From the NCBI GenBank assembly GCA_019187105.1, contig JABAQM010000001.1, positions 806,001 through 870,000 on the forward strand: a DNA stretch of 64,000 nt, written 5' to 3'. Within the stretch, counting starts at the first letter, position 1. Every line of letters starts with the position of its first letter. The translations under genes and the position numbers were made by a program. Origin of the DNA: Fimbriimonadaceae bacterium (lineage in GTDB: Bacteria; Armatimonadota; Fimbriimonadia; Fimbriimonadales; Fimbriimonadaceae). Below, piece by piece: positions 1-64,000 of this stretch. The notes under the pieces were generated by a model, which did not search any database, was not told the DNA's origin, and saw only the letters and a list, made by a program, of their open reading frames with translations.

Positions 1-3000
1 AGAACTTCACGCCTGCCTTGGAAAGGCGCGCCGGCAACGAGTAATACCAGTCAACGGGAAGGTCGCCGGAGGGGGTGCGATAAACCGCGTTGAGGATCAC
101 CGGCACCTGCTTTGCAGCCAGCCATTCGGCAATCTCGCCTGCGCCCGAGCACCCATAAAGCACGATCTGAACCCGCTCTTTCTCCGCCCATTCAACTGCG
201 GACCGGATTTCGGCAGCCGAATTGACGCTCAGCATAACCGGCATCTGGCGCGCGGCCACCATCGCCATCGCCTCCTGGCGATGGTCGACCGGTACCGGTT
301 TTTCCGGTGCGGCCGACCGCTGTCGGAACAGATAGTCACGGGAGTCGTCGAGCGCCTTCGTCAGGTCTTGAAGCATCTGGGATGCCGATTGGGACCCCCC
401 TCCACCCTGCTGCAGGCCCGCCATCATATCGTCATGTTCGTGAACGTCTCCCAGTTCCTCGCAACGGCACCTCCCATCCAAGTCGTCCTCCCCACCGCCA
501 AAACCTCTGCTGGCGCCGAGATAAGCCAGGGCCGCACCGCTCTTCACGGTTAGGTCCTCCCACGTGTAGCCTTCGGTGTTGATCAGAGCGGCTTGTCCGG
601 CAGCGCCACTGCCACCCGGGCGAACGAGGACCGTGAGGATCCCCTGCTGGCGGGCGACCGCCATCGTCTCCCATTCAGGGTTGATCGCTCGCTCCACCTT
701 GTAGTCCGGGTGGAAGGATCCTCGCTCGGACGAATCGTCGCTGGCCGGAACCTGTCCGATCTCGTTCAATCCGATCGTCGTGATCGGGTCGATCAAGCCG
801 GGATAGAGGTGCTTGCCGCGCCCATCGACTCGCTCACCACCATTGGCGGCCAGGTTCTTCCCTACTGCCTCGATCTTGCCAGTCGCCGAGATTCGAACGT
901 CGCCAACGAAGGGATCTCCTGTCATCGGGTGAACCGTCGCTCCGGCAATCAGAGTCGACTTGCGGGGATAGCGGGCGGTCCCGGCGCGGGTATCGAGCGG
1001 TCCAATGCCGAACTTGGCCGTGGTTGGCTCGATGGCGGGACTGTTGGCCAAAGAAGCCTGAGTCTCTGCGGGTGACGCACCCTGGAGGACCCGCTTAGCC
1101 TCCAGCAGCTCTCTTTCCCGGTCTTTGCGCTGCTGTGCGTCGTTCGCTCGGTCGAATCGCTTCACGCCATCGACGTAAGTTTCCAAGCACACGGCGAAGA
1201 TGCTCGTAGGTTCGGCCGTCCAGATCGCGAGGTCGGCGTCCTTTCCGACTTCGAGGGAACCGGAGCGGTCGGCGATGCCAAGTTGGCGACAAGGCTCGAT
1301 CGTCACAAAGCTGAGGGCCCTTTCTGCGGAAACCCCGCCGTAGCGCATGCTTTTGGCAGCTTCCTGATTCAATCGTCGAGCGTGATCGCCGCTGTCACTG
1401 TTGACGCTGACCACGACTCCCCGCTCGGCCATCAAGGCGGCATTGTACGGGATCGCGTCATAGGCCTCGAGCTTGTAGCCCCACCAATCCGAGAAGGTGC
1501 TTCCTCCAACGCCGAGTTCAGCCATCTCGTCGGCGATCTTGTAGCCCTCCAGGACGTGTTGGAGCGTGGCGAGCTTCCCGCCATATTCCTTCACCACGCG
1601 CATCAGCATGAGCATCTCGTCGGCGCGATAGCCATGGCTGTGCACCCATCGTTTGCCCGCGACGATTTCGCCCAGCCCTTCGAGCTGCAAGTCTCGGCGC
1701 GGCTCGAGTTTCGATTTGCCGGACCGGAAGGCATCCCATTCGTCGTTGTATTCCTTGCCAAGCTGGAGCGCACGGCGGATGGATTCCTCAACACCCATGC
1801 GCGTCCGCGGTCGCCAGGTCATCAGATGAGTGCCGATGGGAGCCGGTCGACCACCACCGAAACCGCCGGTATCCTCGCGGATGGGGTTCTGGCCGAGGGC
1901 GAACTTAACCCCTTCGGGAGCCGAATCAATGTGGAGCTGATCCGGCCGAAGTCCCCACCGCCACTTTGCCGTGTTCGACTGTCCGCCGATGGCGTTTGCC
2001 GAGCCGTGCAGTTGGAGGGCTCCGACGGTGCCACCAGAGAGCTGGACATAGATTCCCGAGTCGAGGTGGTTCACCACGTCGCCGATGCGGCACTCCACGG
2101 TGACCATGTTCGAGCCTTCGTTGACTCCGCCGCTAATGGCAGTATGGCTGTGTGCATCCCAAATGCCTGGGGAGATGTGCTTGCCGGTTGCGTCGATAAC
2201 CTCGCACCCTTCCGGCGCCTTTAGGCCACGACCAACAGCTTCGATCTTGCCTCGGTTAATGAGAACGTCGGCGCCCTTCATCGTCCCTTGGGGCCCCATC
2301 GTCCACACCGTTGCGTTCCGATAGAGGCGATAGGCCGCTTGAGTTTCCGCCGGAGCGGGAAAGACGCTCGTGTTGACCGGCATGAGGGAGAGGACGGGAT
2401 CACGCTTGAGCTCCTCTGGCTTTTTCCGGTCCGGCATCTTGAAGTCGACACGCTTGCCATTGGCAAAGACCGCCATGACTTCGCTGCTGGAATCGAAAAG
2501 GTCGCCCTGCGTGAGGAGAACGTTTCCAAGCTTGCCTTTCTCAATTGTCCCCGCCATGGATTCAATTCCAAGAAGACTGGCAGGTCGGGTGGTCATCGCG
2601 GCCAGCGCGCTATCGCGGCTTAGGCCGGCCTGAACGTAGCGCCGAATGCCTTCGAGTGGTTCAAACGTGCTGGCCGGCGCATAAATGAACTGAATGCCCT
2701 TCGCTTCGAGCGTCTTCGCGGATTGGAGCTCGTTAAAATGGGACCGGACGCTGTTGAGGGAGACCGTCGCCAGATTGTCGCCGATATTTGGCTTGGCAGG
2801 AATCTGGCCACGAAGCATTACGGTCGAGCCAGGCAGTAGATCGGCATAAGCCAGCGCACCCGAACGCAGACCGTAAAGCGGCCGCAGATTGAATTCCTGC
2901 ACGATTCGGTGAGCGATATAGAAATTCGTTTCGGTCAGCTCATCAAATACGGCCGTTTTGGCGCCGCTTACGAGCGGCACCAGATTCGCAATGGCGGGAT

Positions 3001-3766
3001 TCGGATCGCTTGGCTGACCTGTTTTTGCCCGGCGCAGATACCACTCGCCGTCGGCAAGAGACTGCCGCATGAAGGCGACGACTGCCATGAGGGCGCCAGG
3101 GTAGCCGCTCCCCGAACGCGAGCTAAAGCTAAAGGGCACCATTTCGGGCCGGGCAATAACGCTCGTGGCCGAGAAGGTGGGACTCTCAAGCGTGTAAACC
3201 GCGGAGGTCGCTCCCACGACACCGCCACTCGTGGAGATCTGAGCGATCGTGAATCCGCTCTTTGCGAGCGATCCGACGGCAGAGACGTTCTCGAACTTGG
3301 CGTCGGCGGTCTTGTTGCCGCTCAAAAGGTTGTCGCCCCGGCCCCAAGGGTCGGCATCGCGCTTCCGCATCGCTTCTGCAGGGTCGGTCGTCGTGTCCTG
3401 CTGTCGCCGCCCACCCCTCGGCCTTTCCTCTTCGTCGCCAGGTGCGCCCGGATTGGGGTTGTTTTCGTTGGGATTTGCGGCGCCACCCGCTGCCGGGGTC
3501 GTCGCGCCGCCGGCGCGCAGCCAAGGATGGATGAGGCCGGCATAGGCGGTTAACCCGCTGCAATCCAGTACTTCGGCGTCGCCCGCAGCCCCAACTTCGC
3601 CTACCGCCACGATCTTGCCGTCACGGATCAGAATGCTGCCCTTCTCCACCACTTCACCCGGGCGCATGACGATGCGGAGGTCCTTCAGCAGCCAAGCCTT
3701 GGGTAACGCAGGCTTGGCGTCCTGGGGAATGACGGCGAGAGCGGCGACGATCATCAGCGGCGACAT
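1..3766 (-). CDS. Tandem (three-module) amidohydrolase, partial at the window edge
   Basis: One open frame runs from ATG 3766 to the left edge (1255 codons, no stop), so the C-terminus is missing. Residues 1-20 look like a signal peptide (MSPLMIVAALAVIPQ). The chain shows three successive amidohydrolase-superfamily modules, each beginning with the composite beta-sandwich motif of the ...DGKIVAVG... type. Module 1 starts near residue 28 and has AGLIHPWL where the HxH metal motif should be. Module 2 starts near 460 and keeps DAHSH (H539, H541), further His near 707 and 735, and a NSDS Asp near 790, so it may be the active unit. Module 3 starts near 950 and has LYPGLIDPITTIGL, again without HxH. 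Residues about 100-125 are Pro/Gly/Asn-rich. An internal ATG at 3754 is an alternative start. The substrate cannot be told; such exported members are often annotated as imidazolonepropionase- or dipeptidase-like. Confidence 0.85.
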   Translation of the reverse strand, partial: MSPLMIVAALAVIPQDAKPALPKAWLLKDLRIVMRPGEVVEKGSILIRDGKIVAVGEVGAAGDAEVLDCSGLTAYAGLIHPWLRAGGATTPAAGGAANPNENNPNPGAPGDEEERPRGGRRQQDTTTDPAEAMRKRDADPWGRGDNLLSGNKTADAKFENVSAVGSLAKSGFTIAQISTSGGVVGATSAVYTLESPTFSATSVIARPEMVPFSFSSRSGSGYPGALMAVVAFMRQSLADGEWYLRRAKTGQPSDPNPAIANLVPLVSGAKTAVFDELTETNFYIAHRIVQEFNLRPLYGLRSGALAYADLLPGSTVMLRGQIPAKPNIGDNLATVSLNSVRSHFNELQSAKTLEAKGIQFIYAPASTFEPLEGIRRYVQAGLSRDSALAAMTTRPASLLGIESMAGTIEKGKLGNVLLTQGDLFDSSSEVMAVFANGKRVDFKMPDRKKPEELKRDPVLSLMPVNTSVFPAPAETQAAYRLYRNATVWTMGPQGTMKGADVLINRGKIEAVGRGLKAPEGCEVIDATGKHISPGIWDAHSHTAISGGVNEGSNMVTVECRIGDVVNHLDSGIYVQLSGGTVGALQLHGSANAIGGQSNTAKWRWGLRPDQLHIDSAPEGVKFALGQNPIREDTGGFGGGRPAPIGTHLMTWRPRTRMGVEESIRRALQLGKEYNDEWDAFRSGKSKLEPRRDLQLEGLGEIVAGKRWVHSHGYRADEMLMLMRVVKEYGGKLATLQHVLEGYKIADEMAELGVGGSTFSDWWGYKLEAYDAIPYNAALMAERGVVVSVNSDSGDHARRLNQEAAKSMRYGGVSAERALSFVTIEPCRQLGIADRSGSLEVGKDADLAIWTAEPTSIFAVCLETYVDGVKRFDRANDAQQRKDRERELLEAKRVLQGASPAETQASLANSPAIEPTTAKFGIGPLDTRAGTARYPRKSTLIAGATVHPMTGDPFVGDVRISATGKIEAVGKNLAANGGERVDGRGKHLYPGLIDPITTIGLNEIGQVPASDDSSERGSFHPDYKVERAINPEWETMAVARQQGILTVLVRPGGSGAAGQAALINTEGYTWEDLTVKSGAALAYLGASRGFGGGEDDLDGRCRCEELGDVHEHDDMMAGLQQGGGGSQSASQMLQDLTKALDDSRDYLFRQRSAAPEKPVPVDHRQEAMAMVAARQMPVMLSVNSAAEIRSAVEWAEKERVQIVLYGCSGAGEIAEWLAAKQVPVILNAVYRTPSGDLPVDWYYSLPARLSKAGVKF

Positions 3767-3838
3767 AATGGCACTTTACAACAAGTCGTCCAAAATGTGG
3801 ACCGTCAATCGAGAGGACCGTTGGTTCCCCCCAGAATG

Positions 3839-3933
3839 TGGCGGGAGCGTGTAGGAATCGAACCCACCTAACCCCTTTCGAAGTCACATGCGGTTTTGAA
3901 GACCGAGGGGCACACCAGCACCCATTCGCTCCC
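3839..3933 (-). tRNA. selC: tRNA-Sec (anticodon TCA)
   Basis: This 95-nt tRNA reads UGA for selenocysteine. The acceptor is GGGAGCG/CGCTCCC with a mismatched eighth pair, followed by discriminator G and encoded CCA. The D stem has the diagnostic 6 bp (GGGTGC/GTGCCC) closed by a 4-nt loop. The anticodon loop is CTTCAAA. The long variable arm is a 7-bp stem with a GAAA tetraloop, and the T arm contains GGTTCGATTCC. The anticodon stem shows only four clean pairs plus a T.C mismatch. No selA, selB or selD lies in the window. The gene is divergent from the osmC-like gene, with about 50 bp between them. Confidence 0.9.
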
Positions 3934-3985
3934 AGGTGGATTGGTTGTACCGCATTTGAACCTGCGGTGAACGTAGAATGAGATG

Positions 3986-4438
3986 ATGATCGAGGTTCGC
4001 TGGAAGTCCGGAATGGCATTCGACGCGGAAACCCAAGCAGGAACTCAATTCGGGTTCGACGCTTATCCCGATTCTGGGGGGCAGGGCAATGGTCCGACAC
4101 CGCTGGAAACGTTCTTGGCCGCTGCCGCCGCGTGCGCGGGAATGGACGTTGTTTCGATATTGTTGAAAAAGCGCCAGGACGTTCGATCGTATCGGATCGA
4201 GGTTGAGGGTGACCGCCAGCCCCCCGGATCATGGCCCCGTCCGTACACGACGATCAGATTCCGGCACATTGTCGAGGGCGATGTGGACCCCGAGGCGGTC
4301 GCCCGCGCGGTGGAGCTGACCGACGAGAAGTATTGCAGCGTATTGGCTACCTTGCGATCGAACCCCGCGATCGAGTCCAGCTGGGAAGTCTCGGAGTTCG
4401 CTATGGCTGAGGATCCTGACCCGGCACAAACCGCTTGA
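3986..4438 (+). CDS. OsmC/Ohr-family protein
   Basis: A 150-aa OsmC-like protein. Members reduce organic hydroperoxides with a pair of reactive cysteines or have related redox roles in the cytoplasm. Both Cys are present (about C50 in AAACAGMD and C117 in KYCSVLATL), in the usual positions and at the usual length for the family. Two in-frame ATGs lie at 3983 and 3986. I prefer 3986 because a TAGAAT box at 3974-3979 ends exactly 6 nt before it and there is no ribosome-binding site, which fits a leaderless message. The 3' end overlaps the convergent AraC gene by 38 bp. Confidence 0.85.
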   Translation: MIEVRWKSGMAFDAETQAGTQFGFDAYPDSGGQGNGPTPLETFLAAAAACAGMDVVSILLKKRQDVRSYRIEVEGDRQPPGSWPRPYTTIRFRHIVEGDVDPEAVARAVELTDEKYCSVLATLRSNPAIESSWEVSEFAMAEDPDPAQTA

Positions 4439-5234
4439 ATTCACCTGCCCGAAAAACATCGACTTGAGGGCGCAGGCGGCGAATGTCGCGGGGCGAAGCC
4501 CCCAGTCGGTCCCGGACAAAGCGATTAAACGCGTGGACATCGGAGAGCCCACACTGGGCGGCGATCTGCTTGATTGGCATGGTGGATTCGGTCAGGAGCC
4601 GGTGGGCAAGCTGCACGCGGCGCCCCCGAACGTACTGCATCGGCGTCATGCCGTGTTCGCTGAGGAACAGCCGGTTTAGTTGACTCGAGGAGAGGTGGAC
4701 CTGCCTGGCCAGATCCGCAACCTTCAGGTCATCAGCCAGGCGACCCTCAATGATCTTCTCGGCCTCTTCCACGAAGACGTTGCGCGCGGCATGATGACTC
4801 GGCTCAGCCACGGACCACAGAAGCGCATAGACGACCGCGTGAACAAACGTGCGCGTGAGCTGGAGTTGGTTGAGGCCCTTCCTGAAATTCATGTCCCAGA
4901 AATATCCTTCATCGCCCAACGACGACCTGACCGGCAAGGAGACAACGTCCCGGTCAGACTGCACGGGGCAAAACGTAAAGTAGTCGTAGACGTAAACGTC
5001 CAGCCCTCCACAATCCACGACGCAGCGGCTCCCCGGCGGAACGATAATCAGATCGAATGGGACGAACGGGAAGCCAAAGCCGTTAAGCGTAAACTGGCCG
5101 TGGTACCGGTAGAGCAGCGCCTGCCACAGATCGCTTGGTTGCACCCACTCCAAATGGTGGTGCTCATGGGCAAACGCGCCGCTCGTGCGGAACTCAATCC
5201 CCGGAGACAGCGAACAACGGTGATACCGGTTCAT
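4401..5234 (-). CDS. AraC-family transcriptional regulator
   Basis: About 277 aa. The N-terminal half looks like a cupin sensor domain (HEHHHLEW and a following beta-rich stretch), as in sugar-sensing AraC proteins. The C-terminal 100 residues hold the two helix-turn-helix units: VADLARQVHLSSSQLNRLF, then IKQIAAQCGLSDVHAFNRFVR. ATG 5234 is chosen; an in-frame GTG at 5237 and a TTG at 5246 are alternatives, and a TAAAAT box sits about 8 nt before the GTG. The effector and targets are unknown. It overlaps the end of the convergent OsmC gene. The family is certain, the start less so. Confidence 0.85.
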   Translation of the reverse strand: MNRYHRCSLSPGIEFRTSGAFAHEHHHLEWVQPSDLWQALLYRYHGQFTLNGFGFPFVPFDLIIVPPGSRCVVDCGGLDVYVYDYFTFCPVQSDRDVVSLPVRSSLGDEGYFWDMNFRKGLNQLQLTRTFVHAVVYALLWSVAEPSHHAARNVFVEEAEKIIEGRLADDLKVADLARQVHLSSSQLNRLFLSEHGMTPMQYVRGRRVQLAHRLLTESTMPIKQIAAQCGLSDVHAFNRFVRDRLGASPRDIRRLRPQVDVFRAGEFKRFVPGQDPQP

Positions 5235-5392
5235 CACTGTCCACAATTTTATTCATTTTTTTCCGTCGTTCGCAGCACAGTGAAGGCAATGTGAGCAGTT
5301 ACCGCCGTATGGTGCATGTGTAGATGCAGTAGTGTGCGAAAACAAGCATCCCCGCAAAAACACGGCAAGAGTTGGCGGACAATGGTTACACG

Positions 5393-7012
5393 ATGAACCT
5401 CCGCACTCTCTCCCTCACTGTTGCGATTCTCGGGGTCTCCGCCATATCTGGGACCACTAGTGCCCAGTACATCAAGCGCACCGCGATGCCCGACTATGAT
5501 CAAAAGCGCACGACGCTGCCCAACGATGGCAAACAGTATTGCGTCCCCACCTCTAGCGTCGACCTGTTGCGCTACATGGCATGGTACGGCATGCCGGCCC
5601 AAGACCTGACCTACGGCACGAGCTACAGCAACGTCACCGCCCTGATTGCCCTCGTGAGCATCCTCATGCTGACGGATCCTTACGGCGGCACATCCAGCGC
5701 GTACTCCTGGCCGGCGCTCCGTGACTGGGTTTGGTCCAACTGCGGAGGAAAACTGGTTTATCAGTACTACTACGGCCGGGACTGGAGCTGGAGCATGAAC
5801 ACCGTGAAGAACTGGCAGATGGCGGGCGCCATCGCTCGAATGGGGTATGGCCGCTACACCTCCACTTCGAGCGGGTGGCGACGAGACAACGGCCACTCGA
5901 TCGCCATGGCGGGAGTGGACTTTAACGGAGCCACCAAGAAATTCTTCGTTGCCGATCCTGCAAGCGATGACGGGAATTGGACCAGCCAGGGCAGCTTCAC
6001 GATCGACACCAAAGACACCGGCCACATCACTTACACCGACCAAGACTACGGTCAGCTCACTCACGCTCGCTACACCTACTGGACCGGCGATAGTGGCAAC
6101 CGGCGGGCCATCGTTGACAGCATGCATGTGATCCAACCGGTTTACGGTGGCTGGCCATTTGCGGGTCGGAGCAACACGATCACCACGATCATGCCGTGGC
6201 AATGGACCACCACCGAGGTTCAGGTGCCGAGCGAGTACACGATGTCCACCAGCGCCATTATCCACGACTGGGTGTACGACGTCGGCGACTTCGGTATCTG
6301 GTGGCTCGGACACACGGGCAAGGTGTGGTATCACGACCTTCTTTCGAACACGACAACCGGCTTCACGGCGGTATCGAATGCGAAGCTGATCGGCGTGGGA
6401 GGGACCACGGCCGACGTGTTTGTCATCATCGATAACGGCGCTACCGACCGGATCATGAAGATAAACCGAGAGACGGCAAAATCGAGCGTCATCACGCTCC
6501 CGGGCAAGGTAACCACCTTCGACTATGACGACACGTCGCGGCGGATCGCGATGCTCTCGCCGGACGGCTCGACCGTTATCTCGATCAGTGAAAAGATGAC
6601 CGACGTACAGGTCGACAAGCTGTCTCGTCTAACGACGGCGATGCCTTTCGCGTCAGTTCCAACCCTCTTCAAGGTGGACCAATCGACGGGCGATTATCTG
6701 GTCGCTACTCGGGGCGGCTCGACGATCGAACGGTTCCGCAAGGTAGGCGGAAAGCGGATTGGCGAGATCCAGAGCTATCGGATCGCAAATGGAATCCAGA
6801 GTTTCACCCCCTTCGAGGGCGGGATCGTCGTGATCCAAGACGGCAGCACCCTTTACTCCTTCGACAAAGACTTCTTACCGACACCAACCCAGTTCAGCGG
6901 GATATCGGTGGAAGGTGACTTCAAGATGTCCCGTTCTCAGGCACTTGCCAAGGTGGAAGAGATGACCGGTCCGGGCTGGGCAGACGAACTGCCGGCTCGA
7001 GACGAACCCTAA
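5393..7012 (+). CDS. Secreted C39-like cysteine peptidase domain plus propeller-like region (copy 1)
   Basis: 539 aa beginning with a Sec signal peptide (MNLRTLSLTVAILGVSAISGTTSAQ). The mature N-terminal half looks like a papain-fold peptidase of the C39-like type: C50 in KQYCVPTSS, H168 in GHSIAMAGVD and D188 in VADPAS are the likely triad. From about residue 270 the sequence turns into repeated beta-strand blades (LIGVGGTTADVF, TTFDYDDTSRRIAML, SFTPFEGGIVVIQDG) like a seven-bladed propeller. It ends with the conserved tail MSRSQALAKVEEM. ATG 5393 is chosen because it opens the signal peptide; an upstream TTG at 5372 is less likely. The gene is followed 4 nt later by a close paralogue in the same direction. 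I do not know a characterised protein of this architecture; the peptidase call is inferred from motifs. Confidence 0.7.
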   Translation: MNLRTLSLTVAILGVSAISGTTSAQYIKRTAMPDYDQKRTTLPNDGKQYCVPTSSVDLLRYMAWYGMPAQDLTYGTSYSNVTALIALVSILMLTDPYGGTSSAYSWPALRDWVWSNCGGKLVYQYYYGRDWSWSMNTVKNWQMAGAIARMGYGRYTSTSSGWRRDNGHSIAMAGVDFNGATKKFFVADPASDDGNWTSQGSFTIDTKDTGHITYTDQDYGQLTHARYTYWTGDSGNRRAIVDSMHVIQPVYGGWPFAGRSNTITTIMPWQWTTTEVQVPSEYTMSTSAIIHDWVYDVGDFGIWWLGHTGKVWYHDLLSNTTTGFTAVSNAKLIGVGGTTADVFVIIDNGATDRIMKINRETAKSSVITLPGKVTTFDYDDTSRRIAMLSPDGSTVISISEKMTDVQVDKLSRLTTAMPFASVPTLFKVDQSTGDYLVATRGGSTIERFRKVGGKRIGEIQSYRIANGIQSFTPFEGGIVVIQDGSTLYSFDKDFLPTPTQFSGISVEGDFKMSRSQALAKVEEMTGPGWADELPARDEP

Positions 7013-7016
7013 GCAA

Positions 7017-8633
7017 ATGAAAACACGATCACTTCAGATTCTCACTCTAGCCGCGTGCCTTGCTGGATCTGGTCCTGTGGCCGCCCAGTTCCTCAAGCGC
7101 ACGGGCATGCCGGACTACGACCAAAAGCGCACCACGCTTCCCAACGATGGCCGCATGTACTGCGTCCCAACGTCGAGCGTGAACCTCCTACGCTATATGG
7201 CCTGGCACGGCATGCCGAACCAAGACAAGAGCTATGGAGCGACGTACAGTCAGGTCACATCCTTTATCTCCCACGTCGGTGCCGCGATGGCTACGGACCC
7301 TGAAACGGGAACCACCGGGAGCAACTCCTGGCCCGCATTAAAGAACTGGATTTGGGATCACGATGGTGGCAATCTCATTTTCCAGTACTTCTATGGACGC
7401 GATTGGTCGTGGGGCATTGGCACCATCAAAAACTGGCAGATGGCTGGCGCGATCGCGCGGATGGGGTACGGGCGCTATGTCGCCGACACCGGCGGCTATC
7501 GTCGTGATAGCGGCCATTCCATCACTTTGGCAGGCGTTGACTTTGCGGGTACATCCAAGCGCCTATGGGTGTGCGATCCAGCTAGTGACGACGAAGACTG
7601 GACCAGGCAAGGCCTGTTCACAATCGACGGTAAGTTCACGAGCAACCTGACATACTACGACAAGAAGTATGGTTTCGTAACCCACGCCCGTTACACGAGT
7701 TGGTCGGGCGACAATGGCAACTGGTTTGCAGCTGCCGACAGCATGCACGTAATTCAGCCAGTGTACGCCGGGTGGCCCTTCACTGGGCGCAACACCACGA
7801 TCACCACAATCATGCCCTGGCAGTTCACGGATACGTCCGCAACGGTACCGAGTCAATACTCCATGTCGACGTCCTTCGACATCGTCGATTGGGTTTATGA
7901 CGTGGGTGACTTCGGGATTTGGTTGCTTGGCGCCTCCGGCAAGATTTATTACCACGACCTGCACTCGAACACAACAACTTACTTGACTGGAGTAACGAAC
8001 GCGAAGCTGATTGGGGTCGGAGGTACGACCGCGGATCTTTACCTGATCCTTAACACGGGAGGCTTCGATACGCTCGTCAAGCGCGAGCGTGAAGATGGAT
8101 CGCTAACGCAATACCGACTGCCAGGAAAGGTGACTGTATTCGACTATGACGACACGACTCGACGGGTGGCCCTGCTCGGTGCGGATGGCGCAACCGTTTA
8201 TTCGATGACCGAAGACCTGACCGATCTTAGAGTGGAACGGCTCTCTCGACTGACCAATGCCATCCCGTTCGGATCCGTGCCGTCGTTGTTCAAGGTTGAT
8301 CAAGAGAACGGAGACTATCTCGTTGCTAACCGGGGTGGAACCGCTATCGAACGGTTCCGTAAGGAAGGCGGCAAGCGACTGGGTGAAATCCAAAACTATC
8401 GGGTTGCCTTTGGTATCCGATCGTTCACGCCCTTCAGTAACGGACTGGTGGTTATCCAGGATGGAGACACACTTTACTCATACGATAAGGAGTTCCTCCC
8501 CACCCAGACACAGTTCAGCGGAATCGAAGTTGAAGGGGACGTCAAAATGTCTCGTTCACAGGCTCTGGCCAAGGTTGAAGAGATGATCGGCAAAGAGTGG
8601 GCCGATGTGTTACCCAACGGAGCCAACCCCTAG
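7017..8633 (+). CDS. Secreted C39-like cysteine peptidase domain plus propeller-like region (copy 2)
   Basis: 538 aa, a full-length tandem paralogue of the preceding gene. It has its own signal peptide (MKTRSLQILTLAACLAGSGPVAAQ), the same likely triad (C49 in RMYCVPTSS, H167 in GHSITLAGVD, D187 in VCDPAS), the same blade-like C-terminal half and the same MSRSQALAKVEEM tail. It begins 4 nt after copy 1 stops, so the two are almost certainly co-transcribed. One visible change is the residue two before the Cys (Gln in copy 1, Met here). Its 3' end lies 6 bp from the end of the convergent GAF gene. Function is inferred only. Confidence 0.7.
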   Translation: MKTRSLQILTLAACLAGSGPVAAQFLKRTGMPDYDQKRTTLPNDGRMYCVPTSSVNLLRYMAWHGMPNQDKSYGATYSQVTSFISHVGAAMATDPETGTTGSNSWPALKNWIWDHDGGNLIFQYFYGRDWSWGIGTIKNWQMAGAIARMGYGRYVADTGGYRRDSGHSITLAGVDFAGTSKRLWVCDPASDDEDWTRQGLFTIDGKFTSNLTYYDKKYGFVTHARYTSWSGDNGNWFAAADSMHVIQPVYAGWPFTGRNTTITTIMPWQFTDTSATVPSQYSMSTSFDIVDWVYDVGDFGIWLLGASGKIYYHDLHSNTTTYLTGVTNAKLIGVGGTTADLYLILNTGGFDTLVKREREDGSLTQYRLPGKVTVFDYDDTTRRVALLGADGATVYSMTEDLTDLRVERLSRLTNAIPFGSVPSLFKVDQENGDYLVANRGGTAIERFRKEGGKRLGEIQNYRVAFGIRSFTPFSNGLVVIQDGDTLYSYDKEFLPTQTQFSGIEVEGDVKMSRSQALAKVEEMIGKEWADVLPNGANP

Positions 8634-8639
8634 AGAGGA

Positions 8640-10511
8640 CTAACTCGCCACGCGCTCGTCTTGTCGCAACGGCGCAAGCCTTCCGCGCAAGGCGAGCGGA
8701 ACCTTTTGCTTTCCGTCCATCGTGCGGACCGCCACCATTGCCGCCAAAGCCGTGGCTTCGCTCAGGTAACTCTGAGCCGTCTTTTCCTGTACGCCGGGAA
8801 GAAACGCGACGAAATCGCCCTCGTCCCGTCGGCAAATCAGGCCACCCGGCGGCAGGACCATCCTAAGCCTTGGGGCAAGTTGGCGTAATGCCCGGTCAAG
8901 GGCCGGTTTCCCAAGTGATTCGAGCAGATCACTTCGGTGCGTCGGCTCCAAATAGCAGAGCCAGCCGACTCCCAGTTCGGACACGGCGTCGAAGAACTCG
9001 ACGGGGTGGGTCAAGCCCGAGGCGGTGCCGCCACCTTCCAATCTCGCGACAGCCGCTTCCAACTCGGCGGCGATCAATCTCATCGTCTCCGCCATGGCAT
9101 TGGATATACCGAATGCATGGTGGGTGCATACCGTGACCACGTAACGGTCCGCGATTGGGACTGCCAGAAAACTCCCGATGCGACGCCTGATTGCCTCTCG
9201 TTCCGGAACTCTCTGGTCGTCGGCCGCATCTGGCAGGAATAGCTCGGGAAGGCCGAGGCCAGTCCATCCCACAACACCAGGACCGGCAGCAAAGCTCATG
9301 CTCTCGAGCAACCGCAACGCCGCACCGTGTTCCTCCACAAGCGCGAGATGGCCGTCCGCGATCTCGAATGCTCCGATGTGATCGACTTCCCACTCGGACC
9401 ATAAATCTCGGATTGAACGGCGAAGCACATTCTCTGGCTTATCCGCGCCCGCGACAAGGCTGGAGATATCGTAAAGGATCTCCATCTCCTTGAGTCGTCG
9501 GCGGGTCTGGATTCGATCACGCTCGTCTTCGATGAGAGCAGCGACGATGGGAGCCGCCAGTTCGATCCGGCTTACTGCCGCGTCGAGCAGCTCATCTCGG
9601 CGGTGGTGGACGCTAATCATTCCGATCATGCGGCCGCCCGCCCTGAGCAGGATGCAGCGTGAGCCGGAGCCTTCACCCGAATCCGCCAGAGCCCGAATCG
9701 CGGTCCGAAGCCGTTCCTGGATCTCGCGATCGCTTTGGCCCACATTCAGCTCGAACGCGGCCCGTCGAATCGCCGTATCAAGCTTGCCATGCGCCGCTGC
9801 AAGCACCAAGCGGGAATCATTGGCGACGAAAAGCGACACGCCTTCCGCAGCGCTCTGCTCCTTTAGGACTCGAGAGAGCCGCTCTGTCAGCCGTCCTTCC
9901 TTTGATCGTTTTGCCTCGAACAGGGTCGTAACCCATTTGTCGCGGCCAGCTCGTTGCTCTAACTCCCGCGCGTAAGTCTTGAGGCGGCGGAAGCGGTCTC
10001 TCAAATCGACATCGGCGTCCACGGTTGAGGGCGCTGGAGGAACCGCCACATATGCCAGTGACTCGATCCGCTCCCCTGTTGATGGGCGAAGTAGCAGGCC
10101 AATGGCGAGCATTGCGGCACACTGAGCCAGAAGCGTCGGCGAGATGACCCCGGTTCCGAGGAGGATCTGAGACGCGATCACCAGGCCAACCGCTATCGGG
10201 GCCGAAACCGTAGCACGCGCGGTCCTCGCCGTGACGCCATAAACCACGGGAACGATTGCCAAGAACGCAAAGGAAGCGATTCCGCCTACCGCTGCCAGTA
10301 TCAGGCTGATGGCCGCCGAATCGGCAATCGCCAATAATTCCGCTGATTGTCCTGACTTTAGATTGCGGCGGTCAAGAATTGCTGCAAAAACGGCGTACCC
10401 TACCACGGCCAGTGACCACTTCCAGGCAAAGTCCAGGTTCGGGACTCTAAGAATCCACGAAACCAGCATCGCGCCGATTGCGGCGGCTAAGCGAAACCCT
10501 AACTCAACCAT
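8640..10511 (-). CDS. Membrane sensor protein with GAF domains and degenerate GGDEF-like end
   Basis: 623 aa. Residues 1-145 are strongly hydrophobic with about six membrane segments. A short coiled stretch follows near 170-215. Two GAF-like domains follow: about 225-335 (EGVSLFVANDSRLVLAAAHG) and 345-490 (MEILYDISSLVAGADKPENVLRR). The last 120 residues resemble a GGDEF domain in layout, but the signature is replaced by RRDEGDF followed by VAFLPG, so diguanylate cyclase activity is unlikely. It could be a sensor or a ligand-binding scaffold. It is monocistronic, convergent with the C39-like pair, and divergent from dnaA. Confidence 0.75.
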   Translation of the reverse strand: MVELGFRLAAAIGAMLVSWILRVPNLDFAWKWSLAVVGYAVFAAILDRRNLKSGQSAELLAIADSAAISLILAAVGGIASFAFLAIVPVVYGVTARTARATVSAPIAVGLVIASQILLGTGVISPTLLAQCAAMLAIGLLLRPSTGERIESLAYVAVPPAPSTVDADVDLRDRFRRLKTYARELEQRAGRDKWVTTLFEAKRSKEGRLTERLSRVLKEQSAAEGVSLFVANDSRLVLAAAHGKLDTAIRRAAFELNVGQSDREIQERLRTAIRALADSGEGSGSRCILLRAGGRMIGMISVHHRRDELLDAAVSRIELAAPIVAALIEDERDRIQTRRRLKEMEILYDISSLVAGADKPENVLRRSIRDLWSEWEVDHIGAFEIADGHLALVEEHGAALRLLESMSFAAGPGVVGWTGLGLPELFLPDAADDQRVPEREAIRRRIGSFLAVPIADRYVVTVCTHHAFGISNAMAETMRLIAAELEAAVARLEGGGTASGLTHPVEFFDAVSELGVGWLCYLEPTHRSDLLESLGKPALDRALRQLAPRLRMVLPPGGLICRRDEGDFVAFLPGVQEKTAQSYLSEATALAAMVAVRTMDGKQKVPLALRGRLAPLRQDERVAS

Positions 10512-10814
10512 AGAGCGTTACGTTAAGTTTCGGAGCATTCAAACCTCAACTTCAGTGTGAGGGTCACCACTTCGGAGTCATGACGTTATGGGGGCCGAAT
10601 CACAATGTGACCGTAAAGCCGTCATTTGGGGCCAAAAGCCGAGTAAAGTGGCGCAAAAAGGCAATTTTTGTACTTCATCGCCAATAGATGGAGTTCAGTC
10701 CGCGCAGATGGCGGGGAAAGTCGTTTTACTGCGTCGGCACGAGGTTGATTCCGTGTGTATACTCGTCTTCCACTCAGTGGATGGCTTCCGGGGGGAATGT
10801 CCGCGATAAGGGTC
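10512..10814. other. Intergenic region between the GAF gene and dnaA
   Basis: About 300 bp holding the divergent promoters. A TATACT hexamer at 10758-10763 is a possible dnaA -10. It lies inside TGTGTATAC (10754-10762), which is one base from the DnaA-box form TGTGNATAA. A short AT-rich run occurs at about 10654-10672. I see no cluster of DnaA boxes, so there is no good evidence that this is oriC. Confidence 0.4.
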
Positions 10815-12188
10815 ATGTCAAATCAGTTCACGTTGGGTGAGAGTGCCGATTCGATTCGTTTAAGGGGTGCCTGGGAACAGGTCTTGCGTCGCTTGGAAAG
10901 CGAGGTTCAGCCCAAAGTAATGGAGCGCTTCCTCGCGCCGCTTGAGCCGGTCGAACTAACCGAGGGAAAGGCGGTCTTGCATGCGCCGGGAGCCTTTGTT
11001 TTCGAGTGGGTTCGCGACCGATACCTTGGCAGGCTGGAAGCGATTTTGTCTGACGAGCTCGGCGAGCCCGTCAAGGTCGACCTCAAGTCGAGCGCTCGCG
11101 AGCGATCGTCTTACCCTGCGGCGGTCGTTGCGCCGGTATCGCAAACACCAGACGCGACGCGGTTTACGCCGATGCCACGATTCCGCTTTTCCTCGTTCGT
11201 TACGGGACAAAGCAACCGACTCGCCCTCGCCGGCGCGAAGGCGGTGGCGTCAGAACCGGGACGGAAATACAACCCTCTTTTCATCTATGGGGCATCCGGC
11301 CTGGGCAAGACCCACCTGCTTCATGCGATCGCCCACGAGGTACTTGGGCGGGACGCCATGTTCCCCCTAACCTATATTTCGGCCCAGCAGTTTGCGGAAG
11401 ATTTCGTATTGGCCCTGCAGACCAATCGCATCGAGCAATTCCGAAGAGCCCAGCGAAATGTCGCCATGTGGTTGGTCGACGACATCCAATTTGTCGTGGG
11501 GAAGGACAAAACGCAGGAAGAGATTTTCCACACGTTCAACTATCTGCACTCCATTGGCAAGCAAATCGTTCTGTGCTCCGACCGTCCCCCGCGCGAACTG
11601 TTCCTCATGGATGAGCGATTGCGCTCCCGGTTTGAATCGGGATTGGTCGCCGATATTCAGATGCCCGATACCGAGACGCGGTGCGCGATCGTCCTCAGCA
11701 AGGCTCAACAAGATCACATCGACCTGCCCCTCGATGTGGCAATGTTGCTTGCAGAACGGGTGCCTGGGAACATACGGGTCCTTGAAGGGGCGCTGACCAA
11801 GCTTGCCGCTCAAGCCAGCATCGAATTGTCCTCGATCTCTTCCGGGATGGCTGAGTCGATCATCGAGCGGTACTACCAGTCGGCCGGATTGTCCAAGCCG
11901 AGCCTCAACCAGATTCTCGACGCCGTCGGCAGCCACTACAAAATTCCCGTCGACGATATCAGGGGAATTTCAAGAAAGGCGCCCATCGCGCACGCTCGGC
12001 ACGTGGCCGTTTACATCACGCGCGAAATCACCGGCGACAGTTGGAAGCACATCGGTGCCCTCTTCGGAGACCGTGACCATACGTCGATGATGCATGCCTA
12101 TCAGAAGATCAGCGAGCTCATGACCCATGATAAGGATTTGCATGCGGTCATCAAGCGGCTCCTCCGCGACCTTTACCCAAGCAGCTAG
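10815..12188 (+). CDS. dnaA: Chromosomal replication initiator DnaA
   Basis: 457 aa. DnaA binds DnaA boxes and opens the origin. The N-terminal DnaB/DiaA-interaction domain (AWEQVLRRLE...ERFLAPLEPV) is followed by a short variable linker. The AAA+ core has Walker A GASGLGKTH and Walker B WLVDDIQF, and the arginine-finger region RLRSRFESGLV is intact. Domain IV has the signature DRDHTSMMHAYQKI. ATG 10815 (MSNQFTLGES) fits the family N-terminus. An ATG at 10797 behind a G-rich run is an alternative that would add six residues. dnaN and recF are not downstream; a GTG-started barrel gene follows after 2 nt instead. Confidence 0.95.
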   Translation: MSNQFTLGESADSIRLRGAWEQVLRRLESEVQPKVMERFLAPLEPVELTEGKAVLHAPGAFVFEWVRDRYLGRLEAILSDELGEPVKVDLKSSARERSSYPAAVVAPVSQTPDATRFTPMPRFRFSSFVTGQSNRLALAGAKAVASEPGRKYNPLFIYGASGLGKTHLLHAIAHEVLGRDAMFPLTYISAQQFAEDFVLALQTNRIEQFRRAQRNVAMWLVDDIQFVVGKDKTQEEIFHTFNYLHSIGKQIVLCSDRPPRELFLMDERLRSRFESGLVADIQMPDTETRCAIVLSKAQQDHIDLPLDVAMLLAERVPGNIRVLEGALTKLAAQASIELSSISSGMAESIIERYYQSAGLSKPSLNQILDAVGSHYKIPVDDIRGISRKAPIAHARHVAVYITREITGDSWKHIGALFGDRDHTSMMHAYQKISELMTHDKDLHAVIKRLLRDLYPSS

Positions 12189-12190
12189 CC

Positions 12191-13150
12191 GTGCAATCCG
12201 GTTGTCTTATTGCCTGCGCTTTGAGCGCCTTTGCGGGCCATCAGCCGATTGATAGCGAGTGGTCCGGTCCCTTCTCGCACCGCAGTGAACGGGCGATCAA
12301 CCTCATGTTCTTGCGAATGCCGCTGGTGGGGAAGGTCAAGCGTCCAGGTTCACGGTCATGGAGCTTCGGCATCTCGCAGTCTAACGACTTCCGCCAAGAC
12401 GGCAGCATTGACGAAGACTACGAGCAGACCCGCCTAACCATCGAGCATCGCATCGGCATGACTTGCGGGGAAATTTGGTTCGGGGGTTCCTTTGTTGCCC
12501 GAGGATCCGGCTTTCTCGATCCCCTCATCGATTTTTGGCACCGCAACCTCTTCGCGGGAACAGACACGTCGCGAGACCGGGCCGCAAAGTACCGTTCCGT
12601 CGTCGCGCAAGCCGGTCGATACAGTGTGGGCTCGAGCGCTGGGATGGGGGACTTGGCCATCGGCTTTCGCAGAGCCCTGGGCCGCTTTACGGGCGACGTA
12701 GCGGTCGAGGTGCCAACCGGCAATCGGGGAGGCTTCTTCGGCAACGGCAGCTTCGACTTGGGCGTCTCCATCCAGCGTGGTTGGGACTTGGGCCGCGGAT
12801 GGCGCATCTTCGGTCTCCTTGCCGCCGTTTACCAGGGGCACCACCCGAGCTTGCTCCGGTCGAATCGCTGGGTCGGTCAACAAAGTGTTGCCCTCCAATT
12901 CCAGCCGAATTCTCGCGACGCCTGGACGCTCGGGTGGCAGAGCGAAGATGCTCCCTCCGAAACCGGCACACGCTTCTCTGACCTTCCCCACCGGAATCTG
13001 CATCTGTCATTTTGCCGGCGACTAAACGAACGATCCACCCTGGAGCTTTACATCTCCGAAGATGGCGACCTGTTCCGTCAAAAACTGCCCCAGGTCGCAA
13101 GCCGCGGTCCAGACTTTGCGGCCGGCTTGCAGTTCGTGATTCGCTATTAA
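12191..13150 (+). CDS. Predicted outer-membrane barrel protein (DUF3187-like)
   Basis: 319 aa. The GTG start at 12191 opens a plausible signal peptide (QSGCLIACALSAFAG) and lies 2 nt after the dnaA stop, so translation is probably coupled. The rest consists of alternating amphipathic strands with Gly/aromatic turns (GDLAIGFRRAL, GNGSFDLGVSIQRGW, AAGLQFVIRY) and ends with an aromatic residue, as in outer-membrane barrels. The FLRMP near the N-terminus and the overall pattern recall the DUF3187 family. The last 4 bp overlap the convergent LptD-like gene. The link with dnaA is positional only. Confidence 0.55.
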   Translation: MQSGCLIACALSAFAGHQPIDSEWSGPFSHRSERAINLMFLRMPLVGKVKRPGSRSWSFGISQSNDFRQDGSIDEDYEQTRLTIEHRIGMTCGEIWFGGSFVARGSGFLDPLIDFWHRNLFAGTDTSRDRAAKYRSVVAQAGRYSVGSSAGMGDLAIGFRRALGRFTGDVAVEVPTGNRGGFFGNGSFDLGVSIQRGWDLGRGWRIFGLLAAVYQGHHPSLLRSNRWVGQQSVALQFQPNSRDAWTLGWQSEDAPSETGTRFSDLPHRNLHLSFCRRLNERSTLELYISEDGDLFRQKLPQVASRGPDFAAGLQFVIRY

Positions 13151-15132
13151 TCCAGCGAGAATCCGAGAAGCTCGATGCCAAACCGCTTGGTCCGCGTGGA
13201 GAAGCTGATTCCCAGTTCCCTCCATCCAATCCGGTAGCCGAGAATGAAGACGCCTTCCTCGAAAACGTTGTTCAAATAACGGTCGTGGAGGTAGGAGGTG
13301 GTGATCCGCCAATCCCGGCTGAAACGATACGAGATGTTCGCTCGAGCATAGAGGCGTTGCAGGTCCAGTCCACGGTAGCCATAGAATGTGAAATTTGTGC
13401 GACCTGAACGCCAATAGGATTGAAATCCAATCTTGTGTCGGCCCAGGAACTCTGAATTGAATGGATCATCGAGGTAGTCGTAGGTGAGTAAGAAGGTCGA
13501 GTTCCCTGGTCCTCGGTGGCTCATTGTAATATTGCCGGTGGTTGAAAGGCCGGCAGCTACGTTCTTTCCAAAAAGCTTGCTAAATCCTAACGATGAGCTG
13601 ATCGTCGTACGATTGTCAAGCTGTTGGGGAACGAGCCGGAATTGAGTACGGGCACCGATCGATTGTTGGCTCCGCGAAGACGTCTCGCTCTGAAAGTGAT
13701 TGGCGGAGGCGGTTAACCCATAGGACATGCGGATAGGCGAATCACCCACCGGCATCGGCATCCGGTCGATGGCTGCCACGAACTGCTCATTTTGGAAGTG
13801 AGCTCCGCGGATAGATCTGCCGCCACTACCGCTGAGGCTTAATTGATAGTTGTCCAGATAGTGACTGAGGCTTGCGGTGCCGAAGATGCTGGAGTGTTCC
13901 GGGGCATCCGCCTGCAGAATAAGGCTGGTGCGGTCGCCAAGCCTCATATAGTGTCTCGCCCCGAGCCCCCAGTCGCTTCTCGTAAGGCCCCGGATCGTAA
14001 ACCCTCCGTCCATTTCATCGCCGCGATTCCATCGAAGCTCGTAGTCCATGAAGATGCCATCAGTCACGCCAAAGCCCGTCCCATAGCGGGTTCCGGTTCT
14101 GATTCGGACAAGGCTCGTTTCCCCGGGACGAAGCGAAAGATAATGGGGGTAGTCGACCGCAATCTGATTGTTCGTTACATTGAAAAACTGGTCTGTGATG
14201 ACGGGGGTGGACGTCATCGCGTTCATTTGGAACAGCGGAAGCGTCATCACCCGCGACCCGTCGATGTAGAGGCCGGCACGATGGAACTGAATCTCGCGAC
14301 TTGGGAAGGCGGTCACCTTACGAGCGCCAACGTGCATGATGGAACGAGATAGATCGGCGAACGCGAAGAACCGAGGATCCTGGAGCTCCCCGGCTTGCGA
14401 AACGCCGTTTGCATTGACTTCGGCAAGCGTCAGCCGCTCCTTGGTAACGGGCTTGAGCCGAAAGTAATTAAGCGCCGGCGCAAACTGGCGGGTTGTCACC
14501 TCCATCGTGGTGTAGCCCACCCCTCGGCGACGATTAAGCTTGAATTGCAGCTCGGTAAAGATGCGATCGTTCTTTCCGTAGATTAAGCGCGCGTTACGGG
14601 CCTTCACTTCGTAGAGCGGCACGTTGAATTCAAGATCATCGGCTTGGATCTCGATATCGCGGTAGCGGAGTGTAACCCCGCGGTTTGGAGCGGCCGCGTG
14701 GAGGATCCGTTGCTCCGGACTGTAAAGGAGGTACTTCGGAGAAACCACTTCGATATACTCCTTTGCCGAGGAGAGCATCGACTGGTCGGCCACAAAGTCG
14801 ACTTCGATTTCCCCCACTCCGACAAACCCATCGACTCGAGCAGTAACTCTTGCCGTACCAATCGCCCCCCGCGTAAGGAGGAACACCTGGGCGATGCCAT
14901 TAACGCTTTGCGCCGCACTTTCCCGAAACTCACCCAACGTGGTATCGAAGACGACGATCGTGCCATCGGGCACGGCCTTGCCGGAACGGTCGAGAACCTG
15001 AGCCGTGATCAGGACCGGCATCGGCGAATCCGCCGCCGCGATCGAAGGGTTGGAGGTCAGGGTGATCGCTACCTGCTGTGCCGATGCGGACACGCCCATG
15101 ACCCAAAGGATCACGAGAACCGTAGCGCGCAT
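13147..15132 (-). CDS. LptD/OstA-like outer-membrane protein with N-terminal Ig-like domain
   Basis: 661 aa from ATG 15132, which opens a signal peptide (MRATVLVILWVMGVSASAQ). Residues about 22-115 are a bacterial Ig-like (Big_1 type) domain (VLDRSGKAVPDGTIVVFDTTLGEF). Residues about 130-250 resemble the OstA/LptA jellyroll (RGVTLRYRDIEIQADDLEFNV). The remaining 400 residues are a barrel of LptD type (GLGARHYMRLGDRTSLILQ, FTFYGYRGLDLQRLYARANI). LptD inserts lipopolysaccharide into the outer membrane. Whether this protein does so is not shown; a lectin- or invasin-like role is possible given the Ig domain. It follows a hairpin and the 961-aa secreted gene. Longer in-frame starts upstream would add a non-signal extension. 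Confidence 0.65.
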   Translation of the reverse strand: MRATVLVILWVMGVSASAQQVAITLTSNPSIAAADSPMPVLITAQVLDRSGKAVPDGTIVVFDTTLGEFRESAAQSVNGIAQVFLLTRGAIGTARVTARVDGFVGVGEIEVDFVADQSMLSSAKEYIEVVSPKYLLYSPEQRILHAAAPNRGVTLRYRDIEIQADDLEFNVPLYEVKARNARLIYGKNDRIFTELQFKLNRRRGVGYTTMEVTTRQFAPALNYFRLKPVTKERLTLAEVNANGVSQAGELQDPRFFAFADLSRSIMHVGARKVTAFPSREIQFHRAGLYIDGSRVMTLPLFQMNAMTSTPVITDQFFNVTNNQIAVDYPHYLSLRPGETSLVRIRTGTRYGTGFGVTDGIFMDYELRWNRGDEMDGGFTIRGLTRSDWGLGARHYMRLGDRTSLILQADAPEHSSIFGTASLSHYLDNYQLSLSGSGGRSIRGAHFQNEQFVAAIDRMPMPVGDSPIRMSYGLTASANHFQSETSSRSQQSIGARTQFRLVPQQLDNRTTISSSLGFSKLFGKNVAAGLSTTGNITMSHRGPGNSTFLLTYDYLDDPFNSEFLGRHKIGFQSYWRSGRTNFTFYGYRGLDLQRLYARANISYRFSRDWRITTSYLHDRYLNNVFEEGVFILGYRIGWRELGISFSTRTKRFGIELLGFSLD

Positions 15133-15183
15133 CAGCCGATGAACACCCACAGTAGTAAGACGGGTGTAGTCCAAAAGCAAGTT

Positions 15184-15218
15184 GGGGGATGCCGGGGCCA
15201 TTTTGGCCGGCATCCCCC
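15184..15218 (-). terminator. Strong hairpin after the 961-aa secreted gene
   Basis: A perfect 12-bp stem (GGGGGATGCCGG / CCGGCATCCCCC) with an 11-nt loop lies 14 nt past the stop of the upstream minus-strand gene and about 50 nt before the LptD-like start. The following tract is AACTTGCTTTTGG, with only a short T run. It may be a terminator or an mRNA-stabilising element between the two genes. Confidence 0.65.
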
Positions 15219-15232
15219 TTCTTGCGCTTTGG

Positions 15233-18118
15233 TTAGCGAACGACGTTGACCGGAACGATCTTGCGAACACGCTCGCCGTTCGGAGTCTCTGCGATGATCT
15301 CGACGCGGTAGGCGCCTGGCGCCACCGCACGGTTGGCGTTGTCTCGCATCGTCCACGACACCGAGTTCTCGCCGGCGCTATCGGCTCGGCCGCGAGTCAC
15401 GGTGTAGATCTCCTTACCCGTACCACTGAGGATCCGTACGGTTGTCGAAGCGTCACTGGACAGCGCGTAGCTGATGGTAAACGGAGCGTTCACATCTCGC
15501 GAAGGTTTGCTGACGAGGACGTTGCCAATCACGGCACGAGCCACGCCGCCCGGCTCCATGAGGATGGTGAATTCCCGCGTTCCCGGTTCATCCATCTTGA
15601 AGGTGTAGGCCGAAACCGATCGGAGATCCCGAGTGGTCTTGGTCGCCTTGTCGATGATCTTGAACCGCACATTGCGCGGCACGCTGCCAACGTTCGGCCA
15701 GGTCAGGGTGACCTCGCCAGCCTTTTGAGCCGTGACAAGGACCTTGAATTCCTTGCGCGAGGCCCTTTCCACGACCGACTGCGCCATTCGGGTTGCCTGA
15801 CCGTCTCGAATCTCTTCGATGGCCAGATCCACGTCTTGGTTCGGTGCCGCGGGCGGATTGGGAATCCACATTGTCTTGGCTTCCTTGGCCGAGCCGGCTA
15901 CGGCGATCCAGTTCTGGGTGTCCCAGGCCTCGCTCGTTCGAGCGCTCAGCTGGAGACGCCACCGACGATCGGTTTGCTTCCAAGTCTCTCCAGTCGAGCG
16001 ACCCGAGTTGGGCAGGCCCTCAGCATAGACAGGCGGCCAGACCAGTCGAATCGGTCGGAAGGTCGAGACGAAGATCCAGTACCCGGTATGGGGCTGGAGT
16101 TCGTAGTCCGCACCCAAGGTGAACTTGTAGCTACCGCCGGCAGGGTTGTTCGGGTCGGTCTCGAAGTAGGCGAGCGCCGGACCCACGAACTGTTGCGTGA
16201 CGAGATCTTGCCAGGTGATCGCCTGCTCCGGATCGTCTTCCGCAACCGCGACCAGTGTGCTCAGTCGGACCGCATAGTTGTACGGGTTGCCGATGAGATT
16301 CCAGCCGCGACGCAAGTTCAGCAAGTAACCACCGCGGGCTTGGTCGCTCGGCGGCTGTGCCGTGCGGAGCCGCATGTTCGGGATCTCTTCCGGCACCACG
16401 AGCCAGATACCTCGTCCGCGCTCGGCGCTGCCGGTGACGGTATAGGAGTTTGTGTCCGGCTCCCAGCGGTAAGCCTGGAAGTCGGTGCCCTGCCGCATCG
16501 GCTCAAGAATTTCTTCGCCGTTCTGGTCGATGCCGGTCACCTTGGCGAGGATCGCTTCAAGCGAGGTATCGGCAAACTGCCAAGGCAACGTGATCAGGTT
16601 GGCGCCCTTGTTGATCTTGTAGCGCGGCGTCGAGGCAAGGACGACGGTTCCGGTCAGCACCTTCGTGGGGCCGGGAACGGTTTCGACCTTGACCGTGTAA
16701 TTCTGAGGTCCAAAGAGGAACTCATCGACCTCAACCTGCCACTCGATGAAGTCGATAACGCCATTGGCGATTCGACCCTTGATCTTCGTGGGCTCTTCTC
16801 CGCTGACGAGCGACATGCCCGCCGGCAGCGTAATCGTAAACTTGGTGTCGAGCAGATCCACTTCTCGATCGATGCGATCGTAGAGGTTGTCGACGTATAC
16901 GCGGATCGTGAACGGATTGGGCGTCCTGCCGGTTACATCGGACGGCTCCGTTGCGATGAGCCGAGGTGCGTCAAGGACGACCGCGTAGGGGAAGTTGTAA
17001 TCCGATACGCTCCACGTTGACCGCATGTAGTTGATGATCTGGCGACTGCCGCCGGCTTCAACAAGCTGCGGATGGAAAATCTGGACGAACGAGGTCTCTT
17101 GGAGAAGAATGTCAGCTTCTTCCTGCTCGTAGCTGCCAAGGAAGACTCGGTTCCTGGGGGATGACTGGTGACCATTCTGAAGCAGGCCAGGCGACGTGGT
17201 GTCACCGTAGTTCCCAACGAGGATCTCGTCGACCGCCGTCTGCTCCTTGTTCTGGTCGGTAGGTCCACCCTCGATGCGCATGCCGTAGGGTTCCGACTGA
17301 CCGAATTCGAAGTTGACGTACGCAGGGAAATTGGGCTTGGTTCGGAACCAGTGTCGTTCGGTTCGCAGCGGCTTGGCCGTGGGAACGAACGTATATCCCA
17401 CAAATCGGTCGGCCGTGAACTTGGCGTTACCCGTGTTGGTGATGAGAGGCGAGTTGGCTTGGTTGAAGCCGTTCGAGTCCACAACCCCTGGGTTGCGGGT
17501 TCGCATCGCACAGTATGCGGTGAACCACATGCCGAGGCTCTGGCTCTCATCGAGCAGATTCGTCAGGTCCCACTGCATACGGGCCGCATCCCCGATGACA
17601 TCGACCCGAAGATTGACGTTGACATCGCCATCTCGCCAGAAGGCAACGAAGTAGCGGAAACTAGCACCGACAAAGAAGCCGTTGAGGCCATCGCCGGCGA
17701 AGCGCGTGGTTGGAACTTCCGTTGGATCTGACGTTTTGGAGATCATCGCGTAGGAGTGGTCTCCAACCGGATAGAGCGGAAAGCCGAACGTATAGGCCAG
17801 GTTGTTGTCAAACTGCGATTGGACCGAACCGACTGCGCCGGCACCGAAGGCGAAACCACCAACCGCCTGGTGCGTTACCGCGGATGGCGCATAGCAGGGA
17901 CCGATGTCGCTGCCGTAGGTGACGGTACCGCTAAGGCCCATTCTAACCGCCATCAGGTTGCTGGCAATGCCACCGGTACCGTAGTCCGCCGATAGTCCCA
18001 GTTCTTCGTCCCGAAGGTCGATACACTCCAGTGTCCAACCCTGGGCGTGTGAGGCGCCCACCAGGCAACATCCCGCGCTTGCGGCCAGCCATCGCTTGAT
18101 CCAGTTGAGGTTCGTCAT
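15233..18118 (-). CDS. Large secreted protein with FlgD-like C-terminal Ig domain
   Basis: 961 aa with a Sec signal peptide (residues 1-26, ending GASHAQ). The body is beta-rich. It has two similar blocks of the form LITLPWQFADTSLEAIL and GWNLIGNPYNYAV, which occur in secreted proteins that report values through a LNLRRGWNLIGNP-type motif. The last 90 residues form a FlgD-like Ig domain (TTVRILSGTGKEIYTV ... GAYRVEIIAET), a common C-terminal module of exported proteins. No catalytic motif is recognised. It lies between two hairpins and is flanked by two other envelope genes on the same strand. Confidence 0.65.
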   Translation of the reverse strand: MTNLNWIKRWLAASAGCCLVGASHAQGWTLECIDLRDEELGLSADYGTGGIASNLMAVRMGLSGTVTYGSDIGPCYAPSAVTHQAVGGFAFGAGAVGSVQSQFDNNLAYTFGFPLYPVGDHSYAMISKTSDPTEVPTTRFAGDGLNGFFVGASFRYFVAFWRDGDVNVNLRVDVIGDAARMQWDLTNLLDESQSLGMWFTAYCAMRTRNPGVVDSNGFNQANSPLITNTGNAKFTADRFVGYTFVPTAKPLRTERHWFRTKPNFPAYVNFEFGQSEPYGMRIEGGPTDQNKEQTAVDEILVGNYGDTTSPGLLQNGHQSSPRNRVFLGSYEQEEADILLQETSFVQIFHPQLVEAGGSRQIINYMRSTWSVSDYNFPYAVVLDAPRLIATEPSDVTGRTPNPFTIRVYVDNLYDRIDREVDLLDTKFTITLPAGMSLVSGEEPTKIKGRIANGVIDFIEWQVEVDEFLFGPQNYTVKVETVPGPTKVLTGTVVLASTPRYKINKGANLITLPWQFADTSLEAILAKVTGIDQNGEEILEPMRQGTDFQAYRWEPDTNSYTVTGSAERGRGIWLVVPEEIPNMRLRTAQPPSDQARGGYLLNLRRGWNLIGNPYNYAVRLSTLVAVAEDDPEQAITWQDLVTQQFVGPALAYFETDPNNPAGGSYKFTLGADYELQPHTGYWIFVSTFRPIRLVWPPVYAEGLPNSGRSTGETWKQTDRRWRLQLSARTSEAWDTQNWIAVAGSAKEAKTMWIPNPPAAPNQDVDLAIEEIRDGQATRMAQSVVERASRKEFKVLVTAQKAGEVTLTWPNVGSVPRNVRFKIIDKATKTTRDLRSVSAYTFKMDEPGTREFTILMEPGGVARAVIGNVLVSKPSRDVNAPFTISYALSSDASTTVRILSGTGKEIYTVTRGRADSAGENSVSWTMRDNANRAVAPGAYRVEIIAETPNGERVRKIVPVNVVR

Positions 18119-18147
18119 TTTCGCTGCTTGAATTTAGCTTCTTTGAA

Positions 18148-18182
18148 GCAAGCTCCCGTTCCATTGACGGACGGGAGCTTGC
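18148..18182 (-). terminator. Hairpin between the CsgG-like and FlgD-tailed genes
   Basis: A perfect 12-bp stem GCAAGCTCCCGT / ACGGGAGCTTGC with an 11-nt loop. It starts 14 nt after the stop of the CsgG-like gene and ends 30 nt before the next start. There is no T tract, so it may pause or stabilise rather than end transcription. Confidence 0.65.
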
Positions 18183-18195
18183 ATCGTTTCCGTTG

Positions 18196-20166
18196 TTAGT
18201 GAAGAGTTGCCGGACCGAATCTCCGCGGGTTGCTAAAGATATAGCCACCAGTAGGCGGAGTCGGGTCAGACACACTCTTGGCACCGATCCTCCACCACAG
18301 TTCCTTAGCTCCAGGGAACTGGGCGAAGACCGTCCGAAGATCGACCGGCTGAGTGCTCAGCAGGGCATTCGGACCCGCGCCGTCTCTCAACGGCTCGCCG
18401 GCAAAGATCGACCGATCCGACGGGAACGTTGGATCTGTGGAGATTTGCAGGACGTATTCCACGATCGCTCCACCGGCGCGGGCCTTTGCGGAGATGAACT
18501 GGAAGGTTCGAGGAACCGACACGTCGAGCTTTGCTCCATCGTCTGGCGACCGCAGAACCGGCTGCGCCAACGGCGTAACCGTCGGGCCAGCGACTCGCGC
18601 GGTGGCGAAGTAGCACTCGCCGGCTTCACCGCTGGTGGAACCAGTCGTACCGCCGGTGGTTTCCCGACCGCCGGTCGTCGATGCAAGCATCTCGACGACG
18701 TCACGTCCAATCGTCAGGCCGCCGGTCGAACCGGTGCTCGTCGTGGTTCCGCCGGTCGAACCGCCGGTGCTCAAACCAGTCGTGCCCGTTCCACCACCCG
18801 TGCTACCACCCGATCCAGGCAGATCGAGCTGGCTCAGCTTGTAAACCAATTCGATCGAGTACTGGTACTGGGTGCCCGCCACGAGAGGAGCCGGGGATAC
18901 CGGTCCCTCGCTCGGTGGTTCGCTGAACTGACAGGTCGTGCCTCCGATCAAGCCGCCGAAGTTGTACCAGTTGAACGATCGGCCGTCGTTACGGTCGACC
19001 GCCTCGGTTTGGCCGCCATCGACGATAAGTATCGGAGTGTTTGGTACGTCATTGCGCCAGATTTGGTAGGCAAAGCGCTGAGCATTTCCTCCCGTGAAGA
19101 ACTGCTCTGGACTCCATCGTAGACGGACGGCTGGTCCAGCTCCACCATTGACATCCACGTTCGTGAAGTCAAGTTCAGCCTGGGCCGTAAAGTTGTTGAT
19201 GACGGCCGTGCTGTCCGATCGGCCGCTCGACAGGAGGATAGCGACAAGGCCGATAATCAGCAGCGCAGCAATGAGCGCCGTGTTATTGCCCCGGCTCTTC
19301 TTGCCCTGGACCTGAGCGGAGCCTCCCTTGCCAAAGTCGCCCTTGACTTCAGGTACCGAGAAGATGACTCGCACGCGGTCGCCCGGTTGCATACCCTTGA
19401 GGCCGCGGGTTACGCGAATGAATGCTGAATCCGGCTCGAGGTCGGTCACCGATGCAATGGCGACCTGCTCTCGACCCCGCGTCACAACGACCTCTTGACC
19501 CTTCTTGAAGCCGACGCGCTCACCCTGGTTGATCAAGGCGGTGTTGTCGAGCGTATTCAAGACGGTGGCGCTGCTCAGCGTCCGGCTCTGGATCTCGCGA
19601 ACGGCATTAAACATGCCGGCTGCAATCGCCTCATTAATGAGTGCTTCAGGCGTAATATCGCCAACGCGAACGGATGACGACGCAGAAAGTGCCGCTCCGT
19701 TAATCACAAGGCCGCTCGCAACGTCGCGGATCTCAATTCGCATTAAGACCTGGCCGACCTTGCCGCCGCCCTGATCAACCACACGATAGTTGTTGATCGT
19801 CCCCGACGTGACGGTTACGGCCTGAGCCTGCTGCCCAAGACGGATCTGATCCTCGACCCGCGTAACGGGAGGCTGGAAGCCCAGGTCTCCCATGCTCCGG
19901 TTGACGGTGTCCTCGGATAGTACGTCGTACTTGTTCGTTTTTTCCAGCTCTGCTCTAAGAGCCGTCGCCGCGGTCTTGCCAAGTCCCGGAATCTTGTTCG
20001 GAACCTTACTGACATCGGCAAACTCCAGCACCGCCATCGCCGGCTGGGTTTCGACCTGCGCCTCGGCCTTTCGCGCCGTAATGAGCGTAAAAGCGGGTAG
20101 CAGAAGAGCAAAAGTCACCAGAAAACTGACTGCTCGTCCAAAATGCGAATGTATCAATCGCCTCAA
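18196..20166 (-). CDS. Exported CsgG/FlgT-like membrane protein with Gly/Thr-rich segment
   Basis: 656 aa. The start is TTG 20166, supported by AAGGAGG about 10 nt upstream. Residues 1-36 form a signal peptide (...TARKAEAQ). Residues 40-165 resemble the CsgG/TolB N-terminal fold (AMAVLEFADVSKVPNKIPGLG, ALRAELEKTNKYDVLSEDTV). A FlgT C-terminal-like SH3 domain spans about 205-270 (GFKKGQEVVVTRGREQVAIASVTDLEPD). One membrane segment follows at about 298-316 (ALIAALLIIGLVAILLSSG). Then come an FN3/Ig-like domain, a low-complexity Ser/Thr/Gly stretch (about 455-515, STGGSTGGTT) and a last Ig-like domain. It may be an envelope scaffold; no precise function is known. Confidence 0.6.
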   Translation of the reverse strand: MRRLIHSHFGRAVSFLVTFALLLPAFTLITARKAEAQVETQPAMAVLEFADVSKVPNKIPGLGKTAATALRAELEKTNKYDVLSEDTVNRSMGDLGFQPPVTRVEDQIRLGQQAQAVTVTSGTINNYRVVDQGGGKVGQVLMRIEIRDVASGLVINGAALSASSSVRVGDITPEALINEAIAAGMFNAVREIQSRTLSSATVLNTLDNTALINQGERVGFKKGQEVVVTRGREQVAIASVTDLEPDSAFIRVTRGLKGMQPGDRVRVIFSVPEVKGDFGKGGSAQVQGKKSRGNNTALIAALLIIGLVAILLSSGRSDSTAVINNFTAQAELDFTNVDVNGGAGPAVRLRWSPEQFFTGGNAQRFAYQIWRNDVPNTPILIVDGGQTEAVDRNDGRSFNWYNFGGLIGGTTCQFSEPPSEGPVSPAPLVAGTQYQYSIELVYKLSQLDLPGSGGSTGGGTGTTGLSTGGSTGGTTTSTGSTGGLTIGRDVVEMLASTTGGRETTGGTTGSTSGEAGECYFATARVAGPTVTPLAQPVLRSPDDGAKLDVSVPRTFQFISAKARAGGAIVEYVLQISTDPTFPSDRSIFAGEPLRDGAGPNALLSTQPVDLRTVFAQFPGAKELWWRIGAKSVSDPTPPTGGYIFSNPRRFGPATLH

Positions 20167-20408
20167 CGTGAAGAGTCCTCCTTGTCGCGCTTCGAAATTG
20201 TGTTTCGGATTGGTATGCCTGTTACCGACTGCCCCTTAGGATAATAAGACGTCCAGACATCTATCGAGGAACGTGTTTGGATTGAAGTCATCAGCCAGCT
20301 ACCACCGCAAACGCGGCACGGTTCGTTGCCCGGTTCATCCTGAAACACAATCCTTCCCTGCACTCTCTTCGAGTTCGCAGAATTCTACCATGCCCCTCCG
20401 ATTCTCGT

Positions 20409-20990
20409 TCAGAGCCGACTGTCGCGACTCTGCAACACCTTCCGTACGAACGAACTGACGTTTGATGGGGGCGCGACAGTTCGCACGATTACGTCGGCAA
20501 AGGGAAGCTTGGCCCTGGTGGGGAGCTGGAGGCGAAGCATTTTCTTCGCCTGATCCTCTCCAAGACGCTCGATCAGGCGCAGCAGCTGGACCTCAAGTCC
20601 GCAGGTGACGACCCAGATCTCCTGGAAGCGATCGTAAAGACAGGCCTCGATGAGAAGCGGAACCTCGATCGCGTCCACCTCAGCGGCAAGCATTCGGACG
20701 GCAACCTCGCGGTGGGTGAGCCGGTTCAGCGCATGACGAGCTTCTTCGTTGGCGAGGACGATTTCCCGAACTTCGTCTTTAGTACGAGCCCCGCCAAGGC
20801 TAGGCTCCTTGGCCACAAGGCTCAGAAAAGAAGAGTCGCTCCACATCGCGTCCACGATGGCGTCGACACTGAGCGTTTGCAGGCCATACGCGGCCATATC
20901 GGCAAGTACGGTGGACTTCCCTTCAGCAATGCCGCCGGTGACGGCAATTCGAGCCCTTGCCCTTTCTGGAAGCGTCAGGGCGTGCCGCAT
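20409..20990 (-). CDS. coaE: Dephospho-CoA kinase
   Basis: 193 aa. It phosphorylates dephospho-CoA in the last step of CoA synthesis. The P-loop is VTGGIAEGKST (family form GGIGSGKS), followed by VDAIVDAMW in place of the usual D-DxxxR region, and the CoaE-type VPLLIEACLYDRFQEIWVV with a later RL.ER.G segment. ATG 20990 (MRHALTLPERARARIAVTGG) overlaps the end of the upstream GNAT gene by 16 bp, which suggests translational coupling. An in-frame upstream start at 21062 would lie fully inside the GNAT gene and is less likely. Residue changes make it a divergent CoaE. Confidence 0.8.
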   Translation of the reverse strand: MRHALTLPERARARIAVTGGIAEGKSTVLADMAAYGLQTLSVDAIVDAMWSDSSFLSLVAKEPSLGGARTKDEVREIVLANEEARHALNRLTHREVAVRMLAAEVDAIEVPLLIEACLYDRFQEIWVVTCGLEVQLLRLIERLGEDQAKKMLRLQLPTRAKLPFADVIVRTVAPPSNVSSFVRKVLQSRDSRL

Positions 20991-21511
20991 CGTTCCAGTG
21001 TCGCCGCCAGGTCGCGGAAGCCATACCAAACGGCCGCATAGGTACAGTCGCGGTACATCCACTCGGCGGCTTCAACGACTTCTCCGCCAATCGCTTCGTA
21101 GAACGCACGCCCGATAGAGTTGTCGCGAAGGGTCATGATGCCCAGCGTGCTCATCCCGCTGGGCATGATCCACTCCATCAGGGCATAGCGGACGAGGCCC
21201 CTTCCAATCCCCCCGCGGCCAACCCTTGGGTGGACATAAAGCGCGCCAATCTCCGCATCGAAGCCTTCCAGACGACATTCCAAGTACTGGCCCACGAATC
21301 CAACCACGGCTCCATCGAGTTCCGCGACGGCAGTACGGGTCTTGCCTCCCCAGCGGGAGCGAATTCGTTCGGCACGCTCGTGGACGTCAATGTCGGTAAG
21401 GTGGTCGGGCGGCAGAATATCCGCGTAGGCTTGCCGCCAGCCGGCTACTGCCACATCCGCGATATCAAATGCATCGCTCGGAGTCGCCGGCCGGATTGTC
21501 CAGTCGCTCAT
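20975..21511 (-). CDS. GNAT-family N-acetyltransferase
   Basis: 178 aa with the GNAT fold. N-terminal strand IRPATPSDAFDIADVAVAGW is followed by the acetyl-CoA motif LYVHPRVGRGGIGRGLVRYAL and the C-terminal LGIMTLRDNSIGRAFYEAIGGEVV. Acceptor unknown. It is the first gene after atpG on the minus strand (21 bp gap) and overlaps coaE, so it is probably read with the ATP synthase operon. Confidence 0.85.
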   Translation of the reverse strand: MSDWTIRPATPSDAFDIADVAVAGWRQAYADILPPDHLTDIDVHERAERIRSRWGGKTRTAVAELDGAVVGFVGQYLECRLEGFDAEIGALYVHPRVGRGGIGRGLVRYALMEWIMPSGMSTLGIMTLRDNSIGRAFYEAIGGEVVEAAEWMYRDCTYAAVWYGFRDLAATLERCGTP

Positions 21512-21532
21512 CTTGCCATGAGCGTGCGTCCC

Positions 21533-22402
21533 TTAATTCTTCAGGGCTTCGGCGCCGCCGACAACCTCAAGAATCTCCTTGGTGATACCGGCTTGCCTTG
21601 CCCGGTTTGCGGTTAGGGTCAGCGTGTGAATCATCTTCCCTGCGTTATCGGTCGCGCTGGTCATCGCGGTCATGCGCGAGCCATGCTCGGAAGCCGTTGA
21701 TTCCAGCAGGGCCTGAAAGATCAAGGTCAGAACGTACTTGGGCAAGAGAATGCCCATGAGACGATCGGGTTCGGGCTCGAACCGGTACTCCTTGCGTATC
21801 CGTTCACCGGCGTCGGGGTCGTTGCTCGTCGGTGGCTCGATCGGCAACAGCTGCACGACCTGAGGCACCTGTCGAATCGGTGAATAAAACTTGCTGTAGC
21901 AGAGGTAGATCGCATCGACCTCACCGGATTCGAACATGTCTCTGGCCAGGCGCGTGACTTCCTCGGCGTCGGCAAGCGTGGCTCCGGAAGTCGGAACGGA
22001 ATGAAGATGGGCCAGCTCATAGCCTCGCTTGGCGAAAAACTGTGCGCCTTTCTTCCCCACACCAATCAACCGAACCGGCACGGTTTGGGCCTTGAGCCAC
22101 TCCCCTGCTCGGCGAATCAGGTTTGTATTGTACGAACCTGCCAGCCCACGATCAGCGGAAACAAGGATGAGACCAATCCGCTGCACGTCCCTCTTTTCCA
22201 GGAGGGGGTGGGTCGGCAGGTCGCCGGCCTCTGAGAACGACAGCATGAACTCCCGCATCTTGTCACTGTAAGGCCTGGCCTCAAGGACGCGGTCCTGCGC
22301 CTTCTTGAGGCGCGCCGCCGCAACCAGCTTCATCGCCCGCGTGATCTGCTGGATGCTTTTCGCGGTTTTGATCCGCTGCCGAATCTGCTTAAGCGTCGCC
22401 AT
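21533..22402 (-). CDS. atpG: F-type ATP synthase gamma subunit
   Basis: 289 aa, normal length. Gamma is the central stalk that rotates inside the alpha3beta3 head. The N-terminal helix (ATLKQIRQRIKTAKSIQQITRAMKLVA) and the C-terminal helix (RMTAMTSATDNAGKMIHTLTLTANRARQAGITKEILEVVGG) are typical. It starts 3 nt after the atpA stop. In most bacteria atpD and atpC follow; here a GNAT gene does. Confidence 0.95.
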   Translation of the reverse strand: MATLKQIRQRIKTAKSIQQITRAMKLVAAARLKKAQDRVLEARPYSDKMREFMLSFSEAGDLPTHPLLEKRDVQRIGLILVSADRGLAGSYNTNLIRRAGEWLKAQTVPVRLIGVGKKGAQFFAKRGYELAHLHSVPTSGATLADAEEVTRLARDMFESGEVDAIYLCYSKFYSPIRQVPQVVQLLPIEPPTSNDPDAGERIRKEYRFEPEPDRLMGILLPKYVLTLIFQALLESTASEHGSRMTAMTSATDNAGKMIHTLTLTANRARQAGITKEILEVVGGAEALKN

Positions 22403-22405
22403 CGA

Positions 22406-23935
22406 TTACTTGCCGAACTCTGCGGCGAACTCCTGGCAGGCCTTGCGAAGGGTCTCTTCGTTGTCTTTGCTGAGCTCCTTGGAAGTCCGAACGCCCTCCG
22501 GGATTTCCGGATAGTGCTCCTTCACGTGGGTCAGCAGGCCTTTTTCAAATCGTGGCACCTGCTCATTCGTGAGCTCGTCGAGGAAGCCGTTCGTACCGGC
22601 AAAGACCACGATAACCTGGTCGACAACGTCGTACGGTTGAGTGAGCCCTTGCTTGAGGAGCTCGGTCAGGCGTTGGCCACGAATAAGCTGAAGCTGGGTC
22701 GCGCGGTCGAGGTCCGATGCAAACTGGGCAAAGGCCTGGACTTCGCGGAAGTTGGCCATTTCCAGCTTGAGCTTTCCAGCGACCTGTTTCATCGCCTTGA
22801 TTTGCGCGTTGCCGCCGACGCGGCTGACCGAGATGCCGACGTTGATCGCGGGGCGCACACCGGCGAAGAACAGGTCGGGCTCCAGGTAAATCTGGCCGTC
22901 GGTAATCGAAATGACGTTGGTCGGAATATAGGCCGAGACGTCGCCCGACTGGGTTTCGATGATCGGCAGGGCCGTAAGCGATCCCGCGCCGCGCGCATCC
23001 GAGAGCTTCGCGGCACGTTCCAGCAGTCGGCTGTGAAGATAGAAGACGTCGCCAGGATAGGCTTCTCGACCGGGCGGGCGGCGCAGCAGCAACGAGACGG
23101 CGCGATAGGCTTGCGCGTGCTTGGTAAGGTCGTCGTAAACCGCCAGGGCGTGCATTCCGTTGTCCCGGAAATACTCGCCGATGGTAGCGCCGGCGAACGG
23201 CGCCAGATACTGCATGGCGTTGGCGTCCGAGGCCGAGGCCACGACGACGATCGAGTATTCGAGGGCGCCGGTAGCGCGCAGTGTGTCGACGACTCGAGCG
23301 ACCGAAGCCATCTTCTGTCCGACCGCGACGTAAATGCAGTAGACGGGGCTGCCACCGGGCTCATGCGTCGACTTCTGGTTGACAATGGTGTCGACGCAGA
23401 TGGCCGTTTTTCCGGTCTGGCGGTCGCCAATAACCAGTTCGCGCTGGCCCCTGCCAATCGGAATCATGGCGTCGATGGCTTTGATACCGGTCTGTAGCGG
23501 CTCCTTAACCGGCTGCCGATCGACAACACCCGGAGCAATGGTCTCGATCTTCCGGAACTCCTCGCTCGCGATCGGACCCTTGCCGTCGATGGGCTGACCC
23601 AAGGCGTTGACAACACGACCGAGGAGGCCCTTGCCAACCGGGATCGAGATGATCCGTCCGGTTTCACGCACCGGGTCCCCTTCCTTGATCTGGCTATCGT
23701 CGCCGATGAGAACGGCGCCGATCGAGTCCTCCTCGAGGTTGAGGGCGAGACCCATGATGCCGCCAGGAAACTCCAGCAGCTCACCCATCTGGCAGTCGGG
23801 CAGACCGTACACGCGGGCAATGCCGTCGCCGACTTGCAGCACGGTCCCAACGTGTTCGGTGTCAACCTTCTTTTCGAACTGTTCAAGTTCTCTGCGAAGG
23901 ATATCGGTGATTTCTTCCGGTCTAATGCTGGCCAT
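22406..23935 (-). CDS. atpA: F-type ATP synthase alpha subunit
   Basis: 509 aa, normal length. It is the regulatory nucleotide-binding subunit of the F1 head. The P-loop [10 protein letters not shown] is present, as are [20 protein letters not shown] and the signature [14 protein letters not shown] region (ATP synthase alpha/beta signature). The N-terminus [19 protein letters not shown] is canonical. It is followed by atpG after a 3-nt gap and preceded by atpH with 21 bp between them. Confidence 0.97.
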
Positions 23936-23956
23936 GATCTTCTTTCTTGTGAATCG

Positions 23957-24511
23957 TTAGTGTTGTTTGAGGAGCTCGTAGCGTAGCTTCTCTCGCAGCT
24001 TTCGCAAGGCGCCTCGTACCGTGCCGTCCAAAACGTAGTTCTCGTAGGCGACTTTTACGCCGCCGAGCAGCGTCGGCTCGACCTTGAATTCGGCTTCGAC
24101 CTTCTTGCCAAGCACGCTCTCCAGTCGAGTGACGATCGCTTCCTTCTCTTCAGAGCCCAGGGTGTCCGACGATGTCACGGTCGCGTAAACCACGCTCTCA
24201 TGAACTCGTCGGAGCGCCACGTATTGCTCATAGATCGCAGAGATCTCGGCCTCCCGGCGCTTTTCCAATAACACTCGCAGCACCTGCATCGTGAGCGCGG
24301 TTATGCGGTCGCCGAAAACCCGTTCGGCAAGCTGTGTCTTCTCTTCACGCGAGGCGTAGGGAGCGTACATAAAGTCGCGGAAGCCGGGGTCATGCTCCAG
24401 CAACCGGACGATACTGGCGAGGTCCTCTTCGACACTCCGTATCACGTCGGATTGCTTGGCGATGCCAAACAGGGCCGTCGCGTACCGTCGGGCGACTCTC
24501 GCGTCGTGCAT
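23957..24511 (-). CDS. atpH: F-type ATP synthase delta subunit
   Basis: 184 aa. Delta joins the peripheral stalk to the top of F1. The sequence shows the helical N-terminal bundle (ARRYATALFGIAKQSDVIRSVEEDL) and the conserved C-terminal region (VKVAYENYVLDGTVRGALRKLREKL). It starts 2 nt after the atpF stop. Confidence 0.92.
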   Translation of the reverse strand: MHDARVARRYATALFGIAKQSDVIRSVEEDLASIVRLLEHDPGFRDFMYAPYASREEKTQLAERVFGDRITALTMQVLRVLLEKRREAEISAIYEQYVALRRVHESVVYATVTSSDTLGSEEKEAIVTRLESVLGKKVEAEFKVEPTLLGGVKVAYENYVLDGTVRGALRKLREKLRYELLKQH

Positions 24512-24513
24512 GG

Positions 24514-25131
24514 CTACTTTGCCACCTCGACCCGGTCGATAAACTCCTGGACAAGGCGCCGGTTGCGGTCGTTGTCCATGTTCTCGCCCACGACTTTCTC
24601 GGCCGCGGCCAGCGACATGTCGACCACGCTCGTCCGCAGTTCGACAATGACTTTCGCCTTCTCCGATTCGATCTCTTGCTGAGCACGAGAAACCAGTTCA
24701 TCGGCTTTGGCAGAGGCTTCAGCCATAAGCGTCTGGCGGAGGTTCTGCGCCTCCCGAATTTGAGCTTGGATCTGTTCGCGAGCCTCGGCTTCGGTGGCGG
24801 CGAGGCGTCGATCATAATCCGAGCGAAGGCTCGTCATGTCGGTCCGCAGGGTCTCGGCTTCGCTGAACGTTTGCTCGAGCGAGCGGGTTCGGTCGTCGAT
24901 GGCCTCGTTTAGCGGCTTGATGAAGAAGGTGTTCATGATCGGCCAGAGAATGAGGAAGACGCCCATCACGGCAACCGTCTTTCCGAGGTCCAGGGGAATA
25001 CCCTGCTGCTCCAAGGTCGCATAGAAGTCCGGGTGCCAATTCTTAGACACCCACATGCCGGCAACCATGAGAACGATGCCGACAAGGATGCCGGGGATCG
25101 GGGATGACGATGACTGTCGAGGTGTGCTCAT
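24514..25131 (-). CDS. atpF: F-type ATP synthase b subunit with extra N-terminal hydrophobic segment
   Basis: 205 aa from ATG 25131 (a TTG at 25140 is possible). Subunit b is the peripheral stalk. The long charged helix (about 85-200, TRSLEQTFSEAETLRTDM onward) is typical. Unusually, two hydrophobic stretches precede it, at about 12-28 (GILVGIVLMVAGMWV) and 48-70 (TVAVMGVFLILWPIMNTFFI); most b subunits have one. There is no second b or b-prime gene in this operon. Confidence 0.88.
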   Translation of the reverse strand: MSTPRQSSSSPIPGILVGIVLMVAGMWVSKNWHPDFYATLEQQGIPLDLGKTVAVMGVFLILWPIMNTFFIKPLNEAIDDRTRSLEQTFSEAETLRTDMTSLRSDYDRRLAATEAEAREQIQAQIREAQNLRQTLMAEASAKADELVSRAQQEIESEKAKVIVELRTSVVDMSLAAAEKVVGENMDNDRNRRLVQEFIDRVEVAK

Positions 25132-25191
25132 AAAATCCAAGTAGTTGTTGGCCGGAAGCCGCTCCCTTCCGGCCAGAAATTTGTCGAATGC

Positions 25192-25416
25192 TTACTGAGT
25201 GCGCGTGATCGTGACGTTCTCTTTGAAGGAGCCCGGTGCAACGAAGACGGTAAGCAGGAAGACGAGCTCGACGAACGCGAACGCGATGAGCATAACCGTC
25301 TGCAGCTTGCCGATGGCTTCCGGCTGCCGGGCCATGCCCTGCATTGCGCCGTAGCCGATCAATCCGAGTCCGATGCCGACGCCAAGCGCCGAGAGTCCAA
25401 GTCCAAGTCCTAGCAT
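25192..25416 (-). CDS. atpE: F-type ATP synthase c subunit
   Basis: 74 aa, a two-helix hairpin forming the proton-driven ring. Helix 1 is Gly-rich (LGLGLGLSALGVGIGLGLIGYGAMQ), the loop has the conserved ARQPE, and helix 2 carries the ion-binding Glu in FAFVELVFLL. The Na+-type Gln/Ser-Thr signature is not evident, so proton coupling is inferred. A GGAGGA lies 10 nt upstream of the ATG. Confidence 0.95.
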   Translation of the reverse strand: MLGLGLGLSALGVGIGLGLIGYGAMQGMARQPEAIGKLQTVMLIAFAFVELVFLLTVFVAPGSFKENVTITRTQ

Positions 25417-25474
25417 TTAGTTGTGTTCCTCCATGTTTTCCTGTATCGCGGGCGTCAAATCCCGAAACTCTTGT

Positions 25475-26266
25475 CTAATGTGCCGGCGCCGGTACCGCGC
25501 CCTGCTCGTGGTCCTCGTGATGCTCGTCGCCGTGGTCGTCCCCATGGTGCGTGACCAAGGAGAGGTAGACGCAGGTCAGCAGGCTGAAGATAAGGGCCTG
25601 GACCACGCATGTGAGGAATTTGATCGGCAACAGAAACACGCCGATCGGTACGTATATGTCTTCGCCGAGCTTGTTCATCGCCTCGACCGCCTGGTGACCA
25701 CCATGGATGTTTCCAAAGAGTCGCAGCGACAAGGAGACGTTCTTCATCAGCTCCGAGACAATCTCGATGACGAAGATCATGATCGTGATCACGACCATGT
25801 AAACCGGCAGCTTCGGACCAGCGAAGTGCCGCAAGTGGCCCATCAAGCCATTGGCCTTGATGCCCTCGTACTGGACGTACCCGACGGCGAGGATCGCCAT
25901 CGCGAGGTTGTAGCTCAGGTCTGCGGTCGTCGAGGTCGGCATAAACAGCGCCACGACATTGCCCACGAAAATCATCATCCAGAAGACCATGATCATCGGC
26001 ACGTATTTGCGGCCATGGGGGCCAATGATGCCAACGCAGAGGTTCTGGATAAAGAGATAAAGCTGTTCGAACAGCTGCGTCCAGCGGTTCTTGAATACTC
26101 GCTCGCCAAGGCCTTTTTTAGCGGCTGCCATCAGGGCGAAAAGAATGGTGATGACCAAGATCAGATAGACGGCAAGGCCAAGAAAACTGGGGCCGTGATG
26201 CTCTCCTCCACCTTCCCCGGTGGCAGAGGCCATCGATGTCAGTCCTATATGTAGCAGCTCACCCAT
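25475..26266 (-). CDS. atpB: F-type ATP synthase a subunit with His/Asp-rich tail
   Basis: 263 aa from ATG 26266 (MGELLHIG). Subunit a forms the proton half-channels. The essential Arg is in NVSLSLRLFGNIHGGHQ, and several membrane helices are clear. The C-terminus carries a charged, His-rich tail (VTHHGDDHGDEHHEDHEQG) that is not part of the usual subunit. A longer start at 26335 would overlap the upstream gene and is disfavoured. Confidence 0.93.
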   Translation of the reverse strand: MGELLHIGLTSMASATGEGGGEHHGPSFLGLAVYLILVITILFALMAAAKKGLGERVFKNRWTQLFEQLYLFIQNLCVGIIGPHGRKYVPMIMVFWMMIFVGNVVALFMPTSTTADLSYNLAMAILAVGYVQYEGIKANGLMGHLRHFAGPKLPVYMVVITIMIFVIEIVSELMKNVSLSLRLFGNIHGGHQAVEAMNKLGEDIYVPIGVFLLPIKFLTCVVQALIFSLLTCVYLSLVTHHGDDHGDEHHEDHEQGAVPAPAH

Positions 26267-26285
26267 ACGCCAAAGTAAGGTGGGG

Positions 26286-26684
26286 TCAGCGCTTCGCGAC
26301 CACCCACCAAACCAAGGCGAAGTATACCAGAGCAAGTCCTGCCAGGAAACCGCCCGGCCCTGGCTCAGGGAGCGATCTTGCTCGGTCCGCCGCCCACACG
26401 AAATAGGGCAGCTTGACCATCAAGGCAAGGACAATAACGGACATCCCGCCGCGATGGGTTGGATGGTCTTGGTAGACTCGGCCCAGCACTTGGATGGCGA
26501 GCCAAAGGCCACCGACGCAGACACCGGTCGCGGATAGACCCAGCAGGTATCCGACCCCCGCCGCAGCCCCCCAGATCAAGAAGATCAGGACTCCGAGGAC
26601 GACCGCGAACCCAGCGGTGAGCCCAGCGCGGCGAATCGTAATCGGCTCTAGTTTCGGTCTTGTGAGTGCCGGCTTAGCATCCAA
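26286..26684 (-). CDS. AtpI-like small membrane protein of the ATP synthase operon
   Basis: About 132 aa, four hydrophobic segments. TTG 26684 is chosen because a GGAG sits 7 nt upstream and it removes most of the overlap with the preceding gene (37 bp remain). Position directly before atpB and the four-helix layout match AtpI, which assists c-ring assembly. Sequence identity to AtpI is not obvious, so the name is positional. Confidence 0.6.
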   Translation of the reverse strand: MDAKPALTRPKLEPITIRRAGLTAGFAVVLGVLIFLIWGAAAGVGYLLGLSATGVCVGGLWLAIQVLGRVYQDHPTHRGGMSVIVLALMVKLPYFVWAADRARSLPEPGPGGFLAGLALVYFALVWWVVAKR

Positions 26685-27169
26685 ATTGCAGCTCCAACGC
26701 CAATGAATGAACCGAGAATTGCTCCGATGCCCATCGCCGACCCACCCGGATTGTTCCGATCGATCAACCAACCGATGCCGATCCCGATCATGGGAAATCC
26801 GAGGATGGTATAGGCGATGGTCAGTCCGACGCCCAAGCCCCGATAGCTCTCCGCATCTTGCTTGAGTACTTGATCCGTCTTGTGACCCGCCTCGACCTGC
26901 GCCACTCGATAGGAATTTGCCCGTGCCTCAATCTGTTTGAGCCGATCCCCTATATCGGGATGGTCGCCGATCGGCTCAGGCGCCTCCGACTCGATCGACA
27001 TCCTGTCCGCAATCTGCTCAAGCCGAGCTTCCAGCTCGGCGAGCTTCGCTTCCGCCTCCGCGCCTTCCAGGTGCTTCAGCTCTTCAACTAGGGATGCGAT
27101 GAGAACTTCGGACGCGCTCGCCTCAGCCAGGGCCTCTTCAAGCTTCTTGTGCGGGTCGTCGTCCGTCAT
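26648..27169 (-). CDS. AtpZ-like protein with long coiled-coil N-terminus
   Basis: 173 aa, first gene of the ATP synthase operon. Residues 5-100 are charged and predicted to be coiled coil (LEEALAEASASEVLIASLVEEL, DRLKQIEARANSYRVAQVEAG). Two membrane segments follow (LGVGLTIAYTILGFPMIGIGIGWLID and MGIGAILGSFIGVGAAIWML) in the AtpZ/AtpI arrangement. AtpZ proteins are usually much shorter, so the N-terminal extension is notable. Its start is only 21 bp from the divergent recG start, and a TACTTT box ends 7 nt before the ATG. Confidence 0.7.
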   Translation of the reverse strand: MTDDDPHKKLEEALAEASASEVLIASLVEELKHLEGAEAEAKLAELEARLEQIADRMSIESEAPEPIGDHPDIGDRLKQIEARANSYRVAQVEAGHKTDQVLKQDAESYRGLGVGLTIAYTILGFPMIGIGIGWLIDRNNPGGSAMGIGAILGSFIGVGAAIWMLSRHSQDRN

Positions 27170-27190
27170 ACTTCACAAAGTACCCGCCAC

Positions 27191-29341
27191 ATGACCACTA
27201 CTTCATGGGTTCCCCGCGAACTTCAGTCCGAAGCTCAATACCTTAAGGGCATCGGCCCGAAGTGGGCAAACCTACTTTCCAAGGCTGGCATCAAGACGAT
27301 CCAAGACGCCCTCTACGTGGTGCCAAGGCGGTACGAGGATCGGCGAAACCTCCCGCCGATCTCCAAGGCGCAGCCGGGTGAACATGCGACGATTCGGGGC
27401 CGAATCACCAGCGTCTCCACCCGCTCGACACGCGGGGGCAAGGTCTTGCTCAAGGCCATCGTCGATGACGGAACCGGACAAATCATGCTCACCTGGTTCA
27501 ACCAGCCGTGGATTAAAACCAAGCTCCAGAAGGCGTCCAGCGACGTGATCGCGTTCGGACTCGTCAAGCAGGCCGATTTTGCCCTCGAAATGTCGTCCCC
27601 CGAATTCGAACTGCTCGAAGAAGATGACGATGCCGCCGACTTTACGCGAATCGTACCGGTCTACCCTTTGACAGAAGGCCTCCCACAGTCGATCGCGAGA
27701 AAGGCTGCCCGCTCCGCCGTCAACGACTATCTCAAGCTCGTGCCCGATCCCCTGCCAGAGAAGGTGCGCGCTCAGGAAAAACTCCCCGGTCTGCAATGGT
27801 CGATCAAACAGCTCCACATTCCCGAAGGAGAAGCGGAGCGAGTCAGGGCGCGGCAACGGCTGGTCTTCGATGAGTTTCTGGCGATGCAACTTGCCCTCCA
27901 AAGCCGCCGGAACCAAGTCAAACAGGAGACGGGCATAGCGTTTGATATCGATGCGATCACCGCCGGGGTTTCTGCTGGGGAGCATCTGTTTGCTGATCGC
28001 GCCCCGATACCGGTTTGGGACGAGATCCATAAGATGCTGCCGTTCGAGCTGACGGCTGCCCAAAAACGAGTGATCGGTGAGATCTTTTCGGACATGAAAC
28101 GGCCGTACCCGATGAATCGACTCGTCCAAGGCGACGTTGGCTCAGGCAAGACCGCCGTTGCCGCAAGCGCAATGCTCGCCGCCGTTCGGTGCGGATACCA
28201 GGCCACCCTCATGGCTCCCACCGAAATCCTGGCAGAGCAACACTATATTAATCTGCATCGGCTCTTTGAGCCCCTCGGAATCGAGGTGGCCCTGCTCGTC
28301 GGCAAGCAAGGTGCACGAGCCCGCGAAAAGAACCGCAACAAGACGGCAGGGGGGACCGCAGGCGTGGCGATCGGAACCCATGCCCTGATTCAGGATGGGG
28401 TCGACTTTCATAAGCTGGGACTCGTTGTCGTCGACGAGCAGCACCGCTTCGGAGTCCTGCAGCGGGCCGCTCTTCGGGCCAAGGGCTACGGTAACCCCGA
28501 CGTGCTTGTCATGACGGCCACGCCGATACCGCGAACGTTGACGATGACGATCTATGGCGATCTCGACGTTTCAATCATCGACGAGCTGCCACCTGGTCGA
28601 AGACCGATCAAAACCCACTGGAAGCTGCCGCACGAGCGCGCCCTCGTCTACCGGGGGGTCGACGACCTATTGGACAAGGGCCACCAAGCCTATTTTGTCT
28701 GTCCGATGATTTCGGAAAGTGAGAAGATGCAAACGCAGGCAGCCGAGGACCTCTGCTACCGACTCCAGACCCAGGTGTTTCCCAACCGCAAGGACCGCAT
28801 TGGGCTGCTCCATGGGCAAATGAAGTCTGCGGACAAGGAGGAGGTCATGGACCGCTTTCGCCGACACGAACTCGACGTCCTGGTGTCCACAACCGTCATC
28901 GAAGTGGGTGTCGATGTTCCCAATGCCACGGCCATGGTTGTCGAGGATGCCAATCGGTTCGGGCTTTCCCAGCTCCACCAGCTCCGCGGTCGGGTCGGAC
29001 GTGGCGGACACCAGAGCTACTGTATCCTGATTGCCGACGCTACGAACGACGACGCTCGAACCCGAATGCAAACCTTGGTCGAAACGACGGATGGCTTCAA
29101 AATCAGTGAGGTTGACCTGAGACTTCGCGGTCCAGGCGAGGTTGCAGGTACGCGCCAGCACGGCAACCTCGATTTTCGGATCGCCGATCTCGTTCAGGAT
29201 GTGAAGCTGCTTGAACAGGCGCGCCAAGTCGCGATGCGGATTTTGGAGATCGATCCGGCACTGGCTTCACCGGAAAATGCGCTGCTGAAGAAACTGATGG
29301 CACAGTCGCCAGGCGATAAGGCCCTCGTTACGATTTCGTAA
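27191..29341 (+). CDS. recG: ATP-dependent DNA helicase RecG
   Basis: 716 aa from ATG 27191 (MTTTSWVPRELQ). RecG remodels stalled forks and branched DNA. An N-terminal wedge with an OB fold (HATIRGRITSVSTRSTRGGKVLL) precedes the helicase: Walker A GDVGSGKTAVAA, DEQH box VVVDEQHRFGVLQR, motif III TATPIPRTL, and the C-terminal QLRGRVGRGGHQSYC plus the RecG tail. Start 27149 would run into the divergent gene. It is monocistronic. Confidence 0.95.
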   Translation: MTTTSWVPRELQSEAQYLKGIGPKWANLLSKAGIKTIQDALYVVPRRYEDRRNLPPISKAQPGEHATIRGRITSVSTRSTRGGKVLLKAIVDDGTGQIMLTWFNQPWIKTKLQKASSDVIAFGLVKQADFALEMSSPEFELLEEDDDAADFTRIVPVYPLTEGLPQSIARKAARSAVNDYLKLVPDPLPEKVRAQEKLPGLQWSIKQLHIPEGEAERVRARQRLVFDEFLAMQLALQSRRNQVKQETGIAFDIDAITAGVSAGEHLFADRAPIPVWDEIHKMLPFELTAAQKRVIGEIFSDMKRPYPMNRLVQGDVGSGKTAVAASAMLAAVRCGYQATLMAPTEILAEQHYINLHRLFEPLGIEVALLVGKQGARAREKNRNKTAGGTAGVAIGTHALIQDGVDFHKLGLVVVDEQHRFGVLQRAALRAKGYGNPDVLVMTATPIPRTLTMTIYGDLDVSIIDELPPGRRPIKTHWKLPHERALVYRGVDDLLDKGHQAYFVCPMISESEKMQTQAAEDLCYRLQTQVFPNRKDRIGLLHGQMKSADKEEVMDRFRRHELDVLVSTTVIEVGVDVPNATAMVVEDANRFGLSQLHQLRGRVGRGGHQSYCILIADATNDDARTRMQTLVETTDGFKISEVDLRLRGPGEVAGTRQHGNLDFRIADLVQDVKLLEQARQVAMRILEIDPALASPENALLKKLMAQSPGDKALVTIS

Positions 29342-29345
29342 GGGC

Positions 29346-29921
29346 TTACTGCGCAATCCAGCGAGGACTGCCGCCGCTTCCATCCTTTCCGGAGAGGATG
29401 CTCTCGAGAGTGGTCAGACCGGTGGCCGGTTTGACTTGGCTTTTCTCCCAGATCTTGAAGTACCCCATTCCGCCACGGGCGAGCGACCCGGGCATGGCAA
29501 CCGTGTACGTGTTCCCTTCGCTTATGGCTAACCCGCCGATTAGAACCTTGGTGATACGGCTCTCGGCAGGAGCGTCCTTCTTGAAGGTGACCTCGATCCC
29601 GGACAGTTGGAGGAAGCACATCGAAGGCGAAGGATAAAGCGAAATCGAACGCTCTAATGCCTGTTTGATTTGGCTGCCCTTTAGGCTGACGATGGCAACA
29701 TCGTCGCCAGGATATTGCAAAAGGGTCGCCAGGTTCTTCGGATCAAACGGGGTCTTGATCTGACCGGCCGCGATGAACGCGGCATCCGTACGGGCGGCTG
29801 TCCTTAGTAAGTCGGCGGCGGCCTGAGACGGTAGGTGCGCCTCATCACCTGGGCCAGCGAGGGAGGGCATGACGACGAAGCAACTCGCGGCAAGCGCGGC
29901 AAACAAGCGCAAAGCAGGCAT
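29346..29921 (-). CDS. Secreted protein of the 5'-nucleotidase C-terminal domain type
   Basis: 191 aa with a signal peptide (MPALRLFAALAASCFVVMPSLA). The mature part matches the C-terminal substrate-specificity domain of 5'-nucleotidases (ADLLRTAARTDAAFIAAGQIKTPF, LKGSQIKQALERSISLYP, YTVAMPGSLARGGMGYF), but the metal-dependent phosphatase domain is absent. It may bind nucleotides or act with a separate catalytic protein. It is convergent with recG, 4 bp apart. Confidence 0.7.
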   Translation of the reverse strand: MPALRLFAALAASCFVVMPSLAGPGDEAHLPSQAAADLLRTAARTDAAFIAAGQIKTPFDPKNLATLLQYPGDDVAIVSLKGSQIKQALERSISLYPSPSMCFLQLSGIEVTFKKDAPAESRITKVLIGGLAISEGNTYTVAMPGSLARGGMGYFKIWEKSQVKPATGLTTLESILSGKDGSGGSPRWIAQ

Positions 29922-30012
29922 GGTCGCTTCTATCATCGGCAAACGGCCGAAATTCTCTATCGGAAGATTCAGCCCTCAATCAATATGACCGGAATCTGGC
30001 AGGATTTCGTTC

Positions 30013-30438
30013 CTAGTCGGCGATTTTAATGCCCATATTCCGGGCAGTACCGGCGAGGATTCTCATTGCCTGCTCTTCGTCGGCCGTGTTCAGGTCCGCC
30101 ATCTTCTGCTTCGCCACGGTGCGGAGCTGGTCGCGCGTCAGGGTCGCAACGGTCTCCTTCTTGGCGTTCGAAGCACCCTTGTCGATTCCGGCTGCCCGCT
30201 TGAGGAGCTCGCTGCTCAACGGTTGCTTGACGACGAACGAATATGATCGGTCTTCGAAAACGGTAATTTCGACGGGCAGCTTGAATCCCATCTGCGAAGT
30301 CGTCATTTCGTTGAACTTCTTCAGGAATTCCATCATGTTGATGCCCGCCTGGCCTAGGGCAGGTCCAACTGGCGGTGCCGGCGTGCCCTTGCCCGCATCG
30401 ATGTTAAGTTTGATGACGCTTGAAATCTTCTTTGCCAT
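30013..30438 (-). CDS. rplK: 50S ribosomal protein L11
   Basis: 141 aa. L11 binds 23S rRNA in the GTPase-associated centre. The sequence is standard: KLNIDAGKGTPAPPVGPALGQAGINMMEF at the N-terminus and the C-terminal RNA-binding domain ending GTARNMGIKI. ATG 30438 (MAKKISSV) is the family start. rplA does not follow and nusG does not precede, so the usual secE-nusG-rplKAJL cluster is broken here. Confidence 0.97.
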   Translation of the reverse strand: MAKKISSVIKLNIDAGKGTPAPPVGPALGQAGINMMEFLKKFNEMTTSQMGFKLPVEITVFEDRSYSFVVKQPLSSELLKRAAGIDKGASNAKKETVATLTRDQLRTVAKQKMADLNTADEEQAMRILAGTARNMGIKIAD

Positions 30439-30559
30439 GGTCGTACGCGTTATAAGTTGATGAGGCAGCGGGGAGAGGGAAGCGTCGCCGCAGGCCCGGA
30501 ACGGCCTCAAATAATACCCGATCAACGACCGGATGGTCGATGTGGGTTCGAAGGGATTC

Positions 30560-30634
30560 TGGAGCGGGAGAGGAGATTCGAACCCCCGACCCTCTCGTTG
30601 GCAACGAGATGCTCTACCACTGAGCTACTCCCGC
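30560..30634 (-). tRNA. tRNA-Gly (anticodon GCC)
   Basis: 75 nt. Acceptor GCGGGAG/CTCCCGC, D arm AGCTCAGTGGTAGAGC, anticodon stem-loop CTCGTTGCCAACGAG with GCC, T arm GGGGGTTCGAATCTCC with some wobble, discriminator T, and encoded CCA. It is read in the same direction as rplK, 121 bp upstream of it. Confidence 0.95.
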
Positions 30635-30712
30635 TCGGGCGTACGATGTTATACCCTAAGTTTCGGCGCGTCAAGGCGGCATCCTAAGGCTTCGGTTCTT
30701 CATAATCTTTGC

Positions 30713-31474
30713 GTGTCCGTCGGAGAACGCGGCGATCGCCTGCGCCTGATCATTGAGCGAGCGGGCGACCTTGCCAGGCAGCGGCGTGCAACCATGTCCC
30801 GGGAGCTCAAAGCCGACGGAAGCATCGTTACCGATGCCGACCGGGAGGTCGAAGTCTTTCTGCGCCACGAGCTGACTGCTTGGATTCCTGCTTCATTCTA
30901 TGGAGAGGAAACGCCGCTCGAAACACCCAATGCTCATGGACAGTGGGTCGTGGACCCCATCGATGGCACCTCCAACTTTGCCTTCGGTTCGCCCTTGTGG
31001 GGAGTAAGCGTGGGCCTGATGACGAACGGCGAATGCGTCCTCGGGGCGATCGCGCTGCCCGATCTCCAAGAGACCTACATCTGTGATCAAGGCAGCGGCG
31101 TCTGGATGAACGACGACCAATTGCCGCCGATCCCCCCTGGCCCGGTCCAATCCCATGAGCTCACCTGCTTCTGCGACGACCTTCTCAGGCATATGCCACG
31201 AACCGCGATACCGGGCAAGATGCGTTGCCCGGGGGCGATGGTCATCGCCGGTGCGTTCTTTGCGACGCAACGGTATCGTGCGTGTTTAGGTTTTAGAGAA
31301 AAGCTTTACGACATGGCGCCGTGCGTACTCTTTGCTCGGGAGCTCGGCGGTTCCGTCTCACTAGCCAATGGCGAACCGCTGGATCTGTCCTCGCTCCAGG
31401 ACGGCTTGTCAATCAACCAGCCATGGACCCTGTTTCCAAACGGTTCCGGGTTTGCTTGGGCTGGAAAGGTCTAG
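30713..31474 (+). CDS. Inositol-monophosphatase-family protein
   Basis: 253 aa. These Mg2+-dependent phosphatases hydrolyse inositol phosphate, histidinol phosphate or nucleotide phosphates. Motifs: ADGSIVTDADREVE, FYGEET, the metal site WVVDPIDGTSNF, and the C-terminal KLYDMAPCVLFARELGGSV (WDxAAG region altered to YDMAP). The GTG start at 30713 is preceded by CATAAT ending 6 nt before it, with no ribosome-binding site. This indicates leaderless translation and fixes the start; longer frames would run through the tRNA-Gly gene. Confidence 0.85.
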   Translation: MSVGERGDRLRLIIERAGDLARQRRATMSRELKADGSIVTDADREVEVFLRHELTAWIPASFYGEETPLETPNAHGQWVVDPIDGTSNFAFGSPLWGVSVGLMTNGECVLGAIALPDLQETYICDQGSGVWMNDDQLPPIPPGPVQSHELTCFCDDLLRHMPRTAIPGKMRCPGAMVIAGAFFATQRYRACLGFREKLYDMAPCVLFARELGGSVSLANGEPLDLSSLQDGLSINQPWTLFPNGSGFAWAGKV

Positions 31475-31488
31475 CCCTTAGGGTTCTG

Positions 31489-31528
31489 AACTGGGGCGGC
31501 TTCTGGATATGCAGCAGCCGCCCCAGTT
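31489..31528. terminator. Bidirectional terminator hairpin
   Basis: A perfect 13-bp stem AACTGGGGCGGCT / AGCCGCCCCAGTT with a 14-nt loop, placed exactly between the convergent IMPase-like gene (ends 31474) and the sigma gene (ends 31533). T tracts are short on both sides. Confidence 0.75.
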
Positions 31529-31532
31529 GTAC

Positions 31533-32390
31533 TTAAGCCAGGTGGGGAGCAAACTCCACGGCCTGGGCTATGGATCGTAGCTTACGGAGTGCATTCATCT
31601 CGATCTGCCTAACTCGCTCCCGTGTAACCTTCACTTTGCCAGCTACTTCAGCCAGACTCTGGGGAGTCTGATCCTTCAGTCCGTATCGAAGACGAATCAC
31701 TTCCCTTTCACGATCGTTCAGGCATTCCATCAGAGACGAAAGCCTCGAATTTGCTTCCCTGACCAAATACGCTAGCTCAGGATCGGCTTCCGCAAGGCTA
31801 TCGCCCGCAATCGCCTTCTCAAGAACCTCGGTTTCAATGGTTACCGTTTCCAGCGAGTGTTCCAGCCAGAATCTGACCGTCTCGACCTCGACTCCAGCGT
31901 GGTCCGCGACCTCTGGTGCGGTCGGCTTGCGGCCGAGTAGGGACTCAAGATCACGCTGGCTTCGGTGGACCTTGTCGCGGCCATCCTGCAGATGCGCCGG
32001 CACCCGAATCGTCCGGGCATGGTCCTGGATCGACCGGATGATCGCCTGGCGGATCCACCACGACGCATACGTCGCAAACCGGCAACCGTGTGAGGCGTCG
32101 AATCGCTCAGCGGCCCGAATGAGGCCAACCTGTCCCTCCTGTAGCAGATCTTCCAACGGCATCGACGGGGATGCGTAGCGCCTGGCTATGCAGAACACCA
32201 GCCTGAAGTTCGACTGAATAAGCAACTGTCGACTCTTCTCGCAGCCCAGTTTCGCATTCTCGGCAAGCTGGCGCTCGCGATTCTCCGAAAGAACTTCGTG
32301 TTGAGCAAGAGTTGTGGTATTAAACGATAGCAACCAAGATGCAGTAGCCCTCCTACCGCGTGAATTTGAGCTCATGAGAGATGAGTTCAT
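31533..32390 (-). CDS. Sigma-70 family RNA polymerase sigma factor (RpoD-like, short N-terminus)
   Basis: 285 aa. Region 2 is clear (PLEDLLQEGQVGLIRAAERFD; ATYASWWIRQAIIRSIQDHARTIRVP), region 3 follows, and region 4 ends in SLAEVAGKVKVTRERVRQIEMNALRKL. Region 1.1 is missing and the chain is short, so this may be a group-2 or accessory factor rather than the primary sigma. A GGGGGA lies 4 nt before ATG 32390. It lies downstream of dnaG on the same strand with 89 bp between, an arrangement like the dnaG-rpoD unit, but it has its own promoter. Confidence 0.9.
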   Translation of the reverse strand: MNSSLMSSNSRGRRATASWLLSFNTTTLAQHEVLSENRERQLAENAKLGCEKSRQLLIQSNFRLVFCIARRYASPSMPLEDLLQEGQVGLIRAAERFDASHGCRFATYASWWIRQAIIRSIQDHARTIRVPAHLQDGRDKVHRSQRDLESLLGRKPTAPEVADHAGVEVETVRFWLEHSLETVTIETEVLEKAIAGDSLAEADPELAYLVREANSRLSSLMECLNDREREVIRLRYGLKDQTPQSLAEVAGKVKVTRERVRQIEMNALRKLRSIAQAVEFAPHLA

Positions 32391-32419
32391 TGAATCCCCC
32401 GTCCTTCCTCGAATTAGTA

Positions 32420-32436
32420 AGTCACCATGTGTGACT
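32420..32436 (-). promoter_or_regulatory. Inverted repeat in the sigma-gene leader
   Basis: AGTCAC-CATGT-GTGACT on the plus strand is a perfect 6-bp inverted repeat with a 5-nt spacer. It starts right after the predicted transcription start of the sigma gene, so it could be an operator or a small leader hairpin. Confidence 0.5.
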
Positions 32437-32444
32437 CCACCATC

Positions 32445-32473
32445 AATATATCAAAAGATGCCGGATTTTCCAA
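32445..32473 (-). promoter_or_regulatory. Promoter of the sigma-factor gene
   Basis: On the minus strand: TTGGAA (32473-32468), 17-bp spacer, TATATT (32450-32445), with an extended TGA just before the -10. Transcription would start near 32438 and give a 5' leader of about 48 nt. It lies in the gap between dnaG and the sigma gene. Confidence 0.7.
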
Positions 32474-32479
32474 GGACTT

Positions 32480-34216
32480 TTACTTGGGAGTGGAAAAACC
32501 GCCTTTCAAGGCTTGCAATTTGGCCTGAATTTGTGCTAAGTCAGGTTCGTTGGCACCCTCGCGCAGGGCTGCGACGCTCCGTTCTTCCCTTCGCTTTCTG
32601 AGCTGATTGATCGCGTCCGAGAGGACTACCGGGTCGATTCTTAAGAGCGGGTCGGAAGCCAGTTCAGCTAAGCGCTGCCGTATCTCCTCATCCGCTATGA
32701 CGCCAAGCCAGACCGCTGGTTCACCAGCGGGAGCTTGTTGGAAGGTTGTGGTTAAGGTCTCGGCGATTGCCCTCGCTGTCGCGTGGGAAAATAACTCGTG
32801 ATCTGCCACCGCCTCCCAAGCTGCTGACCGGCAATCCTGGTTGCAGAATGCCGCCAAGATGGTTCGTTCTGCAGCATCCATCTTTGGTCCGGTCATCGCC
32901 ACGACCGCCTTGATCTCCTTCCTCGCGCCGCCGGAGCGGCGATGACCCTTTCTGAGGCCCCTCACCTGGCGGTCGAGAATGTCACGGGCGCGAACCTTGT
33001 CCCTAACGTAGGGATACTCGGAACAGAGCGCATCAATGTGCCGAGCAAGCTCATTCACTTCTGGCTCAGCGGCAATAATGGCGACGGCTTCCTTCCAGAA
33101 TCCATCCTCGGTGGGGGACATGCGCTTGCGAAGCTGAAGAAGTTTGAAATCGGTAGGTTTGAGACTGCGCTCGACCGCCTGCAATACGCCAGAGGGCCCG
33201 ATGGTTCTCAGTAAGGTGTCAGGATCCTGACCATCTGGCATGAGCGCGAGCTCCACGGCGATGCCGGCCGTCTTTAAAAGCTCTTGAGCCCGATCTGCGG
33301 CCTTCTGGCCGGCTTCATCCGCATCGTAGAGGATCGTGACTCGGTCGCACCAGCGTTTCAACAGCCGGCAGTGGTCCTCGGAGAGCGCAGTGCCAAGGGA
33401 TGCTACGGCACTTTCGATGCCCGCACGGTGGCATGCGATCACGTCCAGGTATCCCTCGACGAGGACGCCGTGACCGGACTGCCTCATCGCCTCCTTGGCC
33501 CTGTGCATGCCGTAAAGAACCCTTCGCTTGGAGTAAAGCGGTGTGTCCGACGAGTTGATGTATTTGGGAATCGCGTCGCCGATCGTACGACCCCCAAAGG
33601 CGACTAGATGCCCCCGATCGTCGTGGGTCGGAAACGTTATCCGTCCCCGAAACCGGTCCTGGAAGCCGCGAACGGCGTCGCCATCCACCAGGAAGAGCTT
33701 TTGCGCTTCGGCAAGCGGTATCTGGTGCCGCTTGAGCTCAGCGACCAACGCTTCACCCACGTCCGGAGCATAGCCGAGGCCCCATGAATCCGCGACGTCG
33801 CCCCCGATTCCGCGGCGGGAAAGATAGTCCTTCGCCTGCTCCGATTTCTCAAGGGAACGACGAAAGAAGCCCTGCGCGAGGTCCATCGCTTCCGTCCATT
33901 GCTCCCGTTGGGTGGCCGATAAGCCTTGACTTCCCTGCTTGAGCTCGACGCCCGCACGCTTGGCGAGCATGCGCAGCGCTTCGGGAAACTCCACGTTCTC
34001 GGTTCGCATGACCCAGGTGAACAGGTCGCCGGTTGCGCCGCAAGACCAGCACTTGAAGATGCCCAGGTCGGGGCTCACGTTAAAAGAAGGGTTCCTGTCG
34101 TCATGAAACGGACAGAGACCCTTCCAGTTTTTACCTGCCCTTTTCAGGGCCACCCGCTCTGAGACGAGATCGACGATGTCGATGCGTGACCGAATTAGCT
34201 CGAGTTCGTCGGCCAC
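32480..34216 (-). CDS. dnaG: DNA primase
   Basis: 578 aa. DnaG makes RNA primers at the fork. The CHC2 zinc finger is intact (C35, H38, C56, C59), followed by the primase core and TOPRIM motifs VLVEGYLDVIACHRAG and ILYDADEAGQKAADRA. The C-terminal helicase-binding region is present but divergent. The gene follows the Gly-rich secreted gene after 12 nt and precedes the sigma gene, both on the same strand. Confidence 0.95.
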   Translation of the reverse strand: MADELELIRSRIDIVDLVSERVALKRAGKNWKGLCPFHDDRNPSFNVSPDLGIFKCWSCGATGDLFTWVMRTENVEFPEALRMLAKRAGVELKQGSQGLSATQREQWTEAMDLAQGFFRRSLEKSEQAKDYLSRRGIGGDVADSWGLGYAPDVGEALVAELKRHQIPLAEAQKLFLVDGDAVRGFQDRFRGRITFPTHDDRGHLVAFGGRTIGDAIPKYINSSDTPLYSKRRVLYGMHRAKEAMRQSGHGVLVEGYLDVIACHRAGIESAVASLGTALSEDHCRLLKRWCDRVTILYDADEAGQKAADRAQELLKTAGIAVELALMPDGQDPDTLLRTIGPSGVLQAVERSLKPTDFKLLQLRKRMSPTEDGFWKEAVAIIAAEPEVNELARHIDALCSEYPYVRDKVRARDILDRQVRGLRKGHRRSGGARKEIKAVVAMTGPKMDAAERTILAAFCNQDCRSAAWEAVADHELFSHATARAIAETLTTTFQQAPAGEPAVWLGVIADEEIRQRLAELASDPLLRIDPVVLSDAINQLRKRREERSVAALREGANEPDLAQIQAKLQALKGGFSTPK

Positions 34217-34228
34217 CCCGTCACGCGC

Positions 34229-35095
34229 CTACTTGCCGGCGGCGACGACGATGCCCGTTACTTGGTGCGGCTTCTTCGGATCGAGTCGAGAGAGTCGAAA
34301 AGCGACCTTCTGGCGAACCAGATACCGCATCACGATATTGTCGCCTGCGATCTCGTATCCGTCCGGAGCGCCATAAGTCTTGACGATCTGCTTGAACTGC
34401 GAACCGAGCGTGATACCACGCGAAGTCCTCACTCGGGAATCGGCCATGCCGATGCCTTCGATCTGAACGACCCGCATCTTGTTGTCGAGAATGAAGCCGT
34501 ATCGGCTGCCACCCTTCTCATACACCCACCGGGTGAACATCACACCGGCATCGCCTCCGGTACTGCCGCCACCGGCCCGAGCGCCACCACCGCCACCAGA
34601 CGGAGCAGCTCCGGGTCCCATTCCAGGACCACCCTGGCTCGGCGCCGACATGGCGCCGCCTCTGCCACCGCTACCCTGTCCAGGGAGCGACTTGCCCGCC
34701 TGCAGAAAATCGTTGGCAAAACCGAAGTCGTCGGGGACGTTCATGTCGGGGCCAGTAATGCCGGCTCCGCCGCCTCCGCCACCCGGGTTGGAGTTCTGAC
34801 CGCCGCCAAAGCCACCTGGCCGACCGAAGCCTGGTGCGCCACCGCCGCCGCCACCGGAAGGTCCGAGTCCGGCGCCGCCGATCGTTACGGCCTGAATCTG
34901 TTGCGGGTTGCCGAATCGGGCAACCAGCGACGAACCCGATTGAAAGAGCTTGACGCCGATCAGACCGGTTTCGGCACGAGTCCGAGATACCGGGGCCGAC
35001 GTAGCTCTCCGTTTGGCTTGCGCCTCGACCGAGTATGAAACGGCCGGAACAAGGAGTGCGGCAATTGCGAGCTTGTAAAATCCATTAAGCGTCAT
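34229..35095 (-). CDS. Secreted Gly-rich protein
   Basis: 288 aa with a signal peptide (MTLNGFYKLAIAALLVPAVSYSVEA). A short conserved N-terminal piece (VKLFQSGSSLVARFGNPQQI) is followed by about 120 residues rich in Gly, Pro, Ala and Ser (about 75-195). A folded C-terminal domain of about 90 residues (SRYGFILDNKMRVVQIEGIG ... QFKQIVKTYGAPDGYEIAGDNIVMRYL) completes it. That last part resembles outer-membrane-assembly or surface-associated modules that track sequence divergence of a stalk, but I do not recognise a family. It lies 12 nt before dnaG on the same strand. Confidence 0.6.
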   Translation of the reverse strand: MTLNGFYKLAIAALLVPAVSYSVEAQAKRRATSAPVSRTRAETGLIGVKLFQSGSSLVARFGNPQQIQAVTIGGAGLGPSGGGGGGAPGFGRPGGFGGGQNSNPGGGGGGAGITGPDMNVPDDFGFANDFLQAGKSLPGQGSGGRGGAMSAPSQGGPGMGPGAAPSGGGGGARAGGGSTGGDAGVMFTRWVYEKGGSRYGFILDNKMRVVQIEGIGMADSRVRTSRGITLGSQFKQIVKTYGAPDGYEIAGDNIVMRYLVRQKVAFRLSRLDPKKPHQVTGIVVAAGK

Positions 35096-35273
35096 TACTT
35101 GGCTTCCCGATTGTCGAGCAATCTGATCCTTGAGACGACGTTACCGCCCATTTCGGTTACATCTGGCCCTAAGGCAGAGGATCGGGTAGAGTGATACCCA
35201 ATTCCAGGCCCGGTCGTTTGACCCAGCACCCCACCAGTGCATCGCAGCCGGGCGGGATGGAGTAGAAAAGAGC

Positions 35274-35597
35274 ATGAGCGCAGGATTAGCCGTTTCCAGC
35301 ACTGAATTCGACGAAAAGGTCCTTAAATCCGATAAACCAGTCCTCGTGGATTTCTGGGCAGAGTGGTGTGGTCCGTGCAAGGCGATCGGCCCATCCATTG
35401 AACAGATCGCAACGGAGTATGCCGGCAGAGCCAACGTCTACAAGTTCGATGTGGACACCGATGCCGAACTCAGTGGACGGTATGGCATCATGTCGATCCC
35501 CGCGCTTCTCGTCTTCAAGGACGGAAAGGTTGTCGACACCATGGTTGGCGCCGCACCAAAATCGACGATCACCAGCATGTTGGAGCGACACCTGTAA
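35274..35597 (+). CDS. trxA: Thioredoxin
   Basis: 107 aa, standard length. The active site WAEWCGPCKAIGP is intact, with the cis-Pro region MSIPALLVFKDGKVV. It reduces disulfides in the cytoplasm. A GGAG lies a few bases before ATG 35274. A hairpin follows and then murJ. Confidence 0.95.
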   Translation: MSAGLAVSSTEFDEKVLKSDKPVLVDFWAEWCGPCKAIGPSIEQIATEYAGRANVYKFDVDTDAELSGRYGIMSIPALLVFKDGKVVDTMVGAAPKSTITSMLERHL

Positions 35598-35625
35598 GCT
35601 CACAGCAACGCGGAATGCAACTCCC

Positions 35626-35659
35626 AGCTCCGGAACGAACTCTGATTCGGTCCGGAGCT
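35626..35659 (+). terminator. Hairpin between trxA and murJ
   Basis: A 9-bp stem AGCTCCGGA / TCCGGAGCT plus an inner CGAA/TTCG after one mismatch, followed by TCTGCTTTTGGG. It ends 14 nt before the murJ ATG, so it may act as the trxA terminator or as an attenuator for murJ. Confidence 0.65.
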
Positions 35660-35673
35660 TCTGCTTTTGGGCC

Positions 35674-37269
35674 ATGACCTCGGTGAAACCCAGCATCGGA
35701 CGCGCGGGCGCGATCATGATGGCCAGCCTGCTCCTGAGCCGGTTCCTGGGCATCATTCGCGACATGATCATGGCCTGGCGGTTCGGTCAAAACGCGGAAA
35801 CCGACGCGTACCGGCTCGCCTTCCAAGTCCCCGATCTCCTGTTCTATCTGGTTGCCGGTGGCGCCCTGAGTTCTGCCTTTATTCCGGTTTTCAGCGAATA
35901 CCTTCACACTGATCGAGAAGAGGAGGCATGGACGCTCTTTAGCTCGGTCACGACCTTGATGTCGGTGGCAATTCTGCTGCTGATTGCTGTTTGTTGGATT
36001 TTCGCAGAGCCCCTGGCCCGGCTGGTCGCTCCTGGCGTCGACCCCCAGTCGCTGCCCCTTATCGCCGAAATGAGCCGGATTCTTCTACCTGCCCAGTTCG
36101 CCTTTTTTATCGGCGGGCTCATGTTCGGGACCCTCTACTCGCGGCAGGTTTTCTCGGTCCCGGGTCTCGGACCCAATGTCTACAACCTGGGCATAATCTT
36201 TGGCGCTCTCGTCATCAGCAACTTTGTCGTTCCCGGTGTCATGGGCATGACGTGGGGGGCCTTGGTCGGAGCGATTCTGGGCAACCTCGTCATTCCGTTC
36301 TGGGCCATGGCACGAATGGGTTCGCGGTACCGCCCCATGATCGACCTGAGCCATCCTGGCGTCCGCAAGGTGTTCAAGCTCATGATCCCGGTCGTAGCAG
36401 GGCTGTCGCTCCCTTCGGTTTATGGGCTCGTCCTGCAGTACTTCGGGACGTTCTATAGGCAGCACGGCATCAACACCGCACTCGATTATGCCAACCGGTT
36501 GATGCAGGCTCCGCTTGGAGTCTTCGGCCAGTCGCTTGCGCTTGCCGCTTTCCCCGCACTGGCACAGTTTTATGCCCAGAAGCGCATGGACGCGTTTGGC
36601 AGCCAACTCCAAAAGACCCTGACGACCGTGGTCTATCTCTCCGTACCGGTTGCCGCCCTCTTCTTCTTCTTCTCGGAGCCAGTCGTGGATGCCTTCTTCC
36701 AGCACGGGCGCTTCACTGATGCGAATTCGAAAGCCGTCGCCGGCTGCCTCCAGTTCTTTGCCATCGGGGTTGCGCCCTGGTGCCTCCAGCCGGTGCTCAT
36801 GAGGGCCTATTTTGCCGTGCAGAACACCGTCACACCGATCGTGATGGGGACGATCACCACCCTTGTCTTCATTTCACTCGCGGCAACCTTCACCGCGCTC
36901 AAGTGGAGCTACATTTACCTGCCCCTCGCCGGCTCGATCGCCGCGATCGTCCTCGTTCTCATGTTGGTAAGAGGGGTTGGCAAGTTCGCGGTCGATCTGC
37001 ATCCGCCAGAGCTGGTACGGGACTCAGCGAAGGCGCTTACCGCCGCGATCGCGGCTTGCCTGCTGCCCTGGTTGGTCTGGCGATACGGAGGAACGGCGGT
37101 CACCGGTGTCACCGGAGCGGCATCCCTTGCCCTCCTCACCCTCGTCGTGTTGCTCGTCGGATGGACCTATTACGCGGTGACGAAGGCGCTTAAAATGCCC
37201 CAGACCGCTTACATTGAGCGCGCGCTTGCGAAGATCGGTCGGCCCGCTCCCGATCAGCCCGCCGAATAG
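35674..37269 (+). CDS. murJ: Lipid II flippase MurJ (MviN)
   Basis: 531 aa. MurJ moves lipid II across the inner membrane. Family landmarks are present: SLLLSRFLGIIRDMIMAWRFG near the start, about 14 hydrophobic helices, GVFGQSLALAAFPALAQFYA and DAFFQHGRF. ATG 35674 gives the family N-terminus; the open frame continues upstream through trxA and is not used. Its 3' end overlaps the convergent sucC by 16 bp. No own promoter is evident between the trxA hairpin and the start. Confidence 0.92.
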   Translation: MTSVKPSIGRAGAIMMASLLLSRFLGIIRDMIMAWRFGQNAETDAYRLAFQVPDLLFYLVAGGALSSAFIPVFSEYLHTDREEEAWTLFSSVTTLMSVAILLLIAVCWIFAEPLARLVAPGVDPQSLPLIAEMSRILLPAQFAFFIGGLMFGTLYSRQVFSVPGLGPNVYNLGIIFGALVISNFVVPGVMGMTWGALVGAILGNLVIPFWAMARMGSRYRPMIDLSHPGVRKVFKLMIPVVAGLSLPSVYGLVLQYFGTFYRQHGINTALDYANRLMQAPLGVFGQSLALAAFPALAQFYAQKRMDAFGSQLQKTLTTVVYLSVPVAALFFFFSEPVVDAFFQHGRFTDANSKAVAGCLQFFAIGVAPWCLQPVLMRAYFAVQNTVTPIVMGTITTLVFISLAATFTALKWSYIYLPLAGSIAAIVLVLMLVRGVGKFAVDLHPPELVRDSAKALTAAIAACLLPWLVWRYGGTAVTGVTGAASLALLTLVVLLVGWTYYAVTKALKMPQTAYIERALAKIGRPAPDQPAE

Positions 37270-38411
37270 GCGAGCTTTGTGATCTTCTGGGCGGCTTCCT
37301 GCATCGTCTGAGCCGGCACGATTCGCGAACCAGCCAGCAACGCTCGACCCTCTTCCGCAGCAGTGCCCTCGATGCGCGCCACCACTGGGATTCGCACATC
37401 GAGCTCGTCGAAGGCCGCCAGGATTCCCTTCGCGACTTCGTCGCACCGGGTGATGCCACCAAAGATGTTGATCAAGAGCCCCCTTACGTTGGCATCCATC
37501 AAGATGAGCTCCACGCAGCTTTTGACCCGCTCCGCTTGCGCGCCGCCGCCTACGTCGAGGAAGTTTGCCGGGCTGCCTCCAGCCGCCTTCACCTCGTCCA
37601 TCGAGCACATGACCAGGCCTGCGCCATTTCCAATGATGCCGATGTCACCACCAAGCCGAACATAAGCGATTCCGCGCCGAGAGGCTTCAGCTTCAATCTC
37701 GTCCTCGGCGCTGTCGTCGGCCGTAGCCTGGTATTCAGGATGCCGAAACATCGCGTTGTCGTCGATCGCGACCTTTGCATCCGCTGCGATCAGCTTGCCG
37801 TCCGGGGTCAGGGCGCAAGGATTGATCTCGACAAGGTCGGCATCAGACTCCATGTATGCCTTAACCAGCCGCCGGATCATGGAGACCATCTGGTTCTGCG
37901 CAGCTTTTGGAATGCCGGCATCCTTCACTGCCTTGCGCACCTCGAAGTCGGCGACGCCCCATGCCGGATCGACTACAAGTCGAACGATTGCTCCAGGATT
38001 TCTGGCGGCCACTTCTTCGATTTCCATGCCACCCTCGGCCGAAAGCATGACAATGAGCTTTTGTTCGGCCCGATCCAGCAGAACCGCCAGGTAGTACTCC
38101 TCGGCGATGTCTACGGTTTTCGCCACAAGAACCTTCTCGACCACCATTCCCTGAGGGTTCTGGATGCTCTTGAGAGTCTTGCCAATGAGCTCGCCTGCAA
38201 ACTGGCCGGCACTGCCGGCATCTTCGAAAAGCTTGACTCCACCGGCCTTGCCCCTGCCCCCCATCAGGACCTGGGCTTTCACGACAACGTGCCCGCCGAG
38301 CCGTTCGGCAATCGACCGAGCGGCTGCGCCATCGGTGGCGACGTCTCCTTCCGGGACGGGCACACCAAAACGGGAGAGCAAGTCTTTTGACTGGTACTCG
38401 TGGAGCTTCAT
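37254..38411 (-). CDS. sucC: Succinyl-CoA ligase, beta subunit (ADP-forming type)
   Basis: 385 aa. It carries the ATP-grasp fold that binds nucleotide and succinate in the TCA cycle. KLHEYQSKDLLSRFGVPVP, VKAQVLMGGRGKAGGVKL, CALTPDGKLIAADAKVAIDDNAMFRH and INIFGGITRCDEVA are canonical. The partner gene sucD is not in the window; the next gene downstream is murJ on the other strand. A secreted gene precedes it on the same strand. Confidence 0.93.
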   Translation of the reverse strand: MKLHEYQSKDLLSRFGVPVPEGDVATDGAAARSIAERLGGHVVVKAQVLMGGRGKAGGVKLFEDAGSAGQFAGELIGKTLKSIQNPQGMVVEKVLVAKTVDIAEEYYLAVLLDRAEQKLIVMLSAEGGMEIEEVAARNPGAIVRLVVDPAWGVADFEVRKAVKDAGIPKAAQNQMVSMIRRLVKAYMESDADLVEINPCALTPDGKLIAADAKVAIDDNAMFRHPEYQATADDSAEDEIEAEASRRGIAYVRLGGDIGIIGNGAGLVMCSMDEVKAAGGSPANFLDVGGGAQAERVKSCVELILMDANVRGLLINIFGGITRCDEVAKGILAAFDELDVRIPVVARIEGTAAEEGRALLAGSRIVPAQTMQEAAQKITKLAYSAG

Positions 38412-38426
38412 GCGGGAACGCTGAGT

Positions 38427-39428
38427 CTACCTGCCGATACCCAGGAGGCCCTGAAGGCGGCCAAGAACGTCGGCAAGCGGCGAACCCGGAAGCATCGAAG
38501 GTAGAGAGGCGATCCCCAGCTTGATCATCATCCAGTAGCCCTCGGCAGCGTTCCAGAAGGCGGTGCCAGTCTCTACCGCTCGATCCCAATAGCTGGCAAG
38601 CGCTCCCATTAAGCCCGGTTCGCGGCGAGGCCGAGATGAAGTTTCGATCTTCTTCACACCGTCCAACCGAACGTCGAGCTTGTTGACAAGCGACCGTTTG
38701 GATACTTTCCCACTCTTGATCTCGGTCACGTCCGAAACCGCGTCGGCTTTTGCCTCAAAGATGGAAATCAGCCCGAGCTTGCGATCGAACACAGCCTTTC
38801 CAGCGCCCTTCATCGTGGTTTTCACGCGGGCGAACGCGTCTTTCTCCTCCTTCACCACCTGCTTGTCCACATCCTCGAGGATCTCATACTCCTGGCTGAG
38901 CTTAAGGTCGATCTTGGCTTCGGATTCCGTCAATCCAGTCAGTCGGCAATCGAAGACCACATCGGTGTCGCCAAACGGCTTGGAGAAGGTCCACGTGTCG
39001 CCCTCGCCAAGTTCCTTCGCGGGAAACTCGATGGAGAGGTAGGAAATGTCGGGAAAGCGCTTGACATCCAGGCCGGGAAGCCGAACGGGCAGCGACACGT
39101 TGGGTGCATCGGTTGAGATCAGCTTGCCCTGGGGGGAAACCACGATCGTCGTCTTGGGAAAGAATTCCTTGACGTTCTCGGTCGTCAGGGGCAACGTCGC
39201 CTCGTTGAAGACGATCTTGAACCGATTGATGTCAGAGGTGGCCGACAGGTTGCCCTCCTTGGTAGAATTTCCTTGAAGCCGGAAGCCGATGTCAACGACG
39301 ACCTTGCCCTCGTTGCCGCCCAAGATCGGCAAAAAGCCGGTGAACTCCGCCTTCATGGTGTAGGTCTTGGCGAGCCCAGGGGCGAATCCGTACTGAAGGG
39401 TCGAAACGAGAGCGAGGGCCAGTATCAC
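38427..39428 (-). CDS. Secreted or envelope beta-rich protein of unknown function
   Basis: 333 aa, GTG start at 39428 with an N-terminal hydrophobic signal (ILALALVSTLQYG). A CACAAT box ends 6 nt before the GTG and there is no ribosome-binding site. The middle is beta-rich (VVVDIGFRLQGNSTKEGNLSATS, KELGEGDTWTFSKPFGDTDVVFDC), resembling DUF6263-like exported proteins. The C-terminus has an amphipathic Gly/Leu-rich helix. The gene ends 15 nt before sucC and is divergent from phzF. Confidence 0.55.
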   Translation of the reverse strand: MILALALVSTLQYGFAPGLAKTYTMKAEFTGFLPILGGNEGKVVVDIGFRLQGNSTKEGNLSATSDINRFKIVFNEATLPLTTENVKEFFPKTTIVVSPQGKLISTDAPNVSLPVRLPGLDVKRFPDISYLSIEFPAKELGEGDTWTFSKPFGDTDVVFDCRLTGLTESEAKIDLKLSQEYEILEDVDKQVVKEEKDAFARVKTTMKGAGKAVFDRKLGLISIFEAKADAVSDVTEIKSGKVSKRSLVNKLDVRLDGVKKIETSSRPRREPGLMGALASYWDRAVETGTAFWNAAEGYWMMIKLGIASLPSMLPGSPLADVLGRLQGLLGIGR

Positions 39429-39475
39429 AGCGCTATTGTGAAGGATTGACGGGGCCGCCGCGCCACAATGTTCCC

Positions 39476-40291
39476 ATGGAAGTCTTCCTGGTCGATGCTT
39501 TTGCCTCGGCGCCCTTTACGGGCAATCCCGCCGCGATCTGTCCGCTCGACGGGCCTGCCCCGGATGACTGGATGCAAGCGCTGGCAATGGAGATGAACCA
39601 AGCAGAGACCGCCTTCTTGTGGCCCGAGCAAGATGCTTTTCGGCTCCGCTGGTTCACGCCCATGGTCGAAGTGGACCTCTGTGGCCACGCCACGCTAGCT
39701 GCTGCTCACTTACTCTGGGAGAGCGAACGGCTGCCCAGCGGAGAGGAAGCGGCCTTCCTGACAAGAAGCGGCACGCTCAAGTGCAGCCAGGCAGGGCAGG
39801 CGATTCGGATGGACTTCCCAGCCGAAACGGCTGCCGAGCGCACCGCCCCCGTGGATCTGGTTGAGCTGCTCGGCTCCCCGGCGACCTGGTATGGCAGCAA
39901 TCGAATGGACCATTTGGCAATCCTGCCGGACGAAAGTGCCGTTCGAGCGGTCGTCCCGGACATGACCGCCATCGCAGAGCTCGAATGCAGGGGCCTCGTC
40001 GTTACGGCGGTGGCGGATCCCGGGCGGGATTACGATTTTGTTTCTCGGTTTTTTGCCCCCCAATCAGGGGTACCCGAAGACTCCGTGACGGGCTCTGCTC
40101 ACTGCGGGCTTGGACCTCTCTGGTCCCAGCGACTCCAAAAGGCGGCACTGCGCGGCTACCAAGCCTCGCGGCGGGGTGGCTATGTCGATATGGAGGTTCG
40201 GGGCGACCGAGTCATCCTCGGGGGCCATGCGGTGACCACGCTCCACGGGCACTTAACGCTCGCGGCCTATCCCCCCACGCTCATCGACTGA
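39476..40291 (+). CDS. PhzF-family epimerase/isomerase
   Basis: 271 aa, two mirror-image domains of the diaminopimelate-epimerase fold. Motifs: FTGNPAAICPL, the catalytic Glu in NQAETAFL, DLCGHATLAAAHLL, FAPQSGVPEDSVTGSAHCGL and the C-terminal GGYVDMEVRGDRVILGG. The substrate is not known. ATG 39476 is preceded by CACAAT with 6 nt between, another leaderless-type start. Its stop is directly adjacent to the stop of the convergent aldo/keto reductase. Confidence 0.88.
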   Translation: MEVFLVDAFASAPFTGNPAAICPLDGPAPDDWMQALAMEMNQAETAFLWPEQDAFRLRWFTPMVEVDLCGHATLAAAHLLWESERLPSGEEAAFLTRSGTLKCSQAGQAIRMDFPAETAAERTAPVDLVELLGSPATWYGSNRMDHLAILPDESAVRAVVPDMTAIAELECRGLVVTAVADPGRDYDFVSRFFAPQSGVPEDSVTGSAHCGLGPLWSQRLQKAALRGYQASRRGGYVDMEVRGDRVILGGHAVTTLHGHLTLAAYPPTLID

Positions 40292-41260
40292 TCACCATGA
40301 ATAGGCTTCAGGAGCCTTTGGATAACGCGGAAAGATCTGATCGATCGCCGCCAAGGTTTCTGCCGAGAGCGCGATTTCGAGTGCCCTGAGGGAGCCGTCG
40401 AGTTGCGCCATGGTCCTCGGGCCGATGATCGGCGCCGTGACCGCAGGTTGGGCAAGGAGCCACGCCAAGGCAGCGTCGGCCGGCTGTTCGCCCATGCTTC
40501 GGCATAAGGCTTCCCACTGTTCAAGCTTCTCGCGGTTGGCTTCCACCTTCTCCTGCACACCGCTGCCAGATCGCCTTCCCACTTCAGCCTTTGCGAGTGC
40601 GCCGCCAAGCGCACCGCCAGCCAACGGGCTCCAGGGAATGATGCCTAGGCCGTACTCCTGGGCGCAAGGAAGCAGCTCGATTTCAGGCAACCGATGGATG
40701 AGGCTGTATTGGCACTGCTCGCAGACCAGACCCAGCAGGCGGAAGTCGGAGGCCACGTGATTGGCCTTGGCGATGTGCCACGCCGCAAAGTTGGACGAGC
40801 CGAAATAGAGCACCTTTCCTTGCTGTCGAAGGACGTAGAAGGCCTCCCAAATCTCCTCCCATGGAGCCTCACGCCAAACGTGGTGCATCTGGTACAGGTC
40901 GATATAGTCGGTTTGCAGGCGCCTCAGGGACCCTTCGCAAGCTCGGCGAATATGAAGGGCGCTTAGCCGGTTCGTGTTCGGCCACTCACCCATGTCGCCG
41001 TACACTTTGGTTGCCAGAACAACCTTGTCCCTTCGACCACCGCCTTGCGCAAACCATCGGCCGATAATGGCCTCGGTCCAGCCCTCCCCCTTCTTCCAAC
41101 CGTATACGTCGGCAGTGTCGAAGAAGTTGATCCCATGCTCGAGCGCCCGATCCATGATCGCATGGCTGTCTTCCTCAGTCGTTTGGGGACCGAAATTCAT
41201 GGTCCCCAAACAAAGACGACTAACCTTCAGGGCGGTCCGGCCGAGGTTGGCGTACTGCAC
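40292..41260 (-). CDS. Aldo/keto reductase
   Basis: 322 aa TIM barrel using NADPH to reduce carbonyls. The catalytic tetrad is visible: Asp and Tyr in FFDTADVYGW, Lys in LATKVYG and His in YQMHHVW. The C-terminal NADP-binding part (PIIGPRTMAQLDGSLRALEIAL) is normal. Start overlaps the cyclophilin stop by 1 bp, so the two are one transcript. Confidence 0.92.
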   Translation of the reverse strand: MQYANLGRTALKVSRLCLGTMNFGPQTTEEDSHAIMDRALEHGINFFDTADVYGWKKGEGWTEAIIGRWFAQGGGRRDKVVLATKVYGDMGEWPNTNRLSALHIRRACEGSLRRLQTDYIDLYQMHHVWREAPWEEIWEAFYVLRQQGKVLYFGSSNFAAWHIAKANHVASDFRLLGLVCEQCQYSLIHRLPEIELLPCAQEYGLGIIPWSPLAGGALGGALAKAEVGRRSGSGVQEKVEANREKLEQWEALCRSMGEQPADAALAWLLAQPAVTAPIIGPRTMAQLDGSLRALEIALSAETLAAIDQIFPRYPKAPEAYSW

Positions 41261-41772
41261 TAGGACTTGCCTTTCAGGATGGTGATCGACACGATTTTGT
41301 CGCCCCTCTTGATCTTTGAGACCACATCCATTCCCTTTGTCACCCGCCCCAAGACGGCGTAGCTGCCGTCGAGGTGGGTCTTGTCGGACAGCATGATAAA
41401 GAGCTGGGAGTCGCCTCCGACTCTGGCGCCGGTCGAGGCAACACCGACCACACCTCGCTTGAAGGACGTCTGCGATGCCTCAAAGACCACGTTCTTGCCC
41501 GAGCCACCCGATCCGACCTCGGGACTGTCGAGCGACATGGTCCGACTCTGCGGGGCTCCCCACTGGACGACGAAATCGGGATCCACGCGATGGATGCGTT
41601 GGCCGTTATAGAACTTCTTCTTGACTAAGGCGTCGAAATGGGCCGCGGTCTTCGGCGATCCCTTCGAGTCGGTCGTGATCTCAAACGACTTGCCACCCTC
41701 AAGGGTGACCTTCCAAACTGAGTCGGCGAGAAGGCCAGGCGCTACGGCGGCCAGAACTGAAATCCAAAGCAT
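41260..41772 (-). CDS. Exported cyclophilin-type peptidyl-prolyl isomerase
   Basis: 170 aa with a signal peptide (MLWISVLAAVAPGLLA). The cyclophilin fold is recognisable: HFDALVKKKFYNGQRIHRVDPDFVVQWG, then GGDSQLFIMLSDKTHLDGSYAVLGRV. The usual active-site Arg, Phe and Gln residues are near the RVDPDFVVQ and GGDSQLF blocks. It helps protein folding outside the cytoplasm. It lies 14 nt after the response regulator, so it is co-transcribed with the two-component genes. Confidence 0.88.
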   Translation of the reverse strand: MLWISVLAAVAPGLLADSVWKVTLEGGKSFEITTDSKGSPKTAAHFDALVKKKFYNGQRIHRVDPDFVVQWGAPQSRTMSLDSPEVGSGGSGKNVVFEASQTSFKRGVVGVASTGARVGGDSQLFIMLSDKTHLDGSYAVLGRVTKGMDVVSKIKRGDKIVSITILKGKS

Positions 41773-41786
41773 CCTTCTAGTTTGGC

Positions 41787-42479
41787 TTATGGGGCCTGGA
41801 ATTTATAACCGTATCCGCGCATGGTATGCAGCATCTGAGGCGCATCGGGGTGCGACTGGAGCTTGTTCCGGAGCCGGTAGATGATCACGTCCAGGCTATT
41901 CGTGTTGCAATCGATGTCGTAGCCCCAGACCTGCTCGAAGATGGTCTCCCGGCTCAGCACGCGCCCGTTGTTCTGGGCCAGGTACGCGAGCAGCTCGAAT
42001 TCCCGGTTGGTAAGGACAAGCAGGTCTCCAAACAGCTTCACCTGCCGCAGATCGAAGTCTATCGAGAGCGGACCGAATTCCAGCTGCTTGGGCTTCGTTT
42101 GTTCGGCTGTGTACTCATTGGACCGCCGCAGTTGTGCCCTAACCCGGGCGAGCAGTTCGATGGGTTCAAAAGGCTTCGTCAAATAGTCGTCGGCGCCGAC
42201 CTCGAGGCCAATGACCTTGTCCATCGCGTCGGTCCGGGCGGTCAACATGATGACCGGAAAACGCCACTTGGCCCTCACCCGCCGACAGACACTCATGCCG
42301 TCTATCCCCGGTAATCCCAGGTCGAGAATCATCAGGTCCACCTTTCGATCCTCGAGGACGGACAGGGCCTCTTCTCCCGACGGCGCCGTGAACGCCTCGA
42401 ACCCATTGGAAACCAAAAACTTGCGAAGATTCTCAAGCAAGAAGCGGTCGTCGTCGACAATCAGGATTTTTCCGCTCAT
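41787..42479 (-). CDS. OmpR-family response regulator
   Basis: 230 aa. Receiver domain 1-120 with the acidic pocket DDD (9-11), the phosphorylated Asp at D53 (LMILDLGLPG), Thr in MLTARTD and Lys in DYLTKPFEP. A winged-helix DNA-binding domain (about 130-228, LTNREFELLAYLAQNNGRVLSRE) follows. Its ATG overlaps the TGA of the histidine kinase gene (ATGA), so the pair is translationally coupled. Confidence 0.95.
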   Translation of the reverse strand: MSGKILIVDDDRFLLENLRKFLVSNGFEAFTAPSGEEALSVLEDRKVDLMILDLGLPGIDGMSVCRRVRAKWRFPVIMLTARTDAMDKVIGLEVGADDYLTKPFEPIELLARVRAQLRRSNEYTAEQTKPKQLEFGPLSIDFDLRQVKLFGDLLVLTNREFELLAYLAQNNGRVLSRETIFEQVWGYDIDCNTNSLDVIIYRLRNKLQSHPDAPQMLHTMRGYGYKFQAP

Positions 42480-44662
42480 GATCGAGTTCTCCTAGCGGCT
42501 GGAATGCGAATCGTAAACGTGGTCCCACGGCCTGGCTCGGAGGCAACGGCGATATCGCCCTCGTGCTCCTCGACAATCCGCCGGCAGCTGTAGAGTCCCA
42601 AACCGAATCCCTCAGACCTTGTCGAGGCAAAGGGTTGGAAAAGGGACTGCAGCGAATCGTGGGGGATGCCCTTTCCGGTGTCTCTGAAGCTGATTTCCAC
42701 CGAGGACCCGGCGGCAAGGGCGGTCACGGTCAGGGACCCACCATGGGGCTCCATGGCCTGCACCGCGTTGAGCACGAGATTGATGAACAGGTGCTCGATC
42801 TGGTGGAGATCCCCGATCACGGGCTGCAGGTCTTCGGCCGATTCCGTCACGACCTGAACGTTCGACACCCTCAGCTGGGCCGCGGTTAAGGTCAACACCC
42901 TTTGTAAGATTTCCTTCAGGTCGACCTGCTGCTTGGCGACCATGCGCGGCTTCGCGTATGAAAGGAGCCGGTGCGACAGCACCGCAAAGCGGTCGAGATT
43001 GGCCCGCACCGCATCCAGACTCTTGATGGGATCGTCCGCAAACGACAGTTCCATCGACAGCGAGGCCAGGATGTTGCGGATGTCGTGCGCCGTACTTGCG
43101 GCAAGCGTTCCGACCACAGACAGCTTTTCACTCTGCACCAGTTGGCGTTGCGCATTTCGCAACTCGTCGGTGGTCTCGATGAGCTGCATCTGCAGCGCGT
43201 TGGCGGCGAGCAGCAGGTTCATCTGCTCGGCAAGGGCCTCCAAGTGGGACCGGTGACGTGGATCGCTCATATCCACTTCGGAGGTCCCTCCCATGGCCAA
43301 GAACGCGGTCGGATGATTTTCCTGGACCAGAGAGGCAAAGGTCACGACATCGGATTTCATCAGAGACCGCAAGGGTTCCGTGGCTTGAGCTGAGTCGACG
43401 ACAAGATCACGTCCAAGCTGCGGATGGTCGAACAGCGCCATGAGCTTGGGCACCTCGATCACATCGATTTCGTGCTCCTCGTAGGGCGACTTGCCGTCCT
43501 GATAGAGCCTGAGCATGAATCCATCAGACTTTCTCGTAATCAGGGCTGCGGAGTGATACCCGAGCAACCCCTGAAGCAGCCTCATCTGCTGGTCAACGAG
43601 CTGTCCCATGTTAGGGGTTGACCGCAGGATCATCAGGCCCTGGTTCATGGCGGCCAGGACCGAATTGGTGGTCTCAAGGTCAGCCTTTTGCTGTTCGATC
43701 GCGGCTTCGCGTTCGGCAATCTGCTCCTGCAGATATCGTTCCCGCGCCAATTCGGCGGAAATGCGCATCGCCATCAGTGACATGAACCGTCCGTCCTCTT
43801 GATCGAGGGTCTCGTCTACTCGATTGTCGACGAAGCAGACGGTGCCAATCTGGATTCCGCTCGGATCGTGAATCGGGCACCCCAGGTACCGATTCGCGCC
43901 CAGTTTGGCAGGACCGGTCTCGGCCCACTCGGGATTGGTCCGGGCGTCCTGAATGATCAGCGGCCCATCCTGTCCGATCACGAAGTTGCAGTAGGTCTGC
44001 TCCAAGGGAAGGCCCTGGATCGCCTTCAGCTCCTCCGGCATCCCAACGGTTTCGGCGTAATGCATAAAGCCGTCGCGAAGCAAGGATAGGACCGCGATCG
44101 CCCCGCCGTAGAATTCGGAGATGACGGAAAGGATGCTCCGGTAGGCGACGATCGGATCGGGATTGAACATCGTGCTGATTTCGGTCAGCCTTTCCGCCAT
44201 ATCCCGGCGTCGTCGCTGGCGCGTCACATCCCGGAACGTCCACATGCGACCAATCAGGTTGCCGTCCTCGTCCCAAACGGGCCCCGTGATCCGGCTCAAG
44301 AACCGCGGTGGCGAGGTCGACAGGGCGAGTTCATCTTCGTACCGCTGCTCGGGGTCCGCATAGATCTCATCCAGCCGGTCTTCCCAAGACGCCGGGTCGG
44401 GAATGATGCGGTAAACCGCTTCGCGCACGGTCTTTGGATTCGATTGGACGACCATCGCCGGGTCGATCTCGAACATCCGGCCGAAGGCCTCGTTGCACGC
44501 CAGACTTCGATGCTCCAGGTCGGTGAGCAAGATCCCATCGTTGCTCGACTGCAGAATCGCTCGCAGCAAAGCCAACGTATGGCTAGCCAGATGTGGCCTG
44601 ATCGCCACCCCTGGTTCGGGAGTTCGATTTCCGACTATAACGCGCTGCGCCTCCAGCACCAC
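42476..44662 (-). CDS. PAS-GAF-GAF sensor histidine kinase
   Basis: 728 aa, soluble as far as seen (no membrane segment). Domains: PAS about 30-140 (ILLTDLEHRSLACNEAFGRMF), GAF about 165-310 with a Cys-Asn-like IGQDGPLIIQDA, a second GAF about 330-480 with a short coiled coil before it, HisKA with H near 526 in STAHDIRNILASL, and an HATPase with NLVLNAVQAM, GKGIPHDS and FGLGLYSCR. The start codon is GTG 44662; a stronger ribosome-binding site sits before an out-of-frame ATG at 44670. Signal unknown. Confidence 0.9.
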   Translation of the reverse strand: MVLEAQRVIVGNRTPEPGVAIRPHLASHTLALLRAILQSSNDGILLTDLEHRSLACNEAFGRMFEIDPAMVVQSNPKTVREAVYRIIPDPASWEDRLDEIYADPEQRYEDELALSTSPPRFLSRITGPVWDEDGNLIGRMWTFRDVTRQRRRRDMAERLTEISTMFNPDPIVAYRSILSVISEFYGGAIAVLSLLRDGFMHYAETVGMPEELKAIQGLPLEQTYCNFVIGQDGPLIIQDARTNPEWAETGPAKLGANRYLGCPIHDPSGIQIGTVCFVDNRVDETLDQEDGRFMSLMAMRISAELARERYLQEQIAEREAAIEQQKADLETTNSVLAAMNQGLMILRSTPNMGQLVDQQMRLLQGLLGYHSAALITRKSDGFMLRLYQDGKSPYEEHEIDVIEVPKLMALFDHPQLGRDLVVDSAQATEPLRSLMKSDVVTFASLVQENHPTAFLAMGGTSEVDMSDPRHRSHLEALAEQMNLLLAANALQMQLIETTDELRNAQRQLVQSEKLSVVGTLAASTAHDIRNILASLSMELSFADDPIKSLDAVRANLDRFAVLSHRLLSYAKPRMVAKQQVDLKEILQRVLTLTAAQLRVSNVQVVTESAEDLQPVIGDLHQIEHLFINLVLNAVQAMEPHGGSLTVTALAAGSSVEISFRDTGKGIPHDSLQSLFQPFASTRSEGFGLGLYSCRRIVEEHEGDIAVASEPGRGTTFTIRIPAARRTRS

Positions 44663-44670
44663 CAGATCAT
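44635..44670 (-). CDS. Possible Trp-rich 11-residue leader ORF before the histidine kinase
   Basis: ATG 44670 follows AGGAG with an 8-nt gap and encodes MIWWCWRRSAL before a TAG. It overlaps the GTG start of the kinase in another frame. Three Trp among the first six residues is notable, but the ORF is tiny and may be chance. Confidence 0.3.
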   Translation of the reverse strand: MIWWCWRRSAL

Positions 44671-44749
44671 GGGACGGTCTCCTAACACCAAGTTAACTAT
44701 AAGATGAACGGCAGATGAACGCGTTCATCTTTGATCAAATCCTGAGTGG

Positions 44750-44778
44750 GTGACTGGTCTCGTTTGCATCGGTAGACT
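44750..44778 (+). promoter_or_regulatory. Leaderless promoter of the phosphoesterase gene
   Basis: GTGACT (44750-44755), 17-bp spacer, TAGACT (44773-44778), then 6 nt to ATG 44785. The predicted transcription start falls on the A of the start codon and there is no ribosome-binding site. Confidence 0.6.
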
Positions 44779-44784
44779 GCCACC

Positions 44785-45732
44785 ATGGAGCCGATCAGCC
44801 GCCGTAGGGTGTTGCAGGGGGCGGCCATAACCGCCGCATCCGCAGCCCTGCCAGTTGGCGCGGCGGGGCCGCACCCCATGAAGAAGCGCAGCCTTCGAAT
44901 CGCCCACCTTACCGATATCCACGTCCAGCAAGAAAAGGGTGCGGGGCAAGGCATGGCAACGGTCCTCAAACACGTCGAAGCCCAGAAGGATAGGCCTGAT
45001 GTGATCTTCACCGGAGGCGACCTCATCATGGATTGCTTTGGCGCCGACTTCGCACGAACCAAAGCACAATGGGATCTGTTCGACTCCGTTCTGCGCGACC
45101 ATACCGGGCTCAAGGTCGAACATTGCATCGGCAACCATGACGTGTGGAGCTTCAGCAAACGGGAAGACAACCCCCAGCACGCTGCCAAAGCGGTTAAAAA
45201 GTGGGCGTGCGACGTCCTCAGGCTCGACCGGCCATACCGCAGCTTCGATCGCGCAGGCTGGCACTTCATCGTTCTCGATTCGACCCACGCATCCGGAAAC
45301 AGCTACGTCGCCAAACTCGACGAGGAACAGTTCGATTGGCTCGCCGCCGATTTGGCCCGGACGCCTTCCAAGACGCCGGTGCTCGTGATGTCCCACATTC
45401 CGATCCTCGCCGCCTGCGCCTACTTCGATGGTGAAAACGAGAAGACCGGTCACTGGGCGGTCCCAGGCGCATGGATGCACATCGATGCGCGCCGCATCAA
45501 GAACCTGTTTGCCAAACACCCCAATGTCCAAGCCGCAATCAGCGGCCACATCCACCTGCTCGATCGCGTCGACTACAACGGCGTCACGTACCTGTGCAAC
45601 GGGGCGGTTTGCGGCGCCTGGTGGGGCGGCAGCTATCAGGAATGCCCACCCGGCTATGCGATGCTCGATCTCTACGACGACGGATCGGTCGAGCGCGAGT
45701 ACGTCGAGTGGGGCTGGAAGCCGACCGACTGA
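44785..45732 (+). CDS. Tat-exported calcineurin-like metallophosphoesterase
   Basis: 315 aa. The N-terminus is a Tat signal (EPISRRRVLQGAAITAASAALPVGA). Dinuclear metal motifs are in order: LTDIHV, GGDLIMD, GNHDVWSF, MSHIPI and SGHIHLLD. These enzymes hydrolyse phosphomono- or diesters; the substrate is unknown. The stop lies 30 nt before tRNA-Val. The promoter described separately implies a leaderless transcript. Confidence 0.9.
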   Translation: MEPISRRRVLQGAAITAASAALPVGAAGPHPMKKRSLRIAHLTDIHVQQEKGAGQGMATVLKHVEAQKDRPDVIFTGGDLIMDCFGADFARTKAQWDLFDSVLRDHTGLKVEHCIGNHDVWSFSKREDNPQHAAKAVKKWACDVLRLDRPYRSFDRAGWHFIVLDSTHASGNSYVAKLDEEQFDWLAADLARTPSKTPVLVMSHIPILAACAYFDGENEKTGHWAVPGAWMHIDARRIKNLFAKHPNVQAAISGHIHLLDRVDYNGVTYLCNGAVCGAWWGGSYQECPPGYAMLDLYDDGSVEREYVEWGWKPTD

Positions 45733-45762
45733 ACGGCGCCGTGCCATACTGAAATCTGCTTC

Positions 45763-45837
45763 GGGCGGTTAGCTCAGTGGTAGAGCACTTCGTTCACACC
45801 GAAGGGGTCACTGGTTCAAATCCAGTACCGCCCACCA
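45763..45837 (+). tRNA. tRNA-Val (anticodon CAC)
   Basis: 75 nt. Acceptor GGGCGGT with ACCGCCC, D arm TAGCTCAGTGGTAGAGC, anticodon stem-loop CTTCGTTCACACCGAAG with CAC, T arm CTGGTTCAAATCCAG, discriminator A and encoded CCA. A tRNA-like remnant with the same T-loop core lies at 47172. Confidence 0.95.
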
Positions 45838-45861
45838 GCCCTTCTCTGGCCACGAACTCAG

Positions 45862-46254
45862 ATGACCATTCAAGAGATTGAATCGAAGTTACCGAGTGGT
45901 CTACATGACGCGCAGATTCGTAGCGTGTCCGTTAACTACTCGGAAATGTCGGCCGAACTTTTCTTGATTGTCTGGGTCGGAGAGCTCTCCTCAAATCAAT
46001 GGGCAACTCGCGAAAAGTACTGCGATGCAGTACTGGGAATGACGGGCCTCAACTATTTCCTGATTGATTGCCCTGACCCTAGTAGTCATTTCTCAGACCC
46101 TAATATTGTGAGCATCGATCACATCAACAATGCGCCGCTTCCGGCACTTCCCATTCCGAAAGATGACTTCGCTTGTGAGATCTCTGTATCCAATTTTAAT
46201 TCTACAATTCGATTCTCAGCCCGAGATGCAGAACTGAAATGGATCGAGAGTTAG
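45862..46254 (+). CDS. Hypothetical protein, AT-richer than neighbours
   Basis: 130 aa, no recognised family. N-terminus MTIQEIESKLPSGLHDAQIRSVSVNY has the look of small immunity-type or DUF proteins (SGLHDAQI), but this is a weak hint. GC is lower than in the flanking housekeeping genes. It begins 24 nt after tRNA-Val. There is no clear ribosome-binding site. Confidence 0.55.
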   Translation: MTIQEIESKLPSGLHDAQIRSVSVNYSEMSAELFLIVWVGELSSNQWATREKYCDAVLGMTGLNYFLIDCPDPSSHFSDPNIVSIDHINNAPLPALPIPKDDFACEISVSNFNSTIRFSARDAELKWIES

Positions 46255-46272
46255 GGTGACGTCGACAACCTT

Positions 46273-46830
46273 GTGCTGGCTCTGATCATTATCGGAGGGC
46301 TTGTGTGCCTGGCGAACCTTGCGAGCCTCGTCGGGAACATTCGCGGTGCCAGATATTCGTCCCCGGTACCGCTGGTCGGCGGCGGGATGCTCTTTGCGGG
46401 CCTGTGGCAGGTTTCATCGGCTCGGCCTTTCGCCTGGCTTGCCCTCGCCCTTGATTGGGGCACCGCCAGCTTCCTCATCGCAAGCCCTCGGCATGTTAAA
46501 GAGATCTGGTCCACCTCTCGCTTTTGCTTACTTGAAGAGTACACGGGCCAGAACGAGACATTGAAGGCAACTCTGCAGCTCTTTCGTGGTCAGCTCTGGG
46601 TTCTTCGAAGAGATTACAAGCCTAAACGAGAAGAGGGTGGGCGCGTTAGTTTGAGCATGACGGGACATTACCGATACGAAGATGGACTCCTCATTCTCGA
46701 ATTAAAGGACGGCCCGTTCACTCTGCGGCCCTCCAACACCGGCGGTTTGGACGAGTGGGTCTGGTCGGAGAGTCTCGACACGCACTCTCACATTCCTTCG
46801 GAACAAGAGCTTGTTCTTCGCCGCAAGTAG
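46273..46830 (+). CDS. Hypothetical membrane protein
   Basis: 185 aa, GTG start. Two or three hydrophobic segments occupy the first 80 residues (LALIIIGGLVCLANLASLVG, SPVPLVGGGMLFAGLW, ARPFAWLALALDWGTASFLI). A soluble C-terminal half follows (YRYEDGLLILELKDGPF). No family recognised. It follows the previous hypothetical gene after 18 nt. Confidence 0.5.
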   Translation: MLALIIIGGLVCLANLASLVGNIRGARYSSPVPLVGGGMLFAGLWQVSSARPFAWLALALDWGTASFLIASPRHVKEIWSTSRFCLLEEYTGQNETLKATLQLFRGQLWVLRRDYKPKREEGGRVSLSMTGHYRYEDGLLILELKDGPFTLRPSNTGGLDEWVWSESLDTHSHIPSEQELVLRRK

Positions 46831-47171
46831 CGAGCATCGGACGATGCGATCGGTTGTGAGCCTAACCAGGTTCGAAGAAACATTTGCACCGGAGAGCTCT
46901 CCCGCACCACCCACGGTCAGCTTCGCGTAGATAAGTAGTTCACCGTCGGAGCCTGCGCGCTGCCTGGCGCACCGTTCACTCTGGTCTCGTCCGAAGCTCC
47001 ATATCCTCGAACCCCGGAGGTGTTCAAGAACGATAGCCGGAGCCGATGGCACCGGGCTTGGGCCCGAGCTCGGAGGCTCAAAGCGAAGGTCCCCTGTCCC
47101 ACCCTCACCGCAAACCGAGTCAGCACGTGGTGCTATGTGTGAGCTGTGCCTTGTTAGGCGTGAGCAATGCT

Positions 47172-47225
47172 GGGCCGTTAGTGTAACGCTTCGGGCAGCG
47201 GGGGTGGTTCAAATCCATCGCTCTC
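47172..47225 (+). pseudogene. tRNA-like remnant
   Basis: GGGCCGTTAG, then TGTA-ACGC and TTCGGG, then TGGTTCAAATCCA, in the order of acceptor, D arm and T arm of the tRNA-Val at 45763, with deletions in the D and anticodon arms. The 13-nt T-arm string is identical to the tRNA. It cannot fold as a tRNA. The sequence between 46831 and this point shows no convincing gene. Confidence 0.4.
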
Positions 47226-47262
47226 TGAGAAGTCACCGTGGAGATGGCTCAGCCGGCGCCCT

Positions 47263-47331
47263 CTTGCTCCAAACCAGGCGCCAGCGCGAGGTCATTTCGA
47301 GGTACATGCCGAAGAACTCCATCGTCGAGCC
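47263..47331 (-). pseudogene. Relic of an SRPBCC (AHSA1-like) gene
   Basis: Twenty-three codons on the minus strand read GSTMEFFGMYLEMTSRWRLVWSK, matching GSTMEFFGTYLEVTPDSRLVWTN of the intact gene at 48636-49124. At the DNA level 29 of 31 bases agree across the core. The rest of the gene is absent, so this is a fragment. Confidence 0.7.
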
Positions 47332-47406
47332 AAGGGGCCGCTTAGTAAAATGATGGTTACCTTGACAGGGCAGCATGGGTCTAGAACGCACTCAGGAGGT
47401 GCGACA

Positions 47407-48495
47407 GTGAAAACAAAGACTCGATCGATAGCGCTGATCGTCGGCTGCGTGCTCGTGCCCTTTACACTCGTGGGCTGCTGGGGGATCGCTTGGTCTCCCG
47501 ACGGAACCCACCTCGTATTCACATGGGGCTACGGCATTGACGAACAGCCGGCCCTCGCCGTCATGGATGTCGCCACGCGATCCCTCCAAACGCTCCCTGA
47601 CTCCGACTCCCCTGCGATGCCCCAATGGAGTCCCAAGGGAGACCGTATCGCATTCATCTCGTCGCAAAGTTCCGGCGACGAGCTGCGAATCTTTGACGCC
47701 CCCAGTACGAGGACCCGTACCATCGCCAAGTTCCCCGTTGGATTCGTTTGGTCCAGCGATGGCCGCCAGATAGCTTATGTCGAAAAGCGCGGGGAGCAAG
47801 AAGCGAGATACACGTGCGTTCGGTACGATCTCGATTCGGGCAAGATCGCACAGAGAATCCCGCTTCCCAAGGGCGTAATCTCCGACATATTTCTCTGCTG
47901 GCTCCCAAAAACGGATGGCGTTGCTTTCCTTTCTGCAAAGGGAAACTCCGGTGATATCTACATCGCCGAATTCGGCAAAGTCAGGAAAGTCACCAACACG
48001 GGCGACATCGTCGGCTTCACGACTTCCCAAGACGGTAACTTCCTAGTTTGGGCGCGCAAGAGCCGCAACCCTAAAAACATCCTCCTCTTTCTCTATCGCT
48101 ACGACCTCGACCTTCGCAACGTCCAGCGAATCCCCTTTCCTAATCGCATCCCACAAGTCAACCCGGATCAGCGACACGGCCCGAAAAACGTCGAGTGGGT
48201 CTTCTTCTCTCCTAATCTGCAAAAGATGATCCTTTACCTGGATCACGACGTGCCGCCCGCAAAAAACAAGAATGAGCCACACATGGTGCACGGGTCGATG
48301 GTCGTAATGCGCTTTGACGGCACTGGAGCTAAGACCATCGCCGATTGGCAAACCCATTCCAACGACATCTACTGGCCGGCGTTTTCTTGGGACTCCAAGA
48401 GGATCGCCATCCAGCATATCGGCTCAAGCTGCCAGATCATCACGCTCAACGCAGACGGCAGCAATAAGAAAGTGGTTCTCAATAAAGGCAAGTGA
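47407..48495 (+). CDS. Lipoprotein with TolB/PD40-type propeller repeats
   Basis: 362 aa from GTG 47407, fixed by AGGAGGT about 6 nt upstream. The N-terminus is a lipoprotein signal with Cys at 24 (PFTLVGC). The rest holds repeated WSPDG-type blades (IAWSPDGTHLVFTWGYG, MPQWSPKGDRIAFIS, FVWSSDGRQIAYVEK, FSWDSKRIAIQ) that form a beta-propeller as in TolB. Role unknown. A longer upstream frame from 47350 is not used. Confidence 0.85.
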   Translation: MKTKTRSIALIVGCVLVPFTLVGCWGIAWSPDGTHLVFTWGYGIDEQPALAVMDVATRSLQTLPDSDSPAMPQWSPKGDRIAFISSQSSGDELRIFDAPSTRTRTIAKFPVGFVWSSDGRQIAYVEKRGEQEARYTCVRYDLDSGKIAQRIPLPKGVISDIFLCWLPKTDGVAFLSAKGNSGDIYIAEFGKVRKVTNTGDIVGFTTSQDGNFLVWARKSRNPKNILLFLYRYDLDLRNVQRIPFPNRIPQVNPDQRHGPKNVEWVFFSPNLQKMILYLDHDVPPAKNKNEPHMVHGSMVVMRFDGTGAKTIADWQTHSNDIYWPAFSWDSKRIAIQHIGSSCQIITLNADGSNKKVVLNKGK

Positions 48496-48635
48496 CGGTC
48501 AGGAAAATGGGTCCAGGGAACCCATTCGCTCCAAACGCTTCCGCTAGCGCCGCGTCCGGTCGAGTGAGATGGAATTGACATAGGAGCAGGCAGCGAGCCA
48601 GCCAACAGGAGACCATTCTTGGATGGAAGGCTGTG

Positions 48636-49124
48636 TCACTTGCTCTCCACGCTTGATGCCACGCTCGCCAGAAGCTCGTCGAGCTGGTCGAGCGACTCGG
48701 GCAGCGCCAGCGTCGATCCGTCGGCGTCAAGCGCTTCCTTCGAAGGATAGCGATTGCTCACCGCCAACAGGGTCCTACCTTCGGCTTCCGAAAAGGTCAC
48801 CGTGGTGACGGTCTGGCCGCCGTCTTCCTCGTTGGTCCACACGAGGCGCGAGTCGGGCGTAACCTCCAGGTACGTGCCGAAGAACTCCATCGTCGAACCT
48901 TCGTGGAGGAACGCCAACCGGTACTGCCCCCCGACGCGGACGTCCATTCCGCAGGAAACCAGGTTCAGCCCATACGACTTGGGCACCCACCACTGCCGGA
49001 AAAGTTCCGCCTTGGTCCACGCCTCGAACACGAGGCGCGCCGGCGCGTCGACGATGCGGGTAACGACGAGTTCGACGTCGGAAACTCGCTCCACCTTGGT
49101 CTCATTTGTCTTAGTTACTTCCAT
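48636..49124 (-). CDS. SRPBCC (AHSA1-like) domain protein
   Basis: 162 aa, START-like fold that binds small hydrophobic molecules. Pattern: VVTRIVDAPARLVFEAWTKAELFRQWW near the start, then VGGQYRLAFLHEGSTMEFFGTYLEV and LDQLDELLASV at the end. Typical of SRPBCC genes that follow an ArsR regulator. It starts 17 nt after the ArsR-DinB gene stops, so the two form an operon. A relic of a second copy lies at 47263. Confidence 0.88.
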   Translation of the reverse strand: MEVTKTNETKVERVSDVELVVTRIVDAPARLVFEAWTKAELFRQWWVPKSYGLNLVSCGMDVRVGGQYRLAFLHEGSTMEFFGTYLEVTPDSRLVWTNEEDGGQTVTTVTFSEAEGRTLLAVSNRYPSKEALDADGSTLALPESLDQLDELLASVASSVESK

Positions 49125-49141
49125 TTGCTTCTTCCTACTGA

Positions 49142-50041
49142 TTAGTTTCTTGGCGAGGGCCAGGCGGGAGCGCCGAAGCCGTAAAGGCGGTTTGGGTGCG
49201 GCGCATTATAGGGTTCGCCTCCATCGAGGCCAAGCTCGAAATGAAGCATCGTCATCTGGCCGCACTTGCTGACGATGTGCTGAGCCATGTGGAACAGATA
49301 GCCTCGAACTGATCGGCGATAGCCATCCGGGCTCACCCTGAGTTCGTCCATCATGGGCGTATCGATGGATTGCATGAGTTCCCGCCAAGCCTCCTTCTCG
49401 CTTTCGAGCAAATCCAGCATCTCGCCGCGGTGCTGAGGAGGATCGGGAATCGCCTCCTGGCGGGCCGGATCGAGCACCGTGATCTCCTGCCGATCGCTCC
49501 GCAGCCACATCCACGCGTGCTCGCATATCTCGCGGGCGCTGGGCGTGCGCTCCGAGAAGCTCCAATTCCACCTTTCCTCCGGAATCTCCCGTGCCCGGCG
49601 GAGGATTCCGCCCGTGAATCCGCAGATCAACTGCTCGAACGCCTCGATTTCGCTCCTTGGGAATTCCGCGTCAACCCATTCAACCTTCGTTACTTCTCCT
49701 TCCATTTGCCCCTCCCTTCGTTTCAGTTCCTCGACAACATGGTCCAGCTGGTCGAAACGCGCCGCCCAGAGTTGGCGATGCCCCTCTATCCATGCCGCCT
49801 CCTCTTCCAGCCCGCGTCGCCCCAGCCTGCAGGTCCGCACCCGCCCGACTTTCTCCGTGCGAACGAGACCTGCTTGCTCGAGGACGCCGACGTGCTTCTT
49901 CATGCCTGTCAGGGTCATCTTGAAACGGGTGGCAAGGTCGGTGATCGAAGCATCCGCCCGTCCGAGCTGCTCCAGAACGCCACGCCGGGTGGCGTCCGAG
50001 AGCGCACCAAAGGAGGCATCCAGGGGCTTTAACTGAACCAT
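49142..50041 (-). CDS. ArsR-type regulator fused to a DinB-like domain
   Basis: 299 aa. Residues 1-105 are an ArsR/SmtB winged helix (LSDATRRGVLEQLGRADASITDLATRFKMTLTGMKKHV), without obvious metal-binding Cys. Residues about 120-285 look like a DinB four-helix bundle (SEIEAFEQLICGFTGGILRRAREIP, REICEHAWMWL, YLFHMAQHIVSKCGQM), often linked to thiol or metal chemistry. The ATG lies inside its own operator palindrome, and TATACT ends 7 nt upstream, which indicates a leaderless mRNA. Probably autoregulated. Confidence 0.8.
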   Translation of the reverse strand: MVQLKPLDASFGALSDATRRGVLEQLGRADASITDLATRFKMTLTGMKKHVGVLEQAGLVRTEKVGRVRTCRLGRRGLEEEAAWIEGHRQLWAARFDQLDHVVEELKRREGQMEGEVTKVEWVDAEFPRSEIEAFEQLICGFTGGILRRAREIPEERWNWSFSERTPSAREICEHAWMWLRSDRQEITVLDPARQEAIPDPPQHRGEMLDLLESEKEAWRELMQSIDTPMMDELRVSPDGYRRSVRGYLFHMAQHIVSKCGQMTMLHFELGLDGGEPYNAPHPNRLYGFGAPAWPSPRN

Positions 50042-50051
50042 TTGGTTCAGT
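50032..50051. promoter_or_regulatory. Predicted ArsR operator
   Basis: ACTGAACCA-TT-TGGTTCAGT, 9-bp perfect arms with a 2-nt centre. It covers the start codon of the ArsR-DinB gene (50039-50041) and abuts its -10 box. It also overlaps the likely -35 zone of the divergent gene at 50079. Confidence 0.75.
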
Positions 50052-50072
50052 ATATCACATGGTAGCTATACT
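50049..50072. promoter_or_regulatory. Overlapping divergent -10 boxes
   Basis: Minus-strand TATACT (50054-50049, preceded by TGA as an extended -10) serves the ArsR-DinB gene, with 7 nt to its ATG. Plus-strand TATACT (50067-50072) serves the gene at 50079, with 6 nt to its GTG. Neither has a good -35 or a ribosome-binding site. Confidence 0.65.
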
Positions 50073-50078
50073 CGCCCA

Positions 50079-50852
50079 GTGACGGTACACCTCGTTTGTG
50101 ATCCAATGTGGACCGGGAGCCTTGAGGATTTGGTGCCGGTCTGGATCGTTGGGTCGCCGCACAACCGGGTGGCGGTGGAAGCCGCCTGGGCGCATGGCAC
50201 CGAAGGCGTTACGATTTTCGAAAGTGATCGCCCGGCGGAGGCGGCCTGCGCTGTCGTAATCGCGAATGTGTGGCTCCATCACGGACCGTGGTCGTGCGAT
50301 CCCCCTATGGCCCGATTGGAAGTGCTCGGCGCGAGAGTCACGAGCGACATCAGCGCAGCGCTCGGGGCGATCGGGTTTACGGTTGCGGACGAGCGTGAAG
50401 GCGGGTTCTCAGCTAGCGTTTTGGCTCCAAACTCCGAGCCCGTTCCGGTGGCAGAACCAACATACTACAGGATTTCATTTCGCCAACACATCTTTCTCAA
50501 TTTGAAAGATTTCTTCGAAAATCAAGAGGCTTGGTCCAATCCAGATCACCCAAGATTCCACTTTTTCTTTGATGATATGATCGAGGATTTCCTGGAGCTT
50601 GCCGATCACGGTGATAGACAAGAATCAAATCGATCGTATGACTTCACTGACGAAGAGGCAACTTTGGTTTGGGAAGTCGTAGACGGACTCGACGCTATTC
50701 ACCGTTATGCAGGAAGCTCATCCGAGGCCAGGATCGCTCATCCCGATTGGCCGCGAATCACTGCAGTTGCCAAAGAACTGATGAGGACCCTGGGATCAAG
50801 GCCATTCCCTGAGCCTATCTTCTTGGAACGCAACCGAACTGGCGATGCGTAA
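50079..50852 (+). CDS. Hypothetical protein, possibly chimeric
   Basis: 257 aa, GTG start placed 6 nt after a TATACT box. The first 120 residues (VHLVCDPMWTGSLEDLVPVWIVGSPHNRVAVEAAW) are encoded by GC-rich DNA. Residues from about 121 (50440-50720) are encoded by distinctly AT-richer DNA and contain FHFFFDDMIEDFLELADHG. No family recognised for either part. The end overlaps the next gene by 8 bp. Confidence 0.6.
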   Translation: MTVHLVCDPMWTGSLEDLVPVWIVGSPHNRVAVEAAWAHGTEGVTIFESDRPAEAACAVVIANVWLHHGPWSCDPPMARLEVLGARVTSDISAALGAIGFTVADEREGGFSASVLAPNSEPVPVAEPTYYRISFRQHIFLNLKDFFENQEAWSNPDHPRFHFFFDDMIEDFLELADHGDRQESNRSYDFTDEEATLVWEVVDGLDAIHRYAGSSSEARIAHPDWPRITAVAKELMRTLGSRPFPEPIFLERNRTGDA

Positions 50853-51738
50853 CTGGGCGCCGGATGTCGCCATCGATCCTGCGATCGCGCACGATCTTGT
50901 CGCTGCCGAGTTTCCAGACTTCACGAACCAGCAACCCAGCCTGCTCGGCAGAGGATGGGACAACCTGTGCATCGAATATCCCGATGCGACCGTCTTTCGA
51001 TTCCCGACTCGCCGGATGGGTGCTGAACTCGCCGAGATCGAGATCCCCACGCTAAGCGCGCTCTCCCCCTACCTTCCGCTCCCGATTCCGATTCCCACCC
51101 ACGTCGGAACGCCCTCCGAAACCTATCCCTACCGATTCTTCGGCTACCAGAAGATCCTCGGCAACCCCATCGAGAATGCGGTGGCTAAAGCTGCCGAAAG
51201 CCTCGGCGAGTTTCTGGCCGCGCTTCATGCCATCGATCCTTCTCGACCGCCCTTCTCAAATCTTCCCGGAGACACCCTCAAGCGGGCCGACCGCCTAATG
51301 GAGAAGATCGAACTCCGCGGGGGCCAGATCATCGACCACTTTCCCGACCAAGCCGACTGGGCCCGACGCCTTATGCACCGGGCGGAAACTGAGCTCCTGG
51401 ACCATCGCCCATCCAACGAGGCGCGCGTCGTCCATGGTGACCTCTACGCGCGACACATCCTCGCCGACGGTTCCGGAACCGTGACCGGAATCATCGACTG
51501 GGGCGATGTCCACCGCGGCAACCCCGCCATCGACCTCTCCATCGGCTTCTCGGTCTTTCGGGGCAGCGAGAGGGCAGTCTTTACCCGGACCTACGGCCAT
51601 GCGACCCTCCAGTGGGGCCTGGCCCGCGCCAGAGCCCTGATGTACGCCCTCGCCATGGTCGCCTATGGCAGCGACATTGGTGATCCCGCCGCTATTCGCC
51701 TTGGACACCACATCGCCGACAACGCCATGGCTGGGTAA
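50845..51738 (+). CDS. APH-family phosphotransferase
   Basis: 297 aa of the aminoglycoside phosphotransferase/choline kinase type. The catalytic loop VVHGDLYARHIL and the metal-binding IIDWGD are intact, with a typical N-lobe (DNLCIEYPDATVFRFP, YRFFGYQKILG). The substrate could be a sugar, small alcohol or drug; this cannot be read from the sequence. The ATG overlaps the upstream gene by 8 bp, so the two are co-translated. Confidence 0.88.
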   Translation: MRNWAPDVAIDPAIAHDLVAAEFPDFTNQQPSLLGRGWDNLCIEYPDATVFRFPTRRMGAELAEIEIPTLSALSPYLPLPIPIPTHVGTPSETYPYRFFGYQKILGNPIENAVAKAAESLGEFLAALHAIDPSRPPFSNLPGDTLKRADRLMEKIELRGGQIIDHFPDQADWARRLMHRAETELLDHRPSNEARVVHGDLYARHILADGSGTVTGIIDWGDVHRGNPAIDLSIGFSVFRGSERAVFTRTYGHATLQWGLARARALMYALAMVAYGSDIGDPAAIRLGHHIADNAMAG

Positions 51739-51767
51739 CCTCGGCCCGACACACAAAGAGGGGAACC

Positions 51768-52331
51768 ATGAGCACCGCTTGCCTGCTAATCGCTGCCGCC
51801 ATGTCGCTGTCCGTCACCACCGCAAAGCCAGCCGTCCAAGCTCGGAAGAAATCGAGTCTCGACAGCCTCGTCGCGAGCCGGCTTCCCGCGCTTGGGCACC
51901 GCAACTGGATCGTCATCGCCGACTCCGCCTACCCGCTTCAAACGTCTCCGGGGATCGAGACGATCACCGTCAGCGACACCCAGCTGGATGCGGTAAAAGC
52001 CGTGCTCGGCCAGCTCAAGAAAGCCAAGCACGTTCGACCGTCGATCTTTCTCGATGCCGAACTCACCTACGTGCCCGACAAGCATTCACCGGGCATCTCG
52101 GACTTCCGCAAGAAGCTCGATGGCGTGCTGAAGGGACAGCCGGTCCAGCGTGTTCTTCACGAAGAAATCATTGCCAAGCTCGACGAAGCCGGCAAGGCGT
52201 TCAAGGTCCTGCTGATCAAAACGCCCCATATCCAGCCGTACACCTCGGTGTTCATCCAGCTCGAGTGCGGCTATTGGTCGGACACCGCTGAACAAGAGAT
52301 GCGTAGCGCCATGAAGTCTGGCGGCCGGTAG
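51768..52331 (+). CDS. Exported RbsD/FucU-like protein
   Basis: 187 aa with a signal peptide (STACLLIAAAMSLSVTTAKPA). The mature part has the pattern of sugar mutarotases: LPALGHRNWIVIADSAYPLQTSPGIETITV (compare GHGDxIVIADANFP) and QPYTSVFIQLECGYW near the end. RbsD and FucU interconvert sugar anomers in the cytoplasm; an exported version beside a glycosidase is unusual. AGAGGGGA precedes the ATG. It sits 12 nt before the GH116 gene. Confidence 0.65.
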   Translation: MSTACLLIAAAMSLSVTTAKPAVQARKKSSLDSLVASRLPALGHRNWIVIADSAYPLQTSPGIETITVSDTQLDAVKAVLGQLKKAKHVRPSIFLDAELTYVPDKHSPGISDFRKKLDGVLKGQPVQRVLHEEIIAKLDEAGKAFKVLLIKTPHIQPYTSVFIQLECGYWSDTAEQEMRSAMKSGGR

Positions 52332-52343
52332 GAGGCAAAAAGA

Positions 52344-55178
52344 ATGGGATCCAGCATGACGCGCCGGGACCTGCTGAAGGTCAGCGGATCCGCAGTCCTC
52401 GCCGCCGGAGTACCCGCCATCGTGAAGGCAGACCGGCCACCACAGCGACGGCCAAACCTTATGGAGCGAGGCAGCCCCGAAGTCTATTCGGGCGAGGAGC
52501 TGAAGTACATTGGCATGCCGATCGGCGGGTGTTTCGCCGGCACCGTCTATCTGGGTGGCGATGGCCAGCTCTGGAACTGGGACATCTTTAACGAAGGCAA
52601 GTTCGGCGCGGTCGATCGCCAGAACGTGATGTACATGGGCGAGAGCCTTCACGCCGGCGGGGGCGCCAACTATGTCGATCCCCAGACCCAGAAGTCGCCC
52701 TTCAACCAGCGGTTTCGCCTCCTCGCCGACGTGGGAGGCTGGCGCAGCGTTCGGTTTGGCGACGTCCGCTTCCGTGGCGAATACCCAGTCGGCAAGGTGA
52801 CTTACGGTGCGGGAGACGCCGACGTCACGATGGAGCTCGAGGCGTTTTCGCCCTTCTGTCCGCTCGATATCGACCGCTCCTCATTCCCGGCCACAACGAT
52901 GACCTTCCGGGTCACCAACGTGGGCAAGCAGGCTGTCAAGCTCCGCCTCGTCTACCAGATCGACAACCCGGTCCTCGCCAAGTCGCGCGGCACCCGTTCG
53001 GATTACCAGCTGGCCGCCACGAAGACGGAGTCCGGCGGCGTCATGTTTGGCGCCGCCGAGCAGAAGGACGACCACCGCGTGAGGCCACCCATCCTGTTCC
53101 AAGACTGGTCCAGCGGAACTTATGGAGACTGGAAGGCCACCGGCACGGCGTTTGGCCAGTCGCCCCAAAAAGTCGATCAGCTCCCAAGCTACATGGGGCC
53201 GGTCCAAGCCGGCACCGAGTACGTGGTCAACACCCACCAAGCTCGAAATGGCGAAGACGTGGTGAAGGCGGACGAGCATCTCGGACGCCTTCGCTCACCC
53301 AGCTTCCCGATCGAGCGGCGGTACATCAACCTACGCGTGGGTGGCGGCAACCACAAAGACAAGACCTGCGTCAACCTGGTCGTCGACGGCGCGGTCGTCC
53401 GGTCGGTCACCGGGCGCAACAGCAACCTCATGGCTTGGGAGTCATTCGACGTGGCCATGTACGAAGGCAAAACCGGATACCTGGAAGTGGTCGACGAGGT
53501 TGCCGGTGGCTGGGGGCAGATATCCCTCGGCGAGGTTGAATTTGCCGATGAGCGCAAGTCCCATGTCCAGCTGAGCGCACTCGGCGACTTTGGCAGTTTC
53601 TGCGTCGAGGTTTTGGGCGGTGCGAACCGTTCCGAGGTCCGTCCTGAGACGGCAGAAATTGGAAGCGATTTCGAGCTCAAACCAGGTGAAAGCCGGTCCC
53701 TGACCTTCGTCGTCGCATGGCATTTCCCGAACTGTGCCAAGAACATGCCGGGCAAGCAGAACTGGTACGCCTCGCAATGGAAGGACGCCAAGGCCGTGGC
53801 TGACGACATCGCCACCAACTGGAAGAACCTCCAAGCAACCACCCGGGAGTGGAACCGCACCTGGTACGACTCCACGCTTCCGTACTGGTTTCTGGACCGG
53901 ACGTTTGTCAATACCTCCATTCTCGCCACCACGACGTGCCACCGGCTCGATGCGGGCCGCTTCTACTTCTGGGAAGGCATTGGATGCTGCGCGGGAACCT
54001 GCACTCACGTTTGGGGATATGCCCAGGCGATCGGCCGCATCTTTCCGGAAGTCGAGCGATACCTGCGCAAGGAGATCGACTTCGGCCTCGCCTATCGCAA
54101 AGAAACCGGCGCCATCGACTACCGCGCCGAATACCACCAGGTCGTAGCCCACGATGGGCAGGCGAGCTGCATTCTTCGCGCCTATCGCGAGCACCAAATG
54201 TCTAAGTCCAATGACTTCCTGAGGTCGATTTGGCCGCAGGTGAAGGGAGCGATGCAGTACCTGATCAACGAGGACAAGGACAAGGATGGAATCCTCGAAG
54301 GCCATCAGTACAACACGCTCGACACGCCATGGTATGGACCGATCGCATGGATTTCATCCCTCTACATCGCCGCGCTGCGGGCTTCGGAGGCGATGGCCAA
54401 GGTCATGGGCGACGCCGATTTCGCGGCCACCTGTGGTGGACTTGCCACAAGCGGCAGTAAGAAGCTGGTCAGCGATCTGTTCAACGGCGAGTACTTCGTG
54501 AACCGGGCCGACCCGGCTCATCCGGAAGCCAACAACACCAACGTCGGCTGCCACATCGATCAAGTTTATGGCCAGTCCTGGGCCCACCAAGTCGGCTTGC
54601 CGCGGGTCGTTCCCGTGGCCGAGACCAAGTCTGCCCTGCGCGCGCTTTACAAGCACAGCTTCCACGAGGACGTGTGGGAATACCGCCGGAACATGAAGGC
54701 GATACCGGGTGGCCGATGGTATGCCACGCCAAAGGAAGCCGGCCTCATCATGTGCAGCTTCCCCCGCGGCGGGGCAGCCGAATCGATCGGCAAGAGCGGC
54801 GACGCCTGGGCGGTCGGGTACTTCAATGAATGCATGTCGGGCTTCGAATACCAGGTCGCCAACCACATGATCGCGGAGGGAATGCTTACCGAAGGGCTGA
54901 AGATCGTGCGCGCGATCCACGACCGCTACCATGCCTCAAAGCGCAATCCCTACAACGAGATCGAATGCAGCGATCACTACGGCCGCGCCATGGCCTCATA
55001 CGGCGCGTTTGTCGCGATTTCTGGATTCCAGATCGACGGGCCACGTGGAACCATGTCCCACAGCCCCAAAGTGAAGGGTCGTCCGTTCCGATGCGCCTTC
55101 GTCAACGAGCGTGGCTGGGGAACGGTCGAAGTCGCAAGCGACGGGAAGGAGTCGGTCACGTACCGGCATCGGACGTAG
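52344..55178 (+). CDS. Tat-exported GH116 family glycosidase with an inserted beta-sandwich
   Basis: 944 aa. Tat signal TRRDLLKVSGSAVLAAGVPA. The N-terminal GH116 (DUF608-type) domain begins at about 55 (YIGMPIGGCFAGTVYLGGDGQLWNWDIFN). Residues about 255-400 are an insertion resembling a carbohydrate-binding jellyroll (ILFQDWSSGTYGDWKATGTAFG, LRVGGGNHKDKTCVNLVV). The (alpha/alpha)6 catalytic domain follows, with DGILEGHQYNTLDTPWYGP containing the likely acid Asp. The family hydrolyses beta-glucosides, beta-xylosides and glucosylceramide. AGGAGG lies 8 nt before ATG 52344; ATG 52356 is an alternative. Confidence 0.88.
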   Translation: MGSSMTRRDLLKVSGSAVLAAGVPAIVKADRPPQRRPNLMERGSPEVYSGEELKYIGMPIGGCFAGTVYLGGDGQLWNWDIFNEGKFGAVDRQNVMYMGESLHAGGGANYVDPQTQKSPFNQRFRLLADVGGWRSVRFGDVRFRGEYPVGKVTYGAGDADVTMELEAFSPFCPLDIDRSSFPATTMTFRVTNVGKQAVKLRLVYQIDNPVLAKSRGTRSDYQLAATKTESGGVMFGAAEQKDDHRVRPPILFQDWSSGTYGDWKATGTAFGQSPQKVDQLPSYMGPVQAGTEYVVNTHQARNGEDVVKADEHLGRLRSPSFPIERRYINLRVGGGNHKDKTCVNLVVDGAVVRSVTGRNSNLMAWESFDVAMYEGKTGYLEVVDEVAGGWGQISLGEVEFADERKSHVQLSALGDFGSFCVEVLGGANRSEVRPETAEIGSDFELKPGESRSLTFVVAWHFPNCAKNMPGKQNWYASQWKDAKAVADDIATNWKNLQATTREWNRTWYDSTLPYWFLDRTFVNTSILATTTCHRLDAGRFYFWEGIGCCAGTCTHVWGYAQAIGRIFPEVERYLRKEIDFGLAYRKETGAIDYRAEYHQVVAHDGQASCILRAYREHQMSKSNDFLRSIWPQVKGAMQYLINEDKDKDGILEGHQYNTLDTPWYGPIAWISSLYIAALRASEAMAKVMGDADFAATCGGLATSGSKKLVSDLFNGEYFVNRADPAHPEANNTNVGCHIDQVYGQSWAHQVGLPRVVPVAETKSALRALYKHSFHEDVWEYRRNMKAIPGGRWYATPKEAGLIMCSFPRGGAAESIGKSGDAWAVGYFNECMSGFEYQVANHMIAEGMLTEGLKIVRAIHDRYHASKRNPYNEIECSDHYGRAMASYGAFVAISGFQIDGPRGTMSHSPKVKGRPFRCAFVNERGWGTVEVASDGKESVTYRHRT

Positions 55179-55227
55179 CGGCCACGATCGGACAGGTGGC
55201 CGGTGTGCGCAACTAGCCCAGCCGGGC

Positions 55228-55243
55228 GCCGATAGGCATTCCG
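55228..55243. repeat. Dispersed element GCCGATAGGCATTCCG, copy 1
   Basis: The 16 bases are identical to 59502-59517. Both copies are preceded by a CTAGCCC/CTAACCC-CGGG motif, so the shared element is about 35 bp. Confidence 0.7.
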
Positions 55244-55393
55244 CCCGAATGTCGGCCGTTCCGGGGATCCCCATTGCTTAGCGCGCAAGGCTGATTCTGG
55301 TCGAGACCGCGGCGGATCCGTTTCGGGCCGAGTGTCCTTCGGATGGCGTTTGCGCCGGAGCAAACCGCTCCTGGAGAACTATTTTCCGCGCCC

Positions 55394-55477
55394 GATCCAG
55401 AGCAGATGAGGCCTGATCCAGAGCAGACGAGGCCTGATCCAGAGCAGATGAGGCCTGATCCAGAGCAGATGAGGCCT
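55394..55477. repeat. 21-bp tandem repeat, four units
   Basis: Four consecutive copies of a 21-bp unit beginning GATCCAGAGCAGATGAGGCC; the second unit has one T-to-C change. A partial fifth unit follows. On the minus strand it reads as the heptad DQASSAL. Confidence 0.95.
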
Positions 55478-56005
55478 GATCTGCTTTAGAATTGCTGCGC
55501 AATAATGTTGCAGACACGTTCAAAAGCGGTACATACGTCTACAAAACGCCGCTTCGTGGCGTCGTCGGTGGGAGGAATGGAGCTCCCTGCGGTCGATCGA
55601 CCGGTGCTTCCAGGTCCTCGGCGACACCCCTGCTGCCTTTGCGGCGTGGCGAGGGGCGCAAGGAATGGTCGTATCTGGAGACCGGATCCCATTCACGATT
55701 CGGAACGTCACCGCACTCTGACAGTAGGAGGCGCTATTGTATGATGAAGGCGCGCTTCGCGCCCGGGTTAGCTGCGCGAACTCGGCGGCAACCAGCAGAT
55801 GAAGGAGGAATGGAGGAAAAAAGTTGTATTGGTCACGCGCCCCGCTCCACACGGGGCTCCTTGGGATCCACCTACAGAGGCAGAATCGCATCCATGGGTG
55901 CAACCCGAAAATCTACTGCAGGCCCGAGGAACCCGGGGGCCGCGGGACCAGAGATGTAGATTTGCCTAAACGAGATTCTGAAAAATACGTTAGCCCACCA
56001 GCACG

Positions 56006-56935
56006 ATGCTTCCTGGACTCCTTATTACATACTGCTTCATAAGCTCGCTTCCTTTGCCTAAGGAGACGGTCATCGTCGATTCAATGCAAGGGCGGCCGGT
56101 AGCAGTGGATATATTTGGTCACATGCGTGCCATCGTGAAGGCGCCGCTACCGGATCATCCAGGTGAAAGTGGGCCCAAAATGCTCGTTCGAGCGGTCGAT
56201 GGTCGGTGGTCCACGAAGAAGCCCATTGCTCCCGCGATAGTTGAGTACCATGCGAAAAACGAAGAAATGCAGTTTTGGCCCACGGTGTTCCAGTTTCCAC
56301 ATGGAGCTGTCTATGAAGGCATGCGATCGCTATTGTTGATGCGAGATGATGGCAAAGTCGAGGTGTACGATCGTAGTGGCTTCGAATGTACTATGGATCA
56401 ACCACGGGGGCGCATCATCCTGACGGAGGTTGGTGTCGTCGTAAAAGTGAACGTTTTAACGGTCTCGGCAGACGGTTTTCGCACAGAACGGTATGAGTTC
56501 GCCAATGGCGCGCAATTTCGGAGCGCTGGCGCGAGGACAGGACCCCTGGTTGTGGATCATCGGACGATGCTGGTTCTTCTTTCAAGGAAACCTCGCGCGA
56601 ACGAGGGAGTGTTGCCAGCCATTGTGCTTAACCATGGCGGTAGGAAGGAGGACAAACTAGACACTTGCATATGTGCTCTATTTGACATGAAGTCGGGGCG
56701 TGTTCAACCCTTGTTCTTGCTGACCATGCCTCACTTAACATTTGAGGAGAGTCTGCTGATGCCCCGGCGTTTAATGACCGTGTATGGCGACTCCCAGCTG
56801 AAGCTGGGAATCGCGTCAGACCGATTTTATGTGGTCAACCTCGATCGGTTGCAGAAACTATGGACCGCCGCACGGGCAAATAGGCTTTTGGGGGAGCGAC
56901 ATGCCCGTAACTCCAGCGGTTGTGAGCAGACGTAA
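56006..56935 (+). CDS. Hypothetical protein, AT-richer region
   Basis: 309 aa, no recognised family. Short beta-strand runs (VAVDIFGHMRAIVKAPL, GKVEVYDRSGFECTM, MLVLLSRKPRANEGVL) hint at a beta-propeller or sandwich. The N-terminus is hydrophobic (LPGLLITYCFISSLPLP) and may be a signal peptide. Base composition differs from the core genes. Start uncertain. Confidence 0.5.
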   Translation: MLPGLLITYCFISSLPLPKETVIVDSMQGRPVAVDIFGHMRAIVKAPLPDHPGESGPKMLVRAVDGRWSTKKPIAPAIVEYHAKNEEMQFWPTVFQFPHGAVYEGMRSLLLMRDDGKVEVYDRSGFECTMDQPRGRIILTEVGVVVKVNVLTVSADGFRTERYEFANGAQFRSAGARTGPLVVDHRTMLVLLSRKPRANEGVLPAIVLNHGGRKEDKLDTCICALFDMKSGRVQPLFLLTMPHLTFEESLLMPRRLMTVYGDSQLKLGIASDRFYVVNLDRLQKLWTAARANRLLGERHARNSSGCEQT

Positions 56936-57034
56936 CTCCATACTATTGATAAACATGAAAGACAAAAGTGACGTAGCTGGGAAAGAATTTGTTGATTGAG
57001 CTTCCAAAGCCCTGCCCGTTCAAGTAGCCAAAAA

Positions 57035-57724
57035 ATGAGTTCACTGTCGTTATTGTATCTTCTCTTGGTCATTGAGTTACTTTCTGTTCTCTTTGGGCAC
57101 CAGAGGAAGGTCGTACTAGTCGAAGACAGGCACTTACAAGTGCCGTTTAACGTGCGTGGGGGCGGACACTTTGCTATTGGAGGGATTGAGTACCTCAACG
57201 GCAGCTTAGTTCACTTTCCGAACTCTCTGTACTTCAGGTACGGACATAAGAGGAAAGCTATCAATTCAATGAAAAATCTAATTGGGAATGTGGAACTAAC
57301 GACCTCGAGTGAGGCCCTCGCTTTCGTACGGCTTAGGACTTCTCCGAAGACATTTGGATCTTTTGCCAATGGTGGTAGAGGATTGATTGAGCTCATTCCG
57401 CGTAGCCAGATAACCAAGGCTTTGGTTTATGGAGACGGAAAAATGGCTTCCTTGTTATGGAAGTGGCCGTCAGGTTGGTTTGGGGTTATTGACGATAAGG
57501 ACTTTGCACGATTCTGCGCCGCTAGGGCGACACACGAGGCACGTGGAAAAGTGTTCTTGGTTTCCAGAACCGTAATGTCCTATGATTTTGTCAAGGAGTC
57601 TGGTTTGGTCTTTAGGATTCAGGAGGTTGTTTACCCAGACGGCGAAATCTATATGTCCAAGTGCGTGCCAATTACGCTGCAGCCCGCCATTCTCCGTAAG
57701 TTGTATGTGCCAAAGTCTGAGTAG
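57035..57724 (+). CDS. Hypothetical membrane-anchored protein, AT-richer region
   Basis: 229 aa from ATG 57035. A single N-terminal hydrophobic helix (SLSLLYLLLVIELLSVLFG) is followed by a soluble domain with no recognised family (FNVRGGGHFAIGGIEYLNGS, FRIQEVVYPDGEIYMSK). A start further upstream at TTG 56996 is less likely. Same direction and composition as the preceding hypothetical gene. Confidence 0.5.
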   Translation: MSSLSLLYLLLVIELLSVLFGHQRKVVLVEDRHLQVPFNVRGGGHFAIGGIEYLNGSLVHFPNSLYFRYGHKRKAINSMKNLIGNVELTTSSEALAFVRLRTSPKTFGSFANGGRGLIELIPRSQITKALVYGDGKMASLLWKWPSGWFGVIDDKDFARFCAARATHEARGKVFLVSRTVMSYDFVKESGLVFRIQEVVYPDGEIYMSKCVPITLQPAILRKLYVPKSE

Positions 57725-57791
57725 TCATGGTGCCATCCTTATGGGAACCGCGTTCGGTTTGCCGCCTGTATTGTTAAGGACCGGACTCTTC

Positions 57792-57902
57792 TCACAACGC
57801 GTGACGTATACCTATGATGGCGATGGATTGAAGCGGAGCGAGAACGACGGTACGGCGATCACGACGCTGGTACGAGATGGAACGGACGTGATCCAGGAAC
57901 GC
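57792..57902 (+). pseudogene. RHS/YD-repeat relic
   Basis: The reading frame contains QRVTYTYDGDGLKRSEN followed by TTLVRDGTDVIQE, a clear RHS (YD) repeat. No upstream part of an RHS gene precedes it and it is cut directly by the REP-type repeat at 57904. The rest of the 57725-58216 gap holds that repeat pair and nothing else that I can name. Confidence 0.75.
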
Positions 57903-57903
57903 C

Positions 57904-58061
57904 CGGGTGGCATGCATCGAATCTATTGCATGCGAACTTTGCCACGCCCACCGATGCATGTTCTTGCGCTCTCCCGTACTGTTAAGTGGGGGCGCGGAAT
58001 CATCCACCGGTTGTTGGGGTACACCGATCGCGAGCAACGGTCGCCCGATGCATACCACCCG
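57904..58061. repeat. REPIN-like inverted pair
   Basis: CGGGTGGCATGCATCG (57904-57919) and its inverted partner CGATGCATACCACCCG (58046-58061, one mismatch) flank about 126 bp. The left arm recurs exactly at 59742-59757. Confidence 0.65.
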
Positions 58062-58216
58062 ATTTGAGACACAGGATGACAGGGGTTGCGGCCACCCGCC
58101 GTGACCAGCCAAGCAAATTCCTTTTGGCTGCCGGCTTAAGTAGGGGTTGCTGTATGATTAAGGGAGTGATTTCGCCTCTGCGGACACGGGCACGCCGGCA
58201 CTTACTGTAACAATCA

Positions 58217-58825
58217 ATGAGGCTAGTCGCTTTGATCGGTTCTATCGCCGCTTCCCTGCTCATTCTCGCGGTGGCTTCGTGTGGACCGGCGAATGCCATG
58301 AAGCCGGAAGAACTCATTGGGAAGAGCGTGTCGGCGGTTGTGAGGCCCGAAGAATGGCACAAATGGCGAGTGTCTGTTCGGGAGAGAAACGCGAGCAGGG
58401 CGATTCAAGAACTTGAAAGGTCGAAGGAACCATTGGCGGTAGGTTTTTACGGGGAGCCCGACTCTCGCGGTCGCCCTATTGTCGTCCTCGTGGTGTCCCG
58501 TGGACTCGTCGACTCTCTCTCGTTCGGAGAACCTCGACGGCTTTCCACTGATCAGGAGTTCCTCCTCATCCGAAAGAGTATCCGGGCGGGCACACGTGTA
58601 AGCGATATGCTAAAGACTTGCAACTGGTTTCCGCAGATCCACTGCGCTATAGGTCGGTCCGAATTGAGGCTCGACCGGGCGGTCCAAGGGTCGATAGTGG
58701 ATGGGAGCTTTTCGGGGCGGCTCTCAGCGGACGAAGAGGTTATTGGTGGCAGCGATGGCCAACTATTCATCGAATGCAGAAATGGTTCGATTGTTCATGC
58801 AACCGTCTCAAGGCCACCTTGGTGA
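58217..58825 (+). CDS. Hypothetical lipoprotein
   Basis: 202 aa with a lipoprotein signal (lipobox LAVASC, Cys 22). The mature part has no recognised family (MKPEELIGKSVSAVVRPEEW, GFYGEPDSRGRPIVVLVVSRGLVD). Two Cys near residues 135 and 143 (TCNWFPQIHC) could form a disulfide. Confidence 0.6.
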   Translation: MRLVALIGSIAASLLILAVASCGPANAMKPEELIGKSVSAVVRPEEWHKWRVSVRERNASRAIQELERSKEPLAVGFYGEPDSRGRPIVVLVVSRGLVDSLSFGEPRRLSTDQEFLLIRKSIRAGTRVSDMLKTCNWFPQIHCAIGRSELRLDRAVQGSIVDGSFSGRLSADEEVIGGSDGQLFIECRNGSIVHATVSRPPW

Positions 58826-58938
58826 AAATTTATCTTCCCGGAGGACCCAGTACCGGACGTCGGATTACGAATCTGCCACAAGCGGCAACGCTTCGCGAAC
58901 CGGGGTACCTAGGGTAGGGTGATGGAGGAAAAAGATCC

Positions 58939-59436
58939 ATGCTCAACCCAAAGCCCGGCCACCTGACCGGGGAACTCATGGTGATCTTCTCCCTCTTCGA
59001 CGGCTTTCTTCCTTTACCTGACGAGCCGGACGGTAATCCATGTGGGGACTCGGCAGGAAATCCGGAGGCGGGAAGGTACACCGCCTACTTTCAAGGCAGA
59101 CGAAGAGAAGATGTGAGCATGCCGGATGCCCTAACGATGCGTGCCGCCCTAAGTTTCTTTACGGCCAAGAGCTTCCGTTACTACTTTCCAGTCTTTGCCG
59201 CCTACGGCCTTTATGAAGCAGATATTCTGGAAGACCTTCTCAGGACCCTTCAAGGTGATTCTGGCGGGCTGTCGTGGAGGACCGATTACTGGGGTTCCCG
59301 CGAAATCATCGCAGCTCAACGCCTCCTGCGCTTCATCCATGACCGTGACTCCAAATTATCGCCGGATGGCTATTCGAAGGAAGCGTCAGAGTTGGTCGAT
59401 CGGTTTAAGGAAGCTCTTGCAGAGAGATCGAAATGA
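58939..59436 (+). CDS. Small hypothetical protein (DUF6714-like)
   Basis: 165 aa. GGAGG lies 10 nt before the ATG. The pattern SMPDALTMRAALSFFTAKSFRYYFPVFAAYGLYEAD resembles DUF6714-type proteins, in which a conserved YxxPAF-like segment follows a helical start. Function unknown. No signal peptide. Confidence 0.6.
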   Translation: MLNPKPGHLTGELMVIFSLFDGFLPLPDEPDGNPCGDSAGNPEAGRYTAYFQGRRREDVSMPDALTMRAALSFFTAKSFRYYFPVFAAYGLYEADILEDLLRTLQGDSGGLSWRTDYWGSREIIAAQRLLRFIHDRDSKLSPDGYSKEASELVDRFKEALAERSK

Positions 59437-59475
59437 AGCACGCCGATTCAGGGCTAGCTTGTAGCCGCGGGGTGG

Positions 59476-59517
59476 CCCGGGTTCGCGAAGCTAACCCGGG
59501 TGCCGATAGGCATTCCG
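59476..59517. repeat. Palindrome plus dispersed element, copy 2
   Basis: CCCGGGTT and AACCCGGG form an inverted pair (59476-59500), followed directly by GCCGATAGGCATTCCG (59502-59517), the same 16 bases as at 55228. The CCCGGGTTAGCT half also occurs at 55762. Confidence 0.65.
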
Positions 59518-59536
59518 GATTTCTTGCGATAGCCTG

Positions 59537-59677
59537 CTAACTCCAATCCGAATACAGCGTGATGAGACCGGTCGGATCCTCGACTTTGGCATAGGCGGTC
59601 GCGCTGGAATAGGGCCAGTCCGTTGCCTGTTCTCAGAGCCCCCGACGAACAGGGTTAGCATGGATGTAGCACGCGAA
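59537..59677 (-). pseudogene. REP-associated (Y1) transposase relic
   Basis: Minus-strand frame: CYIHANPVRRGL, then an in-frame TGA (59635-59633), then EQATDWPYSSATAYAKVED to a TAG. The strings YIHANPVRRGL and DWPYSSA are signatures of the C-terminal part of REP-associated tyrosine transposases. The catalytic HUH part is missing, so it is a fragment. Confidence 0.75.
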
Positions 59678-59741
59678 TTGTGAGCTCTTGGGCGTGCCCG
59701 GCGGGTGGCCGCGAGCTCGTTAGTCCTCCCTTCTCCAAGAT

Positions 59742-59803
59742 CGGGTGGCATGCATCGGGGAAGTTCCGCCTAACGGCAGGATAACCAAGTTCCCGATGCA
59801 TGT
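59742..59803. repeat. REP-type inverted repeat
   Basis: CGGGTGGCATGCATCG (59742-59757) pairs with TCCCGATGCATG (inverted partner) across about 35 bp. It lies about 65 bp from the transposase relic. The left arm is identical to that at 57904. The rest of 59437-59933 shows no gene. Confidence 0.65.
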
Positions 59804-59933
59804 TTCCGAGCCAGGAGCAAGAGTAAGCTCGCCGCATCAATCCGCGTTCGTTTGAGCATGAAGGACATGCCCCACGCGCGTTTCGGCCACGATTGACGCA
59901 ACTTCGGTGGACGCGCCATCCGTAACACAGGGC

Positions 59934-60644
59934 ATGAGAGGATCCTTGCGCAATATCGCGATTGCGTGTCTTGCGGTGGCCGTAGCGGCTTTCGCGGTAA
60001 CCCGCACCGCCGCCACTCCCGGTGGAAAGCGAGACGGCCAAAAGCGCCAAGTCGGCAAGTTCACCAAGGTCGATGTCGGCTCCGCGTTCGAGGTCGACAT
60101 CAAGACCGGCAACCCCAGTCTCACGATTGAAGCCGACCGCAAGGTCCTTGCCAAAATCAAATCCGAGGTCCGGAACGGCACCCTTCGAATTTGGACCGAG
60201 GGGCATTTGAACAACACCGGGCCGCTTCGCGCCCGCATCACCACACCGAGCCTCGACGGACTCACCTTAAGCGGCGCGTGCCATGCCACGGTTTCGCCGC
60301 AGAAAGGCAAGCGGTTCGACCTGGCCATGGATGGCGCGAGCATGGCCAAGCTGTCCCTCCAGCACAGCGAACTCAACGCGGTTCTGTCCGGCGCCTCGCA
60401 GCTGACCGTTGGCGGCTCCGCCGGAACCCTGAATCTCGCCGTCAACGGGGCGTCACAGATTGCGGGAGAAAAACTGACCGCGAAGGTTGCCCGCGTGGAC
60501 TTTTCCGGCGCATCCATCGCCAAGCTGAGGGTCACGCAATCCATCACAGGGAGCGCGAACGGTGCGAGCAATATCACCGCAACCGGTGGCGGCACGATCC
60601 GTGTCAACACGAGCGGAACCAGCACCGTTGCCGGCTCGCGGTAG
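59934..60644 (+). CDS. Exported DUF2807-like (head GIN domain) beta-helix protein
   Basis: 236 aa with a signal segment (RGSLRNIAIACLAVAVAAFAV). It then shows the repeated Gly/Ala/Ser-rich strands of DUF2807 (FTKVDVGSAFEVDIKTGNPSLTIEAD, LDGLTLSGACHATV, DLAMDGASMAKLSL, GTIRVNTSGTSTV). Such proteins are thought to be surface or adhesin-like beta-helices. Start 59934 opens the signal; 59907 is an alternative. Confidence 0.8.
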   Translation: MRGSLRNIAIACLAVAVAAFAVTRTAATPGGKRDGQKRQVGKFTKVDVGSAFEVDIKTGNPSLTIEADRKVLAKIKSEVRNGTLRIWTEGHLNNTGPLRARITTPSLDGLTLSGACHATVSPQKGKRFDLAMDGASMAKLSLQHSELNAVLSGASQLTVGGSAGTLNLAVNGASQIAGEKLTAKVARVDFSGASIAKLRVTQSITGSANGASNITATGGGTIRVNTSGTSTVAGSR

Positions 60645-60653
60645 GATGGCTTC

Positions 60654-61013
60654 ATGAATGCCAAACCGCATCGCTGGACGGAGATCGAAGCCGATAATCC
60701 GGTTCCGCACCTCTACCGCAAGCGGCTCACCGGCGACCAGATGCTGGTGGCGCGGGTCAAGCTTGAGAAAGGGTGTGTCGTCGACGTCCACACTCACGTC
60801 AGCGAACAGATCGCGATGATCGAGAGCGGCCACGTTCGGTGGAAGCTCCACTCGCTGGACGGAGGCGAAGCGCGGGAGCTCGAGATGCGAGGCGGCGAGG
60901 TCCTTGAAATCCCCGCCAACGTGCCGCACGGGCTGGTCGCGCTGGAAGACACCGAGATCATCGATGTCCTCAGCCCGGTCGGGGCGATGGGTGTCGACAG
61001 CATGGGCCGATAG
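60654..61013 (+). CDS. Small cupin-domain protein
   Basis: 119 aa. A single cupin barrel: metal-motif 1 VVDVHTHVSEQIAMIESGHVRW, then motif 2 LEIPANVPHGLVALEDTEII. Substrate unknown. TAGGAT ends 6 nt before ATG 60654 and overlaps the stop of the preceding gene, another possible leaderless start. Confidence 0.85.
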   Translation: MNAKPHRWTEIEADNPVPHLYRKRLTGDQMLVARVKLEKGCVVDVHTHVSEQIAMIESGHVRWKLHSLDGGEARELEMRGGEVLEIPANVPHGLVALEDTEIIDVLSPVGAMGVDSMGR

Positions 61014-61033
61014 GCCGGATAGCGCGCCTAACC

Positions 61034-61822
61034 TTGAGCGACCCGCTTCCGCCATCCATCGATAATGTCTATGCCGACCGCTCCTATGCCGACCGTTACG
61101 CCGCGCTCGATTGGCAGGGAACCTACTATCTCCTCAAGCGTGACCTGCCCGATATCCTGAAGCGCGCCGCCACAGGAACGCGTGCCCTGGACTTTGGCTG
61201 TGGAGCCGGCCGCTCGACCCGCTTGCTCAGGTCCCTGGGTTTCGATGCGATGGGAATCGATGTCTCCGAGGCAATGGTTCTGCAGGCCCAAGCCCTCGAC
61301 CCTGGCCATGACTATCGGGTGGTCGAGAACGGGGACTTTACCGGCTTGGAGCCGGCCAGCTTCGACTTGATTCTCGCCTGCTTCCCATTCGACAACATCC
61401 CCGGGGACGAGCAGAAGATAACGATCATGGCTGGACTCCAGCGGCTCCTCTCAGCCGGGGGGATCTTCGTTAACATCGTATCGTCTTCGGACATTTACCG
61501 TCACGAGTGGACCACCTTTACCACGGCGCCGTTTCCAGAGAACCTGACCGCGGAGGCAGGAGATGTTGTGCGGATCATTACCAAGGACTTCGCCGGCCAG
61601 CCGGTGTGCGAAGACATCCTGTGCGATGACGACACCTATCGCCGGATCTATCGTGAGGCGGGATTGGTCGTGGTAGGAGACGAGCGGCCTCTGGGCCGTC
61701 CCGATGATCCCGTCGATTGGGTCTCCGAAACCGCCGTCGCACCCTGGGTGATCTGGATCCTGCGCTCAGATTCCGACGACTCAGCGTCAGTCGCAGGTGA
61801 CCGGCAGACCTCACCTCATTAA
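61034..61822 (+). CDS. Class I SAM-dependent methyltransferase
   Basis: 262 aa with a TTG start at 61034. Motif I ALDFGCGAGRSTRLL, motif II FDAMGIDVSEAMV and FDLILACFPFDNIP mark the Rossmann methyltransferase. The acceptor cannot be told; the C-terminal beta hairpin region (VCEDILCDDDTYRRI) is variable. It follows the cupin gene in the same direction. Confidence 0.85.
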   Translation: MSDPLPPSIDNVYADRSYADRYAALDWQGTYYLLKRDLPDILKRAATGTRALDFGCGAGRSTRLLRSLGFDAMGIDVSEAMVLQAQALDPGHDYRVVENGDFTGLEPASFDLILACFPFDNIPGDEQKITIMAGLQRLLSAGGIFVNIVSSSDIYRHEWTTFTTAPFPENLTAEAGDVVRIITKDFAGQPVCEDILCDDDTYRRIYREAGLVVVGDERPLGRPDDPVDWVSETAVAPWVIWILRSDSDDSASVAGDRQTSPH

Positions 61823-61860
61823 AATCGATCCCGGCAAAAGGTCCTAGGACTTTTCCAGAT

Positions 61861-61878
61861 AGTAAGTGGACACTTACT
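61861..61878. promoter_or_regulatory. Predicted TetR operator
   Basis: AGTAAGTG-GA-CACTTACT, 8-bp perfect arms, 21 bp before ATG 61900. It contains TGGACA (61867-61872), a good -35, so binding would block transcription of the tetR-type gene. Confidence 0.7.
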
Positions 61879-61899
61879 TATTTGTGGTACCGTCTTCTC

Positions 61900-62613
61900 A
61901 TGCAAGGAAGGAAGCGCCTCGCGGGGGAAGACCGGAAGAAGCAGATCGCGGCAGCGGCATTGAACGTGTTTGCTCGCAAGGGCTTCGACGGCGCTACGAC
62001 ACGAGAGCTCGCGGAGGCCGCCGGCGTTTCCGAAGCGCTCATCTACCGCCACTTTCCCGACAAGGAGGGGTTGTACAACGAACTGATCACGCTTCTCGGC
62101 GCCCAGGACAAGAACCAACTGACCAGCCGCTGGACCAGTTCGGAGCCGGGAACCTCCTCGCTTGTTTCCGTGCTGTATTCCCTGTCCCGCGTCATCCTGC
62201 TCGGACCGCCGGGTCGTCCCAAGGACGACAGCATCGACCGCCTCGTTGGGCAAAGTCTCTTGGGCGACGGCACGTTCGCTTCAGCCTTTCTCCAGGAGTA
62301 TCTATCCCCGCTCGTGCCCTATCTCTGCGATTGTATGGAAAAGGCATGGGAATCCGGAGACATCGATGCTCAGCATGCTCCAGGCGAACTGGAAGCCTTC
62401 CTCTTTCACCACTTCGTCGGTGCGGTCGCCTTGTTCCGGTTGCCGGACAAGCCGCTGCTACCGATTTCCAACCCTCACCAGCTGCACCGTGCCGTGCTCT
62501 TCTTCGTCTGTCGCGGGCTCGGGCTCACCGAGACGGCCCTGGACCGCACCCTCGACTTCGAGCAATTCGCTCGCTCGTTCAAAAAATCCTTCAACCCTGA
62601 GAAAACACCATGA
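61900..62613 (+). CDS. TetR-family transcriptional regulator
   Basis: 237 aa. N-terminal helix-turn-helix (IAAAALNVFARKGFDGATTRELAEAAGVSEALIYRHF) and a helical ligand-binding domain. ATG 61900 is chosen over an upstream TTG at 61882. TACCGT ends 6 nt before the ATG. The stop overlaps the next gene by 4 bp (ATGA), so it is coupled with the membrane protein it probably controls. Confidence 0.9.
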   Translation: MQGRKRLAGEDRKKQIAAAALNVFARKGFDGATTRELAEAAGVSEALIYRHFPDKEGLYNELITLLGAQDKNQLTSRWTSSEPGTSSLVSVLYSLSRVILLGPPGRPKDDSIDRLVGQSLLGDGTFASAFLQEYLSPLVPYLCDCMEKAWESGDIDAQHAPGELEAFLFHHFVGAVALFRLPDKPLLPISNPHQLHRAVLFFVCRGLGLTETALDRTLDFEQFARSFKKSFNPEKTP

Positions 62614-63140
62614 AAACCATCGACACCACTCGCTTCTTTCTTCTAACCCTTAGCCTGGTCTTCGCCGCGGGCCTCCTGTTTGTGAACATCTATAACTCCG
62701 TGGTCGACGCCGCAAACTGGGGAAGCCTGGTACCGAACTCGATAGAGGCGGCGCGGGCGTATTACAAGAACGCCGATCCGGGAACGTTCTATCGGATAGC
62801 CTCGCCACTCAATCAGCTGATCGGCTTGCTCGCGCTCGTGTTCTGCTGGAAGCTGGGCCCCCGCATGCGGCTGCTTTGCGGTATCGCCCTTGCCGTCGCG
62901 GTCGCCAACGACATGTTCACGTTCGCATACTTCTTCCCTCGCAACGCCGTGCTGTTTGAGCAGCCGGTTGCCGGAAACTTGGACGCTATCCGCCATACGG
63001 CCTCGGAGTGGATCGCCATGAACTGGGTGCGCAGCGCCACCGTGGCCGTCAACGTCGGCGTGTCAGTCGTCGCGCTGGCCACGTTCCTGCGCGGCCTCTA
63101 CGGGAGCGCCACCACCCAACTCCGCACCGTCGCCGCGTAA
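62610..63140 (+). CDS. Four-helix membrane protein (DUF1772-like)
   Basis: 176 aa, four membrane helices (FFLLTLSLVFAAGLLFVNIY, LNQLIGLLALVFCWKLG, LLCGIALAVAVANDMFTFAY, TVAVNVGVSVVALATFLRGL). Layout and the FPRNAVLF segment resemble DUF1772, a family of integral membrane proteins often near TetR genes. Its ATG overlaps the TetR stop. Function unknown. Confidence 0.65.
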   Translation: MKTIDTTRFFLLTLSLVFAAGLLFVNIYNSVVDAANWGSLVPNSIEAARAYYKNADPGTFYRIASPLNQLIGLLALVFCWKLGPRMRLLCGIALAVAVANDMFTFAYFFPRNAVLFEQPVAGNLDAIRHTASEWIAMNWVRSATVAVNVGVSVVALATFLRGLYGSATTQLRTVAA

Positions 63141-63179
63141 GTTCGAAAGTGGGGGCCAAGGACTGGCCCTCACCGAACT
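63140..63179. terminator. Imperfect hairpin between convergent genes
   Basis: AGTTCG...CGAACT enclose GTGGGGGCC and GGCCCTCAC with a few mismatches. It lies between the end of the membrane protein gene and the end of the peptidase gene (63208). A bidirectional terminator is likely but weak. Confidence 0.4.
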
Positions 63180-63207
63180 CTAAACTGACCTGGTCCCGGC
63201 TTGCGAG

Positions 63208-64000
63208 CTATTTCTTGAGAACCCATTGATTCGGGTCGATGACTGGCTCTTCGCCGGTAAAGCGCACCGAACCCTTGCCGCCCGTCATCGGCACTCGCAC
63301 GGTCTTGCCATCCACCACCACGTCGATCGGCATGGGAAACGGCAGGCCATCCGGCGTGACCCACTCCAGGAGCAAGACTCCATCCGCAGCCTCTTTCTTC
63401 AGTTCGGGCAGACTCGCCTGGCGCACGTAGACTTCGAAGAACCACCTCAAGTCCTGCTTCGATTCGGCAGAGGCGATGTTCACAAAATCGTCGGTGGTCA
63501 CCAGCCGCAACGCCCTGCCGTCGGTCCACTTTTCCGCCTGAGGCGTGGGATAGGCCATGCGGCGGATCGAGCGCAGGAACGCAGCGTCCCCGACAAGGTA
63601 GCGCAACGAATGGAGAATGAGGGCCCCCTTGTCGTAGATGTCGCCGCCATAGGCGGCGCTCGACGTCTCCGGCCGAGGCGCAACCGGCGCGGCGTTGCGG
63701 ATCTGCCGGCGACGACCCTTCATCGCGTTCAGATAGGCGTCCTTGCCGCGGATCTGCTCGATGTAGAAGGTGTCCATGAAGCTCTGGAACCCCTCGTGAA
63801 TCCACATGTCCCGCCAGTCTGCATTGGCGACCAGGTTTGCCCACCATTCATGTCCAAACTCATGCAGAAGCAGCCAGTCGTAGCCGTCTTGCGCGAACCG
63901 GTAGCGGTTGCCGTAGGCGATCGCGGTCGAGTGCTCCATGCCGAGGTGAGGGGTTTCAACGATGCCGCACTTGACCGTCCGAAACGGGAACGGCCCGCAG
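63208..64000 (-). CDS. M1-family aminopeptidase, partial at the window edge
   Basis: The open frame continues to the right edge without a stop, so the N-terminus is missing. GMEHSTAIAYG stands where the GAMEN-type exopeptidase motif lies, followed by zinc-binding LLHEFGHEWWAN and the third ligand in WIHEGFQSFMDTFY. The C-terminal part shows KGALILHSLRYLVGD and ends in a beta domain. It is a gluzincin that removes N-terminal residues; an ATG at 63939 is internal. Confidence 0.93.
   Translation of the reverse strand, partial: CGPFPFRTVKCGIVETPHLGMEHSTAIAYGNRYRFAQDGYDWLLLHEFGHEWWANLVANADWRDMWIHEGFQSFMDTFYIEQIRGKDAYLNAMKGRRRQIRNAAPVAPRPETSSAAYGGDIYDKGALILHSLRYLVGDAAFLRSIRRMAYPTPQAEKWTDGRALRLVTTDDFVNIASAESKQDLRWFFEVYVRQASLPELKKEAADGVLLLEWVTPDGLPFPMPIDVVVDGKTVRVPMTGGKGSVRFTGEEPVIDPNQWVLKK

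Follow-up and report, generated by a model that had tools for sequence, protein, structure and literature searches.

Probable remains of two GTGG-headed REP families and of a REP-associated transposase in a Fimbriimonadaceae genome

Main finding

Decayed REP-type repeats, the relic of a REP-associated transposase and an RHS fragment lie between positions 55200 and 59804 of the window, the whole stretch of 64,000 nucleotides that was analysed. Two REP families belonging to a RAYT (TnpA-REP) system, here denoted type 1 and type 2, have very probably left their decayed remains at this locus. The original prediction of a REPIN/RAYT system is supported, but it viewed as one family what are two families mixed at the locus. 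Neither repeats nor transposase are confined to this place, as 23 type-1 hairpins, 13 type-2 hairpins and two intact RAYTs were found genome-wide.

According to the proposed explanation, the RAYT, a Y1 HUH nuclease, would recognise the GTGG head and the stem in single-stranded DNA, and would cut and rejoin at the recognised REP, so that REPINs would spread and RAYT units would duplicate now and then. Elements may have inserted in the RHS fragment and a RAYT gene or next to them, and have decayed afterwards. Type 1 probably once had its own RAYT, now reduced to a stub, which would leave the type-1 population orphaned and drifting.

Repeats and relics in the window

Elements identified at the locus are given in the order of their positions.

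55200..55243, plus strand: degenerate type-2 REP end with GCCGATAGGCATTCCG at 55228-55243 (exact 16-mer)
55390..55481: 21-bp tandem repeat, 4.4 copies, flanked by two decayed type-2 ends
55734..55790, minus strand: type-2 REP, with GAGTTCGCGCAGCTAACCC at 55765-55783 and the RAYT 5' leader CATCATACAATAG at 55734-55746
57783..57902, plus strand: RHS/YD-repeat fragment; similarity stops at 57902
57904..58061: type-1 REPIN, heads outward, outer span 156 bp
57905-57962, plus strand: left REP of this REPIN
57999-58060, minus strand: right REP of this REPIN, decayed
58084..58100, minus strand: outer arm GGCGGGTGGCCGCAACC of the same REPIN
59470..59520, plus strand: type-2 REP, 3' flank of the RAYT relic (fold z -2.39)
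59540..59668, minus strand: RAYT relic, last 43 residues, one internal stop, 74% identity to the C-terminus of the intact RAYT
59700..59716, plus strand: half type-1 element, its outer arm GGCGGGTGGCCGCGAGC
59743..59804, plus strand: lone type-1 REP hairpin of the half element (55.2 bits; fold z -4.39)

The arm CGGGTGGCATGCATCG was found where it had been predicted, exact at 57904 and 59742 on the plus strand, and matching in 15 of 16 bases at 58046 on the minus strand. Exact copies of GCCGATAGGCATTCCG are also present at 55228 and 59502 as claimed, but this sequence is the tail of the RAYT-flanking type-2 REP rather than an independent element. In the window alone, both repeats are unremarkable when up to 3 mismatches are allowed: CGGGTGGCATGCATCG counts 4 copies versus 1.23 expected (8 of 100 shuffles reach 4), GCCGATAGGCATTCCG 3 copies versus 0.95 (6 of 100 shuffles).

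Bases upstream of 55228 bear, by eye, only a loose likeness to GGGTTCGCGCAGCTAACCC. In the element at 55734..55790 the arrangement of REP and leader matches that of intact RAYT units; the hairpin is decayed, and its fold does not surpass those of shuffled sequences (z 0.21). The REP at 59470..59520 features a GTGG head, a CCCGGGTT/AACCCGGG stem and a second hairpin, GTGCCGATAGGCA. The adjoining decayed transposase, predicted beforehand, is real and, to judge from the sequence, is the end of a type-2-flanked RAYT unit. It had been placed beside a repeat, and the type-2 REP does flank it, but the CGGGTGGCATGCATCG element on the opposite side has an orientation that does not suit a flank. The outer arm GGCGGGTGGCCGCGAGC lies 31 bases past the broken 5' side of the relic.

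The window REPIN lacks the left outer arm at the RHS junction. Its left hairpin favours a different fold, and the fold of the whole REPIN is no better than shuffles (z -0.80). Open reading frames between the repeats, searched against Pfam and NCBIfam, gave only a sub-threshold match to DUF6714.

Type-1 REPs

Type-1 REPs are long-loop, GTGG-headed hairpins (CGGGTGGC-ATGCATCG ... CGATGCATG), in which loops of 27-35 nt are enclosed by an 11-bp stem. At the hairpin foot, the last G of GTGG is able to take part in a G-T pair. The genome-wide count bears out CGGGTGGCATGCATCG as a dispersed repeat, with 13 exact copies, or 28 when up to 2 mismatches are tolerated, versus 3 for a reversed-pattern control, far above chance. 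Among close neighbour pairs, 8 of 9 are inverted with heads outward and span 156-190 bp, a REPIN-like geometry in keeping with the original prediction. The genome holds fewer copies than would be expected of an active REPIN population. No type-1 hairpin was found in 60 related genomes searched, none of the same genus, and the exact hairpin had no match in named genomes, in a search from which records of its own genome were possibly excluded.

Heads and stems are conserved (91-93% pairwise identity), in contrast to loops (29%), as measured on 25 parsed hairpins before three of them were dropped. Covariation was assessed on the set left after removal of these three (one mis-parse, one opposite-strand duplicate, one doubtful), 22 hairpins reduced to 20. 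Two loop-closing stem pairs co-vary, pairing being kept, with swaps, in 18/20 and 15/20 sequences. Type-1 values of the covariation score and of the percentage paired are reached by 0/500 shuffles; two of the five measures are not above shuffles (both-side changes, 499/500; further pair types, 451/500), and the signal is confined to two of the eleven stem pairs.

Type-2 REPs and the intact RAYT

Type-2 REPs (GGGTGGC-CCGGGTT...AACCCGG-GTGCC..GGCA) also carry GTGG at the hairpin foot. Independent hairpins with up to 2 mismatches number 13 genome-wide, one of 14 places being a duplicate due to a contig-end overlap. GCCGATAGGCATTCCG as a dispersed repeat has been rejected by its genome-wide count (2 exact copies, 5 when up to 2 mismatches are tolerated, versus 1 for the control). 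Assignment of all repeats to one family has been rejected as well: the two types are unlike in stem, loop, outer arm and flanking RAYT.

Type-2 REPs bracket an intact RAYT gene on both sides in inverted orientation, and the flanks share a 47-base inverted match, separated from the gene as aligned by 19 bases on one side and 18 on the other. An intact RAYT elsewhere in the genome had been anticipated. The gene (C1:3302408-3302956) occurs in two identical chromosomal copies outside the window, free of stops; the two units are identical in 712/713 bases, and the match starts one base inside the head. The product passes the NF047646 model (93.5 bits, cut-off 80), and its best PDB match is E. coli TnpA-REP (4er8, E 1e-7). 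Type-2 REPINs without a RAYT were not seen, inverted doublets occurring in type 1 only.

A candidate type-1 RAYT stub of 30 residues (C1:389130-389219) adjoins a type-1 REP, and sits 43 bp inward of it. Because the GGGTGGC head is common to both families, the intact type-2 RAYT could instead move type-1 REPINs in trans, the stub at 389 kb being a chance neighbour. The 7-base head is identical and the outer arms are similar in the two families, and apart from the intact RAYT the genome yielded no full-length member of this clade. Mobilisation in trans is nevertheless unlikely: stems and loop sizes of type 1 and type 2 are wholly different, published RAYTs are each paired with their own REP family in the sections consulted of PMC6006769, and the stub lies inward of the type-1 REP at flank distance. 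The stub is probably the remnant of the RAYT that type 1 would have had of its own.

Association with RHS sequences

The RHS/YD fragment at 57783-57902 has two counterparts elsewhere in the genome, likewise fragments, at 45-50% identity. Taken alone, it scores 14.5 bits on the YD_repeat_2x family model, below the cut-off of 15.8. The predicted cut at the repeat is there, the fragment ending at 57902 and the 16-base arm beginning at 57904, but the wider link to RHS is weak. Among three matches in the genome, two of which are short open frames, no intact RHS copy with the window junction was found. REP clusters (type-2 places with 3 mismatches excluded) lie within 5, 10 and 20 kb of RHS_repeat loci in 2/14, 3/14 and 4/14 cases, respectively (P 0.07, 0.04, 0.05). 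The connection consists of a set of junctions and a weak excess near RHS loci.

The repeats may alternatively have spread solely via recombination or segmental duplication of RHS-rich accessory DNA. RHS/YD-like fragments abut REPs in the window and in several other places (partly judged by eye), and near-identical copies at 773-776 kb have the appearance of a local duplication. This origin is improbable, as just 3 of the 14 clusters have an RHS_repeat locus at 10 kb or less, versus 0.79 expected, and the flanks of about 20 bases beyond the outer arms are unlike between most copies in an alignment inspected by eye.

Related RAYTs and the GGGTG[G/C]C head

Of 51 related RAYT loci, five of which are from named Planctomycetota, 41 have an inward GGGTG[G/C]C head no farther than 400 bp away on one side or both, and 31 have it on both. 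In a separate 55-row RAYT set, 3 rows of fewer than 110 residues were excluded. Inward and outward heads were 70 and 12 in 27 loci, 47 and 5 in 15 later loci, and 4 and 4 at 13 distant RAYTs, the 35% identity split having been set only after the discovery loci were viewed. The motif was first noticed in loci L089-L114; later data are restricted to L127-L146, hand-picked from the RAYT match list and largely from genomes already represented, and L147-L155. The excess is weaker in the last 9 loci, for which the motif was set in advance (7 inward, 2 outward; 4/9 loci versus 1.5 expected). A stem follows 68/117 inward heads versus 141/1375 random C sites in the same flanks; the stem finder fails on the other 49/117, some of which are outer heads. 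Loci devoid of GGGTG[G/C]C often carry the shorter core GTG[G/C]C, a post hoc, uncounted observation.

Dispersed REPs with a GGGTG[G/C]C-type tag were identified in three other genomes. In one Phycisphaerae genome, one such REP has 96 matches, and 72 of these belong to REPIN-like pairs. The tag is largely conserved in the clade, but hairpins differ completely from genome to genome, and some relatives carry GTGC, which falls outside GT(A/G)G, in place of GTGG. Tentatively, the RAYT clade of the window's phylum and the Planctomycetota may read a guide that has been re-coded to GTG[G/C] and precedes a C-starting stem; a clade-enriched WQxGxGYDRN loop would be found where E. coli TnpA-REP (W94 to R104) touches GTAG, and the change of G to C at guide position 4 would possibly shift the cleavage dinucleotide in nature. 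Guide mutants are known to shift this dinucleotide in vitro. Since the tag is largely kept, hairpins have changed and GTGC occurs in some relatives, the RAYT guide-sequence model may be tested with natural pairs.

Hairpins could also have been retained as RNA elements, such as terminators or mRNA stabilisers, and not as transposase substrates, as compensatory stem changes suit RNA as well as single-stranded DNA. The paired, symmetric, heads-outward layout, and the same head borne by unrelated hairpins next to RAYT genes in another phylum, leave this role very little probability. A MITE origin of the elements, which have nested inverted arms and measure about 240-260 bp, from an ordinary DDE insertion sequence is scarcely credible, as the same heads bracket Y1 HUH RAYT genes at most related loci.

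Comparison with known systems

A RAYT system with its REPs, as proposed here, is of a kind already known; the variant features are the tag, the long loops and the WQxGxGYDRN motif. Like IS200/IS605 elements, the RAYT features a Y1 HUH domain (PF01797), but scores 23.4 bits on transpos_IS200, below the cut-off of 55. IS200/IS605 elements have hairpin ends with a guide tetranucleotide, in which they resemble the REPs described here. In contrast to CGTC-tagged REPs, the tag is GTGG.

REPIN/RAYT (REPtron) systems with GT(A/G)G-headed REPs have been described (Nunvar 2010, PMC2817692; Bertels and Rainey 2011, PMC3116915). As in the portions consulted of these papers, the RAYT lies between two inverted REPs, GTGG is at the palindrome foot, REPs form inverted doublets, and the conserved stem exhibits compensatory changes; REPs are dispersed (23 type-1, 13 type-2), though in low numbers. 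Differences from these published portions include the longer shared head GGGTGGC, its GTGC version in relatives, a second outer head and the low copy number. Loops of 27-35 nt in an 11-bp stem compare with published REP loops mostly of 2-5 nt, some larger, in the same portions. The REP recognition studies considered, in the parts consulted, deal with GTAG systems of Gammaproteobacteria.

HUH and Y motifs are shared with the TnpA-REP subclasses of Quentin et al. 2018 (PMC6006769); the sections consulted of that paper report GTGG enrichment for sequences that it places at the edge of subclass 2.2. The motif set found here (NHVH, WQxGxGYDRN, YIHxNP) does not cleanly fit any row of Table 1 in that paper; the closest subclass by motifs is 2.6 (NH[LIV]H, WQ, YIH[QN]NP), whose REPs, as given there, are without GT[AG]G. 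GTAG- and CGTC-tagged REP superfamilies, including those of Rhodopirellula baltica and O. terrae, are similarly stem-loops tagged at one end and often found as dimers, according to the text of Di Nocera 2013 (PMC3733652); most GTAG-20 elements of O. terrae have GTGG, and the tag here, compared with that text and not with the figures, differs in being GTG[G/C]C. The extended tag GGGTG[G/C]C was not found in print in a literature search that covered text but neither figures nor supplements, and none of the titles listed in further searches on the subject names a tag of this kind. Among the articles listed, those with both RAYT and Armatimonad wording, and those with GGGTGGC, repeat and transposase, are not about REPs, judged by title.

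One genome harbours a REP family with a seemingly dead transposase and another with an intact one, a situation which bears on the decay of REPIN populations.

Repeats in the window

By the features examined, the repeats of the window belong to a REPIN/RAYT system, made by two REP families headed by GTGG (types 1 and 2) and by REP-associated tyrosine transposases (RAYTs). Type-1 REPINs are inverted REP pairs with heads outward, the head being a GGGTGGC-like tag at the hairpin foot. The original prediction had placed a 16-bp arm at 57904, 59742 and, inverted, 58046, and a second 16-mer at 55228 and 59502, and all these coordinates are correct. Genome-wide, the first arm has 13 exact matches, and 28 when up to 2 mismatches are allowed (3 for the reversed-pattern control). 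The region is organized as follows.

55200-55243 and 55734-55790, a pair of decayed type-2 ends that face one another
55390-55481, 4.4 tandem copies of the 21-bp unit GCCTGATCCAGAGCAGATGAG (95% matches), flanked by the decayed type-2 REP ends
56006-56935 and 56996-57724, two ORFs without family (309 and 242 aa)
right end at 57902, RHS/YD fragment
57904-58061, type-1 REPIN, left outer arm missing at the RHS junction
58217-58825 (202 aa) and 58939-59436, two more ORFs
59470-59520, type-2 REP, followed by the RAYT relic
59540-59668, RAYT relic
59700-59804, half type-1 element, 31 bases past the RAYT relic

The relic corresponds to the C-terminal 43 residues of a RAYT, carries one stop and is 74% identical to the intact protein encoded elsewhere in the genome. 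A type-2 REP forms its 3' flank, and the half type-1 element at the opposite side is wrongly oriented for a 5' flank. The ORFs of 309, 242 and 202 aa match nothing in Pfam or NCBIfam and sit in DNA with a G+C content below that of the window; the ORF at 58939-59436 has a sub-threshold match to DUF6714 only. G+C of the repeat region is 0.547, versus 0.590. As single-stranded DNA, the 59742-59806 hairpin gives a fold far superior to that of its shuffles (z -4.39), and for the type-2 REP the advantage is moderate (z -2.39). No such advantage was seen for the 55.7-kb end (z 0.21) or for the REPIN, either whole (z -0.80) or as its left hairpin, which adopts a different fold (z -1.35); two intact copies found elsewhere in the genome have z values of -1.17 and -1.29.

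The window, which covers 806001-870000 of contig JABAQM010000001.1 (C1), is not the only place where RHS/YD fragments abut REPs of either type: others were identified by alignment at C1:2426530-2426660 and 3303047-3303170, and by eye from C1:3301529 on and at about 116-250 from the contig start. In the whole genome, RHS_repeat matches number 66 at E 0.05, and the open frames that contain them reach 2377 aa.

Type-2 repeats and RAYT genes

A full-length RAYT gene resides at C1:3302408-3302956, and an identical copy at 3304205-3304753. The product scores 93.5 bits with NF047646 (cut-off 80) and fails with the IS200 model; among PDB entries it matches E. coli TnpA-REP best (4er8, E 1e-7). The gene is flanked on both sides, in inverted orientation, by the element GGGTGGC-CCGGGTTCGCGCAGCTAACCCGG-GTGCCGnAGGCAnTCC. 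The second 16-mer of the window, which has two exact matches in the genome, is the tail of this type-2 element, and is not a repeat dispersed on its own. The two RAYT units are alike in 712 of 713 bases, from one base inside the left head to the right outer arm, and flanks beyond differ. The genome (3.31 Mb, completeness 99.55%) hosts 14 type-2 hairpins at up to 2 mismatches, including one contig-overlap duplicate; allowing 3 mismatches raises the number to 19 (control, 2). Five solitary type-2 copies, including that at window 55734, keep the RAYT 5' leader CATCATACAATAG at up to 2 mismatches, and look like the termini of RAYT units that have since disappeared; the leader search gave one further match, unrelated. 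The C1 ends (1-127 and 3304726-3304852) share a 127-bp overlap inside the second RAYT unit; the record therefore looks like an untrimmed circle, and the chromosome circular, with this unit at the join.

Type-1 repeats

Type-1 hairpins, CATGCATCG-N(31-39)-CGATGCATG preceded by GGGTGG, number 23 in the genome, as counted with a covariance model built from 20 copies. The same model found none in 60 relatives, with at most 89 candidates scored per genome under strict filters. Eight of nine neighbour pairs less than 200 bp apart are heads-outward, one is direct, and all 12 copies of the outer arm GGCGGGTGGCCGCnACC (up to 1 mismatch) lie directly outside a type-1 REP. Identity between copies is 91-93% in the arms and 29% in the loops. 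Pairing continues into the loop, where the two positions at the 5' end pair with the two at the 3' end in 18/20 and 15/20 sequences, the exchanges being G-C/C-G and U-A/G-C/A-U; the stem therefore measures 11 bp, and the loop of 27-35 nt that it encloses drifts fast. None of 500 shuffles and no slid version reached the covariation score of 0.158; pair count and pair-type count were not above shuffles, because the signal is confined to 2 of 11 pairs. This conservation pattern is what would be left by selection for a folded, head-tagged substrate, DNA or RNA.

Type 1 may once have had its own RAYT. The best evidence is a stub at C1:389219-389130 (minus strand), 30 residues with 57% identity to the N-terminus of L095, a RAYT of a relative; this stub begins 43 bp inside a type-1 REP oriented as a RAYT flank. 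The stub is a lead rather than proof, because the match (E 4e-5) comes from one query among 42 run over 201 kb.

Four type-1 REPINs, three with near-identical loops, are clustered within 2.6 kb at C1:773104-775667, a local amplification. The two families are joined at C1:2595600, where the head of a type-1 REP comes immediately after a type-2 REP tail (GGTGCCGCAGGCATTCCGAC) in a hybrid junction.

RAYT relatives and the shared head

GTAG or GTGG at the hairpin foot is described as the guide of TnpA-REP, and changed guides move the cleavage dinucleotide in vitro (PMC6006769; PMC8266576). RAYT homologs were found in 47 of 101 genomes at E 0.001, and in 32 of 291 genomes of the phylum of the window at E 1e-20. 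Five named loci, 37-47% identical, are from Planctomycetota (one Phycisphaerae, one Gemmataceae, three Sedimentisphaerales). The genome of the window probably belongs to Armatimonadota, and the distinction of two phyla depends on this placement. These five loci, like relatives in the phylum of the window, are flanked by inverted hairpins whose sequences are unrelated and whose heads are identical or similar. GGGTG[G/C]C heads within 400 bp of RAYTs were counted as inward or outward, and compared with shuffles.

Heads flanking RAYT genes (loci with a head on either side; on both sides)
Discovery set, where the motif was noticed (27 loci, at least 35% identity): 70 inward, 12 outward, dinucleotide shuffles 5.7 (23/27; 17/27)
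Later loci (15): 47 inward, 5 outward, shuffles 2.9 (14/15; 11/15)
Distant RAYTs (13): 4 inward, 4 outward, shuffles 2.0 (3/13; 1/13)
Further loci, motif fixed beforehand (9): 7 inward, 2 outward, mononucleotide shuffles 1.5, a smaller excess (4/9; 3/9)

Several of the other loci have flanking inverted repeats that begin with a shorter core, GTG[G/C]C, as was seen after the fact. A stem starting within 2 bases of the foot accompanies 68 of 117 inward heads and 8 of 16 outward heads; for random C sites of the same flanks the figure is 141 of 1375. RAYTs with an inward head on at least one side are clustered in a tree of 52 RAYTs, this label requiring 7 changes, versus 11.0 when shuffled (2 of 500 shuffles as low).

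The motif WQxGxGYDRN marks the guide-contact region (aligned to E. coli W94 to R104) in 31/42 clade sequences, 0/13 distant ones and 3/9 further loci. RAYTs of the clade are predicted to read GTG[G/C] plus a stem starting with C. GTGG heads are already published (PMC2817692, PMC3686654, PMC3733652, PMC6006769). Compared with published REPIN/RAYT systems, the variant features are a longer head common to two phyla, its GTGC form, the length of the hairpin loops and, in the protein, WQxGxGYDRN. None of the four was found in the text of the literature searched; they may have appeared earlier in figures or supplements, for example for Rhodopirellula baltica (PMC3733652).

Some relatives feature loops of ~25-45 nt, like type 1, and some a second head 27-52 nt further out. 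One REP of the relatives has 23 dispersed copies in one genome and 17 in a related genome of the same genus (controls 0), with no copies in three other genomes. Another has 96 matches (up to 3 mismatches; controls 0) in one Phycisphaerae genome and none in two other Planctomycetota genomes. There, 44 pairs of neighbours lie no more than 100 bp apart; 36 of them, at 53 or 54 bp, have their heads outward and account for 72 of the 96 places. L117, L119 and L121, loci of more distant RAYTs of the same phylum as the window, are flanked by other inverted hairpins (e.g. TGCCTC...GAGGCTA), which apparently carry a different tag.
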